The translations under genes and the position numbers were made by a program. This document shows, one piece after another, positions 1 to 64,000 of a DNA stretch of 64,000 bases; positions within the stretch are counted from its first letter, which is position 1; each line of letters starts with the position of its first letter. The notes beneath the pieces are model-generated. The model was not told where the DNA came from, did no database searches, and saw only the letters and a program-made list of their open reading frames with translations. Source of the stretch: Prevotella sp. (lineage in GTDB: Bacteria; Bacteroidota; Bacteroidia; Bacteroidales; Bacteroidaceae); assembly GCA_017460515.1 (NCBI GenBank), contig JAFUAY010000050.1:42516-106515 (forward strand), read 5' to 3'.

Positions 1-5
1 AGAAC

Positions 6-431
6 TTACAGTTTATACAGATCGTTGGCAGCAATCAGTTCCACCTTCATCTCTGAGAGGATACGATCGCACTCTTCCAGGTTGGTAGGACGAATCACCA
101 CGTTGGCCTTGTCGCCATTGGCAAACGAATACATGTACTCAATGAATACACCCTTCTCTGAAAGACGCTTCAGTACGAGTGCCAGCGAACCGCTGGTGTT
201 GGGGCACTGGAAACCGATAATGTCGGTAACCTTTACTGCGAAACGATTCTCCTTCAGAACCTGATAGGCCTTGTCGGGATCACTCACAATACAGCGCAGA
301 ATGCCAAAGTCGCTGTTCTCGGCAATACTCATAGCAGAGAGGTTCACACCTGCCTTACCCAAAATGTCGGTCACTTCTGTCAGGCGGCCCGACTTGTTCT
401 CCAGGAAAATAGATAATTGTTTTGCTAACAT
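6..431 (-). CDS. Tandem ACT-domain amino-acid-binding protein
   Basis: A 141-residue protein made almost entirely of two ACT-type modules, roughly residues 1-70 and 72-141. The first opens KQLSIFLENKSGRLTEVTDI, a classic ACT beta strand and ligand-loop helix. ACT domains bind amino acids or related small ligands and usually act as allosteric sensors; no catalytic domain is attached here. It starts 20 nt after the stop of the PaaK-like ligase, so the two are probably co-transcribed, and this pairing is common in anaerobes. I infer that it regulates or senses aromatic amino-acid-derived acids handled by the ligase. The ligand cannot be read from sequence. Confidence 0.85.
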   Translation of the reverse strand: MLAKQLSIFLENKSGRLTEVTDILGKAGVNLSAMSIAENSDFGILRCIVSDPDKAYQVLKENRFAVKVTDIIGFQCPNTSGSLALVLKRLSEKGVFIEYMYSFANGDKANVVIRPTNLEECDRILSEMKVELIAANDLYKL

Positions 432-451
432 AATTATTAATGATTTAAGTG

Positions 452-1753
452 TTATTTGAATTGTCTCTTGTCGATGACGCGCTTTGCTTTGCCCTCGCTT
501 CGCTCAATGCTCTTCGGCTCAGCCAGACGTACCTTGAAACCGAGTCCGATGACGCTGCGTAGTTCGCTTTCCAGCTTCTTCTGCAGACCCACCATCTGTG
601 CCATCTCGTCGGTGAAGAACTCTTCCTTCACCTCTACACGCAGTTCGCTGGTATCGGTGTTGTTCACGCGGTCAACGATGAGCATGAAGTGAGGCTCAAA
701 CTCAGGCAGACTGCAGATGACGGACTCGATCTGTGAGGGGAATACGTTGACACCGCGGATGATGAGCATATCGTCGCAACGACCCAGGATGCGGTCCATG
801 CGTACCAATGTTCGTCCGCAGGAACACTTGTCGTAGTGTAGGGCGGTGAGGTCGTGGGTGCGATAGCGCAACAGCGGCATACCTTCCTTGGTCAGATGGG
901 TAAACGTCAGTTCGCCCAATTGTCCCTCTGGCAGCGGCTCACCCGTGTTGGGATCAAGGATCTCAGGGTAGAACAGGTCTTCGTTCAGGTGGGTTCCGTG
1001 CTGACATTCGCACTCGAAGCCCACACCAGGACCGGCAATCTCGCTCAGTCCGTAGATATCGTAGGCCTTGATGCCCAGTGATGATTCCAGCTTCTGGCGC
1101 ATCTCTTCTGTCCAGGGCTCAGCACCGAAGGCTCCTACACGCAGTTTGAACTCATCACGTTTCCATTCGCATTCGTTGAGCGCCTCACCGAGGAACAGTC
1201 CGTAGCTGGGTGTGCAGCAAAGAATGGTAGAGCCGAAATCATGCATCAGCGTGATCTGCTTCTGTGTATTTCCGCTTGAGATGGGTATCACGCTGGCACC
1301 AATGTTTGTAGCACCATCGTGGGCTCCCAGTCCACCGGTGAACAGTCCGTAGCCATAGGCCACCTGGAAGACGTCTTCCTTGCCGGCACCATAGGCGGTA
1401 AAGGCACGTGAGATGGCTTCCGACCATGTGGAGAGGTCCTTGCGGGTATAGAGCACCACCACTGGTTTGCCTGTGGTACCGCTTGAAGCATGAATGCGCA
1501 CAATCTGACTCATAGGTACGGCAGCCAGTCCGAAGGGGTAGTTGTCTCTGAGGTCAAGCTTGTTGGTGAACGGCAACTTCACGATGTCATCGATGCTCTT
1601 GATGTCGCCAGGCTCTAAGCCCATCTCCTGGAACTTTTGTCGATAGAAGGGCGTGTTGTGATAGACGTATTCTGCCATCTTGACCAGACGGCGACTTTGG
1701 ATTTCGCGAAGCTGTTCGCGGTCCATACACTCAATACTGGGATTCCAAATCAT
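452..1753 (-). CDS. paaK: Phenylacetate-CoA ligase-like AMP-forming enzyme
   Basis: A 433-residue adenylate-forming enzyme of the PaaK family, about the usual length. The P-loop-like signature SSGTTGKPVVVLYT lies near residue 90, YGLSEIAGPGVG near residue 240, and the C-terminal AMP-binding domain begins near DRILGRCDDMLIIRGVNVFP. Family members activate phenylacetate or other aryl acids to CoA thioesters using ATP. A CxCGR segment near residue 320 is typical of the family. It is followed by the ACT gene. In a gut-type anaerobe it more likely salvages aryl acids for aromatic amino-acid synthesis through an indolepyruvate-type oxidoreductase than acts in aerobic phenylacetate breakdown, but no oxidoreductase is in the window. 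The family is secure and the substrate is inferred. Confidence 0.88.
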   Translation of the reverse strand: MIWNPSIECMDREQLREIQSRRLVKMAEYVYHNTPFYRQKFQEMGLEPGDIKSIDDIVKLPFTNKLDLRDNYPFGLAAVPMSQIVRIHASSGTTGKPVVVLYTRKDLSTWSEAISRAFTAYGAGKEDVFQVAYGYGLFTGGLGAHDGATNIGASVIPISSGNTQKQITLMHDFGSTILCCTPSYGLFLGEALNECEWKRDEFKLRVGAFGAEPWTEEMRQKLESSLGIKAYDIYGLSEIAGPGVGFECECQHGTHLNEDLFYPEILDPNTGEPLPEGQLGELTFTHLTKEGMPLLRYRTHDLTALHYDKCSCGRTLVRMDRILGRCDDMLIIRGVNVFPSQIESVICSLPEFEPHFMLIVDRVNNTDTSELRVEVKEEFFTDEMAQMVGLQKKLESELRSVIGLGFKVRLAEPKSIERSEGKAKRVIDKRQFK

Positions 1754-1816
1754 AATTGTTCAAGTCGTTTTGTGGTTGGTCTTTTCAAATTTCTATATCT
1801 GAAAGTTTATTTCTGG

Positions 1817-3970
1817 TTACTTGTTTAATACCCTCATGGAGAGCGAGATACGATTACGTCGCCTGTCTACTTCAATGACGCGTACTGTGACGTGCTGGTG
1901 AAGCTTGACCACCTGATTGGGGTCTTTGACATACTTGTCGGCCAATTGGGAGATATGCACCAGTCCGTCCTGATGAACACCAATGTCGACGAAGGCTCCG
2001 AAGGCGGTGATATTGGTCACGATGCCAGGCAGTTCCATTCCTTCCTGCAGGTCATCGACACTCTCAATGCCCTGGGCAAAATGGAACTCCTCAATCTGCT
2101 GACGGGGATCGCGTCCGGGCTTCTCCAACTCCTGCATGATATCTGTCAGCGTGGGCAGTCCGGTCTGTTCCGTCACGTACTTCTTGATGTCGATGCGGCT
2201 GCGTAGTTCCTTGTTGCTGATCAGGTCGGCAACGGTGCACCCCTGATCCTTCGCCATCTGTTCTACGACGGCATAGCTCTCTGGGTGTACGGCGCTGTTG
2301 TCGAGTGGGTTCTTGGCGTTGGGGATGCGTAGGAAGCCGGCACACTGCTGATAGGCCGAAGGACCTAATCGAGGCACCTTCTTCAGTTGGGCTCGTGAGG
2401 TGAAGGCTCCGTTCTCCTTGCGGTAATCCACGATATTCTTCGCCAGCGTGGGACCCAGTCCGCTGACGTATTGCAGCAGATGACTGGAGGCTGTGTTCAG
2501 GTTCACACCCACGGTGTTCACGCAACTCTCAACCGTCTGGTCCAGCTGATGCTTCAGCTTTGACTGGTCTACATCATGCTGATACTGACCTACACCGATG
2601 CTCTTGGGGTCAATCTTCACCAGTTCTGCCAGCGGGTCCATCAGTCTTCTGCCGATAGATACGGCTCCGCGTACGGTTACATCCTCGTCGGGGAACTCAT
2701 CGCGTGCCACCTTTGAGGCAGAATAGACGGAAGCACCGTCTTCGCTGACCACAAATACCTGGATATCACCAGCGCGACCAATCTCTTTCAGACAGTCCTC
2801 TACAAACGAGCGCGTCTCGCGGCTGGCAGTTCCGTTACCGATGGCAATCGCCTCTATGTGATAGTCCTTGAGCATCTGCTGCACGTGGACAGTTGCCTGC
2901 ATACGGCGATTCACAGGAGGGTGGGGGAAGATGGCTTCGTGATGTAGCAGGTTGCCCTGAGCATCGAGGCAGACCACCTTACATCCTGTGCGGAAGCCTG
3001 GGTCGACACCCATCACGCGCTTCTGTCCCAAGGGAGCTCCTAACAACAGCTGGCGCAGGTTCTCGGCAAACACGCGGATGGCTTCATCGTCAGCCTGCGA
3101 CTTGCTGAGGGCGGCAAACTCGGTCTCGATAGAAGGTTCCAACAGTCGTTTGTAACCGTCGGCAACGGCTTCTTCAACGAGTTGTCCGCAAGGGGTATGT
3201 CCGTAGACGTAATGACTGCTGAGGCGATTGATGCATTCCTCATCGTCGACAGATATCGAGACGCGCAGGATTCCTTCCTCCTCGCCTCGGCGCATAGCCA
3301 GCAGCCGATGACTGGAACAGCGTTTCAACGGTTCCTGCCAGTCGAAATAGTCGGAATATTTTGCAGCCTCGTCGGTATCGGCCTTCGACTTCACCACCTT
3401 GGATGAGATGACGGCTGTACGACGGAAGGCGGATCGCACCTGCTGTCGGCTCCGTTCGTCCTCACTGACTTGTTCGGCAATGATGTCCTGAGCACCGCGG
3501 ATGGCTGTGGCTACGTCGGAAACGTCGCCCACAACAAACCGCAGGGCGGCCTGTTCGGGGTCGCGCTCACGCTGCATCAGCAAGATGGCAGCCAGCGGTT
3601 CCAGTCCCTGTTCGCGAGCCACTTGAGCACGCGTGCGGCGTTTGGGCTTGAAAGGCAGGTAGATATCTTCCAGTTCGGTAGCGTCCCAACAGTCGTTGAT
3701 GCGCTTCTCCAGTTCGGGTGTCAGTTTCTCCTGGTCGGCAATCGTCTTCAGGATGGTCTCCTTGCGTTTAGCTGTCTCTTTCAGCTTGTCGTATTGCTCG
3801 TTGATCGATGCTATCTGTACCTCGTTCAGTCCGCCGGTACGCTCCTTGCGGTAGCGCGAAATGAACGGGATGGTGCATCCCTCATCCAGGAGTGAGAGTG
3901 TGCTGGCCACAGCTGTTTCGCTGAGGCTAAGGCTTTTAGCTATTATCGAAGAAAATAACTTAACACTCAT
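1817..3970 (-). CDS. tex: Tex-family RNA-binding transcription accessory protein
   Basis: A 717-residue Tex protein of standard length. In order: an N-terminal helical Tex domain with PFISRYRKERTGGL near residue 35; a YqgF/RuvC-like domain starting KRVMGVDPGFRTGCK near residue 318; helix-hairpin-helix repeats around 485-590 (VSGLGPTLAKNIVDYR); and a C-terminal S1 domain around 643-712 (GIVTNITAFGAFVDIGVHQD). Tex binds nucleic acids and associates with the transcription and translation machinery. The start lies 12 nt after the Lrp-type regulator, so the two probably form one unit. The start codon is the only in-frame choice that preserves the Tex N-terminus. Confidence 0.93.
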   Translation of the reverse strand: MSVKLFSSIIAKSLSLSETAVASTLSLLDEGCTIPFISRYRKERTGGLNEVQIASINEQYDKLKETAKRKETILKTIADQEKLTPELEKRINDCWDATELEDIYLPFKPKRRTRAQVAREQGLEPLAAILLMQRERDPEQAALRFVVGDVSDVATAIRGAQDIIAEQVSEDERSRQQVRSAFRRTAVISSKVVKSKADTDEAAKYSDYFDWQEPLKRCSSHRLLAMRRGEEEGILRVSISVDDEECINRLSSHYVYGHTPCGQLVEEAVADGYKRLLEPSIETEFAALSKSQADDEAIRVFAENLRQLLLGAPLGQKRVMGVDPGFRTGCKVVCLDAQGNLLHHEAIFPHPPVNRRMQATVHVQQMLKDYHIEAIAIGNGTASRETRSFVEDCLKEIGRAGDIQVFVVSEDGASVYSASKVARDEFPDEDVTVRGAVSIGRRLMDPLAELVKIDPKSIGVGQYQHDVDQSKLKHQLDQTVESCVNTVGVNLNTASSHLLQYVSGLGPTLAKNIVDYRKENGAFTSRAQLKKVPRLGPSAYQQCAGFLRIPNAKNPLDNSAVHPESYAVVEQMAKDQGCTVADLISNKELRSRIDIKKYVTEQTGLPTLTDIMQELEKPGRDPRQQIEEFHFAQGIESVDDLQEGMELPGIVTNITAFGAFVDIGVHQDGLVHISQLADKYVKDPNQVVKLHQHVTVRVIEVDRRRNRISLSMRVLNK

Positions 3971-3982
3971 GTTTTCAGGATG

Positions 3983-4474
3983 TTATAATTCTTGCTCGTT
4001 ATTATTAGGAATGAGGTGCGTGACTGGCAGTCTGCGCTCGATGGCTGAGTGAAACGAGATGATACTCTCACTGCGGGCCAGGCCCAACGGCTGCAGTTTG
4101 TCGTGGATAATATTGAGCAGATGATGATTGTTGCGAGCGTAGATTTTGATGAAGAGGTCATAGTCGCCCGTGGTGTAGTGACACTCCACGACTTCGGGAA
4201 TCTCCCTCAGCTTCTCCACCACTTCGTCGAACGAGCCAGGATTCTTCAGGTTCAGGCCGATGAAGGCGCAGGTCTCATAACCCATCTTCTCCGGATCTAT
4301 GACAAACTGAGAACCTTTCAGTATGCCCATGCTGGTGAGTTTCTGAATACGCTGGTGGATAGCAGCACCGCTGACGTTGCATGCTCTTGCCACTTCGAGG
4401 AAGGCGATGCGTGCATCTTCAGCGATGAGCTTGAGAATCTGTTCGTCGAGTTTGTCTATTTTCTGAGTTGCCAT
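3983..4474 (-). CDS. Lrp/AsnC-family transcription regulator
   Basis: A 163-residue regulator of normal family length. The N-terminal winged helix-turn-helix (residues about 5-60, LDEQILKLIAEDARIAFLEV then VSGAAIHQRIQKLTSMGIL) is followed by an effector-binding RAM domain (about 70-150, with VECHYTTGDYDLFIKIYA). Lrp-type proteins form octamers or related oligomers and sense amino acids. A well-formed promoter precedes it. It lies just upstream of tex and may be autoregulated, as is usual for the family. Its effector and regulon cannot be determined here. Confidence 0.92.
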   Translation of the reverse strand: MATQKIDKLDEQILKLIAEDARIAFLEVARACNVSGAAIHQRIQKLTSMGILKGSQFVIDPEKMGYETCAFIGLNLKNPGSFDEVVEKLREIPEVVECHYTTGDYDLFIKIYARNNHHLLNIIHDKLQPLGLARSESIISFHSAIERRLPVTHLIPNNNEQEL

Positions 4475-4506
4475 GATATGGATAAGAATCTGTTTTTTGG
4501 TTGTTG

Positions 4507-4537
4507 CAAAGGTAACAACATTTTTTTATACCTACAA
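4507..4537 (-). promoter_or_regulatory. Bacteroidota-type promoter for the Lrp gene
   Basis: Read on the minus strand: a -33 TTG at 4535-4537, a 20-nt spacer, and a -7 box TACCTTTG at 4507-4514. This matches the Bacteroidota consensus and lies about 30 nt before the start codon. Confidence 0.75.
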
Positions 4538-4576
4538 CAGATTGTTATTAAAAATGCCAAAAAAGCCAACGATTTG

Positions 4577-5044
4577 TTACGGTTCGTTGGCAGAATAGTT
4601 GATTTTTAGTGCAAATGCCTGTTGCAGTTGTTGCTTCACGTCGGCTATCATCCCCATCGGCACATCGCGGTCGGCCTTGATGTCAACCGTCATGCGGGCG
4701 CGGTCTTCTTCGTTCATCTGACGACGCTCTTCCTCAACGAATGCCTTGATATCATCAATGGTGGCAATATCGTTGTCCAGCTGGATGAAGAACTCGTCCT
4801 GCTGCTGGTTGGCAGATGACTGTATTTTCCGGCCTATGTAGATGTGTACTACTGATGACTTGTGGTCTTGTTTCTGTACTTCCGAACCCTGTGGCACCTG
4901 ATAACGCACCTTCAGGTCGACGTCACGCATGTGGGTGACAATCATGAAGAAGAACAGAACGGTAAAGATCAGGTCGGGCAGCGACGAGGTGTTCAGGCCC
5001 GGCACCTGGCGCTCTCGTCTGCGAAACAGTCCTCTTCCTCTCAT
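4577..5044 (-). CDS. exbD: ExbD/TolR-family biopolymer transporter (second copy)
   Basis: A 155-residue ExbD-like protein. The start is set at MRGRGLF because it overlaps the stop of the upstream exbD in an ATGA arrangement and precedes the conserved sequence VPGLNTSSLPDLIFTVLFFF. A single transmembrane helix covers about residues 17-36 and contains the conserved Asp used in proton-motive-force coupling. The rest is periplasmic. With ExbB it would form the motor that energises a TonB-type or gliding/secretion-type machine. It differs from the upstream copy in length and C-terminus, as is usual for the paired ExbDs of Bacteroidota. Confidence 0.9.
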   Translation of the reverse strand: MRGRGLFRRRERQVPGLNTSSLPDLIFTVLFFFMIVTHMRDVDLKVRYQVPQGSEVQKQDHKSSVVHIYIGRKIQSSANQQQDEFFIQLDNDIATIDDIKAFVEEERRQMNEEDRARMTVDIKADRDVPMGMIADVKQQLQQAFALKINYSANEP

Positions 5045-5667
5045 CGTTTGCCTCCTTTCTGTGCATCGCTGTTGGCGGGAGCGCTCTGCTGGCTGTCGGT
5101 AGGCGTCTCTTCGCTGATGCGCTGGGGATAGACCATAGCGATGGCGTCGCGCTGAGGCTGGGAACATTTGGTCAGCGGACGGCCCAGGTGCTTCCGGGCG
5201 TACGAGTCGCGCAGTTGGACGTAGGCCTTCACAATAGCGTTCTGCAGTTGGAAGTAGGCGTTATAGCTGGTTTCCCGGTCCACTTGGATAGAGAGGATAT
5301 GTCGGTCGCTCACCTCACAGCGTCCGAAGTAGTTTACGTCGCGGATGCTCTTCTCCGGCATTGCGGGGTCGTTCTGTTCGTTAGCCACGAAAGTCTTAAT
5401 GCGTTCGGTGAGTGCATCGGTGCTGATGGTGTCTCCGCTGCAAGTCAGCAGGTCGTTGGCGTCAATGCGAATCTGCAGCACGTTCCGCTCTTTCACCATC
5501 ATCTCCACCTCCGTCTTTTCGTCTTGTGGCGGCGGCAACTGGCGCGAAAGCCCTTTGTCGGCATCCATCGACGAAGTGACCAAAAAGAAGATGAGCAGCA
5601 TGAACGAAATGTCAGCTGTCGAAGTCGTATTCAGACCTGGTACCCGTTTCTTCTTGCGTTCAAACAT
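5041..5667 (-). CDS. exbD: ExbD/TolR-family biopolymer transporter (first copy)
   Basis: A 208-residue protein starting MFERKKKRVPGLNTTSTADI, with one transmembrane helix (about residues 20-40, containing the motor Asp in STADISFMLLIFFL). A periplasmic domain follows, longer than in standard ExbD. The C-terminal 60 residues are polar and low in complexity, unlike the compact TolR fold. A longer reading frame begins 27 nt upstream, but this ATG is the one next to the conserved start. An (AT)7 tract at 5666-5679 overlaps the start codon. The gene lies between the small membrane protein and the second exbD in an apparent four-gene operon. Confidence 0.9.
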   Translation of the reverse strand: MFERKKKRVPGLNTTSTADISFMLLIFFLVTSSMDADKGLSRQLPPPQDEKTEVEMMVKERNVLQIRIDANDLLTCSGDTISTDALTERIKTFVANEQNDPAMPEKSIRDVNYFGRCEVSDRHILSIQVDRETSYNAYFQLQNAIVKAYVQLRDSYARKHLGRPLTKCSQPQRDAIAMVYPQRISEETPTDSQQSAPANSDAQKGGKR

Positions 5668-5679
5668 ATATATATATAT
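5666..5679. repeat. (AT)7 dinucleotide tract over an exbD start codon
   Basis: Seven consecutive AT units cover the ATG of the first exbD and its ribosome-binding region. Changes in copy number would alter spacing at the start rather than the reading frame. A shorter AT run lies at 5867-5875 inside the neighbouring gene. Confidence 0.8.
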
Positions 5680-5696
5680 CTGCGGCGGTAGCAAAC

Positions 5697-5745
5697 TCTA
5701 CACTCTACACTCTACACTCTCAACTCTACACTTTCAACTTCCTCC
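5697..5745. repeat. Heptamer-phased repeat (CTCTACA type)
   Basis: About six contiguous 7-bp units, variants of CTCTACA and CTCTCAA, between the membrane-protein gene and exbD. The last units overlap the stop and final codons (KLKV) of the membrane-protein gene. Confidence 0.8.
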
Positions 5746-6100
5746 CCAAACTCATGGCGCCAGCTATCACACAGATGACGGCGATGCTGATGAGCACAAT
5801 CGACGTATTGATGAGCATATCGCTGATGCGCAGCCAAAGAGGGTCGGTGAAAGCTTTTCCGTTAGTATATATATAAGAGGTGTCGGCCAGCAGATAGGTT
5901 CCTACGAGTAGTCCTGTCATCAGGGCAAACACGCCCCATGCAATCTTTCCTCCGGGAATACCCATCGTTTTAGGCTGACGGTCGCGTAGGCGCAATGAGC
6001 GTAGCATAGACCATACAGTCAACAGCAGCGTGGCTGTCAGCAAGACGTAGATGCTGATAATCAGTATCTCAACAAACAGTGGTGACTCGTAGAAGCTCAT
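5726..6100 (-). CDS. Small integral membrane protein in the exb operon
   Basis: A 124-residue protein with three clear hydrophobic helices (about residues 9-32, 52-71 and 96-117) and a basic stretch RSLRLRDRQPK between the first two. No family is recognised with certainty. Its place between exbB and exbD suggests it is an accessory of the ExbB/ExbD motor, and similarly sized membrane proteins occupy this slot in related genomes. Its last codons lie in the heptamer repeat, so the C-terminus may vary between strains. Function is inferred only from context. Confidence 0.75.
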   Translation of the reverse strand: MSFYESPLFVEILIISIYVLLTATLLLTVWSMLRSLRLRDRQPKTMGIPGGKIAWGVFALMTGLLVGTYLLADTSYIYTNGKAFTDPLWLRISDMLINTSIVLISIAVICVIAGAMSLGRKLKV

Positions 6101-6107
6101 AACGAAT

Positions 6108-6150
6108 GTCTCTCAACTAAAGTCTCTAAACTCTCAACCCTCAACTCTCA
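6108..6150. repeat. Heptamer-phased repeat (CTCTCAA type)
   Basis: Units CTCTAAA, CTCTCAA, CCCTCAA and CTCTCAA in 7-bp phase between exbB and the membrane-protein gene. They run up to the exbB stop codon and belong to the same family as the tract at 5697-5745. Confidence 0.75.
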
Positions 6151-6999
6151 ACCTTTCTTCGCCTTCATGATGATGTCGAGCAGCGTGACTGCCGACTCCT
6201 CCATCTGTGACGTCAGGTGCTCAATCTTTGTCAGGATATAGTTGTAGAACACCTGCAGGATGAGTGCCACGATGATACCGAAGATGGTGGTGATCAGGGC
6301 CACTTTCATGCCCTCGGCAACGATGGTAGGACTGATATCGCCAGCCTCCTGAATCTGGTCGAACGCCATCACCATACCAATCACCGTACCCAGGAAGCCC
6401 AGCGACGGGGCAATAGCAATAAACAGCGTAATCCACGAGCAGCCCTTCTCCAGCTTGGCAGCCTGTACGGAGCCGTAACTGACTACCGACCGCTCTATAT
6501 CGTCCATATTCTCACGGATATGCATTAGTCCCTGGTAGCACACAGAGGCAACGGGTCCGCGGGTCTCCCGACAGATACTTTTCGCACCCTCCACATCGCC
6601 TGCGTTGACCTTCGTTTCAATATCCGTCAGCAGTTTCTTCGCGTTGATCTCTGACAGCGTCAGGTAGATGATGCGCTCAATGCAGAACGCCAGACCCAGT
6701 ATCAGCGTCAGCGCCACGAGCGACATAAATCCAGCCGAGCCCTCAATGAACTTCGTTTTCAGTTGGGTGTGGAATCCGCCCCCTTCGCTGATATCTTCTA
6801 TTGCCTGCATATCCTCTTCGCCAATCAGCTCAGACACAGAAGCATCGCCAGCCTCCGCCTCCGTATTGCCGGCCAGTTCAACAGCAGCCTCCGTCTGTTC
6901 AGTCAGCGGCTTACTTGCGGTGCTGTCCGTCTGAGCCAGCGCCAACATTCCAAACATCATCATGAAGACAACGGCGCCTCCAAGTAGTATTCTTTTCAT
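6148..6999 (-). CDS. exbB: ExbB/TolQ/MotA-family proton channel protein
   Basis: A 283-residue protein. The start is placed at MKRILLGGAVVF because a GGAG sits about 10 nt upstream and a signal peptide ending near LALAQ begins there; an in-frame ATG 21 nt upstream is possible. A long acidic periplasmic linker (about residues 25-85) is unusual for ExbB but common in Bacteroidota. Three helices follow, including ITLFIAIAPSLGFLGTVIGMV and the last helix around VALITTIFGIIVALILQVFYN. It heads the exb operon and has its own promoter. It forms the pentameric proton-conducting stator for ExbD. Confidence 0.92.
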   Translation of the reverse strand: MKRILLGGAVVFMMMFGMLALAQTDSTASKPLTEQTEAAVELAGNTEAEAGDASVSELIGEEDMQAIEDISEGGGFHTQLKTKFIEGSAGFMSLVALTLILGLAFCIERIIYLTLSEINAKKLLTDIETKVNAGDVEGAKSICRETRGPVASVCYQGLMHIRENMDDIERSVVSYGSVQAAKLEKGCSWITLFIAIAPSLGFLGTVIGMVMAFDQIQEAGDISPTIVAEGMKVALITTIFGIIVALILQVFYNYILTKIEHLTSQMEESAVTLLDIIMKAKKG

Positions 7000-7042
7000 A
7001 TCAGGTAGTCTCCTTTTCATCCCTTTGTTTCTTTTTTCGCTG

Positions 7043-7073
7043 CAAAGGTACGATTAAGTGAGCGAAAATGCAA
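7043..7073 (-). promoter_or_regulatory. Promoter for the exb operon
   Basis: On the minus strand: TTG at 7071-7073, a 20-nt spacer, and TACCTTTG at 7043-7050. The exbB start lies about 40 nt downstream. Confidence 0.75.
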
Positions 7074-7116
7074 ATAAATTTGCAATTTTCCGAACGTGAC
7101 TACCCTCGAGTCGCGG

Positions 7117-7163
7117 TCTCAGAGCATCTGATTATATCTTTCATCTTTCATTTCTCATCTGAG
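7117..7163. repeat. Dispersed heptamer element with conserved flanks, copy 1
   Basis: A left flank ending CTGATTATATC, then 7-bp units TTTCATC, TTTCATT and TCTCATC, then TGAGC. The same left flank and TGAGC end occur at 49551-49589 and 51105-51143 with different numbers of units. Confidence 0.75.
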
Positions 7164-7246
7164 CGAAAGCCAATTTCGCACCCCGTGAAATTGGCTTTCA
7201 CTCCCCGTGAAATTAGCTTTCATTCCCCGCGAAATTTGTCTTGGCA
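7159..7246. repeat. 22-bp-phased array (four units) with a hairpin
   Basis: Four units of exactly 22 bp start at 7159, 7181, 7203 and 7225. GAAA falls at unit positions 7-10 in every copy. Units 1 and 2 are partly complementary and form a perfect 13-bp stem (GAAAGCCAATTTC at 7165-7177 with 7187-7199) around a 9-nt loop. The array lies between exbB and the IS remnant, in DNA with no gene. Confidence 0.8.
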
Positions 7247-7304
7247 AATCTCTGTTGCAGTGTTGGCGTTGCCGACACTGCTGGCGCTCGGCATAGCTCA
7301 AACA

Positions 7305-7696
7305 AGAGCGGAGACCCCAAGGACAATGCTGTGGCAGAACGCCAGAACAACACCATCAAGAACGAACTGTTCAAGGACATCAAGTTCCACTCTATAGGCG
7401 AAGTTAGAAAGGCTATGGAAAAGGCTGTGGCCTTCTATAACAACCAACGTCCACACATGTCGCTGAACAACATGACGCCACGTCAGGCAGCCTCATGCAT
7501 GGGCAAGATACAGAAGAAATGGACCAGCTACAGAGAAAAGTACCTCGAAAATTTGGAAATATCAGAAGGAGCATGTACCTTTGCACCGCAAACCCTGAAA
7601 ACGATTGAACGGCTTTCCGCGGAGCCTATTCAAGAAAAACAAGGGTTAAGAGAGAATCATTCAACTTTTGCCAGGGTTAAGAATGAGGTACCCTAA
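7305..7696 (+). pseudogene. IS3-family transposase remnant (C-terminal end of OrfB)
   Basis: About 130 codons matching the C-terminal end of an IS3-type DDE integrase core. DNAVAERQNNTIKNELF carries the last catalytic Glu, and FYNNQRPHMSLNNMTPRQA is the conserved block near the C-terminus. The first two acidic catalytic residues and OrfA are missing, so it cannot be active. The upstream frame runs into unrelated DNA (7241-7304), so the left junction is near 7305. It marks the left edge of an accessory island. Confidence 0.8.
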
Positions 7697-7755
7697 AAGG
7701 CATTCAACCTATGGCAGTGTTAAGGTAAAAACCATTCTACTTTTTCTAGGGAAGT
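7641..7755. mobile_element. Right-end region of the IS remnant with repeated motifs
   Basis: CATTCAAC occurs at 7658 and 7701, and CATTCTAC at 7733. The first two are each followed by a CAG-GTTAAG-like motif. Such repeats are typical of terminal transposase-binding sites. The leftward 81-codon gene ends inside this region, so its C-terminus may come from the insertion. Confidence 0.45.
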
Positions 7756-7965
7756 ACAGGCTGTCAGCTCATCGAAATCCTTGGGTTGAATCTGCATGAG
7801 GTCGTACTTGTCCCAATCAGATTCGAGCATATAGACACCATCGGTATCCGCTCTCGCCAGAAGATTATAGGTCTTCTGGTCATCGAGAGGGATAGTTTCA
7901 ATGTTAACAACATTTGCTACAAAGGCGAAAAGCTCCTTTACATCGGCTTCTTTCATGCGTTTCAT
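7720..7965 (-). CDS. Hypothetical protein of 81 residues
   Basis: A small acidic protein that I do not recognise. Predicted mostly helical at the N-terminus (MKRMKEADVKELFAFVANVV), with a beta-rich middle (YNLLARADTDGVYMLESDWD). It overlaps the stop of the 165-codon gene by 4 nt (ATGA), so the two are translationally coupled. Its last residues (about SLEKVEWFLP) and stop lie in the repeated end region of the IS remnant, so the native C-terminus may have been lost. No function can be assigned. Context is the accessory island opposite a WYL regulator. Confidence 0.55.
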   Translation of the reverse strand: MKRMKEADVKELFAFVANVVNIETIPLDDQKTYNLLARADTDGVYMLESDWDKYDLMQIQPKDFDELTACTSLEKVEWFLP

Positions 7966-8459
7966 ACGTCTCTTTCTAATAAAACGAATAACTTACTGAA
8001 CTTTACGATGGGCTGTCCGAGATAGGTGGAGGTATTGTAACCACTGGCCTTGGCCCATTCAAAAATCTTGTTTCTTACCTCATCAGGATAGTAAATCTTA
8101 AGGAGTTTCTTGCGTATCAATTCGTTCCAGTCGTTAGGCAGTCCCATGTCTTTAATACTGCCGAGTCTGCCAATACCCAGAGCGATAGTAACAAGACTGT
8201 TGCAGAAGTCACCCAGTTCTACGCAGGGTTCCACTTGGAACTCATTCCTGATGCCATCGACTAGTTCCTTGATGGAAAGGATGTCCTGCACCAATCCCAG
8301 CTCAGTGATATAGTCAACCTCGACCTTTGCCAGTTCACCATACTTCTCACCATCTTCGCCTCCAAGTTTCTTCAAGCCCCAATTGGTCTGAAAGCTAAGG
8401 GTCTCAATAGCGCTTTTCTGTTTCAGTACCTCGTTCCGTTTCTGATTCTTCTTTTTCAT
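7962..8459 (-). CDS. Hypothetical protein of 165 residues
   Basis: A soluble, mixed-charge, mostly helical protein with a lysine-rich N-terminus (MKKKNQKRNEVLKQK). No catalytic motif or known domain is recognised. It is the first gene of a two-gene leftward unit with the 81-residue protein (ATGA overlap). It is divergent from the WYL regulator, separated by 191 nt of AT-rich DNA that probably holds promoters in both directions. By position it could be a target of that regulator, but this is inference only. Confidence 0.6.
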   Translation of the reverse strand: MKKKNQKRNEVLKQKSAIETLSFQTNWGLKKLGGEDGEKYGELAKVEVDYITELGLVQDILSIKELVDGIRNEFQVEPCVELGDFCNSLVTIALGIGRLGSIKDMGLPNDWNELIRKKLLKIYYPDEVRNKIFEWAKASGYNTSTYLGQPIVKFSKLFVLLERDV

Positions 8460-8627
8460 ACCGATATGATTTATTGGGTTGTTTCTTATAATATTTTATA
8501 CGAATTCGATTTGGTGTTTTAGCCCAATTTGCGATATGTATATGCAAAATCATTGCATACCTGGCTAAAAATCTTTAAAAAACTTGCTGTATTGGACATC
8601 ATTGAAATCTTTTACAATCCTTTTTAT

Positions 8628-8635
8628 TATATTTG
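8628..8635 (+). promoter_or_regulatory. Probable -7 box for the WYL gene
   Basis: TATATTTG lies 15 nt before the first ATG of the WYL gene, with a TTG at 8602-8604 (23-nt spacer, slightly long). The short distance implies a very short leader. Confidence 0.5.
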
Positions 8636-8650
8636 CCCTTGAAACTATAA

Positions 8651-9568
8651 ATGACTATTGACATGGTGAGTAAAACCTTTAATCGCTACATCTGGTTAGT
8701 TAATCTTCTCTTGCAGAATGGAAAGCTGACTTTCGATGAAATAAGTATGCTGTGGGAAGACAGTCAGCTGGGCGATGGAAAATCTTTGCCTTTGCGTACT
8801 TTCCATCAGCACCGCAAGGCGGTAGAGGAGCTGTTTGGCATCGAGATAGGCTGTACCGCTCCTTCTGACGGCTATCGTTATTACATTAAGAATCCTCAGA
8901 TCATGCAGAAAGACAAAACGCGCCAGTGGTTGCTGAACTCGTTTACCCTTTCGAACATGATTATTGCTGGCCATAATATGAAGGACCGGATTCTCTTTGA
9001 GAATATTCCTGGGGGTATTGAGTATCTACAGCCAATTATTGAGTCAATGCAGCAGAACAAGGTGCTGGAATTGGACTATCAGGCGTACGGAAGTCATCTG
9101 GAAACCTACCACATGGAGCCATACGCTATGAAGGTCTATCGCCAGAGATGGTATATTGTGGGAAGGCTACAGGAACAAGATGCCATCCGTCATTTGTCAC
9201 TAGACAGGATTATCGACCTTCGTCAAACTGACTCATCATTTATGATTCCAAGGGATTTCAATGCAGAGAAATATTTTGCAAATACCATCGGTGTTTATGT
9301 GAATGGGGACATGAATCCCCAGAAGATACGTATTCGTGCCTACGGCAAACAGGTGGATTATCTGCGTTCGTTGCCCCTGCATCGGTCGCAGGAAGAAGTG
9401 CTCACCAAACACGAGCAGTATAGTGAGTTTCAGTACAGAGTGTGCATAACGTCAGAACTTACCACAGAACTGCTGGCTATGGGAGAAAACATCGAGGTGC
9501 TTGAGCCGCAGGAGCTGAGAGATGAAATGAAGAAGAGATTGGAAGGGTCTATAAAAAGATATCAATAA
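8651..9568 (+). CDS. WYL-domain transcription regulator
   Basis: A 305-residue regulator. An N-terminal winged-helix-like region (about 5-75, LPLRTFHQHRKAVEELFGIEI) precedes a WYL domain (about 130-215) containing the core MKVYRQRWYIVGRLQ and RHLSLDRIIDL, and a C-terminal WCX-like domain follows (about 220-300). WYL domains bind nucleic acid or nucleotide ligands and often control phage-defence or DNA-damage genes. The next gene, 55 nt downstream, encodes a large nuclease-like protein, so the pair looks like a regulator with its effector. An internal Met at residue 5 is an alternative start. Confidence 0.85.
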   Translation: MTIDMVSKTFNRYIWLVNLLLQNGKLTFDEISMLWEDSQLGDGKSLPLRTFHQHRKAVEELFGIEIGCTAPSDGYRYYIKNPQIMQKDKTRQWLLNSFTLSNMIIAGHNMKDRILFENIPGGIEYLQPIIESMQQNKVLELDYQAYGSHLETYHMEPYAMKVYRQRWYIVGRLQEQDAIRHLSLDRIIDLRQTDSSFMIPRDFNAEKYFANTIGVYVNGDMNPQKIRIRAYGKQVDYLRSLPLHRSQEEVLTKHEQYSEFQYRVCITSELTTELLAMGENIEVLEPQELRDEMKKRLEGSIKRYQ

Positions 9569-9623
9569 ACGGTATTTCAAGTGCAATAATAATTAAAAGG
9601 AAGAGACATTCACAGCAACAAAC

Positions 9624-11630
9624 ATGGTATTTAATGATCGTCAAGACTCCTTTAGAGGGGCGCATCTAAGCAAAACCTTTTGCGATAATTTCAAAGCAAG
9701 TAAGTTCTATACGGAAATATACTGCAAACATCCGTATGAGATAATTATTGGTGTTAGGGATGGCTATATAAATCTGTATTATAATTGTGCTAGTTTGGCA
9801 AAGATATCAAACACAGATTCAAAAAATCTAAAGGCAGAAATATCTTCATTCTATCTTGATGGTAAGAGTCCTGGACACAGCATTAAGATTAGTGCAGATG
9901 AATTTGTAGAGAAATACTACACAATCAAGCATAACAGTGACAAGAAGAACAAACCAGAGAAAGAGGCTCAAGAACGATTATTTATAGACAACAATAATAA
10001 TCCTGATTCAAAATGGTTTTGCATTGATGTTGAATATACAAAATCCTTTGCTGACACACGCCAAGAAGATTGGCGCTTTGATATCATAGCCATCAAGAAA
10101 GAAGCGCCATTTACAGTTGCACTAATTGAATTAAAATATGGCAATGGCGCATTAGGCGGTAAAAGCGGAATAACAAAACACATTGCAGACTTCTATGGTT
10201 TTCATAAGAAAAGGTCTTTTGAATTGTTAAAAAGAGAATTGTTGGCTATTATAAAAATGTCAAATAAACTTGGAGTCACCATTCCTGAGTGTATTCAGAA
10301 AATTAAACTTGAGGATATTGACAAGCAGCCTGCATTCTATATCATCACGCTTAATAATAAAAAGGAAAAAGATAACGGGACGCTTCCAATGGCAACAATG
10401 GCAGGTTATCTTTTCGAAAAAGCAAATGGTGACTGGGAAGCATCAAGGTATTCCAAGAATGCAGGGACACATGGATACTATGCCATTGTCGGAAATGACA
10501 CTTCATTTAAGCCTGTTTTTCTTTTCTCTGAATCTACATTGCCTCATTTGGGAATAAATGATATACTTGACGAAAAATATTATATAAAAAAGATGGTTTT
10601 GGAGGCTGATGATAATTCGCGATTATTGACACCTATAGTAAAATCTGTTGATAACCACAAGATGAATAGTTACCAACGACAACAGAGCGCAATTCAACAG
10701 AAATACTTTCTGGCTTCTGAGCTTGGTGGTATATATGGAAAGGCTTCTTGTCCGGATGTATTAAAAGACTCTAGAAAAAACTTCATTAAGGAAGTCGATT
10801 ATGATGATGTTATCAATTATTTTAACGTCAATGGCATCACATGGTGGCATGGAACAAAACCAACAGGTCACATCCTTTCATCGCAGATATCTTGCATAAA
10901 CCATTTATACCCCATTCGGAATAATTATAATGCTGTTGTCTCACTGGCCAAAAGGATAAATCCTGAAATTGAGGGGGTGGAGATCCTTAACAATGACAAA
11001 CCAGGAACTAGAGGTTATATTTCTTTTGAGGTGGTAAGTGACAATGATCATCTTAACGAGAAAAAGAACGGTAGCAATAAAATGAAAAGGGGAAATCATT
11101 GTACTTCTGTTGATGCCGTTATTCTTGCCAAAAAGGGCCAGATTCGAACCCTAATAGTTATCGAATGGAAATATGTAGAACATTATGACAATACGGATTA
11201 TTCAAAAAACAAGAAAGGTAAGAGAGACGGGGATTCTAGAGTAAATTGTTATTCTGGTATAGATGTTGAGAATCCGTGTTTAATACAAAATTCAAATCAG
11301 TTGTTGAATGAAGTTTCACCCATATATTTCTACAATCCTTTTTATCAACTTATGCGGCAGACATTGTGGGCAGAACAGATGATTAGGTATCGCGACTCGG
11401 AATCTATCAAAGCTGACGATTATATACATGTACATGTTGTTCCAGAGGGGAATAAACAACTACTTGATAAGAGATATAAGTGCAGTGGTATGAATATGAA
11501 AGAAACATGGGAAAAACAACTAAAAAATCATATGAAATATCTTCTAATCTCCCCCAAGTCTCTTTTGTCTGCCCTTTCAGATGAGTTTAAAGAATTGAAA
11601 GAGGCGTTGGACAGACGTTATTGGCGCTAA
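9624..11630 (+). CDS. Large protein with two PD-(D/E)XK nuclease-like sites
   Basis: A 668-residue protein of AT-rich composition that does not match a single standard family. Two separate candidate nuclease cores are visible. The first is around residues 134-175 (FCIDVEY, then RFDIIAI with Asp153, then VALIELKYG with Glu169 and Lys171). The second is around 493-520 (TSVDAVIL with Asp497, then LIVIEWKYVE with Glu514 and Lys516). The second half, from about WWHGTKPTGHILSSQ (408-420) to FYQLMRQTLWAEQM (573-586), resembles the PGN_0703 putative restriction endonuclease family. It follows the WYL gene by 55 nt. A defence or restriction role is inferred. No methyltransferase is adjacent, so a modification-dependent or inducible mode is possible. 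Confidence 0.7.
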   Translation: MVFNDRQDSFRGAHLSKTFCDNFKASKFYTEIYCKHPYEIIIGVRDGYINLYYNCASLAKISNTDSKNLKAEISSFYLDGKSPGHSIKISADEFVEKYYTIKHNSDKKNKPEKEAQERLFIDNNNNPDSKWFCIDVEYTKSFADTRQEDWRFDIIAIKKEAPFTVALIELKYGNGALGGKSGITKHIADFYGFHKKRSFELLKRELLAIIKMSNKLGVTIPECIQKIKLEDIDKQPAFYIITLNNKKEKDNGTLPMATMAGYLFEKANGDWEASRYSKNAGTHGYYAIVGNDTSFKPVFLFSESTLPHLGINDILDEKYYIKKMVLEADDNSRLLTPIVKSVDNHKMNSYQRQQSAIQQKYFLASELGGIYGKASCPDVLKDSRKNFIKEVDYDDVINYFNVNGITWWHGTKPTGHILSSQISCINHLYPIRNNYNAVVSLAKRINPEIEGVEILNNDKPGTRGYISFEVVSDNDHLNEKKNGSNKMKRGNHCTSVDAVILAKKGQIRTLIVIEWKYVEHYDNTDYSKNKKGKRDGDSRVNCYSGIDVENPCLIQNSNQLLNEVSPIYFYNPFYQLMRQTLWAEQMIRYRDSESIKADDYIHVHVVPEGNKQLLDKRYKCSGMNMKETWEKQLKNHMKYLLISPKSLLSALSDEFKELKEALDRRYWR

Positions 11631-11786
11631 AAAAACGCACATAGAGGTTCAACACCATTGATCGTTCTCAGACTCTTTTTTTGATGCCTCTGCAGTGTTA
11701 TTGCATACCATAGTGGCGTTTCAGCCAAATCCGTAGTTCTTCATTCGTATAATATGTTGTAGAGAGATCTCAAAAACTATCAGAAT

Positions 11787-12137
11787 ATGGAAACGAACAA
11801 CAAGAAAACAGACATGAGTGAATTACCAATGGAGAGCAATCTGACTTTGAATGAGGAGTTGGAACTGATTGAGCGTGTAAAGCAGGGCAATAAAGAGGCT
11901 GAGGAGGAACTGATGAATGTCAACATCCGCTTGGTTTCTGGAGTAGCGAAGAAGTATCTGAACAAAGGTGTCAGCGAGGAGGAGCTACTGAAAGCAGGGA
12001 AAGAAGGACTGATTAAGGCTGCTCACAAGTTCGACGCCGCCCACGGCTTCAAGTTTATGTCCTATGCAGTTTGGTGGGTTCGACAGTCAATCCTCGCAGC
12101 AGTTGGAGAAGAAACAGAAATAGAAGACAAGAAATGA
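11787..12137 (+). CDS. Sigma-70-like protein containing only region 2
   Basis: A 116-residue protein that aligns with the core of primary sigma factors from region 1.2 to 2.4 (LTLNEELELIERVKQGNKEA, LMNVNIRLVSGVAKKYLN, GLIKAAHKFDAAHGFKFMSY, AVWWVRQSILAA). It then stops; regions 3 and 4, which read the -33 element, are absent. The stop overlaps the start of the metallohydrolase gene (ATGA), so the two are coupled. It could be a truncated relic kept open by the overlap, or a functional module that binds core polymerase or the -7 element. The conserved aromatic and basic residues of region 2 are kept, which argues against simple decay. Confidence 0.75.
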   Translation: METNNKKTDMSELPMESNLTLNEELELIERVKQGNKEAEEELMNVNIRLVSGVAKKYLNKGVSEEELLKAGKEGLIKAAHKFDAAHGFKFMSYAVWWVRQSILAAVGEETEIEDKK

Positions 12138-13378
12138 AGATTACCATCCATCGTGGCACAGACCAAATAGGTGGCTGTGTCACAGAATATGAGCATGAGG
12201 GCTGGCGGTTGTTTGTCGACTATGGCGAACAACTGCCTGGGGCCAAACATACGGAGCCTTTGGATATCGAGGGGCTGACAAAGGGCGACCTCTCCAAGAG
12301 TGCCCTGCTCGTTACACACTATCATGGAGATCACATTGGTTGTATTACTGAAATACCCGATGCGGTTCCTATGTATATTGGCAAGGTGGGTCGTGACATC
12401 CAACTGGTGCTGTCTCATCACCTGATGTCTGTAGATAATTTGCAGAAGGAGGTCATTGCGAAACTCGAAAAGGCAAGAACTTTCAATCCAGGAGTACCAT
12501 TTATCTTTGGACCGTTTAATATCACACCCATTATCATCGACCACTCTGCCTTTGATGCCTATGCTTTCAAAATCGAAGCTGGTGGTGAAAGTGCTTTCCA
12601 TACAGGCGACTTCCGAACTCATGGTTTCAGAAGTGGCAACCTGTCAAAGGTCATCAAAACTTACGTGGGGCATGTTGACATCGTAGTTTGTGAGGCAACG
12701 AATGTGATGAGACCTGATGTTACCAGTAAATCTGAGCATGATTTGCAAAAGGAATTTGAGTTGCAGTTCAAAGCCCACAAGGGCAATATAGTTTATGTCT
12801 CAACTACTAATATCGACCGCGTTTTTGCGCTCTATCATGCTGCATTGAGGGCAGGTAGGCCATTCTATGTGGATTCATACCAGAAACAGGTTATGGATGT
12901 TGTCACAAAGCGCGACCAAATATGGGGAAAGTCACCACTCTATAGGTACGGCAAGTACGAGCCTGTAGTTCTTCAATATGAAGATGGGCAGTTTAGAATG
13001 AATGATGAGTTCAGAGAATTCCTTGAACTGAAAGGCTATGTGCTGTTGGCTCGTGCTAAAGAAAGATACAATACTCTGATTGCTCAGATACCTGGTAATA
13101 AGATGAAGTATCTATCGATGTGGAAGGGCTATGTTGACAATGAGTGTATAGCCTATAATCCAACACTGGCAGAGGCACTAGGTGACGACTTTGAATATCT
13201 GCATACCAGCGGGCATAGTGATATGCTGGGGATGGGACGACTCTTTAAGTTACTCAGTCCTCAAGCCATAATTCCTATTCATACAGAAACCCCTGATAAG
13301 TTCGCTGAACTTTTTGGTGATGAATGGAATGTCCTAAGAATGCATGACGGGGAATCGATAATATTAAAATCCAACTGA
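12134..13378 (+). CDS. Metallo-beta-lactamase-fold hydrolase, RNase J/beta-CASP-like
   Basis: A 414-residue protein. The start at MKITIHRGTDQIGG overlaps the sigma-like stop; the frame is open further upstream, but that part duplicates sigma coding sequence. Metal ligands are visible: His62, His64, Asp66 and His67 (THYHGDHIG), Asp159 (AFHTGDF), and His361 and His383 (LHTSGHSD, PIHTETP). The spacing and the C-terminal SGH and PIHTE motifs resemble RNase J and related beta-CASP nucleases, but it lacks the long RNase J C-terminal domain. It probably cleaves RNA or DNA. Coupling to a sigma region 2 suggests action at transcribing polymerase, which is inference. Confidence 0.8.
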   Translation: MKITIHRGTDQIGGCVTEYEHEGWRLFVDYGEQLPGAKHTEPLDIEGLTKGDLSKSALLVTHYHGDHIGCITEIPDAVPMYIGKVGRDIQLVLSHHLMSVDNLQKEVIAKLEKARTFNPGVPFIFGPFNITPIIIDHSAFDAYAFKIEAGGESAFHTGDFRTHGFRSGNLSKVIKTYVGHVDIVVCEATNVMRPDVTSKSEHDLQKEFELQFKAHKGNIVYVSTTNIDRVFALYHAALRAGRPFYVDSYQKQVMDVVTKRDQIWGKSPLYRYGKYEPVVLQYEDGQFRMNDEFREFLELKGYVLLARAKERYNTLIAQIPGNKMKYLSMWKGYVDNECIAYNPTLAEALGDDFEYLHTSGHSDMLGMGRLFKLLSPQAIIPIHTETPDKFAELFGDEWNVLRMHDGESIILKSN

Positions 13379-13381
13379 AAT

Positions 13382-13414
13382 ATGAAAAAGACTTGTTTGC
13401 TGTTATTGGCATGA
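13382..13414 (+). pseudogene. Possible remnant of a secreted-protein gene start
   Basis: Ten codons, MKKTCLLLLA, then a stop, right after the metallohydrolase gene. It looks like the beginning of a lipoprotein signal peptide cut short. No further coding sequence follows up to 13624. Support is weak. Confidence 0.2.
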
Positions 13415-13568
13415 TCTCAAAATATGATGTTTTTTCGGATATTTTCGGAAACAACTCATTCTACGATGGAGTCAAACACATAAGTTTAGATATATAGGTA
13501 GCATACTCATAGGATTGCTTCTAAATACACAAATTGTTGCGTGCAAATCGCATTTTTTTTAAAAAGTG

Positions 13569-13599
13569 TTGTTTGTATGCTACATTTTTATTATCTTTG
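13569..13599 (+). promoter_or_regulatory. Promoter for the toxin-antitoxin pair
   Basis: TTG at 13569-13571, a 20-nt spacer, and TATCTTTG at 13592-13599, which fully matches the Bacteroidota consensus. The antitoxin ATG is 25 nt downstream. Confidence 0.75.
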
Positions 13600-13624
13600 C
13601 AACATCATCTAAATATTGTTAGTT

Positions 13625-13900
13625 ATGGCAACAATTACGTTAAGCCCTGCTGCATATAATAATGCGAAGCTCTACGCTGAGAAACAAAATCTAAGTGTGG
13701 ATGAATTTGTTGTGATGTTAATCAACAAATTTTCTGCGGCAAAGGATAAAAAGAAAAAGTTTCATATGCTCCCTATAGAAAAGCTCGATCAAGAATTGCA
13801 GGACATCTTGAATATGCCTAGGAATGGAGAAATTGATGCTAATGACATAAATGGTGAAGAAGCCCGAATGGAATATTACAAAGAAAAATATATGCTATGA
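13625..13900 (+). CDS. Antitoxin partner of a PIN toxin
   Basis: A 91-residue protein, start set at MATITLSPAAY; upstream in-frame codons give an unlikely N-terminus. The first 40 residues (ITLSPAAYNNAKLYAEKQNL, then VDEFVVMLINKF) resemble a ribbon-helix-helix DNA-binding domain. The lysine-rich linker and acidic C-terminus would contact the toxin. It overlaps the PIN toxin gene by 4 nt (ATGA), the classic antitoxin-first order. It would repress the promoter at 13569-13599 and neutralise the toxin. Confidence 0.75.
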   Translation: MATITLSPAAYNNAKLYAEKQNLSVDEFVVMLINKFSAAKDKKKKFHMLPIEKLDQELQDILNMPRNGEIDANDINGEEARMEYYKEKYML

Positions 13901-14319
13901 AGGTCTTCCTGGATACAAACATAATTATTGATTTTATCGCACGCCGAGAAAATTTCTACCAGGCAGCAGCCAATCTGATAAACCTTGGTGTCAAAGGGGA
14001 GGTGGAACTTTATACTACTCCATTGACTTATGCCACCTGTGTTTTTATTACACGAAAGATTTTAGGTTATGAAGGGGCTATCAAAGCGATTCAGATATTA
14101 GATAACTATCTGAATGTTACGCCAATGGATAGTAGTCAATGTCGCAATGCTCTGTTTTCTACGATGCCTGACTTCGAGGATATGCTGCAATTTGAATCAG
14201 CCTTTGCTGCAGGTTGTGATGTTATTGTGACAAGGAATAAGAAACATTTCCCACAGGAAGTGATACAGATACTAGATTCAACAGAATTCTTCGACTGCTA
14301 TTGGTATGAAGAAGGATAA
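13897..14319 (+). CDS. VapC-like PIN-domain ribonuclease toxin
   Basis: A 140-residue PIN-domain protein. It opens MKVFLDTNIIIDF, with catalytic Asp6. Further acidic residues sit at MPDFEDMLQ (Asp92, Glu94, Asp95) and GCDVIVTRN (Asp108). These match the Mg2+-binding pocket of VapC-type RNases, which cut tRNA or rRNA. Length is typical. It is translated from an ATGA overlap with the antitoxin. It lies at the right end of the accessory island. Confidence 0.85.
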   Translation: MKVFLDTNIIIDFIARRENFYQAAANLINLGVKGEVELYTTPLTYATCVFITRKILGYEGAIKAIQILDNYLNVTPMDSSQCRNALFSTMPDFEDMLQFESAFAAGCDVIVTRNKKHFPQEVIQILDSTEFFDCYWYEEG

Positions 14320-14359
14320 ATAGAGTTTTGTGCGAATAGCAATAAAAGTGGCAAAAATC

Positions 14360-14390
14360 TTGCGAGATTCAGATTTATTGTGTAATTTCG
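14360..14390 (+). promoter_or_regulatory. Promoter for the SPFH gene
   Basis: TTG at 14360-14362, a 20-nt spacer, and TAATTTCG at 14383-14390 (one mismatch to the -7 consensus). The ATG is 43 nt downstream. Confidence 0.65.
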
Positions 14391-14433
14391 CTGTCGAAAT
14401 TGAATTATTTATCTTTTTAAACTAAAAACCATT

Positions 14434-15939
14434 ATGGGAACAGATGAAATGTATTTGTGGATTGCGGTGGCAGTTATTGCCCTCGCAGTGTTCGTGTTTA
14501 TTTCGTATGTGAAGGCTCCTCCTTCGTTTGCCTATATCATTTCCGGTATCTGGAAAGAGCCGAAGGTGCTTATTGGTACGGGCGGATTCCGCATTCCGTT
14601 CTTCCAGCGACTGGACCGCGTCTATCTGGGACAGATCACGGTGGATATCAAGACAGAGGAGAGCGTGCCTACGAACGACTTCATCAACGTGGATGTGGAT
14701 GCAGTGGCAAAGGTGCAGGTGCTGCCCGACAAAGACGGTACGCGTCTGGCTGCAAAGAACTTCCTGAACATGACGCCCGAAGAGATTGCCGCTCAGTTGC
14801 AGGACTCGCTGCAGGGTAACATGCGTGAGATTATCGGTACGCTCGACCTGCGTTCGCTGAACACCGATCGTGACGGATTCTCTGATCAGGTGATGATGAA
14901 GGCTACACCCGATATGGCTAAGCTGGGTATCAACATCATTTCATGCAACATTCAGAACGTGACCGACCGTGAGGGACTGATACGTGACCTGGGTGCTGAC
15001 AACACGGCAAAGATCAAAAAGGATGCTGCCATCAACCGTGCTGTTGCTGAACGCGACGTGAAGATTGAGGTGTCGAAGGCCGACAAGGCTTCGAACGATG
15101 CACGCGTGGATGCCGATACTGCTATCGCTATCAAGAACAACGAACTCGCCCTGAAGCGTGCTGCCCTGAAGAAAGAGGCCGATACCGCACAGGCTGATGC
15201 CGATGCTGCTTACGCCATCCAGCAACAGGAACAGCAGAAGACCATCAACATCAAGACTGTTGAGGCCCAGATTGAGAAGACCAAGCGTGAGCAGGTGCTT
15301 TCTCGTGAGCAGATTGAAATCAAGCAGAACCAGCTGGCTGCCGAGGTGGAGAAGAAGGCTGATGCTGATAAGTATAAGGTAGAGATTGATGCTGCCGCCG
15401 ACCTGGAGCAGCGCAAGCGTGTGGCTGAGGCTCAGAAGTATGAGGCTGAGCAGCGCGCTCTGGCTCAGAATGCTGAATCAGATGCTACCCGTTATCGCTT
15501 GGAGCAGGAGGCTGCTGGTATCAAGGCCAAGGGTGAGGCTGAGGCTTACGCCATTCAGAAGAAGGGTGAGGCTGAGGCTCTGGCTATGGACAAGAAGGCC
15601 GAGGCTTACAAAAAGTATAACAATGCTGCTGTGATGCAGATGATGATTGAGGTACTGCCGCAGGTAGTGGAGAACGTGGCCAAACCCATCTCGGCTATCA
15701 AGGATGTACACGTCTACAGCGGCGGTCAGGATTCAGGTTCGGGCGTTGCTGCGATGAGTGGTGGAGTGCCCGTTGCCATCAAGCAGGCTTTCGACGTGCT
15801 GAAGTCAGCTACAGGTGTCGATATGGCCGACATCATGCGTGCCGGAACCATCGAGGCTAAGACCACACGCAACATCAATCTGAACGATGAGGCTGCCGAC
15901 GCTGTCGACAACATGATTGGTAAGGACAAGAAGAAGTAA
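14434..15939 (+). CDS. Flotillin-like SPFH/band-7 membrane protein
   Basis: A 501-residue protein. One N-terminal membrane anchor (about residues 6-25, YLWIAVAVIALAVFVFISYV) is followed by an SPFH/band-7 domain (about 30-190). A long alanine/glutamate/lysine-rich coiled coil runs from about 195 to 400, and the C-terminal tail contains DMADIMRAGTIEAK. This is the flotillin architecture. Such proteins assemble into large cage-like oligomers and organise membrane microdomains. It is monocistronic, with its own promoter and a strong terminator. No NfeD-type partner is adjacent. Confidence 0.9.
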   Translation: MGTDEMYLWIAVAVIALAVFVFISYVKAPPSFAYIISGIWKEPKVLIGTGGFRIPFFQRLDRVYLGQITVDIKTEESVPTNDFINVDVDAVAKVQVLPDKDGTRLAAKNFLNMTPEEIAAQLQDSLQGNMREIIGTLDLRSLNTDRDGFSDQVMMKATPDMAKLGINIISCNIQNVTDREGLIRDLGADNTAKIKKDAAINRAVAERDVKIEVSKADKASNDARVDADTAIAIKNNELALKRAALKKEADTAQADADAAYAIQQQEQQKTINIKTVEAQIEKTKREQVLSREQIEIKQNQLAAEVEKKADADKYKVEIDAAADLEQRKRVAEAQKYEAEQRALAQNAESDATRYRLEQEAAGIKAKGEAEAYAIQKKGEAEALAMDKKAEAYKKYNNAAVMQMMIEVLPQVVENVAKPISAIKDVHVYSGGQDSGSGVAAMSGGVPVAIKQAFDVLKSATGVDMADIMRAGTIEAKTTRNINLNDEAADAVDNMIGKDKKK

Positions 15940-15960
15940 CTCTTAGGAAGCAATAAAACG

Positions 15961-16005
15961 AACGGCATCGTAACGAGATTATTCAGTTACGATGCCGTTT
16001 TTATA
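15961..16005 (+). terminator. Rho-independent terminator after the SPFH gene
   Basis: A perfect 14-bp stem, AACGGCATCGTAAC (15961-15974) with 15986-15999, an 11-nt loop, and then T-rich sequence. It lies 22 nt after the stop and may also serve the convergent pheS. Confidence 0.88.
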
Positions 16006-16053
16006 TATAATAATGTGTTAGAAAAATCAGTTGGCTGTCAATGTTCGGGAGAA

Positions 16054-17112
16054 TCAGTAGGCTGACTCAAACTCTCGCAGGAACTGGGTGTCGTTCTCAG
16101 AGAACATACGCAGGTCGCTGACACGATACTTCAGGTTCGTGATGCGCTCCACACCCATACCGAAGGCATAGCCGCTGTAGATGCTGCTGTCGATGCCGCA
16201 CTGTTCCAGCACGTTCGGGTCAACCATTCCGCAACCCAGAATCTCTACCCAACCGGTGTGCTTGCAGAAGCCGCAGCCTTCGCCGCCGCAGATAAAGCAA
16301 GAGATGTCCATCTCGGCTGAGGGCTCAGTGAACGGGAAGTAAGAGGGACGCAGACGAATCTTCGTATCGGCGCCGAACATTTCTTTCGCAAACGAGAGAA
16401 GCACCTGCTTCAGGTCGGTGAAGCTGACGTTCTTGTCGATATACAGACCTTCCACCTGGTGGAAGAAACAGTGGGCGCGAGCCGTGATAGCCTCGTTACG
16501 ATAGACGCGGCCCGGACAGATCACGCGAATGGGGGCGGTCAGCTTGCCGTCCTCTGTATGCATCTGTTCCATCACGCGAGCCTGAACGCTCGATGTGTGA
16601 GAGCGCAACAGGATATTCTTGGTCACATCGTTAGGATGCTGAGAGACGAAGAACGTGTCCTGCATGTCGCGGGCAGGATGGTCGGCTGCGAAGTTCATCT
16701 TCGTGAAGATATGCAGATCGTCTTCAACCTCCGGACCGTCAGCCAGCACGAATCCCATGCGGCTGAAGATGTCAATAATCTCGTTGGTGACGATGGTCAG
16801 CGGATGGCGCGTGCCCAACTGGATGGGGTAGGGCGTACGGGTCAGGTCGATGGCATCGGTGCCTGTCTCCTGTGTCTGACAATCCTCACGCAACTGGTTG
16901 ATGCGTTCGGTGGCAAGCTGCTTCAACTCATTGATCTTCATGCCCACAGTCTTCTTCTGGTCGGCTGCAACATTACGGAAATCGTTCATCAGCTCGGTAA
17001 TCTCACCCTTCTTGCTGAGGTATTTCAGACGAAGCTGTTCCACCTCGTCGGCATTCTTGGCACTCAGCGTCTGTACTTCCTTCAGAAGTTGGTCTATTTT
17101 GTCAAGTATCAT
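16054..17112 (-). CDS. pheS: Phenylalanyl-tRNA synthetase alpha subunit
   Basis: A 352-residue class II synthetase alpha chain of normal length. The N-terminal coiled coil (about 1-85) contacts tRNA. Class II motifs follow: motif 2 VICPGRVYRNEAITARAHCF near residue 205, and motif 3 GYAFGMGVERITNLKYRV near 325. FICGGEGCGFCKHTGW near residue 275 is the cysteine-rich stretch seen in many PheS proteins. It charges tRNA-Phe in the cytosol together with PheT, which is not adjacent here, as is usual in Bacteroidota. TAATTTTG at 17145-17152 (minus strand) is a probable -7 box. Confidence 0.96.
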   Translation of the reverse strand: MILDKIDQLLKEVQTLSAKNADEVEQLRLKYLSKKGEITELMNDFRNVAADQKKTVGMKINELKQLATERINQLREDCQTQETGTDAIDLTRTPYPIQLGTRHPLTIVTNEIIDIFSRMGFVLADGPEVEDDLHIFTKMNFAADHPARDMQDTFFVSQHPNDVTKNILLRSHTSSVQARVMEQMHTEDGKLTAPIRVICPGRVYRNEAITARAHCFFHQVEGLYIDKNVSFTDLKQVLLSFAKEMFGADTKIRLRPSYFPFTEPSAEMDISCFICGGEGCGFCKHTGWVEILGCGMVDPNVLEQCGIDSSIYSGYAFGMGVERITNLKYRVSDLRMFSENDTQFLREFESAY

Positions 17113-17216
17113 TCCGTTATTTGAAATTAATTGTTTTTGGTCGGCAAAATTACGAAAAAAAAAGAAAACAGAGAAATATTTCAGCTGTTTTCTTATGTTT
17201 CGCTGTTATCCGCGGT

Positions 17217-17918
17217 CTATCCGCGGTCTGATATTTGCTGTAGTTCCTCCAGATTAATGAACTTTATCTTTCTTCCTTCGATGGCGATGATGCCTTCTTG
17301 GGCGAACGATGAGAGTGTGCGGATGGCATTGCTCGTGGTCATGTTCGACATCTGTGCCAGGTCTTCGCGGCTGAGGTAGACGGCCAGTGTCTGTCCGTCG
17401 CCTTCTACTCCATATTTTTTATTCAGATGAATGAGTGCTTCGGCCAGTCGTCCGCGGATATGTTTCTGCGTCAGATGCACGGTTCGTTCCACCGACAGGC
17501 CTAACAAGGCTGAGAGGTCTTTGAGGAACAGCATGGCAAAATCGCTGTTCTCCCAGATGAGGTGAAACATCAGACTGACGGGAATCATGAACACCTCTGT
17601 GTTTTCGCCTGCTACTGCTGTTGTCTTGTAGTTACCCCCCTCGATGGCTGATGCATATCCGAAGAGTGCATGAGGCTCCACCATACGTATGATCTGCTGT
17701 TGTCCGGCAATGCCTTCGCGACGTATGGTCACCTTACCTTTCATTAAATAATATAGGTATGCGGGAGTATCGCCTTCGCGGAAGATTATTTCGTTGTTGG
17801 AGTATTGCTGTACGGAAATGTTCTCGACAAACAGTTCGCGCTGCTCATCGACGAGCGGATCCCATAACAGGTGAACCGACTCAGCAATCTCTTTCTTGTT
17901 GATTTCTTTTTTTACCAT
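17217..17918 (-). CDS. Crp/Fnr-family transcription regulator
   Basis: A 233-residue regulator. A cyclic-nucleotide-binding-like beta barrel covers about residues 30-145 (FREGDTPAYLYYLMKGKVTI). A dimerisation helix follows, then a C-terminal winged helix (about 165-225, YLSREDLAQMSNMTTSNAIR as the recognition region). The barrel lacks a clear cAMP-binding RxS motif and there is no FNR-type cysteine cluster, so the ligand is unknown. It is divergent from the glycogen operon, 200 nt away, and each side has a good promoter. Control of glycogen genes is plausible but inferred only from position. Confidence 0.9.
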   Translation of the reverse strand: MVKKEINKKEIAESVHLLWDPLVDEQRELFVENISVQQYSNNEIIFREGDTPAYLYYLMKGKVTIRREGIAGQQQIIRMVEPHALFGYASAIEGGNYKTTAVAGENTEVFMIPVSLMFHLIWENSDFAMLFLKDLSALLGLSVERTVHLTQKHIRGRLAEALIHLNKKYGVEGDGQTLAVYLSREDLAQMSNMTTSNAIRTLSSFAQEGIIAIEGRKIKFINLEELQQISDRG

Positions 17919-17950
17919 AAAAGAATGAATACCTTGTATTGAAGCGAGCG

Positions 17951-17981
17951 CAAAATTAGTAAAATCGCATCAAATTGCCAA
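17951..17981 (-). promoter_or_regulatory. Promoter for the Crp-type regulator
   Basis: Minus strand: TTG at 17979-17981, a 20-nt spacer, and TAATTTTG at 17951-17958. Confidence 0.72.
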
Positions 17982-18038
17982 AAAAATGTTTGAAAATATG
18001 CTTTTTTCTAGAAAAATCAAAAATAATTTGTCTTTTAT

Positions 18039-18069
18039 TTTGCCGTATTCCAAAAAATGCGTACTTTTG
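18039..18069 (+). promoter_or_regulatory. Promoter for the glycogen operon
   Basis: TTTG at 18039-18042, a 19-nt spacer, and TACTTTTG at 18062-18069. About 50 nt of leader precedes the debranching-enzyme start. Confidence 0.72.
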
Positions 18070-18118
18070 GAAAGAAATCTAAAAGCTATAAGTTAAGTAA
18101 AACCTTAAAATAGGAACT

Positions 18119-20068
18119 ATGAGTTATTTGCGATTTGAAAAAGCCGTGATGACAAACCTTGAGGAGTCACTACGCCGCGAATTACTCCGTACGAACCGTT
18201 CAGGCGCCTATAGCGCATCAACGCTTGTTGACTGCAATACGCGCAAATACCACGGTCTGTTGGTCGTACCTGTGCCTGAGATTGACGATGAGAACCATGT
18301 GCTCTTGTCGTCATTGGATTGCACGGTCGTTCAGCACGGAGCAGAATTCAACCTGGGTCTCCACAAGTATCAGGGCAACAACTACAGTCCTAAAGGACAC
18401 AAGTACATCCGTGAGTTTGATGCCAGTCTTGTTCCCACAACTATCTATAGGGTGGGTGGCGTAGTGTTGAAAAAGGAAGCAATCTTCCAGGCTTATGAGG
18501 ACAGAATCCTGATCCGCTATACGCTGGAGGAGGCACATTCGGCAACAATCCTGCGTTTCCGTCCCTTCCTGGCATTCCGTTCAGTTCGTGCCTTTACCCA
18601 TGAGAACTCTGTGGCCAGCCGCGAGTATCAGGCTGTCGACGGCGGTATCAAGACCTGCATGTATCAGGGCTATCCCGATTTGTTCATGCAGTTCTCGAAG
18701 AAGAACGAGTTCATCTTCCAGCCCGACTGGTATCGTGGCATTGAGTATCCGAAAGAGCAGGAGCGCGGTTATGCTTCCAACGAGGACCTGTATGTTCCCG
18801 GCTATTTCGAAATGCCTATCAAGAAAGGCGAGAGCATCGTCTTCTCTGCTTCCACATCGCAGATTAAGAGTTCTACGCTGAAGTCGCTGTTCCAGCAGGA
18901 GATTGATGTACGCGTGCCTCGTGATAATTTCTATCACTGTCTGGTCACGGCTGCCCATCAGTTCCATAACCGTAAGCCCAACGACGACCGCTATCTGCTG
19001 GCAGGCTATCCTTGGTTCAAGTGTCGTGCCCGCGATACGTTTATCGCACTTCCCGGCTTGACCCTTGCCATTGACGAGCAAGACTATTTTGAGTTGGTGA
19101 TGCAGACCGCTGAGCGTGGACTTCGTGAGTTCATGGAGGATAAACCGCTGAGCGTTCAGATTTATGAGATGGATCAGCCCGATGTTCCCCTGTGGGCCGT
19201 TTGGAGCATTCAGCAGTATGCCAAGTATGCTGGCCGCGACGCTGCTTTCGATAAATACGGAAAGCTGTTGCAGGACATCGTTTCGTATATCCTGGCAGAC
19301 AAGCATCCCAATATGCAGCTTGACGAAAACGGACTCCTCTATGCCAACGGTCGTGAGAAGGCCATCACGTGGATGAACTCTACGGCCAATGGTCATCCTG
19401 TTGTTCCGCGTTCAGGCTATATTGTTGAGTTCAACGCCCTGTGGTACAACACTCTGAAGTTCTGTGCATCTATGGCAGCCGAGAAGGGTGATGCCAAGGG
19501 TGCTGAGAAGTTGGAGGCTATCGCAGCGAAGACCAAAGCATCGTTTGTTGATACCTTCGTCAACGAATACGGTTATCTGCTCGACTATGTTGACGGAAAT
19601 ATGATGGATTGGAGTGTTCGTCCGAATATGATTTTCGCCGTAGCACTCGACTACTCACCCCTCACTCAGCAGCAGATGAAGAGCGTAGTAGATATATGTA
19701 CGCGCGAGTTGCTTACACCGAAGGGTCTGCGCTCGTTGTCGCCGAAGAGCGGTGGCTATAATCCTATGTATGTAGGTCCGCAGACACAGCGCGACTATGC
19801 CTACCATCAGGGAACGGCTTGGCCTTGGCTGGGCGGTTTCTATATGGAAGCTTGTCTGAAACTCTACAAGCGCACCCGTCTCTCGTTCGTCGAGCGTCAG
19901 ATGGTGGGCTATGAAGATGAGATTGACTATCATGCCATCGGCACTATTTCAGAGTTGTTCGACGGTAACCCGCCCTTCCACGGACGTGGTGCTATGTCGT
20001 TCGCAATGAATGTGGCTGAGATTCTGCGTACGATGAAACTATTGGAGAAATATTCTTATCAGAAATAA
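18119..20068 (+). CDS. Glycogen debranching enzyme (amylo-alpha-1,6-glucosidase, GH133)
   Basis: A 649-residue enzyme. The N-terminal GDE domain (about 1-230, NRSGAYSASTLVDCNTRKYH) is followed by a C-terminal (alpha/alpha)6 barrel (about 270-645). The barrel carries PWFKCRARDTFIALPGLT, a candidate catalytic acid in this block, and YHQGTAWPWLGGFY. It removes alpha-1,6 branch stubs during glycogen mobilisation in the cytosol. The downstream glycosyltransferase starts 12 nt later and a GH57 amylase follows, forming a conserved glycogen cluster. A usable ribosome-binding AGGAAC precedes the ATG. Confidence 0.93.
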   Translation: MSYLRFEKAVMTNLEESLRRELLRTNRSGAYSASTLVDCNTRKYHGLLVVPVPEIDDENHVLLSSLDCTVVQHGAEFNLGLHKYQGNNYSPKGHKYIREFDASLVPTTIYRVGGVVLKKEAIFQAYEDRILIRYTLEEAHSATILRFRPFLAFRSVRAFTHENSVASREYQAVDGGIKTCMYQGYPDLFMQFSKKNEFIFQPDWYRGIEYPKEQERGYASNEDLYVPGYFEMPIKKGESIVFSASTSQIKSSTLKSLFQQEIDVRVPRDNFYHCLVTAAHQFHNRKPNDDRYLLAGYPWFKCRARDTFIALPGLTLAIDEQDYFELVMQTAERGLREFMEDKPLSVQIYEMDQPDVPLWAVWSIQQYAKYAGRDAAFDKYGKLLQDIVSYILADKHPNMQLDENGLLYANGREKAITWMNSTANGHPVVPRSGYIVEFNALWYNTLKFCASMAAEKGDAKGAEKLEAIAAKTKASFVDTFVNEYGYLLDYVDGNMMDWSVRPNMIFAVALDYSPLTQQQMKSVVDICTRELLTPKGLRSLSPKSGGYNPMYVGPQTQRDYAYHQGTAWPWLGGFYMEACLKLYKRTRLSFVERQMVGYEDEIDYHAIGTISELFDGNPPFHGRGAMSFAMNVAEILRTMKLLEKYSYQK

Positions 20069-20080
20069 GGAGGTACGACT

Positions 20081-21352
20081 ATGAAAGTATTAATGTTTGG
20101 ATGGGAGTATCCTCCTCACGTATTTGGTGGACTCGCTACTGCAAATTATGGTATCTCTGAGGGATTGAAAGCCCAGGGAGATATGGAGATAGCACTTTGC
20201 CTGCCTCATCCCTTTGGCGATGAGAGTCAGCATGCTGCTCGTATCATTGCTATGAATGCTGTTCCCATTGCTTGGCGCGACGTAGATTATGACTATGTTA
20301 AGAAACGCGTGGGTAACATCATGGATCCCGACTATTATTTTAAGTTGCGTGAACATATCTATGCCGACTTCAACTACATGAATGTCAACGATCTTGGCTG
20401 TATGGAGTTTGCTGGCGGTTATCCAGGAAACCTGCATGAGGAAATCAATAACTACTCTATCATTGCCGGACAGGTGGCTCGCACTGAGGAGTTTGATATC
20501 ATTCATGCTCACGACTGGCTCACCTTCCCTGCAGGTATTCATGCTAAGCAGGTATCAGGAAAGCCATTGTGCATACATGTTCATGCCACAGATTTTGACC
20601 GCAGTCGTGGTAAGGTGAATCCTACTGTCTATTCTATCGAGAAGAACGGTATGGACAATGCCGACTGCATCATGTGTGTATCTGAGTTGACTCGTCAGAC
20701 GGTTATCAACCAGTATCATCAGGATCCTCGTAAGTGCTTCACCGTTCATAACGCCGTATATCCTTTGCCACAAGAGTATCAGGACATTCCTCGTCCAGAT
20801 CATACAGGTAAGGAAAAGGTGGTTACGTTCCTTGGACGTATCACAATGCAGAAAGGTCCTGAATACTTCGTTGAGGCTGCCAACATGGTGCTGCATCGCA
20901 CCCGCAATGTTCGTTTCTGTATGGCTGGCTCAGGTGATATGATGGATGCTATGATCTATCTGGCTGCCGAGCGAGGCATCGCCGATCGCTTCCACTTCCC
21001 GGGCTTCATGCGCGGCAAGCAGGTTTACGAGTGCTTGAAGGCTTCTGATGTTTATGTGATGCCTTCGGTATCCGAACCGTTTGGTATCTCTCCGTTGGAG
21101 GCTATGCAGTGCGGAACACCTTCTATCATCTCGAAGCAGTCGGGCTGTGCTGAGATTCTGACCAACTGTATCAAGGTTGACTATTGGGACATCCATGCAC
21201 TGGCTGATGCTATCTACTCTATCTGTGCCAACGATTCGCTCTTCCATTATCTGAAGGATGAGGGTAAGAATGAGGTTGACCAGATTACATGGGAGAAAGT
21301 TGGTCGCTGGATTCGTACTCTCTATCGCAGAACGCTGGGATGGGAAGAATAG
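20081..21352 (+). CDS. GT4-family glycosyltransferase, glycogen synthase-like
   Basis: A 423-residue GT-B enzyme. The N-terminus MKVLMFGWEYPPHVFGGLAT carries the glycine-rich acceptor loop. DIIHAHDWLTF (about 148-158) and the C-terminal nucleotide-sugar site VSEPFGISPLEAMQCGTPSI (about 329-348, with the E-x7-E motif) are clear. Enzymes of this type in glycogen clusters extend alpha-1,4-glucan or make maltosyl precursors from a nucleotide sugar. A second, unrelated GT3-type synthase lies at 56.6 kb. The gene sits between the debranching enzyme and the GH57 amylase. The exact donor and acceptor are not certain. Confidence 0.88.
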   Translation: MKVLMFGWEYPPHVFGGLATANYGISEGLKAQGDMEIALCLPHPFGDESQHAARIIAMNAVPIAWRDVDYDYVKKRVGNIMDPDYYFKLREHIYADFNYMNVNDLGCMEFAGGYPGNLHEEINNYSIIAGQVARTEEFDIIHAHDWLTFPAGIHAKQVSGKPLCIHVHATDFDRSRGKVNPTVYSIEKNGMDNADCIMCVSELTRQTVINQYHQDPRKCFTVHNAVYPLPQEYQDIPRPDHTGKEKVVTFLGRITMQKGPEYFVEAANMVLHRTRNVRFCMAGSGDMMDAMIYLAAERGIADRFHFPGFMRGKQVYECLKASDVYVMPSVSEPFGISPLEAMQCGTPSIISKQSGCAEILTNCIKVDYWDIHALADAIYSICANDSLFHYLKDEGKNEVDQITWEKVGRWIRTLYRRTLGWEE

Positions 21353-21465
21353 TCCCCTAAGTAAGGGGATGGGGGGGCTGAACAAGTGTCAGACTCTCCA
21401 ATAGTAATTAGAATTATTAACAACAAGCGGTCGTTCAGACCCCCAACCCCTTAACTTAGGGGGCT
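21351..21465. repeat. MITE-like inverted repeat between glycogen genes
   Basis: Imperfect 33-bp inverted arms at 21351-21383 and 21433-21465 share CCCCTAAGT and GGGG blocks and end in CTGAAC. They enclose 49 nt. The left arm begins at the stop codon of the glycosyltransferase. A short A run follows the right arm. The whole could fold as one large hairpin and act as a partial terminator inside the operon. Confidence 0.7.
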
Positions 21466-21485
21466 GGAAAAAAGACAAAAGAAAT

Positions 21486-22889
21486 ATGAAAACTATCTGT
21501 CTTTATTTTGAGATACATCAGATCATTCATCTGAAGAGATACCGTTTCTTTGATATCGGTACCGATCATTATTATTATGATGACTATGAGAATGAGCGTA
21601 GCATCAACGATATTGCCGAGCGCAGCTATATGCCGGCACTGAACACGCTGCTCCAGATGATCAAGGAGAATGGCGACTTCTTCAAGGTGGCCTTCTCGCT
21701 GTCAGGAACAGGTATCGAACAGTTGGAGATGCATGCTCCACAGGTGCTGGAGAAGTTGCAGGAGTTGAACGAGACCGGTTGCGTTGAGTTCCTTGCCGAG
21801 CCTTACAGTCATGGACTCTCTTCACTGGCCAACGAGCAGAGCTTTGCCCGCGATATGAAGAAGCAGGTGGAGAAGATTAAGGAGTACTTCGGACAGGAAC
21901 CGAAGGTGGCTCGCAACTCTTCACTCATCTACAGCGATGATATCGGTGCTCAGATCGCAGCTCTTGGCTTCAAGGGTATGCTGACCGAGGGTGCCAAGCA
22001 CGTGCTGGGCTGGAAGTCGCCCCACTATGTCTATAACTGCAATATTGCTCCGAACCTGAAGCTGTTGCTCCGCGATGTTGAGCTGTCTGACGATATCTCA
22101 TTGCGCTTCAACAATTCGGAGTGGGACGGTTATCCTCTCTTTGCCGATGCTTACATTGACCGCATCGCCCGTTTACCAGAGGAAGAGCAGATTATCAATA
22201 TCTTCATGGAACTTTCGGCTCTGGGTATCGCCCAGCCGCTCAGCTCTAACATCCTCGACTTCCTGCATGCACTTCCCGCTTGCGCTAAGCAGAAAGGCAT
22301 CACCTTCTCTACACCTACTGAGATTTGCATGAAGGTGAAGAGCGTGGGTTCTATCGATGTGCCTGATACCCTTTCTTGGGTCGACGAGGAGCGCGACTGC
22401 TCTTGCTGGCTGGGTAATGCTATGCAGCGCGAGGCCTTCAACAAGCTCTACAGCGTGGCCGATCGCCTGTTGATTGCCAACGATCCCCGTATCAATCAGG
22501 ACTGGGATTACCTGCAGGCATCCAATAACTTCCGCTTCATGACCACCAAGCCCTCTAACGTAGGTCTTGATCGTGGTATCTACAGCGGTCCGTTCGATGC
22601 ATTCACGAACTATATGAACATCCTGGGCGACTTCATCAACAGAGTGAATGCCCTCTATCCGTTGGAGATTGACAATGAGGAACTGAACTCGCTGCTCACC
22701 ACCATCCGTAACCAGGGTGATGAGATTGAGATGAAGGATAAGGAGATTACCCGTCTGAAGGCAAAGCTTGAGAAGCTGGAGCCCGCTGAGAAGGCTGCAA
22801 AGAAGGCTGCTCCTAAGAAGGCAGCTGCCAAGAAGGCTGCCAAGAAAGCACCAGCTAAGGAAGAGCCAGTTGCTGAAAAGGCCGAGTAA
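21486..22889 (+). CDS. GH57 alpha-amylase-like enzyme with histone-H1-like tail
   Basis: A 467-residue protein. Residues 1-400 form a GH57 (beta/alpha)7-barrel enzyme: MKTICLYFEIHQIIHLKRYR, FSLSGTGIEQL, CVEFLAEPYSHGLSSL with a likely catalytic Glu, and FKGMLTEGAKHVLGW. A coiled coil follows (about 393-430, EIEMKDKEITRLKAKLEKLE). The last 38 residues are a lysine/alanine-rich tail with repeated AAKKA and PKKAA blocks, like histone H1 or Hc1. GH57 enzymes cut or transfer alpha-glucans. The tail is not needed for catalysis and may bind nucleic acid or the anionic cell interior. It is the last gene of the glycogen cluster. Confidence 0.88.
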   Translation: MKTICLYFEIHQIIHLKRYRFFDIGTDHYYYDDYENERSINDIAERSYMPALNTLLQMIKENGDFFKVAFSLSGTGIEQLEMHAPQVLEKLQELNETGCVEFLAEPYSHGLSSLANEQSFARDMKKQVEKIKEYFGQEPKVARNSSLIYSDDIGAQIAALGFKGMLTEGAKHVLGWKSPHYVYNCNIAPNLKLLLRDVELSDDISLRFNNSEWDGYPLFADAYIDRIARLPEEEQIINIFMELSALGIAQPLSSNILDFLHALPACAKQKGITFSTPTEICMKVKSVGSIDVPDTLSWVDEERDCSCWLGNAMQREAFNKLYSVADRLLIANDPRINQDWDYLQASNNFRFMTTKPSNVGLDRGIYSGPFDAFTNYMNILGDFINRVNALYPLEIDNEELNSLLTTIRNQGDEIEMKDKEITRLKAKLEKLEPAEKAAKKAAPKKAAAKKAAKKAPAKEEPVAEKAE

Positions 22890-22916
22890 CTTTTTCTAAC
22901 GCGAAGAAACGAAGGC

Positions 22917-22948
22917 TCCCGATAGCACCCGCCGTCGGGAGTCTTTAG
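22917..22948 (+). terminator. Hairpin after the GH57 gene
   Basis: CTCCCGA (22917-22923) pairs with TCGGGAG (22936-22942), followed by a weak T run. Confidence 0.5.
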
Positions 22949-22950
22949 TA

Positions 22951-23029
22951 TCTCTCATTTTTCATTTATCATTTATCATCTCTCATTTTTCATCTTTCAT
23001 CTTTCATCTTTCATCTTTCATCTTCCACA
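22951..23029. repeat. Heptamer tract (TTTCATC type) before the phosphatase start
   Basis: About ten contiguous 7-bp units (TTTCATT, TATCATT, TTTCATC and similar) run directly up to the ATG of the histidine-phosphatase gene. The last five are identical TTTCATC. They occupy the whole ribosome-binding region. Confidence 0.85.
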
Positions 23030-23536
23030 ATGACCACATTATTATTAGTTCGTCACGGAGAGACCGTCGATAATGCCCGTAGCATCATGCAAGGACAGAC
23101 GCAGGGTGCCCTCAATGAAGAGGGGATCCGTCAGGCGCATGACTTAGCTCAGCAGTTGAAGGATGAACCGATTGATGCTTTTGTGGCCAGCGACCTGAAG
23201 CGTTCTGTTGATACCTGTCAGATTCTGGCGGCTCTTCATAGCAAGTCGGTTGCAACGACTCCTTTGTTGCGTGAACGTGATTGGGGCAGTTTCACGGGCC
23301 GATATATTCCCGACCTGAAGGGCGAGGTGTGGCCCGATGAGATCGAGTCACTTGATGCACTCCTCGCACGTGCGCGCACGTTCCTTTATTATATTAAAGA
23401 AACGTACCCCAATCAGCTGGTTGTAGCTGTGGGGCACGGAATCATTAATAAGGCTATTCAGGCTGTCCATTTCAGAAAGACGATGCCTGAGGTTGCCCGT
23501 ATGACGAATTGCGAAGTCAGGAGGCTACAGTTGTAG
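23030..23536 (+). CDS. Histidine phosphatase family protein
   Basis: A 168-residue phosphoglycerate-mutase-type phosphatase. The catalytic RHG motif is in LLLVRHGETVDNARSIMQGQ (His9). Other family residues are SDLKRSVDTCQIL, the acid Glu in LRERDWGSFTG, and VVAVGHGIINKAI. It is shorter than metabolic phosphoglycerate mutases, consistent with a broad phosphatase such as CobC or a sugar-phosphate phosphatase. Its upstream region is filled by a heptamer repeat with no visible Shine-Dalgarno. It is convergent with the peroxidase gene. The substrate is unknown. Confidence 0.88.
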   Translation: MTTLLLVRHGETVDNARSIMQGQTQGALNEEGIRQAHDLAQQLKDEPIDAFVASDLKRSVDTCQILAALHSKSVATTPLLRERDWGSFTGRYIPDLKGEVWPDEIESLDALLARARTFLYYIKETYPNQLVVAVGHGIINKAIQAVHFRKTMPEVARMTNCEVRRLQL

Positions 23537-23551
23537 CCATTGTCTCGAAGC

Positions 23552-23580
23552 AACGAATGCAGTTTCGCATTCGTTCGTTT
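23552..23580. terminator. Bidirectional hairpin between phosphatase and peroxidase
   Basis: AACGAATGC (23552-23560) pairs with GCATTCGTT (23567-23575) around a 6-nt loop, between two convergent stop codons. Confidence 0.65.
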
Positions 23581-23582
23581 CG

Positions 23583-24131
23583 TTACAGGAGCTCCTCAAT
23601 CTTCGCAGCGATATTCTCAATCTTTTCTGTCGGTTCGAAGCGGGCCACTACCATTCCTTTCTTGTCAATGAGGAACTTGGTGAAATTCCATTTGATGCTG
23701 TTGCTCTCCTTGTAGTTGGGATCTTCCTTTGAAAGCATATCGTCCAGGATGTGGGCGATGGGATGATCCATATCCCAACCGGCAAAGCCTTTCTGCTCCT
23801 GCAGGAACTTGAACAGAGGCTCGGCATCATCACCGTTCACCTTTACCTTCTTGAAACGTGGGAATTCGGTGCCGAAGTTCAGTTTGCAGAACTCATGGAT
23901 GCTCTCGTCGGTTCCGGGAGCCTGCTGTCCGAACTGGTTGCAGGGGAAGTCGAGAATGACGAAGTGTTGTGAGCGAAACTTCTCGTAGAGCTTCTCCATC
24001 TCGTCGTATTGTGGGGTGAAGCCACACTTTGTAGCTGTGTTGACAATCAGCACAACCTCGTTGGCATACTCACGTAGTGAAACGTCCTTACCTTTTCTGT
24101 CTTTGACAGTGAAGTCATAAATGGTTTTCAT
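23583..24131 (-). CDS. Glutathione peroxidase family thiol peroxidase
   Basis: A 182-residue protein of the GPx fold. The peroxidatic Cys36 lies in NTATKCGFTPQYDEM, where animal enzymes have selenocysteine. The second signature LDFPCNQFGQQAPG has Cys64 and Gln66, and WNFTKFLIDKKG supplies the conserved Trp and Asn. The cysteine forms usually take electrons from thioredoxin rather than glutathione, which Bacteroidota generally lack. It is cytosolic, with no signal peptide. It protects against peroxides in an anaerobe. Confidence 0.92.
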   Translation of the reverse strand: MKTIYDFTVKDRKGKDVSLREYANEVVLIVNTATKCGFTPQYDEMEKLYEKFRSQHFVILDFPCNQFGQQAPGTDESIHEFCKLNFGTEFPRFKKVKVNGDDAEPLFKFLQEQKGFAGWDMDHPIAHILDDMLSKEDPNYKESNSIKWNFTKFLIDKKGMVVARFEPTEKIENIAAKIEELL

Positions 24132-24207
24132 TGTTCTTGTTGTTTTTTTTGTTATGGTTTAAAGTGTTTGATATTTCATTTTTTGTTTTAAACACCAGCG
24201 TGAAGCA

Positions 24208-25161
24208 TCAGTTCCACGTTGATTTGATAATATCGATAGAAAGCGTCTCCACCCAGTCTTCAATATCATCGGGCAGGTTGTGGAAGAAATTGATGCCCGT
24301 ATAGCCTTCCAGTGTCCTGATGTTATACATGTATTTCTTCAGATCGTCGTTGGCTGAGATGCTTGTCTTGTGCTCAATCCAGAAGGCGCATGCCGTATAG
24401 CCCTGTGAGTTCTTACCCAGCAAAGCCATAAAGAAATACTTGGGCACGGGAATCTTGTTGACTCCACTTCCCAGGTACTTGATGATATGTTCTTCTTTGT
24501 CGATGGTGCCACCTTTGCAGACGTAGAGCGTGTCGTAGGTAAGAGCCCAGTTTCTCACTTTTGCCTCCATCTTTGCCCAGATGCCGGCATTGAACTTATT
24601 GGCCTGCGGCATCATGTTGGTGAGGAAGAACGTCTGGTAGTTGGCTTCGTCAGAGCCTAAACGGTCTGCTGAGGCGATAATGTGCCCGTGGTCGTAGCCT
24701 GAGTTCCAGAATGGGTCAGTTGTGAACCTGTATTGTGATGGACAGTCAGGATCGTTGGGATACTGATTGGTATCTGATGTGTATCGGGTGGCGTATTCTC
24801 CATTAGTGCCTTGCATCACACCGTTGACCATCTTTCCGTACATCTTGTAGCAGCACCAGCGCTGTGCGTGGATGACGGGATCCCACTCTACACGATAGTT
24901 GACGCCCCGTTCGCCCGTCTTTTTGTTGAGCAGTGCGTTATGGGTGATGACAAAACTTTCATTCTTGCTGCTCTGCTGTGGTACCTCGATGTCGGGGATG
25001 TTGACAACAACTGGGGGCTGTGGGGTTACTTTCTCCTCTTTTCCCGTTCCCAGATTATAGTCGTTCTCATCATCGCCGCAACTGGTCAGTGTCATTGTTC
25101 CCAGCGTGATGGCAACTGTAAACAATGTCAGGAGCGACTGTCTGTATGGCATTTTTGTCAT
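24208..25161 (-). CDS. DNA/RNA non-specific endonuclease lipoprotein
   Basis: A 317-residue protein. It has a lipoprotein signal (hydrophobic 9-27, lipobox LTSC with Cys28). A proline-rich linker follows, then a beta-beta-alpha metal nuclease domain with the catalytic block YDHGHIIASADR (His158 and His160 region) and the Mg-binding Asn in FFLTNMMPQANKFN. It is predicted to sit on the cell envelope and degrade extracellular DNA or RNA, perhaps for nutrient gain or to destroy incoming DNA. The start could instead be the second Met, three codons on. It is followed by the divergently placed peroxidase group. Confidence 0.9.
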   Translation of the reverse strand: MTKMPYRQSLLTLFTVAITLGTMTLTSCGDDENDYNLGTGKEEKVTPQPPVVVNIPDIEVPQQSSKNESFVITHNALLNKKTGERGVNYRVEWDPVIHAQRWCCYKMYGKMVNGVMQGTNGEYATRYTSDTNQYPNDPDCPSQYRFTTDPFWNSGYDHGHIIASADRLGSDEANYQTFFLTNMMPQANKFNAGIWAKMEAKVRNWALTYDTLYVCKGGTIDKEEHIIKYLGSGVNKIPVPKYFFMALLGKNSQGYTACAFWIEHKTSISANDDLKKYMYNIRTLEGYTGINFFHNLPDDIEDWVETLSIDIIKSTWN

Positions 25162-25253
25162 GATAAGGTTATTTTAGTCGAAAAAGGTGCGGTCAAGGCA
25201 TATGCAACTACCCTGAACGCACCTTTGTACTATCAATTCTGAAATAAGAGCTA

Positions 25254-25508
25254 TTATTTCTTCGAAGCCTTACCGTAGCGGCTCATGAACTTATCAACAC
25301 GACCAGCGGTGTCGACAAGCTTGCTCTTTCCAGTGTAGAAGGGGTGAGAGCTGCTTGAAATTTCTACTTTTACCACGGGGTAAGTTTCGCCTTCGAACTC
25401 CACAGTATCATTAGTCTTTGCAGTGGATCTCGTAAGGAACATATCGCCGTTGGACATGTCCTTAAACACGACGGGGCGATAGTTTTCGGGATGAATACCT
25501 TGTTTCAT
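25254..25508 (-). CDS. rpmE2: 50S ribosomal protein L31, type B
   Basis: An 84-residue L31 of the zinc-independent (cysteine-free) type, opening [20 protein letters not shown] and containing [20 protein letters not shown] near residue 52. It is a large-subunit protein at the central protuberance. It has its own promoter at 25549-25579. Type B replaces the zinc-binding form under zinc limitation in many bacteria; whether a zinc form exists elsewhere in this genome cannot be seen. Confidence 0.96.
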
Positions 25509-25548
25509 TTTGTTTCTAAATATTAATGTATAAAATTATTTCGAGGTG

Positions 25549-25579
25549 CAAAGGTACAAACTTTTTTCTGATTACACAA
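25549..25579 (-). promoter_or_regulatory. Promoter for rpmE2
   Basis: Minus strand: TTG at 25577-25579, a 20-nt spacer, and TACCTTTG at 25549-25556. Confidence 0.75.
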
Positions 25580-25626
25580 ATATTTCGAGGTAAATTATCT
25601 TTTTTCTTTACTTTTTTGATTGTATA

Positions 25627-25659
25627 TTGTACGCGCAATCATATTTTTTATTATCTTTG
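25627..25659 (+). promoter_or_regulatory. Promoter for the CotH giant gene
   Basis: TTG at 25627-25629, a 22-nt spacer, and TATCTTTG at 25652-25659, about 85 nt before the ATG. Confidence 0.65.
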
Positions 25660-25744
25660 CACGCGAATAACTGGCTTGACTCTCTCGTTTGGTGAGTAGG
25701 GTAGGTTTAAAACTAGAATTACTAACTTACAAATTTTGATAGCG

Positions 25745-28700
25745 ATGAAGCGTATGAAATGGGCCCTGTTGTCGGCCTTCCTGATGGTAGCGATGTTTGC
25801 ACGTGCTGGTTGGACAGACGTGACAAAGACCTACATTTCCAATCCGAATTTCTCGTCGAATGCATATGGATGGGGCACATCTGGCGGCTATACCGTTCGT
25901 GCCAGTTGTATTGAGTGGTGGAATTATTGTTCCTTCCGTCTTGAGAAGGAATTGGAGAATTTGCCGCAGGGCCATTACCGTCTGAGTGTTTCGGGCTATC
26001 ATCGTCTGGGCGGTGAGTGGGCAGCCTGGAATACCTATCAGAATACGGGTGAAACGGCTCGCGCCTTTCTGTTCGTAGGCGACCAGCAACAGCAGCTTGC
26101 TAATTATTTCGAACGCGATTTCGAGCAGACATCCACCAACAACTGGTGTAATGTGAACGGAAAGTTCTATCCCAATACGATGGAGACGGCTCGCGAGTGC
26201 TTCGACCAGGGCGCCTATGTCACGTCTATCGAGTTCGATTCCGACGGATCATCGACACTGATTGGCGTTGAATACAACTACACCGATTACTATTATGATT
26301 ATTACGTCGCTGAGAACTGGTGTATCTTCAGCGATTTCAAACTGGAGACCACTTCTGAGATTGTGCTGGTCAATAGTCTGACGCTCAACAAACAGGAACT
26401 CTCTGTTGTCGTTGGCGGCAGCGAGCAGCTGTCGGCCATCGTTTTGCCAGCGAATGCTACCGAGAAGCGTGTGGAATGGTACTCTTCCGATGAGCGCATT
26501 GCTACCGTCGACCAGAACGGCGTTGTGACGGGTAAGGGTATTGGAAAGACCACCATCTGGTGTCATGCGTTAGATGCTTCCAATCTGTGGACATCGGCCG
26601 AGGTCACTGTTCAGATTGATACCCAGGCCGAATGGAAGGATGTGACCAGTATCTTCCTGAAGAACCCCTATTACGACGGCAATTCCCGTGACGGCTGGAC
26701 ACTTGAGGTGTCGGCCAGTGGCAATGATGTCAACTATGAAGCGATGGAGGTCTATAATGGTACGTTCAATATCTATCAGACGTTGACCGGCCTGCCCAAG
26801 GGTCGCTATCGCCTGTCGGTGCAGGGCTACTATCGTGCCGGCAACAATGTCAACAATTATGGAAATGCTCTCGACTTGCTTGATCTTGAGAATGGTCCCG
26901 ACAATTATTCGGGTGCATATATTGATTACTATAAGAGTCAGGAGAATATCACCGCCTATATCTATGGTGGCAATGATCAGCAGACGCTTGCCAGCATCTA
27001 TTCTGACGTGATGCCCGATTATGTCAACGGCAGTTTCTATACCTATCGCTCTGAATGGGATGAAGGCTCTCAGAGCTATTTTGCCAATGACTACAAGTTC
27101 TATCCCAACAATATGCTGGGCGGTGCCTTCGCCTTCGAGAACGACCTCTATTGGAACTCGGTAGAGTTCGATGCCGACGGAACGACCAAGGTTGGTATTG
27201 CCAACCAAAACTATGTGGGTTCCAACTGGTGTATGTTCGACAACTGGAAACTGGAGTATAAGGGTGATGTGGTTCAGGTCTCTGGCCTGACGCTCTCCTT
27301 GCCTAAGACCGAACTGATTATCGGTGAGACTGCTCAGATTGTGGCTACCATCACGCCTGCCAATGCGCTGAACAAGAAACTGGAGTGGTCAAGTGGCAAT
27401 GAGGCTGTGGCTACCGTCAGCGAGAGTGGGGTAGTGAAGGCCATTGCCGAGGGAACGGCTGTGATTACTGCCAAGACCCTTGATGGCTCCAATATCACGA
27501 AGACCCTCACCGTCAGTGTTGTCAGCCGTCAGGCCACAGGTTCTCAGTTCGTCATCAACGAGATCATGGCCTCAAATGTTGACGAGTTCGTCAGTCCCGC
27601 CTATAATTTCGATGGATGGATGGAACTCTACAACAAGACCGCATCTGCCATATCGCTTACCGGATTCTATCTCAGTGATGATCCCGCCAATCTGAAGAAG
27701 TGGCGTATTCCTGAGAGCGTGGGCGTTCTGCCAGCCAATGGTTACAAGGTCATCTGGTTCGACAGCTACGATATTGCACCACAGAACGCAACGTTCAAGC
27801 TCAACGTCGACGGCGGTACTGTTTATATCAGTGACGGCAGGGGCAACCTGCTGATGAGTCAGACCTATCCCGCTGCCATCGAGCGTGCCAGCTATGCCCG
27901 TACGTCTGATGGCGCCGACACGTGGAACCATTGCTCGCCAGCTACCCCCGATGCTTCAAACGCTACTGCTCAGTTTGCAGCCCAGCAGCTTGATGCACCT
28001 GTGGTCGACCAGCCATCACAGCTCTTCACGTCGCCCCTCAGCGTCAACGTTACTATTCCTGCCGGACAGACGCTCCGCTATACCGTCGACGGTACGCTGC
28101 CTACGCTGACCAACGGCTATAAGAGCACTGGCGGACAGTTCACTGTCAGCAAGACTGCCAACTACCGTTTCCGCCTGTTTGCCGATGGTAAGCTGCCCTC
28201 ACGCGTCACCTCACGTTCCTATATTTATAAGGATCGCGACTATTACCTGCCCGTGGTCTCAGTGGTCACCGATCCCGACTTCATCTGGAGCACCGAGATT
28301 GGCGTCTTCGAGAAAGGTCCTCACGGACGTCCCGGCAACGGTCAGGGCGACAACTGCAACTGGAACATGAACTGGGAGCGCCCCGTCAACTTCTCTTATC
28401 TGGATGCTGAGGGCGAGATGGTACTCAATCAGGATGTCAATCTTGAGATGTGTGGCGGATGGAGCCGCGCCTTCTCTCCCCGTGCCTTCAAGCTGAAGGG
28501 CAGCAAGGAGATGGGTGGCGACAAGAACCTTCCTTACCCGTTCTTCAGTGCAAAGCCCTATATACGCAACCGCACCCTTCAGATTCGTAACGGTGGCAAT
28601 GATAATGGCTGCCGCTTCAAGGATGCCAGCTTGCAGCAGGTGGTACAGCGTTCGGGTATCGACGTCGACTGCCAGAGCTATCAGCCTATTCATGAGTTCA

Positions 28701-31000
28701 TCAATGGTGAGTATATGGGTGTGCTCAACATGCGCGAGCCTAACAATAAGCACTATGTCTATGCCAACTATGGTTGGGATGATGATATGATTGACCAGTT
28801 CGAGATGTCGCCTGACTCTGGCTACGTGCAGAAGTGCGGAACTGCCGATGCCTTCAATGAGCTTGTCGACGTGCTCTCGCCTGCCGCTGCTAATAGCGAG
28901 ACCTATGCCGAGATTTGCCGCCGACTGGATATCGACGAGTTTATTAACTACATGGCTGTAGAACTCTACCTGGGTAGCGACGACTGGCCCCGTAATAACC
29001 TGAAAGCCTTCCGCAACCGTGATAATGGCAAGTTCCGCTTCATGCTCTTCGATATCGACTTCGCCTTCAACAGCAGCGATGCCATCAATGCATTCATGAA
29101 CAAGGAGACGTGGACCTTCGACGAGCTCTATCCGCGTGGAACGGGTCGCATCACTGCCCAGATCAAGGTGGTCACGCTGTTCAAGAACCTGTTGCAGAAT
29201 GCTGATTTCCGCCGCCGCTTCATTGATGCCTTCTCGCTGATGGGCGGTAGTGTCTTTGAGGCTTCGCGCTCACAGCAGATTCTTGACGAAATGTTTGAGT
29301 ATGTAGAGCCTGCCATGAACCTGCGTGGCGAGTCTTCGAGAAACACCTACAACACTGTGCGCAGCCGTCTTAGCAGTTGGATGCCTACAGCTACTAATGC
29401 CTTGAAACGCTATTCCACCTTCGGCCTCCAGCAGACCGATGCTCAGCGCGTGGTGCTGAAGAGCGATGTAGAGGGCGCACAGCTCATGATTAACAAGGAG
29501 ACTGTTCCTACGGGCTATTTCGATGGTAACCTCTTCGCGCCTGTCACGCTGAAGGCTGTGGCCCCTGCCGGCTACGTCTTCCAGGGATGGGTGAAGAGTG
29601 GAGCCACCGATAATGTGCTGTTGCCTACGAATGCTACGTGGAGCTATTATGATCAGGGATCGCTCGATGGAAAGAACTGGACCTCGCCCACTTATAGCAC
29701 TACTGGCTGGCAGAGTGGCAAGGCTCCCCTTGGTTATGGCAAGGATTATATTGCTACTACTATATCCTACGGCTCTGATGCCAACCAGAAGCGTCCTACG
29801 GCCTATTTCCGCACCGTAGTAACCCTGTCTCAGGAGCCCAAGGCTACCGATGAGTTCACGCTCAGCTATTCGATTGACGATGGCGCTATCATCTACGTCA
29901 ACGGTCAGGAAGCCGCCCGTCATAACATGTCGGCAAGCAATGTCGGCTACAGTACCTATGCCGACCATTACGCCTACGATAATCCTGATCAGGGCATGCT
30001 CTCATTGTCGGCAACCCTCTTCCATAAGGGCGAGAATGTCATTGCCGTCGAACTGCACAACTGCGATAACCACTCTACCGATATGGTATGGGCGGCATCG
30101 CTCAGCACGTCAGCCAATCTTGCTCCGTCTGATTACTACAGCACTGATAGCGAGATTACGTTGCCCTCAGGCACTAACTACTCACTCACGGCAAGCTATC
30201 GTCCCGTCACCCAGCAAGAAGGCAAGGATCAGGGCATCTGTCCCGTTCGCATCAATGAGGTCAGCGGCTCAAATGACACCTATGTCGACGAGTACGGAAA
30301 GAAGGGCGACTGGATTGAGCTCTACAATACTACCGACGAGCCTGTCGACGTAGAGGGCATGTACCTCACCGACAATCTGCAGAAGCCTGAGAAGTACATG
30401 ATAACCAAGGGTAACACCCTGGCACAGACAGTTATTCCTGCCCATGGATACCTTATTATCTGGTGTGACAACAAGCGCGCCACTACCAGCCAGGGACTTC
30501 ATGCCTCGTTCAAGATTGCAGGTGAGGGTGGGGCACTCCAGCTCATGGCTGCTGACAGAAGTTGGACCGACCAGTTCTTCTATGATGCCCACGATGCTAA
30601 TACTACTTACGGCCGCTATCCCGACGGTGCTGCCGATGTCTATGCTATGAACGTGGTTACTATTGGTAAGTCCAACATCATGAGCAGCTACGCACAGCTC
30701 AGTGATCAGGAAGCTCTCCGTAATGCCTATGGACAGACAGGCATTGAGCGCACCCTTGCCGCTGCTGCCAATGGTCTCCGTCTGCACTACGGCAGTCAGC
30801 AGTTGCTCGTCAAGAGTGAGGATTCCGACTACGTAGTCATTGACCTCTTTACCACTGATGGCCGACTGGTCGAGCGCACGCCCGTCACCCTGCGCGGTAG
30901 CAGTGCTTTGGTCAGTGTTGCCCATCTGTCCGCAGGCTTCTACGTGGCTCGTGCCACCGATGCCGAAGGTACCCGCGTGGGTTGCAAGTTTGTGAAGTAA
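25745..31000 (+). CDS. Giant secreted CotH/lamin-tail/Ig-like surface protein
   Basis: A 1751-residue protein. The ATG at 25745 is chosen over an upstream TTG because a signal peptide (MKRMKWALLSAFLMVAMFARA) starts there. Modules in order: two homologous carbohydrate-binding-like blocks (about 20-205 and 297-510, both with PQGHYRLSV or PKGRYRLSV), each followed by a BIG2 Ig-like domain (about 209-293 and 512-595); a lamin-tail domain (from about 603, VINEIMASN); a chitobiase-C-like domain (about 755-825); a CotH kinase-like domain (about 830-1170); a galactose-binding-like block (about 1297-1440); a second lamin-tail domain (from about 1501); and a C-terminal type IX sorting-like tail (VIDLFTTDGRLVER to the end). 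It is exported and probably attached at the surface. CotH domains can phosphorylate proteins; substrates here are unknown. Confidence 0.85.
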   Translation: MKRMKWALLSAFLMVAMFARAGWTDVTKTYISNPNFSSNAYGWGTSGGYTVRASCIEWWNYCSFRLEKELENLPQGHYRLSVSGYHRLGGEWAAWNTYQNTGETARAFLFVGDQQQQLANYFERDFEQTSTNNWCNVNGKFYPNTMETARECFDQGAYVTSIEFDSDGSSTLIGVEYNYTDYYYDYYVAENWCIFSDFKLETTSEIVLVNSLTLNKQELSVVVGGSEQLSAIVLPANATEKRVEWYSSDERIATVDQNGVVTGKGIGKTTIWCHALDASNLWTSAEVTVQIDTQAEWKDVTSIFLKNPYYDGNSRDGWTLEVSASGNDVNYEAMEVYNGTFNIYQTLTGLPKGRYRLSVQGYYRAGNNVNNYGNALDLLDLENGPDNYSGAYIDYYKSQENITAYIYGGNDQQTLASIYSDVMPDYVNGSFYTYRSEWDEGSQSYFANDYKFYPNNMLGGAFAFENDLYWNSVEFDADGTTKVGIANQNYVGSNWCMFDNWKLEYKGDVVQVSGLTLSLPKTELIIGETAQIVATITPANALNKKLEWSSGNEAVATVSESGVVKAIAEGTAVITAKTLDGSNITKTLTVSVVSRQATGSQFVINEIMASNVDEFVSPAYNFDGWMELYNKTASAISLTGFYLSDDPANLKKWRIPESVGVLPANGYKVIWFDSYDIAPQNATFKLNVDGGTVYISDGRGNLLMSQTYPAAIERASYARTSDGADTWNHCSPATPDASNATAQFAAQQLDAPVVDQPSQLFTSPLSVNVTIPAGQTLRYTVDGTLPTLTNGYKSTGGQFTVSKTANYRFRLFADGKLPSRVTSRSYIYKDRDYYLPVVSVVTDPDFIWSTEIGVFEKGPHGRPGNGQGDNCNWNMNWERPVNFSYLDAEGEMVLNQDVNLEMCGGWSRAFSPRAFKLKGSKEMGGDKNLPYPFFSAKPYIRNRTLQIRNGGNDNGCRFKDASLQQVVQRSGIDVDCQSYQPIHEFINGEYMGVLNMREPNNKHYVYANYGWDDDMIDQFEMSPDSGYVQKCGTADAFNELVDVLSPAAANSETYAEICRRLDIDEFINYMAVELYLGSDDWPRNNLKAFRNRDNGKFRFMLFDIDFAFNSSDAINAFMNKETWTFDELYPRGTGRITAQIKVVTLFKNLLQNADFRRRFIDAFSLMGGSVFEASRSQQILDEMFEYVEPAMNLRGESSRNTYNTVRSRLSSWMPTATNALKRYSTFGLQQTDAQRVVLKSDVEGAQLMINKETVPTGYFDGNLFAPVTLKAVAPAGYVFQGWVKSGATDNVLLPTNATWSYYDQGSLDGKNWTSPTYSTTGWQSGKAPLGYGKDYIATTISYGSDANQKRPTAYFRTVVTLSQEPKATDEFTLSYSIDDGAIIYVNGQEAARHNMSASNVGYSTYADHYAYDNPDQGMLSLSATLFHKGENVIAVELHNCDNHSTDMVWAASLSTSANLAPSDYYSTDSEITLPSGTNYSLTASYRPVTQQEGKDQGICPVRINEVSGSNDTYVDEYGKKGDWIELYNTTDEPVDVEGMYLTDNLQKPEKYMITKGNTLAQTVIPAHGYLIIWCDNKRATTSQGLHASFKIAGEGGALQLMAADRSWTDQFFYDAHDANTTYGRYPDGAADVYAMNVVTIGKSNIMSSYAQLSDQEALRNAYGQTGIERTLAAAANGLRLHYGSQQLLVKSEDSDYVVIDLFTTDGRLVERTPVTLRGSSALVSVAHLSAGFYVARATDAEGTRVGCKFVK

Positions 31001-31002
31001 TT

Positions 31003-31036
31003 CGGTTACGGTTACAGCTGTAACCGTAACCGCATT
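31003..31036 (+). terminator. Perfect 30-bp palindrome terminator
   Basis: CGGTTACGGTTACAG (31003-31017) is followed directly by its exact reverse complement (31018-31032) and then a short T run, 3 nt after the giant gene's stop. The left arm itself contains the direct repeat GGTTAC. Confidence 0.75.
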
Positions 31037-31094
31037 TTATGTTCCATGAACTCTGTTGATTGTGACTTGTAATCCATAGAGTTAGCACCCGTAA

Positions 31095-31241
31095 GTCTAT
31101 TGATTACGAAGGCTAAACATGGTGTTTGGAAATAGCAAAGCCTAGGATTGCTCATAGCAAAACTAGGCTTCTCTTATAGCAAAACTAGGTTTCTCTCATA
31201 GCAAAACTAGGTTTCTCTTATAGCAAAACTAGGTTTCTCTT
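31095..31241. repeat. 22-bp-phased array upstream of the DUF4143 ATPase
   Basis: Five units at exact 22-bp spacing start at 31132, 31154, 31176, 31198 and 31220. The core is ATAGCAAAACTAGG followed by a CT-rich half. The last four are nearly identical. More degenerate units in the same phase seem to extend left to about 31095. Confidence 0.88.
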
Positions 31242-31322
31242 ATAGCCCCTTTCTTGTACTGCTTCTCAAAGCCAATCAGTTTGTCGACACATTCATCGCT
31301 CTTCAACGATGTTTTTTCAGCG

Positions 31323-31446
31323 AAAAGTCGTTAAGAAAAATGCGGCAAGATAGCTAAAAGTCGTTGGAAAAATAACGGTGGTTTTATAAAAAGTCGCTAA
31401 AAAAATAACAAAAGATTTTGCAAACTCGTTGAAATTTTGTATTTTT
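31323..31446. repeat. 33-bp-phased repeats running into a promoter
   Basis: AAAAGTCG starts at 31323, 31356 and 31389, and AAACTCGTT at 31422, all exactly 33 bp apart. The last unit ends in TATTTTTG (31439-31446), a likely -7 box for the ATPase gene. The remainder of 31001-31547 holds no gene. Confidence 0.75.
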
Positions 31447-31547
31447 GCACCTGAAAGCCGCGATTAAGCGAGGGGAAAGCCGAATCTAATTTGAGCTTTT
31501 CCGAGCGAAAGCGGTTTCGAACAAAGTTCAAATAATGCGGTAATATT

Positions 31548-32981
31548 ATGTTAAGACGTAGAATATCAGTATTGTTGGAACAATGGAAGGCAAAACCTAA
31601 CCATAAGCCGCTCGTTATTATGGGCATTCGCCAATGCGGAAAGACCTTCATCGCACAACAGTTTGCCAGCAAAAACTACAAGCATGTCGTCTATATCAAC
31701 TTCTTCAAGGAAGATGAGCGGAAGACGGCCTTTTACGGTTCCAAGGATGTGGATAATATCATCATGCTACTGTCTGCCCAGATGCGTAATGCCAAGTTTG
31801 TTCCGGGCGAGACCTGCATCATCCTTGACGAAATCCAGGAATGTCCCGAAGCCCGCACAAGCCTGAAGTTTTTCAAGGAGGACGGCCGCTACGACATCAT
31901 CGCCACCGGCTCGCTTTTGGGTGTGCTGGGATACGGCCAGGAGCAGAAGAAACGACGCCAAAGAGGTGCAGCCAAGCAGGAGAAGGGCAGCACATCCATC
32001 CCTGTGGGTTACGAGGAGATAGTGGAGATGTACCCGCTCGACTTCGAGGAGTTCCTCTGGGCGAACAACATGAGCGAGGAGGTTATCGACGTATTAAGAC
32101 GATGCCTGGCCGAGGAGACCCCTGTGCCATTGGGCATCCACGTGGCCATGAAAACGTTGCAGTACCGCTATGTGGCAGTAGGTGGACTCCCTGCTGCCGT
32201 CAACGCCCTGCTTGAGACCAACAATATGAACGAGGTGGACAAGGTGTGGCATTCCATCCTCAAGGAGTACCGCTCGGATATGGTGAAGTATGCCGAGGAC
32301 AAGGACAAACCACACATCCGCGCCTGTTTCAATGCCGTACCCAAGCAGCTGGCCAAGGACAACAAAAAATACCAGTGGTCGAAAGTGGAGAAGGGCGGTC
32401 GCGGAGAGTACTACAAAGACTCGCTGCAATGGCTGGAAGATGCCGACATCGTCCGCAAGTGCTACAACTCCCACATCACAGGATTGCCGCTTGAAGGCAA
32501 TGCGATGGACAACGTCTTCAAGGTCTATACAGCCGATATAGGCATCCTCGTTGCCATGCTGGGGGGCACCACAAGAGCAGATATCCTTCAAGGCAATCTG
32601 GGCGGCTACAAAGGAGCCATCTTCGAGAACCTGATGGCCGACACGCTCATCAAGAAAGGTCAGAACCTGTACTATTTCCAGAAAGATTCCGGGCTGGAGT
32701 TGGATTTCCTCATCCGCTACAAGGGTGAATGCGTCCCCGTGGAGGTAAAGGCACGCACGGCGCAGGCCAAGAGCATCTCCACTGTCAGGAAGCACCCCGA
32801 GAAATATGGCGTGAAGCATTTCATCAAGTTTGGCGACTACAACGTTGGCCGCGAGGGCGACCTGCTGACGCTTCCCACCTATATGCAGTTCCTGCTGGAT
32901 TTGGAACCAGAGGAAATCGTTCTGGAACCAATAGACACAGATTCCATCAACTCATTGGCAAAGGAGATTCTTAGTAAGTGA
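31548..32981 (+). CDS. AAA ATPase with DUF4143 domain
   Basis: A 477-residue protein of a family widespread in Bacteroidota. The N-terminal AAA domain has Walker A GIRQCGKT (about 26-33) and Walker B CIILDEIQECPEA (about 89-101), with an arginine-type sensor at IIATGSLLG. The C-terminal DUF4143 region (about 220-440) ends in a PD-(D/E)XK-like fold: LELDFLIRYKGECVPVEVKA, with Asp, Glu and Lys in nuclease spacing. Function is unproven; it may be a mobile or defence-associated ATPase. It stands alone between the giant gene and the restriction locus, with long repeat-rich DNA upstream. It points toward the restriction operon. Confidence 0.88.
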   Translation: MLRRRISVLLEQWKAKPNHKPLVIMGIRQCGKTFIAQQFASKNYKHVVYINFFKEDERKTAFYGSKDVDNIIMLLSAQMRNAKFVPGETCIILDEIQECPEARTSLKFFKEDGRYDIIATGSLLGVLGYGQEQKKRRQRGAAKQEKGSTSIPVGYEEIVEMYPLDFEEFLWANNMSEEVIDVLRRCLAEETPVPLGIHVAMKTLQYRYVAVGGLPAAVNALLETNNMNEVDKVWHSILKEYRSDMVKYAEDKDKPHIRACFNAVPKQLAKDNKKYQWSKVEKGGRGEYYKDSLQWLEDADIVRKCYNSHITGLPLEGNAMDNVFKVYTADIGILVAMLGGTTRADILQGNLGGYKGAIFENLMADTLIKKGQNLYYFQKDSGLELDFLIRYKGECVPVEVKARTAQAKSISTVRKHPEKYGVKHFIKFGDYNVGREGDLLTLPTYMQFLLDLEPEEIVLEPIDTDSINSLAKEILSK

Positions 32982-33083
32982 TTTTCCTTCTGTAGTGTTT
33001 CTATTTCGTATAGAGCTATCGTAGGTATATCGTAGCGTAGGCCGAGCGTAGGCATTCCAAGGGAGATGAGAGGGACAGCAATA

Positions 33084-33956
33084 TTATTCTTCCTCACACA
33101 TTTCATCCAACTTTGTAACTACCTCCTCAGGCATCAACACCCCTGAGTGGCCTTTTGCCCACTCAAATTCAGGAATGGTTTCCTGTAGTTTTTCAAGTGA
33201 GACGCGAGGCACCGCTCCAGGTTCCACGGAGTTCGTGATTATCATGTCCACATACATTCTCCTTTTGTTCGTTCCTGCCCAGTCATCACCAGGGTATGGA
33301 TCAGAGATGAATTGTCCGCTGAAGACAATGCCTGCCTTATCGTCGCCCACTCGCATCATAAAGAACAGGTCACCCCGTCGGGCCTCTTCCCATTCGAAGA
33401 TGCTCCAGTCCATACGGAACATACCGTGTACCTCGTTCTCCACACATTCCTCGAAGTCCTTCTCTGTAAAGGAACTGATAGCGGGGTTCCAGCGCATCAA
33501 GTATGACTTTGCCTCTGCCGGCACGGGCACCACCTCAAAACTCACTTCCCAGATACAACTGTCACCATCGGCATCCTCAACGATAGGCTTGCCTTTACCT
33601 TGGTAGTTAAAGCGAGTACCAGGCGTTGTTTCTACGTCGATGATGCGGGTAACCAAATCGCCATCACCACTACTCAGAACTAAGAAGCTAAGCGAGTTTT
33701 TGATGGCGTAAGGAAATTCGCCATTATTATACAGATAACACCCGTGGAAGGTTGTTGGCATCTCATCAACCACCAATATCAGATTCCCAGCGACTGTTTC
33801 CAAAACCAGACTCTGATTGTCCTCCCTGATGTCCATGAGGATGTGCGTAATCTCACCACTACGAACCTTGGCAATCACCTCGCTATCCACCTCCAGCGTG
33901 ATAGCAACCTCGTTAATGTCAATCTCTTTGCTTTTCTCTTTAGTATTCATAGGCAT
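33084..33956 (-). CDS. EVE/PUA-like domain protein next to the restriction operon
   Basis: A 290-residue soluble acidic protein with no firm family. The second half (about 148-255) has the look of an EVE/PUA-like modified-base-binding domain: SYLMRWNPAISSFTEKDFEE, FRMDWSIFEWEEARRGDLFF, MMRVGDDKAGIVFSGQFISD, then a RRMYVDMIITN strand. The first half (about 10-140) is beta-rich and unrecognised. EVE domains read modified bases and often accompany restriction systems. The gene has its own -7 box at 33984-33991 and lies just downstream of the DUF4357-like gene in the same direction. The assignment rests on motif resemblance only. The Met at residue 3 is an alternative start. Confidence 0.5.
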   Translation of the reverse strand: MPMNTKEKSKEIDINEVAITLEVDSEVIAKVRSGEITHILMDIREDNQSLVLETVAGNLILVVDEMPTTFHGCYLYNNGEFPYAIKNSLSFLVLSSGDGDLVTRIIDVETTPGTRFNYQGKGKPIVEDADGDSCIWEVSFEVVPVPAEAKSYLMRWNPAISSFTEKDFEECVENEVHGMFRMDWSIFEWEEARRGDLFFMMRVGDDKAGIVFSGQFISDPYPGDDWAGTNKRRMYVDMIITNSVEPGAVPRVSLEKLQETIPEFEWAKGHSGVLMPEEVVTKLDEMCEEE

Positions 33957-33983
33957 TTATTTAAATAATTCAACTTCGTGCTG

Positions 33984-33991
33984 CAAAGGTA
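33984..33991 (-). promoter_or_regulatory. -7 box upstream of the EVE-like gene
   Basis: TACCTTTG on the minus strand, 28 nt before the start codon. No good -33 TTG at standard spacing. Confidence 0.45.
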
Positions 33992-34012
33992 CTAAAAAAA
34001 TCTGAAACTAAG

Positions 34013-34159
34013 TCACTCGCTCCTATATAATTCATCCAGCGATTGGCCTTCATCGTTAATCCAATGAATCCATCCGTTACAACTACGACCAGAGCAGTAG
34101 CTTGCAGCTGTGCTGGGGCTGACCACTTCTGTTGTGTTGATGTATTTCTTATGTGACAT
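34013..34159 (-). CDS. 48-residue DUF4357-like small protein
   Basis: A short gene starting 1 nt after the Res stop codon. It encodes MSHKKYINTTEVVSPSTAAS, then YCSGRSCNGWIHWINDEGQS and LDELYRSE. The pattern SPS-x-AAS, then GR-x-x-NGW-x-x-W, then G-x-(S/T)-LDE matches the DUF4357 module often found at the end of restriction-associated nucleases and Res-type proteins. A competing 64-codon frame starts in an ATGA overlap with the Res stop but has no recognisable sequence. The DUF4357 match decides the frame. It is probably the last gene of the SNF2-Mod-Res operon and may act as a separate DNA-contact subunit. Confidence 0.7.
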   Translation of the reverse strand: MSHKKYINTTEVVSPSTAASYCSGRSCNGWIHWINDEGQSLDELYRSE

Positions 34160-34160
34160 A

Positions 34161-37100
34161 TCATGCCGTCTTAATCATCTCCATCATATCGTCAACATAA
34201 CCATTGTCTATTTGGAATAGTACGTGGTTTTCGTGGAATTTCTCTAATTGACTCTGGGGCCAGAAATCCACTTGACGATAATCCGTGTTGCTGATGATGA
34301 AGCTGTTCAGGGCGATACTGTCATCGCCTAAAGTTGGCTCAATGACATCTTTCAGATACTTGTATAACTGTATCTTCTCATCCTCCATGCCATGTAGATG
34401 ACTGATACCCTTGGGGTCGATGAAGTTCACATATTGTTTCTTGCCTTCACGAATCCAAAGGATGAAGTCTGGATAGAAACCAGCATTCTCAAAGAAGCCA
34501 ATACCCTTGCGACTGACGTTTCGCAGTAGATAGATTTCACGTCCTTCGCCATGCTGCTGATAATAACGCTGAAGGTCGTTGATAAATTTACGCTCTCCTT
34601 TATTCACAGCTACAGGATAGATTTCCACTACTTCATTCTCTCCTGGCTTGTAATGTTCATTGAGGAACAACACAGGATTGAACAGGTGCTGGGCGAAGTA
34701 CAAAGCCTCGAAGTTCTCGTTCTCAATACGACGCAAGCCATTCAGCGTACCCTCGCGCACTTCTTTCTCAATATGCTGTAAGGCGTTAATCCAGTCCTCC
34801 TTTGTTTTGCTGACAGCAATTTCGTATTCCCTGATGAAGTTGGGATCTTCCTTCGTCAATACCTCTATATGCTGATGCTTTGATTCCTCCTTGCCTCGCT
34901 TCATCTTATAGGCTTTGTCGATGAAGGCTTTCAGCAGACTGACGGCTATCTCCTGCCACTCTGCCACATCGCGTCCATAGTCGCTACTGAACTGCATCGA
35001 GCGTTCTGGCACCCATAACTTGTACCATTGACGGTCAGACAATATCTCGCGCATCTCCTCCTGATGAATTTCCATGTTATACCACGAACGTTCGTTCTTG
35101 AAGTTCACCATCTCGAAGAATACCTCTGTCCAGTTCAGCAAATCCAACTGCCAGTCTCTCAGCCAGTCTTCATGCTTCTCGGCTGTGCCATTCCCACCTT
35201 TCTCACTTTGCAGTTTCTGAATCTTTGGATACCAGTCAAGTGTGACGCGGACAGTCTTGCGATAATCCAGTAGACTTCTGATAGGCACTTCTTTCTTGAA
35301 GTTATAATCCTTGTCCACTCTCAGTATCTTCAAGCCCTCTGGCAGCGCCTGTATCGTAGGAATGGTCAGTTCAACAATCTCGCTGTCGTTCTGTGGCAGA
35401 CCTTCATCCTCCAAGTAGGCTTTGAACTGGTCCATATAGTTGGAGCGTACACCAAAGATGTTCAGCGTCTCCATTACCTTTAGGTCTTTGGGTATCATGC
35501 TGTCGTGAGGCTTGATGCTGCTGTCAAGAGCCGTGCTACGCTTCAGCGACATCTTATAGCCCTTCAGTCGCACACCACGTCCAAACATCTGAATAATCTG
35601 TGAGCCCTCGCTTTTACCAAAGTTCATCAATCCCATCAGCGACACACGCCAACAGCTCCAGCCCTCAGTAAACTTCTTCGAGCCAATCAGCATGTTGACA
35701 GTTGAAGTTTTTTCAGTTATCTCAGCAAACAGCGACCAATTGGTAAATGGCTTTTCAAACACATCAAACGCTTCAGTAGCTCTACACATATCGGCCACCT
35801 TTTTGGTATCACCCACAAAGATGAGTCCAAAATAGTCTGATGTACCTACGCGTAGTCCAATCTCTCCATCCAGTCCTTTCAGCACATCTACATGGAGCGT
35901 TGCCTCGATGCTGGCATTAAACACCTCCTTCAGTACACCTTGATATATCTTTTCAGCCTTGGCTGCATCAATGTTATACTCGTTGTCCTTTTTCAGTCGT
36001 TTAAACGCCTTACTGAAGATAGCATTGCCGTTCTTGTCTGTCAGCGAGGTGGTACCATTCAGGATATTGATGATATGCTGCTTGTAGTCGTTCTTCTGTT
36101 TCAGGAAGTCGTTCAAGAACAACAGTATCATCACCACATCTGACACCTGATGGCCATTCCATACATTACCTGCACTCGATGCGCTAACGCTGCCACCTAC
36201 AAACACGCCCAGCGGATTGTCTATCAAGAAGTCACGTTCTATTCGATGATCGCTCTTAAATACGATTTTTTGTTCATACAGACACAGCAGATAGGCCGTC
36301 AGATATTCTGCCAACATGTGCTGCTCCTGCCATTCACGCATATTCATGATGCGATAATCTTTACCATAGCCGTCATTATAGAAGTAGCGATAGCTATAGT
36401 CGAAGAGCGTAGCCTTGCCGTATATCTGCAAGAACTCCTTCTTGTCCTTATTGCCCAATGCACCAATAGCCTGCCCAAAGGTGGCTGAGTATTCAAACGA
36501 GAAACCATTCTCAGTCAGTTTATTGCGATACTTCATCCACACATCGCCACCACTTCCTTTATGAGCCTCATCAATCAACACCAGGTTATTCCCTTCGAAA
36601 CTGTCAACAGCCACCGTCTTGTCACCATTGGTATCTGCCAGCTTGTTGATGTCAATCACCTGAATGGTCTGCTTCTGGAAGAAGCCTCCCAGTCCTCCTT
36701 TCGAAAACAGCTCTGCTGACATGTTCGACTTTTGTAGCTGCTCCAAATGCTGACGGCTCAGTTCCTCGTTGGGTGTCAACAGGATTATGTTGTTGATATC
36801 GTTCAACTTACCTGCCTTTTGTGCATAGTATAGATACTGCTTGATGTGAACTTGCATCATCAGTGTCTTACCTGCACCAGTAGCACACCAGAAGGCCAGC
36901 TTGTTCAGGTCGTCCTCTGTAAATTCAGGTACCCCATCCCATGTTCCTTCACGAAAGGTAAAATCGTTTAATAGGAATTCATTGAGTTCTTTTACCAATC
37001 CCTGTTTATTGTGGAAATACCTATCTAAATAGATCTCAGTAAACAGCAGACTCAGATACTGGAAATACTTCCAAACAATCTTATCCCTACGCTTTTCATT

Positions 37101-37361
37101 AATCTCGTTGGTCAACTTCACAATATGATGGTCGTACTCCAGCAGGTCATCTGTAGTCACCTCGCCATTATGCAGATGGTCACGCATGGCATAGTAGAGG
37201 CGCGAGATACCGTTCTCATCAACACCTTCATAGATGGGGTCTTTCAAGTCCTCTGATAGAGCCGTCAGACTCTTGGCGCCCAACAAGTGGAGCACATAGT
37301 TGAACGTCACCAGCGCATATTGCAGCTTTCCGTTGTCTGTTCGTTGTCTTCCTCTTGGCAT
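34161..37361 (-). CDS. res: Type III restriction Res subunit (helicase-nuclease)
   Basis: A 1066-residue SF2 enzyme. Walker A CATGAGKTLMM (GAGKT at 162-166), DEAH motif LVLIDEAHKGSGG (264-267), motif III-like SFEYSATFG, and a helicase C-terminal region with GLMNFGKSEGSQIIQMFGRGVR (about 590-610). Near the C-terminus FYPDFILWIREGKKQYVNFI followed by DPKG forms a PD-(D/E)XK nuclease site (about residue 1000). It starts 4 nt after mod. In type III systems Res translocates or slides and cuts when two unmodified sites meet. Its length and motif order are typical of the family. Confidence 0.9.
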   Translation of the reverse strand: MPRGRQRTDNGKLQYALVTFNYVLHLLGAKSLTALSEDLKDPIYEGVDENGISRLYYAMRDHLHNGEVTTDDLLEYDHHIVKLTNEINEKRRDKIVWKYFQYLSLLFTEIYLDRYFHNKQGLVKELNEFLLNDFTFREGTWDGVPEFTEDDLNKLAFWCATGAGKTLMMQVHIKQYLYYAQKAGKLNDINNIILLTPNEELSRQHLEQLQKSNMSAELFSKGGLGGFFQKQTIQVIDINKLADTNGDKTVAVDSFEGNNLVLIDEAHKGSGGDVWMKYRNKLTENGFSFEYSATFGQAIGALGNKDKKEFLQIYGKATLFDYSYRYFYNDGYGKDYRIMNMREWQEQHMLAEYLTAYLLCLYEQKIVFKSDHRIERDFLIDNPLGVFVGGSVSASSAGNVWNGHQVSDVVMILLFLNDFLKQKNDYKQHIINILNGTTSLTDKNGNAIFSKAFKRLKKDNEYNIDAAKAEKIYQGVLKEVFNASIEATLHVDVLKGLDGEIGLRVGTSDYFGLIFVGDTKKVADMCRATEAFDVFEKPFTNWSLFAEITEKTSTVNMLIGSKKFTEGWSCWRVSLMGLMNFGKSEGSQIIQMFGRGVRLKGYKMSLKRSTALDSSIKPHDSMIPKDLKVMETLNIFGVRSNYMDQFKAYLEDEGLPQNDSEIVELTIPTIQALPEGLKILRVDKDYNFKKEVPIRSLLDYRKTVRVTLDWYPKIQKLQSEKGGNGTAEKHEDWLRDWQLDLLNWTEVFFEMVNFKNERSWYNMEIHQEEMREILSDRQWYKLWVPERSMQFSSDYGRDVAEWQEIAVSLLKAFIDKAYKMKRGKEESKHQHIEVLTKEDPNFIREYEIAVSKTKEDWINALQHIEKEVREGTLNGLRRIENENFEALYFAQHLFNPVLFLNEHYKPGENEVVEIYPVAVNKGERKFINDLQRYYQQHGEGREIYLLRNVSRKGIGFFENAGFYPDFILWIREGKKQYVNFIDPKGISHLHGMEDEKIQLYKYLKDVIEPTLGDDSIALNSFIISNTDYRQVDFWPQSQLEKFHENHVLFQIDNGYVDDMMEMIKTA

Positions 37362-37365
37362 AGTC

Positions 37366-40300
37366 TTATTCCTCCTCGAACATACGTTTCATCAGTTCTT
37401 GCTCTATCAGACGAACCTTCCAATGTTCCTCGTCACTTTTGATGTTTGGCAGGGTGTTGTCGCCATTCACGTAAATCACGTCAAACTCACGGTCGAGTGT
37501 CGAGTAATCCTGCTTGCGGAAGAAGTCGTTCAGGTCGTCATTCTTGATGACATCCTGATTGCGCCAGATGACCAATGCATGTTCCTTCTCAATATGCGTC
37601 GTTCCTTCCACCACACAGATGTTATCATCCTTATGCCAATGGATGCTGTCAACGTGCAAGCCAATCAGATAGTTAAAGGTATCCACCAAATCGACTGGTG
37701 TATCAACCAGTTCATTGTCGCGAGTAGTCTTGATGGTATAGTCGAAGGGATGAACAAAATCCTTGGTATTAATCAGACTATCACGCGTTTCTGTGTCGAG
37801 CATATAGCGCAGCACATAACTCTCGTTATCAGTCTTTCCAAAGCCATCGTTCACCTCCAGATTGTTCAGCGTATCTTCGTATTGCTCTAAACAAATGTAT
37901 TTGAAACATTGACTGATGCCATTACGAGAGACAGGTTTGCCATCTTTCCAATCTTGAGAGTAAACAACATTCTTTATACGTGGTAATGTCGCAAAATCAA
38001 AATTATCACCAACCTGCATTAAAATATATTTTCTTTTACCGTCATCTTTTCTGTTTAGATTTATCAGAGCATGTCCTGTAGAAGCAGAGCCTGCAAAGAA
38101 ATCTAACACTACGGCATTACTTAAACTGCGAATTTTCTGCAAATTAAAGATATAATCAATAAAAGCTATTGGCTTTTTACCATTACGATATTCAAGTCCT
38201 CCTTCATTCGAGCAATCATTAAATTCCTTTTCAAAATCAACATAGTTAGGATATGGAATATCCAAAATATCTTTCCCATTTTGTGGAACACCTTGGAAAT
38301 AATCACCATTCTTTCTACCACTCTCAATGCTTGGCGTCCAGAAGAATCGATAACCAAGTCCATCATCTCCCATATTAGGAACTTTATAAAGGTATCCTGG
38401 CTGCTGGTCGGCAATAGGCTCTAAATAGCCAACATAAAAACGTCCGCTTGAATTTCCTTCTCTTAACGTTCCTCTGACACTCATCCTTTTAAAATAACTT
38501 TTAGACGGTTTTTTGTGTTTAATAATCTCATAGGAACCTGGGGCAAAAACTTCCACGTCTTTATTATTCATTGATACCGTTTGAAAAGGCAAACCAACAA
38601 TCTTCACTTCATGTAAATATTCATCTATGGAAGTATTGTCTTTATGTTTCTTTTCTGGTTTAAAATCAGAAGAGTTAGAACACATGATAGCAGACTCATA
38701 AACTTCATGAAAATCTTTGTCGCCTTTTAATATTCTATCTTCGTGTCTAACCTTAACAGATAAAGTAGTAAGATACTTGTCGTATTTCAAATCAAGCAAT
38801 TTCTTCAAATTGAACATCTCGTTCTCATTGATACTTATTACAACACTTGCAGAATCTATGAGCAATTTATTACTTTCTTCAATTCTACTTTCCATCATAG
38901 AAAGCCATGATGAATGCATATAATTGTCTTTGTAAATAAACATATCTGACCCTGTATTGTATGGGGGGTCAATATAAATGCCATTGACTTGCCGTCTAAA
39001 TTTATTATTGAGTAATCTTAAACCATGATAATTATCGCTCTTTACAAGTAATCCGTTTGTATTCCCATCCAACTCTTCAATCTCAGCAATTAACTTATGT
39101 TTAAACTGCTCAGAGAAAAACTTAGTGTCAAGTACAAGAAATTGATTCTTCTCGTCCTTCAGAAACTCAATCGTAAGAGGCTCACTATAGCCAGTCGTAA
39201 ACAAACCGTCACCTTTAATCTCGTCAATAGCGAACAGGCGTACCCATTCCTTACGCTGTTCATCATTTGCACAAATCTCTGGATAGAATTTCTCTGGTAC
39301 ACGATCAAGCGTTATACAATAGTCACTCTGTACCACGAACTTCTTCTTTAACCAAAGTCGCTTTTGGAAGTTCTCTAATTGTGCCAAGAAATCGATGATT
39401 TTCTGACCAACCTTCTCGATGGCCTTTACCACAGCTAACTGGCTCTGCAATTTGGCAGCATCGAGGTCTGCTATGACGAACACCTCGTTCTTGATATAGA
39501 AGTCTAACTCACGACTCAGGAAACCACCAAGGTCTTTATGAATGAAGTAATCGAACGAGTTCTTGGCTGTATACGCATTGATGTGTTTCTCTAATAGTAC
39601 GCTTTCGTCTGTCACTTGCTCCTTCATCAGCAATTCTTGCCAGGCAGCTGGTACGACAGTAGACAATGTCTCAAAAGCTTTCTTGTTCAAATCCTTTTGC
39701 TTTGTTGCCTTGGGCATCAATTCGTAGGTGAAGCTGATATGCAACTCGCCATCAACCTCTTCGATAACTGGCTGTCCTTCCTCTGTGCGCAATATATCGA
39801 AACGGCGTTCCATGCCGTTGGTATTCTTGTTGTTATTCTGCTCTGTAGAAGCATCCACCAATACAAAACAAATCCTGCGACCGTCTCGAAGTTTGAAGGT
39901 GTAGTTCTTGAAATACTCTGAAGTCTTGATGTAATACTGGTCGGAGTTGGCCCAATAGAGTTTCACCTCCTCACCATTATAGGGGATAGCATAGGCAGAA
40001 TTACCACCAGTTTTATAACGACGCTGCGACACAAAATCGCCACCCTCGTAATAGCGGCTAAAGAACTGAGTGAGGCGTGAGAAAACCGTATTTTGCAGGT
40101 CATCAACACCTGTGCTGCTTTGCGCTATCTGCTGGCGCAGTTGCTGCACCTTGGGATTCGTATCAGGATCGATGCCCAGATTCTTACAACCTTCAATGGC
40201 TTTAGTCAACTCCTGCTGTAGCGAGTCATCAGTCTTGACATACTCCTTAAGAGTCTGCTCTACCTGAGGCAACAATTGGTTGTCAAGGAAGTCATTGATT

Positions 40301-40410
40301 TGATTACGCTTGTGGTTCATGATGCGATAGATGCCAAAGTCCAACTCGGCATGATCCATCATGAATATCTCCTGTAGTTTCTTGCGAAATGCTTCGTAAT
40401 GTTGATTCAT
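37366..40410 (-). CDS. mod: Type III-like Mod N6-adenine DNA methyltransferase, extended
   Basis: A 1014-residue methyltransferase, far longer than the usual 550-700. The first 440 residues are an extension with coiled-coil-like helices. Catalytic motif IV GIYIDPPYNTGSD (DPPY at 481-484) precedes the S-adenosylmethionine motif VVLDFFAGSASTGH (FFAGSASTG at 771-779), so it belongs to the beta class like other type III Mods. The target-recognition region between them (about 500-765) is encoded by notably AT-rich DNA compared with both ends. It starts 12 nt after the SNF2 gene and would protect host DNA and give Res its specificity. Confidence 0.88.
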   Translation of the reverse strand: MNQHYEAFRKKLQEIFMMDHAELDFGIYRIMNHKRNQINDFLDNQLLPQVEQTLKEYVKTDDSLQQELTKAIEGCKNLGIDPDTNPKVQQLRQQIAQSSTGVDDLQNTVFSRLTQFFSRYYEGGDFVSQRRYKTGGNSAYAIPYNGEEVKLYWANSDQYYIKTSEYFKNYTFKLRDGRRICFVLVDASTEQNNNKNTNGMERRFDILRTEEGQPVIEEVDGELHISFTYELMPKATKQKDLNKKAFETLSTVVPAAWQELLMKEQVTDESVLLEKHINAYTAKNSFDYFIHKDLGGFLSRELDFYIKNEVFVIADLDAAKLQSQLAVVKAIEKVGQKIIDFLAQLENFQKRLWLKKKFVVQSDYCITLDRVPEKFYPEICANDEQRKEWVRLFAIDEIKGDGLFTTGYSEPLTIEFLKDEKNQFLVLDTKFFSEQFKHKLIAEIEELDGNTNGLLVKSDNYHGLRLLNNKFRRQVNGIYIDPPYNTGSDMFIYKDNYMHSSWLSMMESRIEESNKLLIDSASVVISINENEMFNLKKLLDLKYDKYLTTLSVKVRHEDRILKGDKDFHEVYESAIMCSNSSDFKPEKKHKDNTSIDEYLHEVKIVGLPFQTVSMNNKDVEVFAPGSYEIIKHKKPSKSYFKRMSVRGTLREGNSSGRFYVGYLEPIADQQPGYLYKVPNMGDDGLGYRFFWTPSIESGRKNGDYFQGVPQNGKDILDIPYPNYVDFEKEFNDCSNEGGLEYRNGKKPIAFIDYIFNLQKIRSLSNAVVLDFFAGSASTGHALINLNRKDDGKRKYILMQVGDNFDFATLPRIKNVVYSQDWKDGKPVSRNGISQCFKYICLEQYEDTLNNLEVNDGFGKTDNESYVLRYMLDTETRDSLINTKDFVHPFDYTIKTTRDNELVDTPVDLVDTFNYLIGLHVDSIHWHKDDNICVVEGTTHIEKEHALVIWRNQDVIKNDDLNDFFRKQDYSTLDREFDVIYVNGDNTLPNIKSDEEHWKVRLIEQELMKRMFEEE

Positions 40411-40422
40411 ATATAATGTCGT

Positions 40423-43335
40423 TTATTTGCTTAGTGTAAAGTGAATGAAGAAAAGTTCCTTGTCGCTAATCTGCTGATTCAGATACTGGCGCAGACGAGC
40501 AATCATCTCATCGCGTTGCTGCTCGATTTCTTCGTCCAAGTCATCCTGCTCAGCACGTTTTCTCTTCAGTTCGTTTGTTACCTGTTTCAGTTCCTTTTCA
40601 AGGTCCAGTTTCTCATTCAGCGAGTCTGCCTTAGTGAGTAATCGCTGTTTCTCTTTCTTCTTGGCTTTCAGTTGTTTGATTTCTCGCTCAATGGTCAACT
40701 CCTTATCGTCAGCCCAAGCCTCTACATGAGCTATCTCGTCTTTCAGCATCTTGTCGTTGCGCTCGCTGATTTGGGTGGTTAGCGCATCCTTGCGCACATC
40801 ATAGAAACGCGACATCTCTGTTTGTGGCACATCAAGGATGGTGTTTCCTACTGTCGCAACAATGCCCAATATGCGTTGGGCCAGTTCTGATGACAATTCC
40901 TCGCCTTGAGCACCGATGGCTGTCAGCACAATATGATCTTCGTCCTGTCCATCGCTGTGATAGCTGACAAGGTGAGCTGCCAAGTAACCTTCTCGACAAT
41001 CTGTCTGTTCTATGATGGAATTCTTATAGGGATGGCGGTTATAATCGAAATGCAGTTCACGATGAGGTAGTTCCTTATTCTTAGCTGCATCGATAATAGC
41101 CTTTGCCAATGGATGTGACAGACGGTAGTTTTCATAGCGTCCGTCTGTATTGCTTATCTGATAAGTGCCTGTGGCGATATTTTGTTGAGGGAAGGGATTT
41201 TGCTTCAACGTGAAGATCAGATTATCTGCATCCGTTGCTTCTATGCATTCAGGGGCATACGATACTGTCAAGGCATAGAGCCAACGATGGATACGACTGA
41301 TGTTCTTGTCATCGTTCTCCCTACGAATACGCAGCAGATTGACCACGTCTTCATCCAGATTCTCCAACAAGGCCTGACGTGTCTCGTTCATCGTCTGCTG
41401 TATCTGTGCATCCATCTCGTTCTGCACCTGGTCGAAAGCAGCATTGATTTCCTCTGGCGTGCGACAGGTTTGGTATATCTCCAACAGGCGTTTCTCGAAG
41501 TCCACACCAGACTCAATGCTACCCAGCACATCGTCGCTGGCACCAAAGATGCCATCGAACAAGTGGAACTTCTCATAGAGCAACTGATAGACACGGATGT
41601 CGGCTGCATTTTTTACATTGATGAAATTGCACACCACCACATCATTGCGCTGGCCATAACGATGGCATCTACCTATGCGCTGCTCTACACGCTGGGGATT
41701 CCACGGCAGGTCGAAGTTCGCGATGAAAGAGCAAAACTGGAGATTGATACCTTCAGAGGCTGCCTCTGTGGCAATCATGATAGAGGCTTTATTGCGGAAA
41801 TAGTCGACAATGGCCTGACGACGATTGGCTGACTTGGATTCAGAGATACGGCCTGTGCGTTCGTTGACGGCAAGCCAGTTCTTATAGATCTGCTTGCTGC
41901 GCTCATCGTTGTTGCTGCCATTGAATAATACGATCTGACCTTTGTAGCCATTGGTCTCCAATAATTCAAAGAGGTATTCCTGTGTACGACGGCTTTCTGT
42001 AAATATCAAGGCCTTGCGATTGGCACCAAGTTCTTCCATCTTCTTGAAGCCTACCTCCAAAGCTTTCAGCAAGCATTCACCTTTATTGTTGTCCTTAATA
42101 CTGTTGGCAAGGTCGAAGATTTCCTGCAGGTCGGCTATTTCATGATAGACGGCTGTCTGCTGTTCTGGCGTGAGGCGTATCTTCTCTATTTCCTTCAAGT
42201 CTTCGTCTTCTGCATCTTCCTCCCATTCCTCTGTCTCTTCGCCAAAACTGTCATCGAAGAGGTCTTGAAGGCTTTCGTCTACTTCTGCTTCTTCTGTTTC
42301 ATCTTCTCCTACCAGTCGCTTTAGGCGATTGATTATGGCCTGAACAGTATCACAGACGGCAAATGATGATGATGCCATCAACTTACGGATAAGCAACAAC
42401 AGAAGGGTGCGCTGACCAGCAGGCAGACCGTAAGCATCGTCACGAAGCAGATAGGCACTCATCTTGTCGTAGAGTTCCTGCTCCTTCTCGCTGGGCATAT
42501 ACTCCTGAGCCATTGGGATGCGCGAAGTGTATTTCACATACTCTGTCACCTGTTTGCGCAGGTTGCGATGAATCAGGGTGCTGAGACGGAATTTCAAATC
42601 ATGGAAGCTGTGGTTATCTTCTAACGAGTGATAGCCATATTGCGTATTGAAACTCTTCAGGTCGCCAAAATACTTGTCATCGATGACTGATACCAGTCCG
42701 TAGAGTTCTTGTATGTTGTTCTGTAGTGGTGTGGCCGTCAGCAACAGCTTCTTGTTATGACGGAAAGCATCGCTGATGCGACGTGCTGCGGCAGAAGAGT
42801 TTTTATAGACATTGCGCAGTTTGTGGGCCTCGTCGATAACCACCAAGTCCCAATTGGTTTGCGACAGTTGGTCAGCATACTTGGCGGCATACTGATAAGA
42901 ACAAATGAAGAGGTGATGTTTGCGCAGGATGATGTCTGGTGAAATCAGCGAACCACGTTCCAAAATCTCTGACTTCAGGAAGAACTTTTCTTCCATCTCT
43001 GTGCTCCACTGACGGCGCAGGGTAGCAGGGACAATGATAAGAATACGGCGTTTTTGCTCTGCCCAGTACTGACTGATAACGATGCCGGCCTCAATGGTCT
43101 TTCCCAAACCTACCTCGTCGGCCAATACTACACCTTTTGAGAAAGGTGACTTCAAGGCAAACAGGGCTGCCTCCACCTGATGAGGATTCAAATCGACACG
43201 AGCCTCAGACAAAACGCCAGCCACACGCATATCATCATCACCCGACCGCCTTGATGTGAGCAGCCAGGCGATGTACTTCTGCTGTTCCTCTGTTAATAGC
43301 GGCAAGCGCTGGTTCTGTACATCGTTGAATTTCAT
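40423..43335 (-). CDS. SNF2-family helicase, RapA-like, of the restriction operon
   Basis: A 970-residue SNF2/RapA-type ATPase. Walker A ADEVGLGKTIEAG (GLGKT at 76-80), DEAH (168-171, LVVIDEAHKLRN), motif III LLLTATPLQNNIQE, and the C-terminal lobe with TEAASEGINLQFCSF and RVEQRIGRCHRYGQR. An acidic stretch (about 345-375) interrupts the lobes, and a long coiled coil covers about 860-950. The order SNF2-Mod recalls DISARM class 1 (drmD, drmMI), but DrmA and DrmB are not present and Res follows instead. It is the first gene of the operon and is preceded by a 338-nt structured leader. It probably moves along DNA or remodels protein-DNA contacts for the restriction complex. Confidence 0.88.
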   Translation of the reverse strand: MKFNDVQNQRLPLLTEEQQKYIAWLLTSRRSGDDDMRVAGVLSEARVDLNPHQVEAALFALKSPFSKGVVLADEVGLGKTIEAGIVISQYWAEQKRRILIIVPATLRRQWSTEMEEKFFLKSEILERGSLISPDIILRKHHLFICSYQYAAKYADQLSQTNWDLVVIDEAHKLRNVYKNSSAAARRISDAFRHNKKLLLTATPLQNNIQELYGLVSVIDDKYFGDLKSFNTQYGYHSLEDNHSFHDLKFRLSTLIHRNLRKQVTEYVKYTSRIPMAQEYMPSEKEQELYDKMSAYLLRDDAYGLPAGQRTLLLLLIRKLMASSSFAVCDTVQAIINRLKRLVGEDETEEAEVDESLQDLFDDSFGEETEEWEEDAEDEDLKEIEKIRLTPEQQTAVYHEIADLQEIFDLANSIKDNNKGECLLKALEVGFKKMEELGANRKALIFTESRRTQEYLFELLETNGYKGQIVLFNGSNNDERSKQIYKNWLAVNERTGRISESKSANRRQAIVDYFRNKASIMIATEAASEGINLQFCSFIANFDLPWNPQRVEQRIGRCHRYGQRNDVVVCNFINVKNAADIRVYQLLYEKFHLFDGIFGASDDVLGSIESGVDFEKRLLEIYQTCRTPEEINAAFDQVQNEMDAQIQQTMNETRQALLENLDEDVVNLLRIRRENDDKNISRIHRWLYALTVSYAPECIEATDADNLIFTLKQNPFPQQNIATGTYQISNTDGRYENYRLSHPLAKAIIDAAKNKELPHRELHFDYNRHPYKNSIIEQTDCREGYLAAHLVSYHSDGQDEDHIVLTAIGAQGEELSSELAQRILGIVATVGNTILDVPQTEMSRFYDVRKDALTTQISERNDKMLKDEIAHVEAWADDKELTIEREIKQLKAKKKEKQRLLTKADSLNEKLDLEKELKQVTNELKRKRAEQDDLDEEIEQQRDEMIARLRQYLNQQISDKELFFIHFTLSK

Positions 43336-43354
43336 TCGACCATTTACACGCTCG

Positions 43355-43378
43355 GCAGAGTGAACAAGTTCGCTCTGC
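43355..43378 (-). promoter_or_regulatory. Hairpin just before the SNF2 start
   Basis: An 11-bp stem, GCAGAGTGAAC (43355-43365) with 43368-43378, including one G-T pair and a tiny loop. It ends 20 nt before the SNF2 start codon and could affect ribosome access. Confidence 0.6.
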
Positions 43379-43453
43379 TCTCGCTTAATAATGGATTCAT
43401 TACTATTTAACGTCTGTCTATGCTTCTATCTTGGGGGTTCCCTATAGGACACA

Positions 43454-43605
43454 AAAAACGTGGGCATCATCTTGCTCACGTTGTGGTCCTAGGAAAACCA
43501 GATGAAGACACAAGACTTAGCCCACGCGCCGTTACAGCACGTGTGCTTACTTGCCTGCCTTCATCATTTCCTTATTATTGAAATTTCCTAGGTTTCAACG
43601 TGAAT
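43454..43605 (-). ncRNA. Structured leader with terminator-like hairpin (candidate attenuator)
   Basis: On the minus strand a long nested fold is visible: 43596-43603 pairs with 43476-43483 (8 bp); 43584-43592 with 43488-43496 (9 bp, CCTAGGAAA and TTTCCTAGG); 43550-43565 with 43501-43514 (14 pairs with a 2-nt bulge); and an inner 7-bp stem near 43524-43543. ACGTG and CACGT arms at 43458-43481 form a hairpin followed by six Ts on this strand. The 8-bp closing stem uses the same bases as that hairpin, so the two folds exclude each other. Two positions are G-U pairs on the minus strand but A-C mismatches on the plus strand, favouring a minus-strand RNA. No known riboswitch class is recognised. 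Confidence 0.6.
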
Positions 43606-43679
43606 AGAACAATAGCAGAACGCTGTTTATCTCATAAGAAAAGATCTCCTGCTCACTGCGGCTACCGCAGATTGCTTTG

Positions 43680-43687
43680 CAAAGATA
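43680..43687 (-). promoter_or_regulatory. -7 box for the SNF2-Mod-Res operon leader
   Basis: TATCTTTG on the minus strand, a full consensus match. No clear -33 TTG at 20 nt. Transcription from here would give a leader of about 340 nt. Confidence 0.6.
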
Positions 43688-43747
43688 CAAACTTTATTTG
43701 TAATTATGACTTCTAAATAGAAAAAACTGCGAAAAAGTTACAAAAAA

Positions 43748-43779
43748 CTTGGAATGTTCGAAAACAATTCGTATCTTTG
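43748..43779 (+). promoter_or_regulatory. Promoter for a candidate small RNA
   Basis: CTTG at 43748-43751, a 20-nt spacer, and TATCTTTG at 43772-43779 on the plus strand, divergent from the operon promoter. Confidence 0.65.
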
Positions 43780-43785
43780 CAGCGT

Positions 43786-43866
43786 GAAAGGAAAAAGATT
43801 TCCTCCCGCTGAAATGAAAGAGTAGCACCGTAATCGGGTTAGCAAATCAGTTCAGCGGTTTTTTTA
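43786..43866 (+). ncRNA. Candidate small RNA ending in a terminator hairpin
   Basis: About 80 nt after a consensus promoter. It contains a 6-bp hairpin (AGGAAA, 43789-43794, with TTTCCT, 43799-43804) and then an 8-bp stem CCGCTGAA (43806-43813) with TTCAGCGG (43851-43858), followed by seven Ts. The 37-nt loop between the last arms is unpaired or weakly folded. No open reading frame of note is inside. Confidence 0.5.
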
Positions 43867-43978
43867 TTTCTTCAAATTTTGGATTTCTGCATCGAAAGTC
43901 TTCTGGTCGATGATGGCATATGGTTTGAACAATCCTGTATTCTTAATCTTGCGGACACAAATGTTTACTTCGCAGCGT
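43864..43978 (-). pseudogene. C-terminal remnant of an unknown gene
   Basis: An open frame of 37 codons with no start, ending KIKNTGLFKPYAIIDQKTFD, then AEIQNLKK and a stop. The composition is protein-like, but the family is not recognised and everything upstream is lost. It probably dates from an older gene at this site. Confidence 0.3.
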
Positions 43979-44049
43979 CAGAATGAAATTTCTGGCTACG
44001 CCGCTGAGTGCGGGGAGCAAGACCTTATCGCCCCTGCTCCATCTTTTAT

Positions 44050-44172
44050 AAAAGAGTCACTCTGAACGGTGGCTCTTTTACTATTTTATGTAGCGTCTGA
44101 TGAATGACTTTTGTATGAGGTTTTTGCCAAAACCTCATGGTCCTGAAATACCCTGTACATCGAGGGTTCAGG
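44050..44172. terminator. Cluster of three hairpins
   Basis: AAAAGAGTCAC (44050-44060) pairs with 44069-44079 (11 bp). ATGAGGTTTT (44115-44124) pairs perfectly with 44129-44138 around TGCC. CCTGAA (44142-44147) and CCCT (44151-44154) pair with 44163-44172. The last is followed by TTGTTTT. They lie in gene-free DNA between the candidate small RNA and the convergent surface-protein gene. Confidence 0.6.
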
Positions 44173-44236
44173 GTTGTTTTATGAGGTTATGAGGTTTGAT
44201 GAGAGATGATAGACGAGAAATGAAAGATGCGATTAC

Positions 44237-44384
44237 ATTGAAACTACGATGCAAAAGCCTTGAAACTAAGACCCAATTGCTTAGGAATTGAGACGTAATA
44301 ACTTAGTGATTACGGTCTGATAGCTAAGCAATTGGGTCGTAAAAGCCTTGTGACTGTAACAGAATAGCTAAGTAATTACTTAAC
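44237..44384. repeat. 22-bp-phased array at a gene 3' end
   Basis: Six full units of exactly 22 bp start at 44237, 44259, 44281, 44303, 44325 and 44347, and a seventh starts at 44369. G at unit position 4, A at 7, T at 9, A at 18 and C at 22 are invariant or nearly so. Units 2 and 5 hold a perfect 15-bp inverted repeat (GACCCAATTGCTTAG, 44270-44284, with 44324-44338). The last unit runs into the final codons of the surface-protein gene. Confidence 0.85.
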
Positions 44385-45374
44385 TACCTGACGCGTAGTC
44401 TTTCCGTCTTTCTTGACGATGACGATGCCATGCTTCGGGGTAGAGGAGAGACGGCGACCGCTGAGGTCGAAGATCTCTGTGACACCCTCGCGCGAACCAT
44501 TTTTAATAGTAGCGATGGCGGTGGCATTCTCCTCGGTATCAGTCTTGTCGAAGTTCTGAGTACCGCCCGAATAGCTGATGGTTCCGGCAGCCTTGATGGC
44601 CTTGCCCTGGTAGTTGCTGATGGTCAGGGTTCCGGCGGCCATATAGAAATTGCCGGAGTCCTCATCCTCGTGGCCGATGGTCTCGCCGGTAGAGGCCAGC
44701 CCGTCCAGTTCCACCTGGATGCCGTCATCCTGTGCGCCGCTGATGCTGACGTTGCCGCTCTCCATGAGGAAATATTCCTTGCAGTGGATACCGTCTTTTA
44801 CAGCACCGGTGACATTGAGCGTAAGGTTCTTCACCTCGATGTATTCCTTGCTGTAGACGGCATGTTTGGAGTTGCCCACGATGTTGAGCGTGCCCTTGCC
44901 CTTGAACTTGGTGTGACCTTTGCAATGGAAACATCCGTTGTAGTCGGCATTGGCACCGTCGGTAAGGGTATTGACGGTAGCTTTCTTGGCGCTCACCTCG
45001 ATGCGCTTACCGTTCATCACTGCGATGGCGGGACCGGCAGGGTTGGTGAGTGTCAGTCCGTTCAGCTCGACGGTGGCCTTGAATGCGCCTTCCATCAGGA
45101 ACGAACCATCGGTAGAATTGCCCGATAGCACGTAGATGATCTCTCCATCCTCGTTGTCGACGGTGGGGTTGATGCCAGCGAATGCGGCATCCTGTATCAG
45201 AGTGACGTGTGACGATGTGCCGCTCGTGACGCTGACGTAACTGCTGATGTTGTCGGCAATGGTAATACTGGCGGTTGAGCCGTTATAGACGATCTCGACC
45301 GTGTTGGCGTCAACGGCAAAACTGCTCAGGCAGCCCAGTAGGGCAGCGATAGTGAGTGACAGTCTGTTCATCAT
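44376..45374 (-). CDS. Secreted Cthe_2159-like beta-helix carbohydrate-binding protein
   Basis: A 332-residue secreted protein. The signal peptide covers about 1-20 (LTIAALLGCLSSFA). The middle (about 55-265) is a series of short beta-strand repeats with G-x-x-N and GIHCKEYFLM or DGIQVELDG motifs, as in the Cthe_2159 / DUF4353 carbohydrate-binding domain family, a right-handed beta helix. The C-terminus (TEIFDLSGRRLSSTPKHGIV) resembles a type IX secretion sorting tail. It is the second gene after the small lipoprotein, with 6 nt between them. A role in polysaccharide binding at the surface is inferred from the family. The final codons lie in a 22-bp repeat array. Confidence 0.82.
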   Translation of the reverse strand: MMNRLSLTIAALLGCLSSFAVDANTVEIVYNGSTASITIADNISSYVSVTSGTSSHVTLIQDAAFAGINPTVDNEDGEIIYVLSGNSTDGSFLMEGAFKATVELNGLTLTNPAGPAIAVMNGKRIEVSAKKATVNTLTDGANADYNGCFHCKGHTKFKGKGTLNIVGNSKHAVYSKEYIEVKNLTLNVTGAVKDGIHCKEYFLMESGNVSISGAQDDGIQVELDGLASTGETIGHEDEDSGNFYMAAGTLTISNYQGKAIKAAGTISYSGGTQNFDKTDTEENATAIATIKNGSREGVTEIFDLSGRRLSSTPKHGIVIVKKDGKTTRQVVK

Positions 45375-45380
45375 TCGCGT

Positions 45381-45794
45381 TTATTTGAGTCCTGCTCCCT
45401 TCAACAGTTTGTCGGCACCCTCGTTGACCTTCTCGTTGGTCTTCTGGGCTCCCTCGTTCACCTTGTCGGCAGCGGCCTTCTTTGCATCGTTGACCTTCTG
45501 GTCGGCAGCCTGCTTAGCCTCGTTAGCCTTGTCGATAGCGTTCTGCTTCACGGTTTCAATCTGATCCTTGGCAACCTGTTCGAGCGTCTTGGCAGCCTCG
45601 CTAGTAGCCTGCTGAACCTCTTCGCCTGCAGTCTCCACAGCATCCTGTGCTTCGCTGACAGCATTCTCAACATTTTCTACGGCCTCGCTCACTTCTTCGG
45701 CAGCAGCCTCGTTCTGTGCAGCCTTGTTGCCGCAGGACGTGAAACTGATGGCACATGCAGCCATCACCAGTACAAATAGCTTTCTCATAATCAT
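45381..45794 (-). CDS. Alanine/lysine-rich coiled-coil lipoprotein
   Basis: A 137-residue lipoprotein: a signal peptide with lipobox SFTSC (Cys near 21). The rest is a repetitive amphipathic helix rich in Ala, Glu and Lys, with an 11-residue-like periodicity (AENVENAVSEAQ-type then KVNDAKKAAADKVNEGAQKT). It resembles apolipoprotein or LEA-like helices that lie along membranes or the cell wall. No enzymatic motif. It is upstream of and nearly abutting the beta-helix gene. It is probably a structural envelope protein. The in-frame Met two codons on (MRKLFV) is an equally good start. Confidence 0.75.
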   Translation of the reverse strand: MIMRKLFVLVMAACAISFTSCGNKAAQNEAAAEEVSEAVENVENAVSEAQDAVETAGEEVQQATSEAAKTLEQVAKDQIETVKQNAIDKANEAKQAADQKVNDAKKAAADKVNEGAQKTNEKVNEGADKLLKGAGLK

Positions 45795-45883
45795 TGAATT
45801 GTTTAAAATTAGTGGAAATTATATCTAAAACGGTGGCAAAAGTAAGAAATTAAGTTGAAATACGCAAAAAAACACCCAATTCT

Positions 45884-45915
45884 TTTGGCGGGATTAGAAT
45901 TAATTTATAATTTTG
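45884..45915 (+). promoter_or_regulatory. Promoter for the ROK operon
   Basis: TTTG at 45884-45887, a 20-nt spacer, and TAATTTTG at 45908-45915, 33 nt before the first ATG. Confidence 0.72.
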
Positions 45916-45948
45916 TGGCAACATAATCTATTACAAGCTTTTTAAGCC

Positions 45949-46929
45949 ATGATACAGAATTCTATGAAGACCAAGGTGGTCGGAGTTGATATAGGTCTTG
46001 AAAGGACGTCCTATGCCATCGTTGATGTGCGTGGACATATTCTGGCAAAGAATACCTTCCAGACACCTGGCGACTGCTCGATCAATGATTTCATCTCAAC
46101 GCTTTGTGAACGCATCGTAATGCTTGTTGAGGAGAACTGTGGATATGAGAATATCCGCTCGTTGGGTGTCAGCGTCCCCAACGGTAACTATATGACTGGA
46201 AATATCGAGAATGCCGGCAACCTGCCCTGGAAGGGGGTTATCCCGTTGTCAGCCCTGTTGCGCGACCGTCTGGGACTGGCTGTCGCTGTTGCCAACGATG
46301 CCTATTCCAGAGCGCTGGGCGAGTGGTCATACGGTATTGCACACGGCATGAAAGACTTCCTGTTTATCACCTTGGGCTATGGATTCGGCAGTTGCTTGTA
46401 CTCCAATGGTCATCCTCATCTGGGCAACAACGGATTTGCCGGTGAGGTGGGTCATTGCTGTGTGGTGCCCGAAGGTCGCCTGTGCAGTTGTGGTATGCGA
46501 GGCTGTCTGGAAGCCTATTGTGCTACGGCGGGCATTCTGCAGACGGCTAAGGAGGTGCTGATTGCCTCCAAGAAAACATCGCTCATGCGTGGTCGCAAAG
46601 ACCTGACGCCGAAGCTGATTTCGGAGTTCTGTGACCAGGGCGACGAACTCGCCATCGAGGTTTATCGCAGAACCGGCTTTACGCTCGGCGTAGGACTGGC
46701 CAACTATGCCTCGGTAGTCAATCCGGAAGCCATCATCATCACGGGTGGTATCTCGAAGGCAGGAAAGTGGCTGTTGGAACCCATGGACAAATCGTTTGAG
46801 AGTCACGTGTTCCATAATGTAGAGAATAAGGTGAAGATACTCCTTTCGTCGCTCAACGACGAAGAGCGCAACGTGCTGGGTGCTGGTGCACTGGCATGGA
46901 GAGTGAAGGAATATTCATTGTTTAAGTAA
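45949..46929 (+). CDS. ROK-family sugar kinase/regulator, copy 1
   Basis: A 326-residue ROK protein without a helix-turn-helix, so more likely a kinase than a repressor. The ATP-binding phosphate loop is VVGVDIGLERTSYAIVDVRG (about 11-30). The catalytic Asp lies in VANDAYSRALGEW. The zinc-binding ROK signature is GEVGHCCVVPEGRLCSCGMR then GCLEAYC, with three cysteines and a histidine. The adenine-binding region is INPEAIIITGGIS-like. It is followed 17 nt later by a close paralogue, so the pair arose by tandem duplication. Substrates of this type are usually glucose, N-acetylated sugars or fructose. A Met at residue 6 is an alternative start. Confidence 0.88.
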   Translation: MIQNSMKTKVVGVDIGLERTSYAIVDVRGHILAKNTFQTPGDCSINDFISTLCERIVMLVEENCGYENIRSLGVSVPNGNYMTGNIENAGNLPWKGVIPLSALLRDRLGLAVAVANDAYSRALGEWSYGIAHGMKDFLFITLGYGFGSCLYSNGHPHLGNNGFAGEVGHCCVVPEGRLCSCGMRGCLEAYCATAGILQTAKEVLIASKKTSLMRGRKDLTPKLISEFCDQGDELAIEVYRRTGFTLGVGLANYASVVNPEAIIITGGISKAGKWLLEPMDKSFESHVFHNVENKVKILLSSLNDEERNVLGAGALAWRVKEYSLFK

Positions 46930-46946
46930 GCAGAAGCACAGCATCT

Positions 46947-47924
46947 ATGAGTCAGATAATAAAAAATCGCGTGATAGGCATCGACATCAGCGTGAAACGT
47001 ACGACCTATGCTATTGTTGATGTACGCGGAAATATTCTTGCCAAAGATAATTTTGCCACGACCGACTATTCCAATGTCAATGATTTCGTCACAGCGCTGA
47101 GCGAACGCATCGTTGAGTTTGCCGAGTATAACGGCGGCTACGAACAGATACGCTCCATCGGCGTCAGCGCACCCAGTGCCAACTTCCTCACCGGCAGTAT
47201 TGAGAATGCTGCCAACCTCCCCTGGAAGGGAGTCATTCCACTGGCTGCCTTGCTGCGCGACCGTCTGGGCATTGCCGTAGGAGTGGCTAATGATGCACAC
47301 GTGACTGCTCTGGGCGAACATACCTATGGCACCGCCCACGGCATGAAGAATTTCATGGTAATAGCGCTGGGCCACGGCATCGGAAGCTGCATCTTCTCAG
47401 GAGGTCTGCCACATTTGGGTGCATCGGGATTTGCCGGTGAGGTAGGTCATGCTACCGTCGTACATAACGGCAGGGAATGCGGCTGCGGCAGAAAGGGATG
47501 TCTGGAGGCCTACTGTGCAGAGAAGGGCATCATCACCACCGCTCGCGAAATGATGGAACACTCAGACAAGCCGTCACTGATGCGCAAATTGGGAGATCTC
47601 ACCCCGCTGAATATCGTGGGATGCTGCGAACAGGGCGACGAGATGGCCATTGAGGTGTTTAACTATACCGGCAACATACTCAGCATGATTATGGCAAACT
47701 ATGCCAACCTGCTGGATCCGGAGGCTATCATCTTCACAGGAGGTATTTCGAACGCAGGTCACTGGCTCTTCGATCCCGCCTATAAGGAGTTCAATAAACA
47801 CGTGTACCATAATATAAGAGGACGCGTGAAGTTCCTTCGCTCTTCACTCAATGACCGTGAGCGCGACGTGCTGGGTGCCAGTGCGCTGGCATGGGGCATC
47901 AAGGAATATTCATTGTTCAAGTAA
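46947..47924 (+). CDS. ROK-family sugar kinase/regulator, copy 2
   Basis: A 325-residue paralogue of the preceding protein, alike along the whole length. Shared blocks are VIGIDISVKRTTYAIVDVRG at the N-terminus, NAANLPWKGVIPLAALLRDR in the middle, the zinc signature HNGRECGCGRKGCLEAYC, and the C-terminal NDRERDVLGASALAWGIKEY. Differences are concentrated in the sugar pocket region (SANFLTGSIEN, FSGGLPHLG), so the two may phosphorylate different sugars or form a heterodimer. It is co-transcribed with copy 1. About 48 nt separate it from the thioesterase gene, so the men genes could share the transcript. Confidence 0.88.
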   Translation: MSQIIKNRVIGIDISVKRTTYAIVDVRGNILAKDNFATTDYSNVNDFVTALSERIVEFAEYNGGYEQIRSIGVSAPSANFLTGSIENAANLPWKGVIPLAALLRDRLGIAVGVANDAHVTALGEHTYGTAHGMKNFMVIALGHGIGSCIFSGGLPHLGASGFAGEVGHATVVHNGRECGCGRKGCLEAYCAEKGIITTAREMMEHSDKPSLMRKLGDLTPLNIVGCCEQGDEMAIEVFNYTGNILSMIMANYANLLDPEAIIFTGGISNAGHWLFDPAYKEFNKHVYHNIRGRVKFLRSSLNDRERDVLGASALAWGIKEYSLFK

Positions 47925-47972
47925 TCATCACTCCTGAAAAGACTATCGTCAGAACTTCTGAAATAATACAGA

Positions 47973-48383
47973 ATGAACGTAGAACAGATCAAGCAGCTCA
48001 TCAACGAAAAGCCGAATCTGAGTACCGCCCTCGGGATGGAGTTTATCTCCACATCCGAGGACGATACGTGTATGGCACGTATGAAGGTCGATGAGCGAAA
48101 CCGTCAGCCTTTCGGATTCCTTAGTGGAGGTGCTTCACTCGCATTGGCTGAGAATGTGGCAGGCGTAGCATCGTCGGCCCTCTGTCCCGGCTGTGCCTGC
48201 GTGGGCATCGAGGTCAGCGGCAGTCATGTGAAAGCTGTCAGCGAGGGCGACACCGTGACCGCCTACGCCCACTTGCAGCATAAGGGCTCGACGCTCCATG
48301 TTTGGCAGGTGGACATCAAGGATACGGCAGGCGACCTCATCTCGACGGTAAGGGTAACAAACTATATCATCAAGACGCGATGA
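47973..48383 (+). CDS. menI: Hotdog-fold thioesterase, probable DHNA-CoA thioesterase
   Basis: A 136-residue PaaI-type hotdog protein. It carries RQPFGFLSGGASLALAENVA, which contains the family G-x-x-x-G helix and a Glu in place of the catalytic acid, and VSGSHVKAVSEGDTVTAYA. Its position directly before menF and menD supports 1,4-dihydroxy-2-naphthoyl-CoA hydrolysis in menaquinone synthesis. The end of the gene overlaps an unusual 12-codon frame that leads to menF. Length and motifs are typical. Confidence 0.82.
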   Translation: MNVEQIKQLINEKPNLSTALGMEFISTSEDDTCMARMKVDERNRQPFGFLSGGASLALAENVAGVASSALCPGCACVGIEVSGSHVKAVSEGDTVTAYAHLQHKGSTLHVWQVDIKDTAGDLISTVRVTNYIIKTR

Positions 48384-48418
48384 GCCGTTTCGCCATATAC
48401 AATAGCAAGACACGATGA
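48380..48418 (+). CDS. 12-codon relay ORF between menI and menF
   Basis: ATG at 48380 overlaps the menI stop (ATGA). It encodes MSRFAIYNSKTR and ends in a TGA at 48416-48418 that overlaps the menF ATG (ATGA again). Its first codons nearly repeat the real menF N-terminus (MKSFAIYR). TTTCGCCATATACA occurs at 48388-48401 and again at 48423-48436, which shows a local duplication of the menF start. It may pass terminating ribosomes from menI to menF. Confidence 0.5.
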   Translation: MSRFAIYNSKTR

Positions 48419-49530
48419 AAAGTTTCGCCATATACAGGTTGCCGCACGCCAGCCATTGTACGCTGGTGGAACAGACACAGGGGGAGCCCGAACGGTTGTC
48501 CGGCTGTCAGCAGTTGAACAACCGCAGTGGATTCGTCGTGGCTCCGTTCCACATCAGCAGCGACCATCCCATCCTCCTGATACGTCCCGACCGCATCAGG
48601 CAGATGCCTGTAGAACAGCCCGATGCCTCAGCAGAACAACCTGCAGGCGATGGCTGCCTCAGGAAAGAACGGAAGGAACTCTATGAAGGCGATTTTGATG
48701 CCTTCCACGAACAGCTCGTGACGGGCGCATTCCGCAAGATTGTGCTTGCGAGGAGCGCCTCCCTGCAGACGGACCACTATCAAGACCCGATGCAACTGTT
48801 CTGGAAAGCTTGTCAGTTGTACCCCCGACTTTTCATCGCTCTGGTAGCCTTGCCCGACGGCAGTAGCTGGCTGACGGCCACACCCGAAATTCTCCTGGAG
48901 GGCGTTGCCTCCGACTGGCGAACGATAGCTTTGGCAGGAACCATGCAACTGCAAGGCGACGAGCTGCGCTTCGATGCACCGCCATTCACCTCGCATCAGC
49001 TGCGGACTTCCCTGTCAGCCCCCATCGACATCCGTTGGTCGACGAAGAACATTCAGGAGCAACGCTACGTGGCAACCTACATCGCACAGACACTCGAACG
49101 CTTCTCGATTGACTTCAAGGAAGAAGGACCGCGAACGGTGCGCGCTGCCAACCTGGTGCATCTCCGCAGCGACTTCACTTTCACCTTATTAAATTACGCG
49201 CGCGTGGGAGACCTGCTCGATGCACTACATCCTACGCCAGCTGTCTGCGGACTGCCGAAGGAGGAAACATTCCGCTTTATCATGGAGCACGAGCACGCCG
49301 ATCGCCAATACTACAGCGGATTCATGGGGCCCCTTCAACTGCCTTCAACTGCAACAGAAGGAAATGGGGTAGGGCAAACGCATCTCTACGTTTCACTGCG
49401 CTGCATGCACATCCTGCCGCAGCAGTACATCCTCTATGCCGGCGGTGGACTCCTCAAAGACAGCCTGATGGAACAGGAATGGCAGGAGACTGAAGCCAAA
49501 ATGCAAACCATGCGCCGCCTCCTCCTCTAA
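48415..49530 (+). CDS. menF: Isochorismate synthase
   Basis: A 371-residue chorismate-binding enzyme. The active-site blocks are GAFRKIVLARSASLQT (about 110), TATPEILLEGVASDWRTIAL, LAGTMQLQGDELRF, and the C-terminal PAVCGLPKEETFRFI and GPLQLPSTA regions. The N-terminus is shorter than in E. coli MenF. It converts chorismate to isochorismate, the first step of menaquinone synthesis. It is coupled to menI through the relay ORF and followed by menD. Family and pathway are supported by both sequence and context. Confidence 0.9.
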   Translation: MKSFAIYRLPHASHCTLVEQTQGEPERLSGCQQLNNRSGFVVAPFHISSDHPILLIRPDRIRQMPVEQPDASAEQPAGDGCLRKERKELYEGDFDAFHEQLVTGAFRKIVLARSASLQTDHYQDPMQLFWKACQLYPRLFIALVALPDGSSWLTATPEILLEGVASDWRTIALAGTMQLQGDELRFDAPPFTSHQLRTSLSAPIDIRWSTKNIQEQRYVATYIAQTLERFSIDFKEEGPRTVRAANLVHLRSDFTFTLLNYARVGDLLDALHPTPAVCGLPKEETFRFIMEHEHADRQYYSGFMGPLQLPSTATEGNGVGQTHLYVSLRCMHILPQQYILYAGGGLLKDSLMEQEWQETEAKMQTMRRLLL

Positions 49531-49550
49531 TCTCGCACCTCGAAACTAAT

Positions 49551-49589
49551 CATATCTTTCATTTTTCATTTTTCATCTTTCACCTGAGC
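49551..49589. repeat. Dispersed heptamer element with conserved flanks, copy 2
   Basis: GAAACTAATCATATC, then TTTCATT, TTTCATT, TTTCATC, TTTCACC, then TGAGC directly before the menD ATG. Confidence 0.8.
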
Positions 49590-51080
49590 ATGTACTCCGA
49601 TAAATACAACGTCAACATCCTCACCGCCCTGCTCGTCAAGCATGGCATCCGTCACGCTGTGGTATGTCCCGGCAGCAGAAACTCACCTATCGTACACAAC
49701 CTGAACGAGTGTCCCGATATCTCGTGTTATCCTGTCACCGATGAGCGCTCGGCAGCCTTCTATGCCTTGGGAATGACACAGGCACTGAAGCAGCCCGTCG
49801 TGGTGTGCGTCACAAGTGGAACGGCTCTGCTCAACGTGTTGCCAGCGGTGGCAGAGGCTTACTATCAGCACCGGCCGTTAGTGGTAATCAGTGCAGACCG
49901 ACCTGCGCAATGGATTGATCAGCTCGACGGACAGACACTGCCGCAGCCCGATGCGCTGGGACGGTTCGTCGAGAAAGCGGTCACACTGCCCGAACCGCAC
50001 GATGAGGAGGAACAATGGTACTGCAACCGACTGGTCAATGAGGCCTTGCTTTGGAAACGAGGACCAGTACATATCAACGTGCCTATCAGCGAACCACTCT
50101 TCAACTATACCGTAACGGCTTTGCCCGACGAAAGACTTATCAGCCTGACACCAGCTGTCGTCTCGAACGTGACGCTCTCTCATGTATGCCGCATGTTCCT
50201 GCAGGCCAAGCGCCCCATGCTCATCAGCGGACAGCCCATGAACCCGCTGATGGATGAGGCAGTGATGGAAATAGGAGAGGATGAGTCGTATGTGCCTGAT
50301 TTCGTGTTATATACAGACGGTTCTATCGTTAGCAAACGACTGAAACGATTCTTGCGCAAGGCCAAGGAGACTTGGGCTGTGAATAGGGAAGGGGAGGTCA
50401 ACGATACGTTTATGAACCTTACCCATGTCGTTCAGGGCGATCCCGACATTGTGGCCGATATGATACGGTTCAATCTGGAAGAGATGCCGCACCCCTTCGT
50501 ACAGAAATGGGAGGCACTGCTTGCTAAACTGGCTGAAAAGGCGGATGCTGAAGAGCCTGACTATTCGCAGGCGGCAGTGGTGAAATACCTGGAGGAGCGG
50601 CTTTCGACCGATGCGGTGGTACACTATGCCAACAGTACTGCTATCCGACTGGCAAACGTCTATGCCCGTCATCACGTGGTCTATTGCAATCGCGGCGTCA
50701 ACGGCATAGAGGGCTCGCTGTCAACAGCGGCAGGATTTTCGGTGGTCACCGACGAAAGGGTGTTCTGCGTCATTGGCGACCTGAGTTTCTTCTACGACCA
50801 AAACGCACTCTGGAACCAGAACCTGCGGGGCAATCTGCGCATCCTACTGCTGAACAACGGCAAGGGTGGTATCTTCAACATGCTCAAGGGACTGGAGAAG
50901 AGTCCGGCACGTGACCGTTTCATTGCTGCTGCCCATCAGACCACAGCAGAAGGCATCTGTCAGCAGAACGATATCTATTATCTGTCTGCCACGACGATGG
51001 AAGACATGAAGAAAGGCGTGGAAATCCTTCTTTCGTCAGATTTCTCACGCCCCGTAGTGCTTGAAGTATTTACTAGTTAA
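49590..51080 (+). CDS. menD: SEPHCHC synthase
   Basis: A 496-residue thiamine-diphosphate enzyme, somewhat shorter than E. coli MenD (556). The N-terminal Pyr domain begins CPGSRNSPIVHNLNE (about 25-39) and contains the catalytic Glu in YPVTDERSAAFYALG. The C-terminal PP domain has GDLSFFYDQNALWNQ, the Mg-ThDP motif, and LLLNNGKGGIFNML. It joins isochorismate and 2-oxoglutarate in menaquinone synthesis. The ATG directly follows a heptamer repeat and no Shine-Dalgarno is seen. The rest of the pathway (menB, menC, menE) does not follow; the next gene is convergent. Confidence 0.92.
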   Translation: MYSDKYNVNILTALLVKHGIRHAVVCPGSRNSPIVHNLNECPDISCYPVTDERSAAFYALGMTQALKQPVVVCVTSGTALLNVLPAVAEAYYQHRPLVVISADRPAQWIDQLDGQTLPQPDALGRFVEKAVTLPEPHDEEEQWYCNRLVNEALLWKRGPVHINVPISEPLFNYTVTALPDERLISLTPAVVSNVTLSHVCRMFLQAKRPMLISGQPMNPLMDEAVMEIGEDESYVPDFVLYTDGSIVSKRLKRFLRKAKETWAVNREGEVNDTFMNLTHVVQGDPDIVADMIRFNLEEMPHPFVQKWEALLAKLAEKADAEEPDYSQAAVVKYLEERLSTDAVVHYANSTAIRLANVYARHHVVYCNRGVNGIEGSLSTAAGFSVVTDERVFCVIGDLSFFYDQNALWNQNLRGNLRILLLNNGKGGIFNMLKGLEKSPARDRFIAAAHQTTAEGICQQNDIYYLSATTMEDMKKGVEILLSSDFSRPVVLEVFTS

Positions 51081-51104
51081 GAAGCCTCACTCCTTGGAAA
51101 TAGA

Positions 51105-51143
51105 AACTAATCATATCTTTCATTTCTCATCTTTCATCTGAGC
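51105..51143. repeat. Dispersed heptamer element with conserved flanks, copy 3
   Basis: GAAACTAATCATATC, TTTCATT, TCTCATC, TTTCATC, then TGAGCC, in the gap between convergent menD and the DUF1846 gene. Confidence 0.8.
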
Positions 51144-51154
51144 CTTAGCTCCTT

Positions 51155-52651
51155 CTATTTCTTTTTCACAGGGTCGCAGGTAAGTCCGCAGCCAAGCTTC
51201 TTGAAGATCTTACGGTCTACCTCAGAGAGCATCACCGTGGAGTGAACCTGACAGTTCTGCAGTTGTGGTAGTTGTTCCAGGGCCTTGCGGCATTTCTCCG
51301 CCAGCATTGTGTCCCATTGTCCTGAACGTTCGTCATGCTGTGAGAGCACGCTAAGTGCCACCAGCACCTCGTCGGTATGCAGTCGGGGGTTCTTTCCGCC
51401 CAGGTATTCAATCTTCGTCTTTTGGATAGGCTCGATCATGCTCTGCGGAATCAGCTTCACCTCGTGGTCGATACCAGCCAGGTGCTTCATCGCATTGATG
51501 AGCAGTGCGGCACTACAACCCAGCAGAGGTGACGACTTGGCGGTGATGATAGTACCGTCGGCCAGTTCCATGGCGGCAGCAGTGTGTCCGCTGAGTTCTC
51601 GCTTCGCAGCAGCTGCAACCGTCACGCGGCGATAAGCGGTTGTGATGTGGGCCTGATTGAAGAGCAGCTGAATCTTGTGGATCTCCTCTTCATTGTCAGC
51701 ACCGTCGGCCAACTTGTTTGTGGCATCATAGTAGCGGCGGATAATTTCATCGCGTGAAGCCTGACAGCACACTTCGTCATCGCTGATGCAGAAGCCCACC
51801 ATGTTGACACCCATATCCGTAGGCGACTTGTAGGGACTGCCACCATAGATACCTTCAAAGAGTGCGTTCAGCACAGGGAAGATCTCGATGTCGCGGTTGT
51901 AGTTGACGGCAATCTTGTCGTAAGCCTCCAAGTGGAACGGGTCAATCATGTTCACGTCGTTCAGGTCGGCTGTGGCAGCCTCGTAAGCAATATTGACGGG
52001 ATGCTTCAGTGGCAGGTTCCAGACGGGGAAGGTCTCGAACTTGGCGTAGCCGGCACGTACGCCGCGCTTGTTCTCATTGTAGAGCTGCGACAGGCATACC
52101 GCCATCTTGCCGCTTCCAGGACCGGGGGCGGTAATGATGACCAGCTCGCGTGAGGTCTCCACGTAGTCGTTCTTGCCAAAGCCTTCATCGCTGGCAATGA
52201 GCTCCACATTGTGGGGATAGCCATCTATTAAATAATGTACGTACGACTTAATACCCAGTCGTTCCAAACGGTGGCGGAACTGATCGGCAGCACGCTGACC
52301 ATTGTAATGGGTGATGACTACCGAACCTACCATGAAGTCGCGGCTCATGAACTCATCGCGCAGGCGCAGCACATCTTCATCATAGGTGATGCCCAGGTCG
52401 GAACGTACCTTATTCTTCTCGATATCCTCGGCGCTGACCACGATGACAATCTCCAACTGGTCGCGCAACTGGGCAAACATACGTAGTTTGGAGTCGGGCT
52501 TGAAGCCTGGCAGCACACGTGAGGCATGATGGTCATCGAACAACTTGCCACCCAGTTCCAGATAAAGTTTACCGTCGAACTGAGCAATGCGTTCGCGAAT
52601 ATGTTCCGACTGTATCTTCAGATACTTCTCGTTATCGAATCCTATTTTCAT
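51155..52651 (-). CDS. DUF1846-family protein
   Basis: A 498-residue protein of the DUF1846 family at its usual length. It opens MKIGFDNEKYLKIQSEHIRE and has the diagnostic ITAPGPGSGKMAVCLSQLYN (about 173-192), a P-loop-like glycine-rich segment, and YKSPTDMGVNMVGFCISDDE. The biochemical role of the family is not established; the GSGK segment suggests nucleotide or phosphate binding. It is cytosolic. The next gene downstream on the other strand is menD. Upstream, 24 nt away, is yidC in the same direction, so they may share a transcript. Confidence 0.9.
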   Translation of the reverse strand: MKIGFDNEKYLKIQSEHIRERIAQFDGKLYLELGGKLFDDHHASRVLPGFKPDSKLRMFAQLRDQLEIVIVVSAEDIEKNKVRSDLGITYDEDVLRLRDEFMSRDFMVGSVVITHYNGQRAADQFRHRLERLGIKSYVHYLIDGYPHNVELIASDEGFGKNDYVETSRELVIITAPGPGSGKMAVCLSQLYNENKRGVRAGYAKFETFPVWNLPLKHPVNIAYEAATADLNDVNMIDPFHLEAYDKIAVNYNRDIEIFPVLNALFEGIYGGSPYKSPTDMGVNMVGFCISDDEVCCQASRDEIIRRYYDATNKLADGADNEEEIHKIQLLFNQAHITTAYRRVTVAAAAKRELSGHTAAAMELADGTIITAKSSPLLGCSAALLINAMKHLAGIDHEVKLIPQSMIEPIQKTKIEYLGGKNPRLHTDEVLVALSVLSQHDERSGQWDTMLAEKCRKALEQLPQLQNCQVHSTVMLSEVDRKIFKKLGCGLTCDPVKKK

Positions 52652-52675
52652 TGTTGTCCTACAGTTTTGGAAGGG

Positions 52676-54556
52676 TTAGCGTTTTCCGTTCTGACGCTGG
52701 CGCTGCATCTCCTCAGCCTGCTTCTGCATAGCCTCCAGACGGGCTGCCAGTCCGCTCTGCTTCTTGGGGTTATTCTTGTTCTCCTTGTACTTTGCCTCAA
52801 GTATTGCCAGCAGTTTCGCATCGTCGGTAGTCTTGCGCAGTACCCACATGATGGCTGCTGAGAAGAACAGCGAGACGAAGTAGTAGAAGTTCAGTCCGGC
52901 AGAGTAGTCGTTGAACATGAAGAAGAACATCAGCGGCATCAGATACATCATCCACTGCATCATCTTCATCTGCTCAGCCTGCTGACCCACCATCTGGTCG
53001 CGCTGCTGGCGCATGGTCATGTAGGAGTACAGGATATTGGCCACGCAGAACAGAATACATGTCAGCGAGAGGTGGTCGCCGATGCCCCATATCTGGGTGC
53101 TCCACTCGATGATGGGGTCGTAGGTCGAGAGGTCATCGATCCACAGGAACGACTCGCGGCGCAGTTGGATGGCGTTAGGAACGAAGTTGAACATCGCAAT
53201 CCAGATAGGCATCTGAATGAGCATTGGCAGACATCCGCTCAGGGGCGATACACCATACTGCGAGTAGAGCTGCATCATGGCCTGCTGCTTCTTCATCTGG
53301 TCTTCGGGCTTGTCGAACTCTTTCGTGGCTTCGTCCAATTTTGGCTTCAGCACACGCATCTTGGCGGATGACATATTGCTCTTCTTCACCATCGGGTAGG
53401 TGATGGCCTTCAGCAGCAGCGTGATCAGGATGAGCACGATACCCATGTTGAAGCCGAAGCCTGTCAGCCAGTCGAAGACATAAATCGTGAACCAGCGGTT
53501 GATGATACGGAACAAGGGCCAGCCCAGATAGACCAGCTGTTCCAGGTCGAGGTCCTTACCGAAGCGGCTTTGCTCCTCAACATCCTTGATCAGTCGGAAG
53601 TCGTTGGGACCGATATACATCTCAAACTCGGAAGCCTTCACGCCTGTGGGGTCAAAGGCCGTCTTCAGCTTGGCATCATAGTTCTTCAGATACCCCGTTC
53701 CTTTCTCTTGGGGAACGCTGGTCACTACGGCATTCTTGGCGAAGTCGTCCTTAGAGATCAGCACAGCCGAGAAGAACTGGTTCTTGAAAGCTACCCAGTC
53801 AAGAGACTCGTCCAGAGTCTCCGTTGTCTCGGATGTCTCGTTCAGATAATCCGTGCTTCCACCTTTTTCTTTATATGTGAGTGTGGCGTAACGGTTCTCA
53901 AACATGAAGCCCTTCTCCTGCTGACGGGCACGCGAGGTCCACTCGATGTCCATCTCCTTGTAGTTTGGGGCAAACTGGCCGCTCAGTCCTGTGGCCAGCA
54001 TTGAGAAGTGCAGCATGTAGTCATTGCCCAACTCATACTGGAACGTGATGCTTCCGCCGTTCTGAGCAGGAGCAGTCATCGTCAATGTGCGCTCCGTCTG
54101 GTTAGAAGGCGTGAAGAACAGGTCTTGCGTAATGATGTTGTCGTTCTTGCCTGCCAGAAGGAAGTTCATTTGCTGATCTTTAGCGTCGAAAAGGGTGATG
54201 CGGTCAGCAGAATCCTTGTCCTCAAAGCCCAGGATAACAGCTTTGGTAAGCGTACCGCCCTTGGTTGAGAAAGTCAGCTCCACCTTGCCGTTCTTCAGCA
54301 CGATGTCCTCAGCAGTGCCTGTTGAAGCGGAGAAGAAAAGTGCGGTAGAGTCACCCTGAATAGCTGCGTCAGCCTCTGCCTTGCGTTCTGCCTCGGCCAT
54401 TTTTGCTTTTACCTCAGCATCTTTCTGTATGGCAGAAATGCTGTCCTGCTGGCGCTGATAGGCCTCAAGTTCCTCCTGTGAGGGCTGGTTGTACCAACTG
54501 AAGCCGATAAGTACTAATCCTATTAATACAAATCCGATTAATGTGTCTCTGTTCAT
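52676..54556 (-). CDS. yidC: Membrane protein insertase YidC
   Basis: A 626-residue insertase. It has an N-terminal membrane helix (about 5-20), a coiled linker and a large periplasmic domain (about 70-330). The conserved insertase core (about 370-560) has five helices, including FGFNMGIVLILITLLLKAIT, SPLSGCLPMLIQMPIWIAMF, and the last helices before the basic tail (KKQSGLAARLEAMQKQAEEM) that contacts the ribosome. It inserts inner-membrane proteins alone or with SecYEG. It is followed by the DUF1846 gene. A CAAAGGTA at 54600-54607 provides the -7 box on the minus strand. Confidence 0.95.
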   Translation of the reverse strand: MNRDTLIGFVLIGLVLIGFSWYNQPSQEELEAYQRQQDSISAIQKDAEVKAKMAEAERKAEADAAIQGDSTALFFSASTGTAEDIVLKNGKVELTFSTKGGTLTKAVILGFEDKDSADRITLFDAKDQQMNFLLAGKNDNIITQDLFFTPSNQTERTLTMTAPAQNGGSITFQYELGNDYMLHFSMLATGLSGQFAPNYKEMDIEWTSRARQQEKGFMFENRYATLTYKEKGGSTDYLNETSETTETLDESLDWVAFKNQFFSAVLISKDDFAKNAVVTSVPQEKGTGYLKNYDAKLKTAFDPTGVKASEFEMYIGPNDFRLIKDVEEQSRFGKDLDLEQLVYLGWPLFRIINRWFTIYVFDWLTGFGFNMGIVLILITLLLKAITYPMVKKSNMSSAKMRVLKPKLDEATKEFDKPEDQMKKQQAMMQLYSQYGVSPLSGCLPMLIQMPIWIAMFNFVPNAIQLRRESFLWIDDLSTYDPIIEWSTQIWGIGDHLSLTCILFCVANILYSYMTMRQQRDQMVGQQAEQMKMMQWMMYLMPLMFFFMFNDYSAGLNFYYFVSLFFSAAIMWVLRKTTDDAKLLAILEAKYKENKNNPKKQSGLAARLEAMQKQAEEMQRQRQNGKR

Positions 54557-54700
54557 CTATTTTTAGCGTAATTATTGTTTACATGACAATTTTAAGGTGC
54601 AAAGGTAGAAAATAATTATGAATAATGAATTATTAATTATGATTTTTTTGTAACTTTAGCTGCGCTGAACTTATTTGGCACTCAGAAAAGCACAAATTTA

Positions 54701-54732
54701 TTTGGCTTTTCATTCGTTTTTACGTAACTTTG
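54701..54732 (+). promoter_or_regulatory. Promoter for the DUF3078 gene
   Basis: TTTG at 54701-54704, a 20-nt spacer, and TAACTTTG at 54725-54732. The ATG is only 10 nt beyond the -7 box, so the mRNA would be almost leaderless. Confidence 0.72.
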
Positions 54733-54741
54733 CACTCAGTT

Positions 54742-55920
54742 ATGAAGAGATTATCCTTTTTTGTCGCAGCAATGATGACGCTCAGCGCTCATGCTGCCAA
54801 TCCCACTAACCCCTATAGTGGTAATTATTATCGTCTGTTTACTCCATTGACATTCTATCATTCTGTGGCACAGTCGCAACTGGGCTTGCAGGATTCGCAA
54901 GACGAGATGGAGAATTGTGTTTCATCTGCCTTGATGCACGTCTATATGAAACGTCCCGATCTTGTGAGTGCTACGGAGAGCGACATGCAGGAGTCTGGAC
55001 AGTTGCGTGACGACCTCTCAGCGCCTATCAAGCAGCAAGTGAGCATCGTGAAGGAGACGGCTCCAGAGCCAGAGATGCTGCCAGAAGCTGATCCCGTAGA
55101 GGTGCTGGTGGAGAAGCCGAAGTTCTGGACCCGTAAGGGTGACGGCTACGTGCAGTTCATGCAGAACTACGTCAGCGACAACTGGTACAAGGGCGGTGAG
55201 AGTAACTATGCCGCTGTGGCACAGGTCGTTTTGGAAGCCAACTATGACAACAAACAGCGATTCAAGTGGGACAATAAACTGGAGATGAAACTGGGCTTCC
55301 AGACATCACCCTCGGATACGGTGAATAAGTTCAAGACCAACGAAGACCTGATTCGTCTGACCAGTAAGGTGGGCTTGCAGGCCATCAACAGGTGGTACTA
55401 CACGCTGCAGGTGCAAGCTTGGACGCAGTTCTATCACGGCTTGAAGGCTAATAATACAAAGGTGTTCTCTGACTTTATGTCACCTTTCAACCTCAACGCA
55501 GGTCTCGGTATGGATTATAAAGTGGAGGCGTTCAACAAAAGACTGACGGGTACTGTCAACATGTCGCCCATCGCGGTGAACTATCTGTATGTGGACCGTG
55601 CTGATCTGGCCAAGAGTTTTGGCGTGAAACTGGAAGACGGACATACCCATTCGCTGGTTGATTTCGGTTCGCAGCTGACGGCAAACGTTGAGTGGAAGAT
55701 GAATGATGTAGTAACTTGGAAATCAAGACTTTATGCATATACTTCCTACCATCGTGCATTGCTGGAATGGGAAAATACTTTCGAGCTACGCGTGTCGAAG
55801 TATATCACGGCAAACCTCTTCGTGTTCCCACGTTTGGATGACTCAAACAATCCTGACGACGAACTTGGTTACTGGCAGTTCAAGGAGTACTCTTCGCTGG
55901 GCTTCTCTTATACGTTCTAA
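54742..55920 (+). CDS. DUF3078 outer-membrane-type protein
   Basis: A 392-residue protein. The ATG at 54742 is chosen over an upstream TTG because it starts the signal peptide MKRLSFFVAAMMTLSAHA. After a variable region (about 20-125), the DUF3078 domain begins FWTRKGDGYVQFMQNYVSDN and continues with alternating strands ending in an aromatic residue, FKEYSSLGFSYTF. That is the pattern of an outer-membrane beta barrel. The function of this Bacteroidota family is not established. It is monocistronic, with a very short leader. Confidence 0.82.
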   Translation: MKRLSFFVAAMMTLSAHAANPTNPYSGNYYRLFTPLTFYHSVAQSQLGLQDSQDEMENCVSSALMHVYMKRPDLVSATESDMQESGQLRDDLSAPIKQQVSIVKETAPEPEMLPEADPVEVLVEKPKFWTRKGDGYVQFMQNYVSDNWYKGGESNYAAVAQVVLEANYDNKQRFKWDNKLEMKLGFQTSPSDTVNKFKTNEDLIRLTSKVGLQAINRWYYTLQVQAWTQFYHGLKANNTKVFSDFMSPFNLNAGLGMDYKVEAFNKRLTGTVNMSPIAVNYLYVDRADLAKSFGVKLEDGHTHSLVDFGSQLTANVEWKMNDVVTWKSRLYAYTSYHRALLEWENTFELRVSKYITANLFVFPRLDDSNNPDDELGYWQFKEYSSLGFSYTF

Positions 55921-55921
55921 A

Positions 55922-55987
55922 CGTCGAAGCTAAGGAACGTGCGGAGTGATCCCTAAGAACGCGATGAGTGATCCCTAAGAATGCTCT
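55922..55987. repeat. 22-bp-phased array after the DUF3078 gene
   Basis: Three units start at 55922, 55944 and 55966. The last two share GAGTGATCCCTAAGAA and the first is a diverged copy. The array leads directly into a terminator. Confidence 0.75.
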
Positions 55988-56025
55988 AAGCAAACGAATG
56001 AAACGTTGCTTAGGGCGTTTTTATT
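55983..56025 (+). terminator. Terminator after the DUF3078 gene
   Basis: GCTCTAAGCAA (55983-55993) pairs with 56006-56016 (11 bp, one G-T pair), followed by a T-rich run. It overlaps the 3' end of the convergent gene. Confidence 0.8.
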
Positions 56026-56468
56026 TTGAAGTCGAGCGTCTTGGGCAGTTTCAGCCATTTGCCTTTATTGGGAACCTTGATGACGCTTCCCTTGCCCTGC
56101 GAGAAACGGTAAGTAGAGTCGTTGAGCATCGTAAGTGTTGCCATCAAGTCTTCGCTGCCGAAATCGTTCACCAGTTGCATCGTGGCAGTCTGTCCCTTGA
56201 CTTCAGCTGTCAGCATCACCCAATAGAACGAGTTATAGGGGCGCCCCATATAGCCTGCCAATGAGCCGTAGAGCTCGTGTCCGGGCGCTACCAGTTGCTG
56301 TTTGACAAAGTCAATCTTCATGAACACATCGTACTCCTTATTATATAGTTGACCGCAAAAAGCCACTGGCACTTGCGTGGTACTGTCCTGCTGGGACTTC
56401 TGTGCCGTTGCCGGACAGATGTGAAGAATCAGAGCGAAAAGCAGTGTCGTAAAATGTTGTAATCTCAT
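56010..56468 (-). CDS. Secreted hypothetical protein of 152 residues
   Basis: A small exported protein: a signal peptide (about 1-22, TTLLFALILHICPATAQ) and then a compact beta-rich domain with AFCGQLYNKEYDVFMKIDFV, LYGSLAGYMGRPYNSFYWVM and ATLTMLNDSTYRFSQG. No known family or catalytic site is recognised. It is a periplasmic or surface protein by its signal. Its last six codons lie inside the terminator of the convergent gene. No operon partner is seen. Confidence 0.65.
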   Translation of the reverse strand: MRLQHFTTLLFALILHICPATAQKSQQDSTTQVPVAFCGQLYNKEYDVFMKIDFVKQQLVAPGHELYGSLAGYMGRPYNSFYWVMLTAEVKGQTATMQLVNDFGSEDLMATLTMLNDSTYRFSQGKGSVIKVPNKGKWLKLPKTLDFKIKTP

Positions 56469-56569
56469 AAACGATAATTTTTTGCGGCAAAGATAGTAAA
56501 TCTATATCAAAAAATCATCCAAAGAGAAAAATATGATGCCATTTATTTCTTAATTTAGAAAAATTTAGG

Positions 56570-56577
56570 TAACTTTG
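56570..56577 (+). promoter_or_regulatory. -7 box for the glycogen synthase-phosphorylase pair
   Basis: TAACTTTG 21 nt before the ATG at 56599. The -33 region is AT-rich without a clean TTG. Confidence 0.5.
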
Positions 56578-56598
56578 CACCCAAGATATATTTTAGGT

Positions 56599-58269
56599 AT
56601 GGATAATAGATTATTGAGTCCTGACTTTATTTTTGAGTCGAGTTGGGAAGTTTGTAACAAAGTTGGTGGAATATATACTGTTCTTTCAACTCGAGCCAAG
56701 ACTCTTCAGGACAATTTTAGGGACAAGGTGGTTTTTATCGGACCAGATGTCTGGAAAACTACGGAATGTCCTTATTTCAAAGAAGATGTGTCTCTTTTTG
56801 CCAGTTGGAAATGGACTGCAAAAGAGCAGGGTATCAATGTGAGGGTAGGGCGATGGACCATTCCAGGCGAACCGATTGCAGTACTCGTTGACTTCCAGCC
56901 TTATTTTGAGAAGAAAAATGAAATCTACGGTTGGCTGTGGGAAAAATACGCAGTCGACTCGCTTCATGCTTATGGCGACTATGACGAGGCTTCGATGTTC
57001 TCGTATGCGGCAGGTCTGGTAGTTGAGAGTTTCTTTAACGAAAAGTTTGCCTCGCTTGATGTACAGCCCAAGGTGATTTATCAAGCCAATGAGTGGATGT
57101 GTGGCCTCGGCGCTCTTTACATCAACAACAAACTGCCTCAGATTGGCACGATTTTTACGACCCACGCCACCAGTATCGGTCGTTCGATAGCAGGCAACAT
57201 GAAGCCGTTATACAATTATCTCTTTGCCTACAACGGCGATCAGATGGCTTTCGAGCTGAACATGCAGTCGAAACATTCTATCGAGAAGCAGACAGCATGG
57301 AACGTAGACTGTTTTACAACGGTTAGCGACATCACTGCCAACGAGTGCAAAGAGCTGATTGATAAGCCCGTCGATGTGGTGCTGCCCAACGGATTCGACA
57401 ATAGCTTTGTACCCAAGGCGCAGACGTTCACCCGTAAACGCAAGCAGGCTCGCAGCAAACTGCTGTCTGTGGCAAATGCCTTGCTGGGAGAAAATCTGGC
57501 CGACGATACGCTGATTGTATCTACATCGGGACGCTATGAGTTCCGCAACAAGGGTATCGACGTTTTCATTGAAGCCATGAACAGACTGCGCTTTGACCAG
57601 AATTTGAAGAAGACAGTACTGGCTTTCATAGAAGTGCCAGGATGGGTAGGCGAGCCGCGTCAGGATCTGAAAGAAAGACTGGCGGCTGGATTACCATACG
57701 ATACGCCTCTTGAGACACCTCAGATTACCCACTGGCTCCACAATATGGGCGAGGACAAAGTGCTGGGCATGATGAAGTCGTACGATATGTACAATCGTCA
57801 TGAAGACAAGGTGAAAGTCATTTTCCTGCCCTGCTATCTGGACGGAAATGACGGAATCTTGAATCTTTCCTACTACGATGTGGTGCTGGGTAACGACCTC
57901 TGCATCTATCCTTCGTATTATGAGCCTTGGGGATATACACCGCTGGAGGCAGTAGCATTCAAGGTGCCTTGTATCACAACCGATTTGGCTGGATTCGGCC
58001 TTTGGGCCAACAAGGTGTTCGGTCACTATGGTGAACTGACGGACGGCGTCAAGGTGATACAGCGCACAGACTATAACTACTCGGAGGTGGCCGATGCCAT
58101 CAAGGATACTGTGGCTGAATTCTCGAAGATGACGCAGCATCAGGTTGACGCTTGTCGCAAGGCTGCCGACAAACTGTCGAAGAAAGCCCTCTGGAGCGAG
58201 TTTATCCAGTACTATTACGAGGCATACGACATAGCCTTACAGAAAGCTATGGAAAGATGTGCGAAGTGA
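56599..58269 (+). CDS. Glycogen synthase, GT3 (eukaryote-like) family
   Basis: A 556-residue GT-B enzyme of the GT3 type, not the bacterial GlgA (GT5) type. The N-terminus LLSPDFIFESSWEVCNKVGG carries the donor-loop KVGG. Middle blocks are IYQANEWMCGLGALYINNKL and IFTTHATSIGRSIAGNMKPL. The C-terminal catalytic block is CIYPSYYEPWGYTPLEAVAF with the E-x7-E pair. It extends alpha-1,4-glucan from UDP- or ADP-glucose. The ATG is nine codons after an upstream TTG start that would begin inside the -7 box, so the ATG is preferred. The glucan phosphorylase follows in the same direction. Confidence 0.9.
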   Translation: MDNRLLSPDFIFESSWEVCNKVGGIYTVLSTRAKTLQDNFRDKVVFIGPDVWKTTECPYFKEDVSLFASWKWTAKEQGINVRVGRWTIPGEPIAVLVDFQPYFEKKNEIYGWLWEKYAVDSLHAYGDYDEASMFSYAAGLVVESFFNEKFASLDVQPKVIYQANEWMCGLGALYINNKLPQIGTIFTTHATSIGRSIAGNMKPLYNYLFAYNGDQMAFELNMQSKHSIEKQTAWNVDCFTTVSDITANECKELIDKPVDVVLPNGFDNSFVPKAQTFTRKRKQARSKLLSVANALLGENLADDTLIVSTSGRYEFRNKGIDVFIEAMNRLRFDQNLKKTVLAFIEVPGWVGEPRQDLKERLAAGLPYDTPLETPQITHWLHNMGEDKVLGMMKSYDMYNRHEDKVKVIFLPCYLDGNDGILNLSYYDVVLGNDLCIYPSYYEPWGYTPLEAVAFKVPCITTDLAGFGLWANKVFGHYGELTDGVKVIQRTDYNYSEVADAIKDTVAEFSKMTQHQVDACRKAADKLSKKALWSEFIQYYYEAYDIALQKAMERCAK

Positions 58270-58317
58270 ATGATTGAGAATATATAAATTTTAAATATCT
58301 AATTTATTAATTCAAAG

Positions 58318-60897
58318 ATGAAAATTAAAGTTGATTATGCAAATTCACCTCAGTGGAAAATGCTGACCGTCAAGTCGATCTTGCCTGAGGAATTGATGTG
58401 TTTGGACGAGATTGCCCACAATATGTGGTGGGTATGGAATCATGAGGCTCGTGACCTGTTCCGTGAACTCGATGTAGAAATCTATCACGAAGTGAGACAC
58501 AACCCAGTGATGCTCCTGGAGCGCCTGACCTTTGCCCGTAAGGAAGAAATCCTGAAGGACAAGGCACTGATGAAGCGTATCAAGGACGTTTATGCCAAGT
58601 TCCGTGCATATATGGACGTAAAGCCTGACAAGACTCGTCCCTCAGTAGCCTATTTCTGCATGGAGTACGGTATGCACTCTGCTCTGAAAATCTATTCCGG
58701 CGGTCTTGGTATGCTGGCAGGTGACTATGTGAAAGAGGCCAGTGACTCTAATGTCGACATGTGCGCAGTGGGCTTCCTGTATCGTTTCGGCTACTTCACA
58801 CAGAGCCTCTCAATGGACGGACAGCAGATTGCCAACTACGAGGCACAGAACTTCGGCTCTCTGCCCATTGAGCGTCAGCTTGATAAAGACGGACAGCCCA
58901 TGGTGGTAGACGTACCTTATATGAACTATACCGTTCATGCTTATGTATGGCGTGTCAATGTAGGTCGTGTGAAGCTCTACCTGCTGGATACCGACAACGA
59001 GATGAACTCTGAGTACGACAAGCCCATCACTCACTCACTCTATGGCGGTGACTGGGAGAACCGTTTGAAGCAGGAGATTCTGCTCGGTATCGGTGGTATG
59101 CTGCTGCTGAAGAAGTTGGGCATCAAGAAGGATATCTACCACTGTAATGAGGGTCACGCAGCACTCTGTAACCTGCAGCGTCTTTGCGACTATATCCAGG
59201 AAGACGGTCTGACATTCAATCAGGCTCTGGAGCTCGTTCGTGCAAGTGGTCTGTATACTGTTCATACTCCTGTACCTGCAGGTCACGACTACTTCGACGA
59301 GGGCCTCTTCGGCAAGTATATGGGTGACTATCCCCAGAAGTTGGGAATCACATGGGACGAGTTCATCGGTATGGGACGTACCAATCCCGATGATCACGGT
59401 GAGAAGTTCTGTATGTCAACCTTTGCCTGTAACACCTGTCAGGAGGTTAACGGCGTTTCGAAGCTGCACGGATGGGTTTCACAGAAGATGTTCGCTCCTA
59501 TTTGGAACGGCTACTTCCCAGAGGAGAACCACGTGGGCTATGTGACCAACGGTGTACACTTCCCCACATGGGTGGCTACAGGATGGCTGCAGGATATCTA
59601 TGAGAAATATCTCGATCCCAAATTCATGGACGACCAGTCGAACGAGAAGATGTGGGAAGGTATCTACAACTGTCCTGATGAGGAACTTTGGGCTTGTCGT
59701 CTGAAAATGAAGCAGAATCTGGTATTCTACATCAAGAACCAGTTCCGCGATAAATGGTTGAAGAACCAGGGCGACCCCTCGCGTGTGGTAAGTCTGCTGG
59801 AGAATATGAACCACAACGCATTGGTTATTGGCTTCTGCCGCCGCTTTGCAACCTACAAGCGTGCACACCTGCTGTTCACCGATGAGGCTCGTCTGGCAAA
59901 GATTGTCAATAACCCTGAGCGTCCCGTCATCTTCCTCTTTGCTGGTAAGGCTCACCCCGCCGATGGTGCTGGTCAGGGACTTATCAAGCGTATCTACGAA
60001 ATCAGCCAGCGTCCTGAGTTCCTGGGCAAGATTATCTTCCTTGAGGACTATGACTTCCTGCTGGCTCGCCGCCTCGTCAGTGGTGTTGATATCTGGATGA
60101 ATACTCCTACACGTCCGTTGGAGGCTTCAGGTACATCAGGTGAGAAGGCTGAGATGAACGGTGTTGTCAACCTGTCAGTGAAGGATGGCTGGTGGTTGGA
60201 AGGCTATCGTGAAGGTGCCGGTTGGGCTCTTACCGAGAAGCGTACCTACCAGAACCAGGGACACCAGGATCAGCTCGATGCAGCTACCATCTATGGTCTG
60301 CTGGAGAACGAGATTATTCCTCTGTATTATGACAAGGATAAGAAGGGAGTTTCAAAGGGATGGTGTAAGGTCATCAAGAACTCTATCGCCCAGATTGCTC
60401 CTCACTACACCATGAAGCGTCAGCTCGACGATTACTACAGCAAGTTCTACAACAAGCAGGCTAAGCGTTTTGCTGAGCTTTCTAAGGACAACAACAAGCT
60501 GGCCAAGGATATTGCTCTTTGGAAGGAGACTGTTGCTGAGCGTTGGGATGGTATCAATGTCGTGAAGTGTGAATGGGATATTCCTGCAAGCGGACTTTAT
60601 ACCGGCACACAGTATACCTTGCGTTATGTCATCGATGAGCAAGGTCTTGATGATGCTGTCGCTTTGGAGAAGGTGAATGTCTTTATTAACAAGGAGGGCG
60701 AAGAGAAGGTCTACTCAATCGAGCCTCTGAAGTTGGTGAAGAAGGAGGGTAACAACTATACCTTTGAGGCAGTACTCGCACCACGTCAGGCTGGTGAGTA
60801 CAAGAGTGCCGTTCGTATGTATCCGAAGAACAAGGAACTGCCTCACCGTCAGGACTTCTGCTACGTGAAGTGGTTGGAACTGCCTACAAACATTTAA
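58318..60897 (+). CDS. glgP: Alpha-glucan phosphorylase
   Basis: An 859-residue GT35 phosphorylase of the short bacterial/archaeal alpha-glucan family. The N-terminal DUF3417-like segment (about 1-110) precedes [20 protein letters not shown] (about 108). The pyridoxal-phosphate lysine lies in [11 protein letters not shown] (about 608), and [20 protein letters not shown] follows. A C-terminal beta domain ends the protein. It releases glucose-1-phosphate from glycogen. It follows the GT3 synthase by 48 nt, so synthesis and breakdown are co-transcribed. A strong terminator ends the pair. Confidence 0.93.
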
Positions 60898-60933
60898 GAA
60901 GTATTCATTGACCTGAAGGTCAGATAAGAAAAA

Positions 60934-60970
60934 GAGTGCATCACGAATGGTTGTGATGCACTCCTTTTTT
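60934..60970. terminator. Bidirectional terminator between glgP and mscS
   Basis: GAGTGCATCAC (60934-60944) pairs perfectly with GTGATGCACTC (60953-60963), with an A run before and a T run after. Confidence 0.9.
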
Positions 60971-60978
60971 ATTCGTCC

Positions 60979-61041
60979 TAAACGTTTTCTACTTGTTCTT
61001 AAATGATTTCTACTTATTCTTAGATGTTTTCTACTTGTTCT
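60979..61041. repeat. 21-bp tandem array at the 3' end of the MscS gene
   Basis: Three units of exactly 21 bp start at 60979, 61000 and 61021, all with TTTCTACTT and TTCT cores. The third contains the last codons and the stop of the MscS gene. Confidence 0.8.
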
Positions 61042-62773
61042 CAGGATTCCAGTCTTCTTTTGGAATCTGCAAATCCAGACCGTTTCGGTGAGCATAGATG
61101 TGTGGCGACATAATCTCAACTCCTGCCTGATGGAAGTGGTCTAGAATATTCTGATGCAGTTCTGTATAGACAGCCGACAGCGTTTCCGCTTTTCGTGTGT
61201 AGGCATTCACCTCATACTCTACATAGTAGTCGTCCAATGCCGTCACTACCACAAAGGGTTTCGGCTTCTTCTCAATACCTGTTGTGGCTGCAGCTGCATC
61301 AAGCAGTAACTGGCGTATGTCTTTCCAGTTCATGTCGTAGCCAATGGTCACCTTTGTGTGTACAATGATGCCGTAGTCATGAGCTGCTACCGTATAGTTG
61401 GAAGTTTGCGAGGTCAGCAGGTTGGCATTTGGAATGGTAATCACATCATTCTTACGTGTACGGATGCGAGTTACCAGTACTGTTTTCTCAATCACGAACC
61501 CTTCGGTCTCTCCGTAGCGGATAAAGTCGCCAATCTTGAAGGGACGCATATAGGTCATCACCATGCCTGCCATGATGTTTCCGATGATGGATGAAGACCC
61601 CAGTGATATTATGACACCGATAAACACGGATACTCCTTGGAAAACCTCTGAGTCAGAACTGGGCAATAGAGGCCAAATCATCACGAACATGAACGAATAG
61701 AGTAGTACGCGTACGATGACGAAAGTGGGGTGGGCCCAGTCTGCATAGAATCCGTTAATCTTTAGTTTCCCGGCTGCAATCTCGTTCATGATGTACTTGA
61801 TGCTCTTCACCAGGTAATGGAAGCAGACAACGATGACACAGATCTTGAACAGATTAGGCAGGAATCCCAGAATGGCACCGAAAATATCCTTGACGGGGTT
61901 TAGGATATAGCCGATAATAGTCCAGGCAAGTGATTCTGTTTCAGGGAATACGGAGAAGAGAAGCGGAATGGTAAAGAGGAGCTGTAGCAGTATTGTGAAG
62001 ATAAAAATGACACGAAATGCTACAAGAATGACTACGCCTAACTGATGCTCGTTGATGACCTGATAGTCTTTGAGATTAATGGGCCTTGCACGATGTAATA
62101 TCATGCGGGTCAAACGTAAGCGCCAGCGCAAGTAGAGCCATTTTGTAAGCCTGTAGACAATCCACTGACCAAAAATAATCAGTACAACGAAAAAGATACC
62201 CATAATTTTCTTCTGTAATCCATATTCTTCGTGAAGTTCTATGACCTTGTCTTTGATGATTTTGCTGTAGCGTTTAGCCAATGCGTTCTTTGTGGTGTTC
62301 TCCCAGAGTGCGTCCTCGTCGCTGATACTCATCATTACCTCGTCGCCTATCATGATATCACTGAAGAACTCACCTTCGTAGACGTGACAACTGTCAGCAA
62401 AGAATGTCAGTTTCTTGCCTTGGCTGAGAATTTGTTTACGGGTGAGTTCTACACGTTGTTCGGGAAGCATGCCGCCCTTACGTGCATAAAGTATGAGCAG
62501 TGTGTCGTGATCAATAACGAGTGGTGCACCATGCGTGATTCTGCGCAGCGAGTCGATACGATGTTTCCTGAGAGCTATCCGCGCGGAGTCTTTCCTTGCA
62601 TTCTCGCCTGAACGTTCCAGTTCGCTTCTCATCATCACTTCCTTGAGTTCCTTCTCACGCAACTGGCTCTGCAGTACTTTGATGATAGAGTCACTGTCTA
62701 CTCGTTCCTGAGCATTTACAGGAAAGATGAATCCAAGAATGGAAACTAGTAAAATCAGATATTTTTTGCTCAT
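61031..62773 (-). CDS. MscS-family mechanosensitive ion channel
   Basis: A 580-residue channel. The start is set at MSKKYLILLVSIL, which begins a signal peptide ending near NAQ; a longer frame adds 12 residues with no signal character. A periplasmic coiled domain (about 20-180) is followed by about five membrane helices. The MscS core (about 370-570) has SIIGNIMAGMVMTYMRPFKI, GDFIRYGETEGFVIEKTVLV, and VITIPNANLLTSQTSNYTVA. It opens under membrane tension to release solutes. The last codons (ENK) lie in a 21-bp repeat array. Larger than E. coli MscS (286), like the MscK or YbdG types. Confidence 0.9.
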   Translation of the reverse strand: MSKKYLILLVSILGFIFPVNAQERVDSDSIIKVLQSQLREKELKEVMMRSELERSGENARKDSARIALRKHRIDSLRRITHGAPLVIDHDTLLILYARKGGMLPEQRVELTRKQILSQGKKLTFFADSCHVYEGEFFSDIMIGDEVMMSISDEDALWENTTKNALAKRYSKIIKDKVIELHEEYGLQKKIMGIFFVVLIIFGQWIVYRLTKWLYLRWRLRLTRMILHRARPINLKDYQVINEHQLGVVILVAFRVIFIFTILLQLLFTIPLLFSVFPETESLAWTIIGYILNPVKDIFGAILGFLPNLFKICVIVVCFHYLVKSIKYIMNEIAAGKLKINGFYADWAHPTFVIVRVLLYSFMFVMIWPLLPSSDSEVFQGVSVFIGVIISLGSSSIIGNIMAGMVMTYMRPFKIGDFIRYGETEGFVIEKTVLVTRIRTRKNDVITIPNANLLTSQTSNYTVAAHDYGIIVHTKVTIGYDMNWKDIRQLLLDAAAATTGIEKKPKPFVVVTALDDYYVEYEVNAYTRKAETLSAVYTELHQNILDHFHQAGVEIMSPHIYAHRNGLDLQIPKEDWNPENK

Positions 62774-62981
62774 GTCGATAGTTGTTTTAGGACTTGGTTG
62801 TTGGAGCACTTGTGACGTGCAAGTGCAAAGATAAACATAAAAATTGAATCTGCCAAGGAAACTGTGCTATTGTTTTAGTATGAACAGGGGAATTGGGTAA
62901 TTGACAAAAGAAAAGTAGGAAGAAAACAGTAACGTTTCCTTCCTACTTGACTAAGTATTTTTCAAAATAGAGTGGGGTAGA

Positions 62982-64000
62982 TTACTCGCCCTTCTCCATC
63001 TGAGCCTTCAGCTGAGCCAGAACGTCGATGTCGCCAAGTGTTGTGCTTGCGGCAACGTTCTCAATCTTAGCGCTGTCTTCCTTCTTAGCGCGAGGTGCAA
63101 CAGTCTTCTTGGCAGCACGCTTCTCTTCACGCTGAGCATCCTCGAAGGTGCGGCTGTGAGAAAGGATGATACGCTTTGAATCCTTGTTGAACTCAATCAC
63201 CTTGAAGGGCAGTTCCTCACCAGCCTGAGCCTGTGAGCCGTCTTCCTTGACGAGGTGCTTAGGAGTAGCGAAGCCCTCAACGTTCTCGTCGAGTTGTACA
63301 ACGGCACCCTTCTCGAGCAACTCAGAAATCTTACCTGTGTGAACTGAACCAACGGTGTACTTCTCCTCGAATACATCCCAAGGATTTTCCTCCAGCTGCT
63401 TGTGGCCGAGGCTCAAGCGGCGGTTCTCCTTATCGATGTCGAGTACTACAACGTCGATGCTGTCGCCAACCTTTGTGAACTCTGAAGGATGCTTAACCTT
63501 CTTCGTCCAGCTCAGGTCGCTGATGTGGATCAGGCCGTCAACGCCCTCTTCCAGCTCAACGAATACACCGAAGTTGGTGAAGTTGCGAACCTTTGCATTG
63601 TGCTTTGAGCCAACGGGATACTTCACTTCGATAGCCTCCCATGGGTCTTCCTTCAGCTGCTTGATACCCAGGCTCATCTTGCGCTCGTCGCGGTCGAGAG
63701 TGAGGATGACAGCCTCTACCTCGTCGCCCACCTTCAGGAACTCCTGAGCTGAACGCAGGTGCTGGCTCCAAGACATCTCTGAAACGTGGATCAGGCCCTC
63801 AACGCCGGGCTGAACCTCAACGAATGCACCGTAGTCGGCGATAACGACAACCTTACCCTTGATGTGGTCACCAACCTTGAGGTCAGCATCCAGTGCGTCC
63901 CAAGGATGAGGAGTGAGCTGCTTCAGACCGAGTGCAATGAGCTTCTTCTCTTCGTCGAAGTCGAGGATAACGACATTGATCTTCTGGTCGAGCTCAACAA
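62982..64000 (-). CDS. rpsA: 30S ribosomal protein S1, 3' part (runs off the right edge)
   Basis: At least 339 codons of S1, open to the window's right edge. Repeated S1 RNA-binding domains are visible, each with a GxV-x-x-I-x-x-(Y/F)GAFV-type core and a VILDFDEEKKLIALGLKQL-like linker: one starting near the edge, then HIKGKVVVIADYGAFVEVQP, NAKVRNFTNFGVFVELEEGV and HTGKISELLEKGAVVQLDEN. The C-terminal tail is rich in Lys and Glu. S1 brings mRNA to the 30S subunit. Internal ATG codons that give shorter frames are not starts. It is highly expressed and essential. Confidence 0.95.
   Translation of the reverse strand, partial: VELDQKINVVILDFDEEKKLIALGLKQLTPHPWDALDADLKVGDHIKGKVVVIADYGAFVEVQPGVEGLIHVSEMSWSQHLRSAQEFLKVGDEVEAVILTLDRDERKMSLGIKQLKEDPWEAIEVKYPVGSKHNAKVRNFTNFGVFVELEEGVDGLIHISDLSWTKKVKHPSEFTKVGDSIDVVVLDIDKENRRLSLGHKQLEENPWDVFEEKYTVGSVHTGKISELLEKGAVVQLDENVEGFATPKHLVKEDGSQAQAGEELPFKVIEFNKDSKRIILSHSRTFEDAQREEKRAAKKTVAPRAKKEDSAKIENVAASTTLGDIDVLAQLKAQMEKGE

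Follow-up and report, generated by a model that had tools for sequence, protein, structure and literature searches.

Why a strongly folded stretch of DNA lies between a promoter box and a restriction operon, and whether it acts there as a switch in the RNA, are the questions raised by this locus. The window, that is, the whole stretch of 64,000 nucleotides from Prevotella sp. that was analysed, carries on its minus strand a DrmD-like SNF2 helicase gene (40423..43335; Pfam, and PADLOC DrmD at 8.6e-204) and genes for a type III-like DNA methyltransferase (Mod, 37366..40410) and a type III-like restriction subunit (Res, 34161..37361), both assigned by Pfam and PADLOC. The SNF2 gene is the first long gene after a leader RNA of about 222 nt (43453..43674, minus strand), which probably starts near 43674 and ends in a U-run. 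By sequence, TATCTTTG at 43687-43680 of the minus strand is a consensus match to the -7 promoter box, and the leader appears to have its own promoter. The 241 nt at 43440-43680 fold at -84.3 kcal/mol, compared with -63.2 (s.d. 4.2) for dinucleotide shuffles (z = -5.0; 0 of 200 shuffles were as low).

Several pairings of the minus-strand RNA make up this fold. The closing stem P2a joins CACGUUG (43602-43596) to CAACGUG (43483-43477), and P2b joins CCUAGGAAA (43592-43584) to UUUCCUAGG (43496-43488), the latter flanked by GGY (43497-43499) and RCC (43485-43487), in which Y and R covary. P3, 13 bp with a 2-nt bulge, pairs segment s2 (43579-43548) with s3 (43520-43502) at a duplex energy of -13.4 kcal/mol. 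An inner hairpin occupies 43547-43519, where P4 has its 5' strand at 43539..43547 and its 3' strand, GCGUGGGC, at 43520..43527. The same GCGUGGGC can pair with 43465-43458 in a pseudoknot (-15.9 kcal/mol), and s3 can pair instead with the spacer s4 (43466..43475) to form P5. The 5' segment s1 (43604..43626) has s2 or the downstream s5 (43409..43430) as alternative partners, the latter pairing being P1 (-17.5 kcal/mol). The T3' strand, GCCCACG plus the U-run (43453..43465), is claimed either by the pseudoknot or by a terminator-like hairpin of about 43482-43473 with 43466-43457 (-10.0 kcal/mol), whose 5' arm overlaps the 3' strand of P2a and which also overlaps the six-T run at 43458-43453. The preliminary description of this DNA had proposed nested long-range stems with an inner hairpin behind a -7 box, a terminator-like hairpin with six Ts sharing bases with the closing stem, and a rival pairing of 43520-43527 with 43458-43465. 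All of these are present, in a fold well beyond chance. By eye, an 18-codon reading frame (43344-43400, minus strand) follows s5, ahead of the SNF2 gene.

A DNA search with the window leader gave matches at ten places in 9 of 199 genomes, its own included; one place (L009) looks coding by eye and was set aside. The own genome has a second copy, whose downstream gene resembles EcoRI-type methylases by eye. The family pattern derived from these copies (AACCTAGGAAATT, then CCTAGGRC after a gap of 68-98) occurred in at least 115 stretches of genome contigs. Among the titles listed for pattern matches, 76 of 80 bear Bacteroidota-type names, as read; outside this phylum by title are L039 and L043 (Kiritimatiellae/Kiritimatiellaeota), the genus of L016 is placed in Lentisphaerota, and L022 is titled 'uncultured bacterium'. 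A covariance model, R1, was built from alignment A3, which holds 71 of the 121 listed copies. R1 matches the window copy at 43608-43455 with 92.2 bits (E 5.6e-21; its E-values are rough, the calibration being short), and finds the leader in 188 of 298 related genomes and 41 of 119 genera (at most 10 candidates scored per genome), and in 41 of 395 genomes sampled from the whole phylum (at most 7 per genome). The own genome, which is 65% complete, holds six R1 copies with E below 1e-7 and two weak ones, and 14 genomes picked for having matches hold 3 to 25 copies each. The window leader is one member of a large structured RNA family that is multi-copy in many Bacteroidota genomes.

Some copies showed further features of context. 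Three more copies in the own genome (L160, L161, and L163, on contigs C44, C34, and C5 of G000) precede EcoRI-type methyltransferase-like genes, and behind each of these genes lies a second one, of one kind in all three cases, as judged by eye. Copies starting less than 500 nt from a contig start numbered 10 of 25 in G135, an assembly fragmented into about 700 contigs, 3 of 14 in G197, and 2 of 22 in G240, which suggests that assemblies may tend to break close to the leader. The gapped family pattern had no match in viral contigs. A 17-mer occurred in four stretches of phage or plasmid records; R1 supports two of them (L012 and L013), and the others (L011 and L014) look coding by eye. L013 is an IMG/VR viral contig in which the leader precedes an EcoRI-type methyltransferase-like gene. 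Used as query, this copy gave no match among annotated phages, and its one plasmid match, of 41 letters, was judged irrelevant.

The preliminary description had called for a covariance model built from homologous leaders, and in such alignments the helices covary. The covariation scores of P2a, P2b, P4, and the pseudoknot were reached by 0 of 500 shuffles; these shuffles leave sequence relatedness in place, which limits all counts of this kind. In A3 (about 66 effective sequences), mutual information reaches 1.2 to 1.9 bits at six P2a pairs, with 92-100% pairing; over P2a as a whole, 94.5% of cells are paired and 7 of 7 pairs show two-sided changes. P2a, the pseudoknot, GGY/RCC, and GAA/UUC together are also paired in 94.5% of cells, compared with 73.7% when shuffled and less than 50% when slid. 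The two parts of the pseudoknot are 97.9% and 92.2% paired, with two-sided changes in 7 of 7 pairs; for GGY/RCC the values are 85.8% and 1 of 3. Hairpin P4 is 90.9% paired, against 83.0% in shuffles and 19.8 to 75.9% when slid, and its two-sided changes in 5 of 5 pairs were matched by 50 of 500 shuffles. P2b is invariant in the 115 seed loci because these were chosen by the exact P2b pattern, so that its covariation rests on A5, an alignment of 35 relatives fitted to R1. There P2b changes, for example from CCUAGG to CUGGUA, yet is 99.2% paired; two-sided changes occur in 7 of 8 pairs, and 12 of 500 shuffles had as many further pair types. Over aligned helix cells G.U exceeds A.C by 165 to 17 in A3 and 51 to 3 in A5, suggesting that the minus strand of the window is the RNA strand, as G-U pairs in the window had first hinted. 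What emerges is a set of covarying helices on the transcribed strand, as in a structured cis-regulatory leader.

Each copy's segments were also compared with those of other copies, using the 85 of 121 listed copies left after removal of similar ones and 2000 permutations. Own-strand pairing was favoured for P2a (z -35.1), s2:s3 (-16.9), s3:s4 (-13.0), P4 (-10.7), and the pseudoknot (-9.6), followed by s1:s5 (-7.4) and s1:s2 (-4.1). The terminator pairing was among the weakest (-3.8 and -4.4). Three controls stayed near zero or above (P2a5:T3 -0.4, s2:spacer +0.4, s2:post +1.6). Some pairings that were not predicted scored as well, namely s3:post (-5.7), s1:spacer (-3.3), and T3:post (-2.3). 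The scores of s1:spacer and s3:post indicate that similar segment types raise the background, and P1 is less certain for this reason. P4 and the pseudoknot use one strand and both covary, so two folds are conserved; both partner choices of s3 and of the P4 3' strand are kept, as expected of a two-state RNA. The mutually exclusive folds first proposed for the window are therefore real and conserved, in covariation and in own-strand pairing alike. The family, its pairings, and the strands that they share are established by comparison of sequences, and so are the positions of the copies relative to genes.

A co-directional frame begins 90-350 nt after the anchor in 99 of 121 listed copies, a consistent same-strand place before genes; the other 22 copies have no such close frame, some being cut by locus ends. 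For 110 of the 121 copies a downstream protein was available. With several Pfam families possible per protein, these 110 proteins matched N6_N4_Mtase (8), ResIII (7), EcoRI_methylase (6), Eco57I (6), N6_Mtase (5), SNF2 (5), and LRR_5 (3) among 93 families in all, and PADLOC concurred (type I and II methyltransferases, DrmD). The comparison set was 206 upstream frames, chosen mechanically and not curated as genes. Simple methyltransferase or helicase motifs were present in 24 of the 110 downstream proteins and in 2 of these frames (p 3e-10), and signal-peptide-like starts in 43 of the proteins and 32 of the frames (p 6e-6). Among 19 downstream proteins from the genome G240, which has 22 copies and was covered by 20 fetched regions, 11 matched Mfa_like_1 (fimbrillin-like) and 1 matched Eco57I. 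BspA-type LRR occurred in 2 of 18 downstream proteins from other genomes. One downstream protein (L198), among ten proteins scanned together, has a TonB-receptor plug domain, and six of the ten had no Pfam match. The downstream families are varied, and no common metabolic pathway was seen among them. Nor is the leader tied to one fixed operon: 10 of 298 genomes hold 12 SNF2 homologues in all, and 4 of these, the window included, carry it, three being the closest (100, 59, and 59% identity) and the fourth weak (37.4 bits). The leader precedes SNF2-Mod-Res, the restriction operon whose control had first been proposed, but the element is specific neither to that operon nor to restriction. Beside some copies, other elements were seen. 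An Rfam DUF805b RNA starts 31 nt after the leader core (L117:1345-1378), and another copy has an Rfam FopS small RNA about 440 nt ahead of it (L047:4662-4728). Similar proteins, which may resemble nuclease toxin domains, are encoded upstream of two copies (L002:810-1388 and L008:1948-2577); the L002 protein had no Pfam match.

The conserved exclusive folds, the missing Rfam match described below, and the same-strand genes behind 99 of 121 copies make transcription attenuation, or expression controlled by a ligand or RNA, the best reading of the leader on comparative evidence. More specifically, we consider it probable, at roughly 60%, that the leader is a cis-acting, riboswitch-like attenuator, one of a widespread leader family that controls accessory genes for defence and for the cell surface. 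From the conserved pairings we infer switching in the cell, termination and its sign, and the nature of the signal, as follows. A core of P2a, P2b, and the pseudoknot would toggle between fold A, with P3 (s2:s3) and the P4 hairpin and with the T3' strand free, and fold B, with P5 (s3:s4) and the pseudoknot of P4-3' with T3'. T3' stands directly before the U-run, so its partner would decide whether transcription continues into the gene. In the window, T3' paired with the 3' strand of P2a would form the terminator (off), and T3' held by P4-3' in the pseudoknot would be the on state. The balance would most likely be tipped by a general signal that defence and surface genes share or by a factor acting in trans; either is likelier than a pathway metabolite because the downstream genes have no evident pathway in common.

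The terminator itself is clear in the window but not in every copy. Across the 85 copies a U-rich tail is found in 79, a locally paired 3' strand in 57, and both in 54, so that 28 lack the locally paired strand and 31 lack the hairpin or the U-tail. The fimbrillin-gene copies, which lie outside this set, have by eye no obvious compact terminator. Expression platforms vary within riboswitch families, and the absence of the hairpin from many copies suggests that these may use another platform. Because the pseudoknot helix abuts the U-run, the sign could also be reversed, with the pseudoknot helix (P4-3':T3', with P5 inside) and the U-run as the terminator and hairpin P4 as the antiterminator. 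The high pairing of the pseudoknot next to the U-run and the 28 copies without a locally paired 3' strand would fit this arrangement. However, its long enclosed loop should slow terminator formation, and some copies of the restriction type, L048 among them, carry their own compact hairpin; we consider the reversed sign unlikely.

Independent small RNAs acting in trans, with their own promoter and terminator and merely lying upstream of other genes, would account for the promoter box, the U-rich 3' end, the many paralogues per genome, and the copies without a close downstream gene. The close co-directional frames and the enrichment of gene classes downstream speak against this, as does the fact that s1 pairs with s5, beyond the U-run, albeit on a raised background; we consider it improbable. 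Nucleic-acid-binding enzymes adjoin the leader, and the first protein, a methyltransferase or a DrmD-like helicase, might bind its own leader in autogenous control. This is very improbable, as the core also precedes genes for proteins that are unlikely to bind RNA, namely fimbrillins, LRR proteins, and a TonB receptor. A DNA-level inverted repeat, either an inverton or a recombination site, would not need the RNA at all. P2a and P2b are long inverted repeats, and exact 11-mer inverted repeats were commoner upstream of the copies (19 of 111 regions) than in control windows (85 of 1796). Furthermore, TonB/SusD and fimbrillin genes are neighbours of the leader and, according to PMC11892184, also of Bacteroidales invertons. 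Those act by DNA inversion, whereas the evidence for the leader is RNA structure: G.U exceeds A.C on one strand, crossing and alternative helices covary, and a repeat arm includes the -7 box in just 2 of the 111 upstream regions (L001 and L110). An invertible promoter is unlikely to be a general explanation, and we give the DNA-level reading hardly any weight. Of the 121 listed copies, 115 had enough upstream sequence for a search for TAnnTTTG, and 92 of these have it 40-170 nt before the anchor; there, sense orientation exceeds antisense by 103 to 17 in the listed bins. The inverted-repeat count rests on 111 of 121. In the window, two -7-like boxes (43678-43698 and 43761-43781) are the arms of an 81% inverted repeat and stand 62 nt apart; there is no obvious gene for the second box.

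The attenuator reading places the leader near several known systems. No known riboswitch class had been apparent in the preliminary description, and the Rfam searches agree. Rfam 15 at the gathering threshold gave 0 matches in the window and, on 20 loci, 4 matches with none on the element. In E-value mode, five weak matches (E 0.15-8.8) lay around 43330-44000 with none overlapping 43453-43674, and eight loci gave one match (E 0.71) off the element. In ZTP and fluoride riboswitches a pseudoknot works against a terminator. The leader resembles them in a pseudoknot that includes the 3' strand and competes with a terminator before a gene, but it is larger, has no Rfam match, and has no evident metabolic pathway downstream. 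The chain of mutually exclusive pairings (s1:s2, s2:s3, s3:s4) recalls trp-type attenuators, from which the leader differs by its conserved core with a pseudoknot. With the antitermination elements epsC/EAR and JUMPstart/ops it shares a position before surface operons and horizontally spread ones, but the leader has no Rfam match to them. Both are named as elements in a table of PMC2864571. Among titles and the beginnings of abstracts, in a literature coverage that excluded most subscription papers and bioRxiv, no description of the leader RNA was recognised. A structured attenuator leader is a known kind of element; as far as tested, this family is new, as are its size and the set of genes that it precedes.

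These results describe a strongly structured RNA family that has no Rfam 15 match and is present in many Bacteroidota genomes, often in several copies. Tentatively, and with rather less confidence than in attenuation itself, the family may be a global Bacteroidota RNA switch class of up to about 25 copies per genome, through which one common signal, for example a second messenger or an antitermination factor, would set the expression of a variable repertoire. This repertoire would comprise restriction systems, fimbrillins, LRR surface proteins, and TonB receptors, several classes of which are controlled elsewhere by DNA inversion. If the leader controls both defence and surface genes, phage defence and surface variation would be linked through one RNA device, and the input of the leader, whether ligand, protein, or RNA, becomes directly testable.
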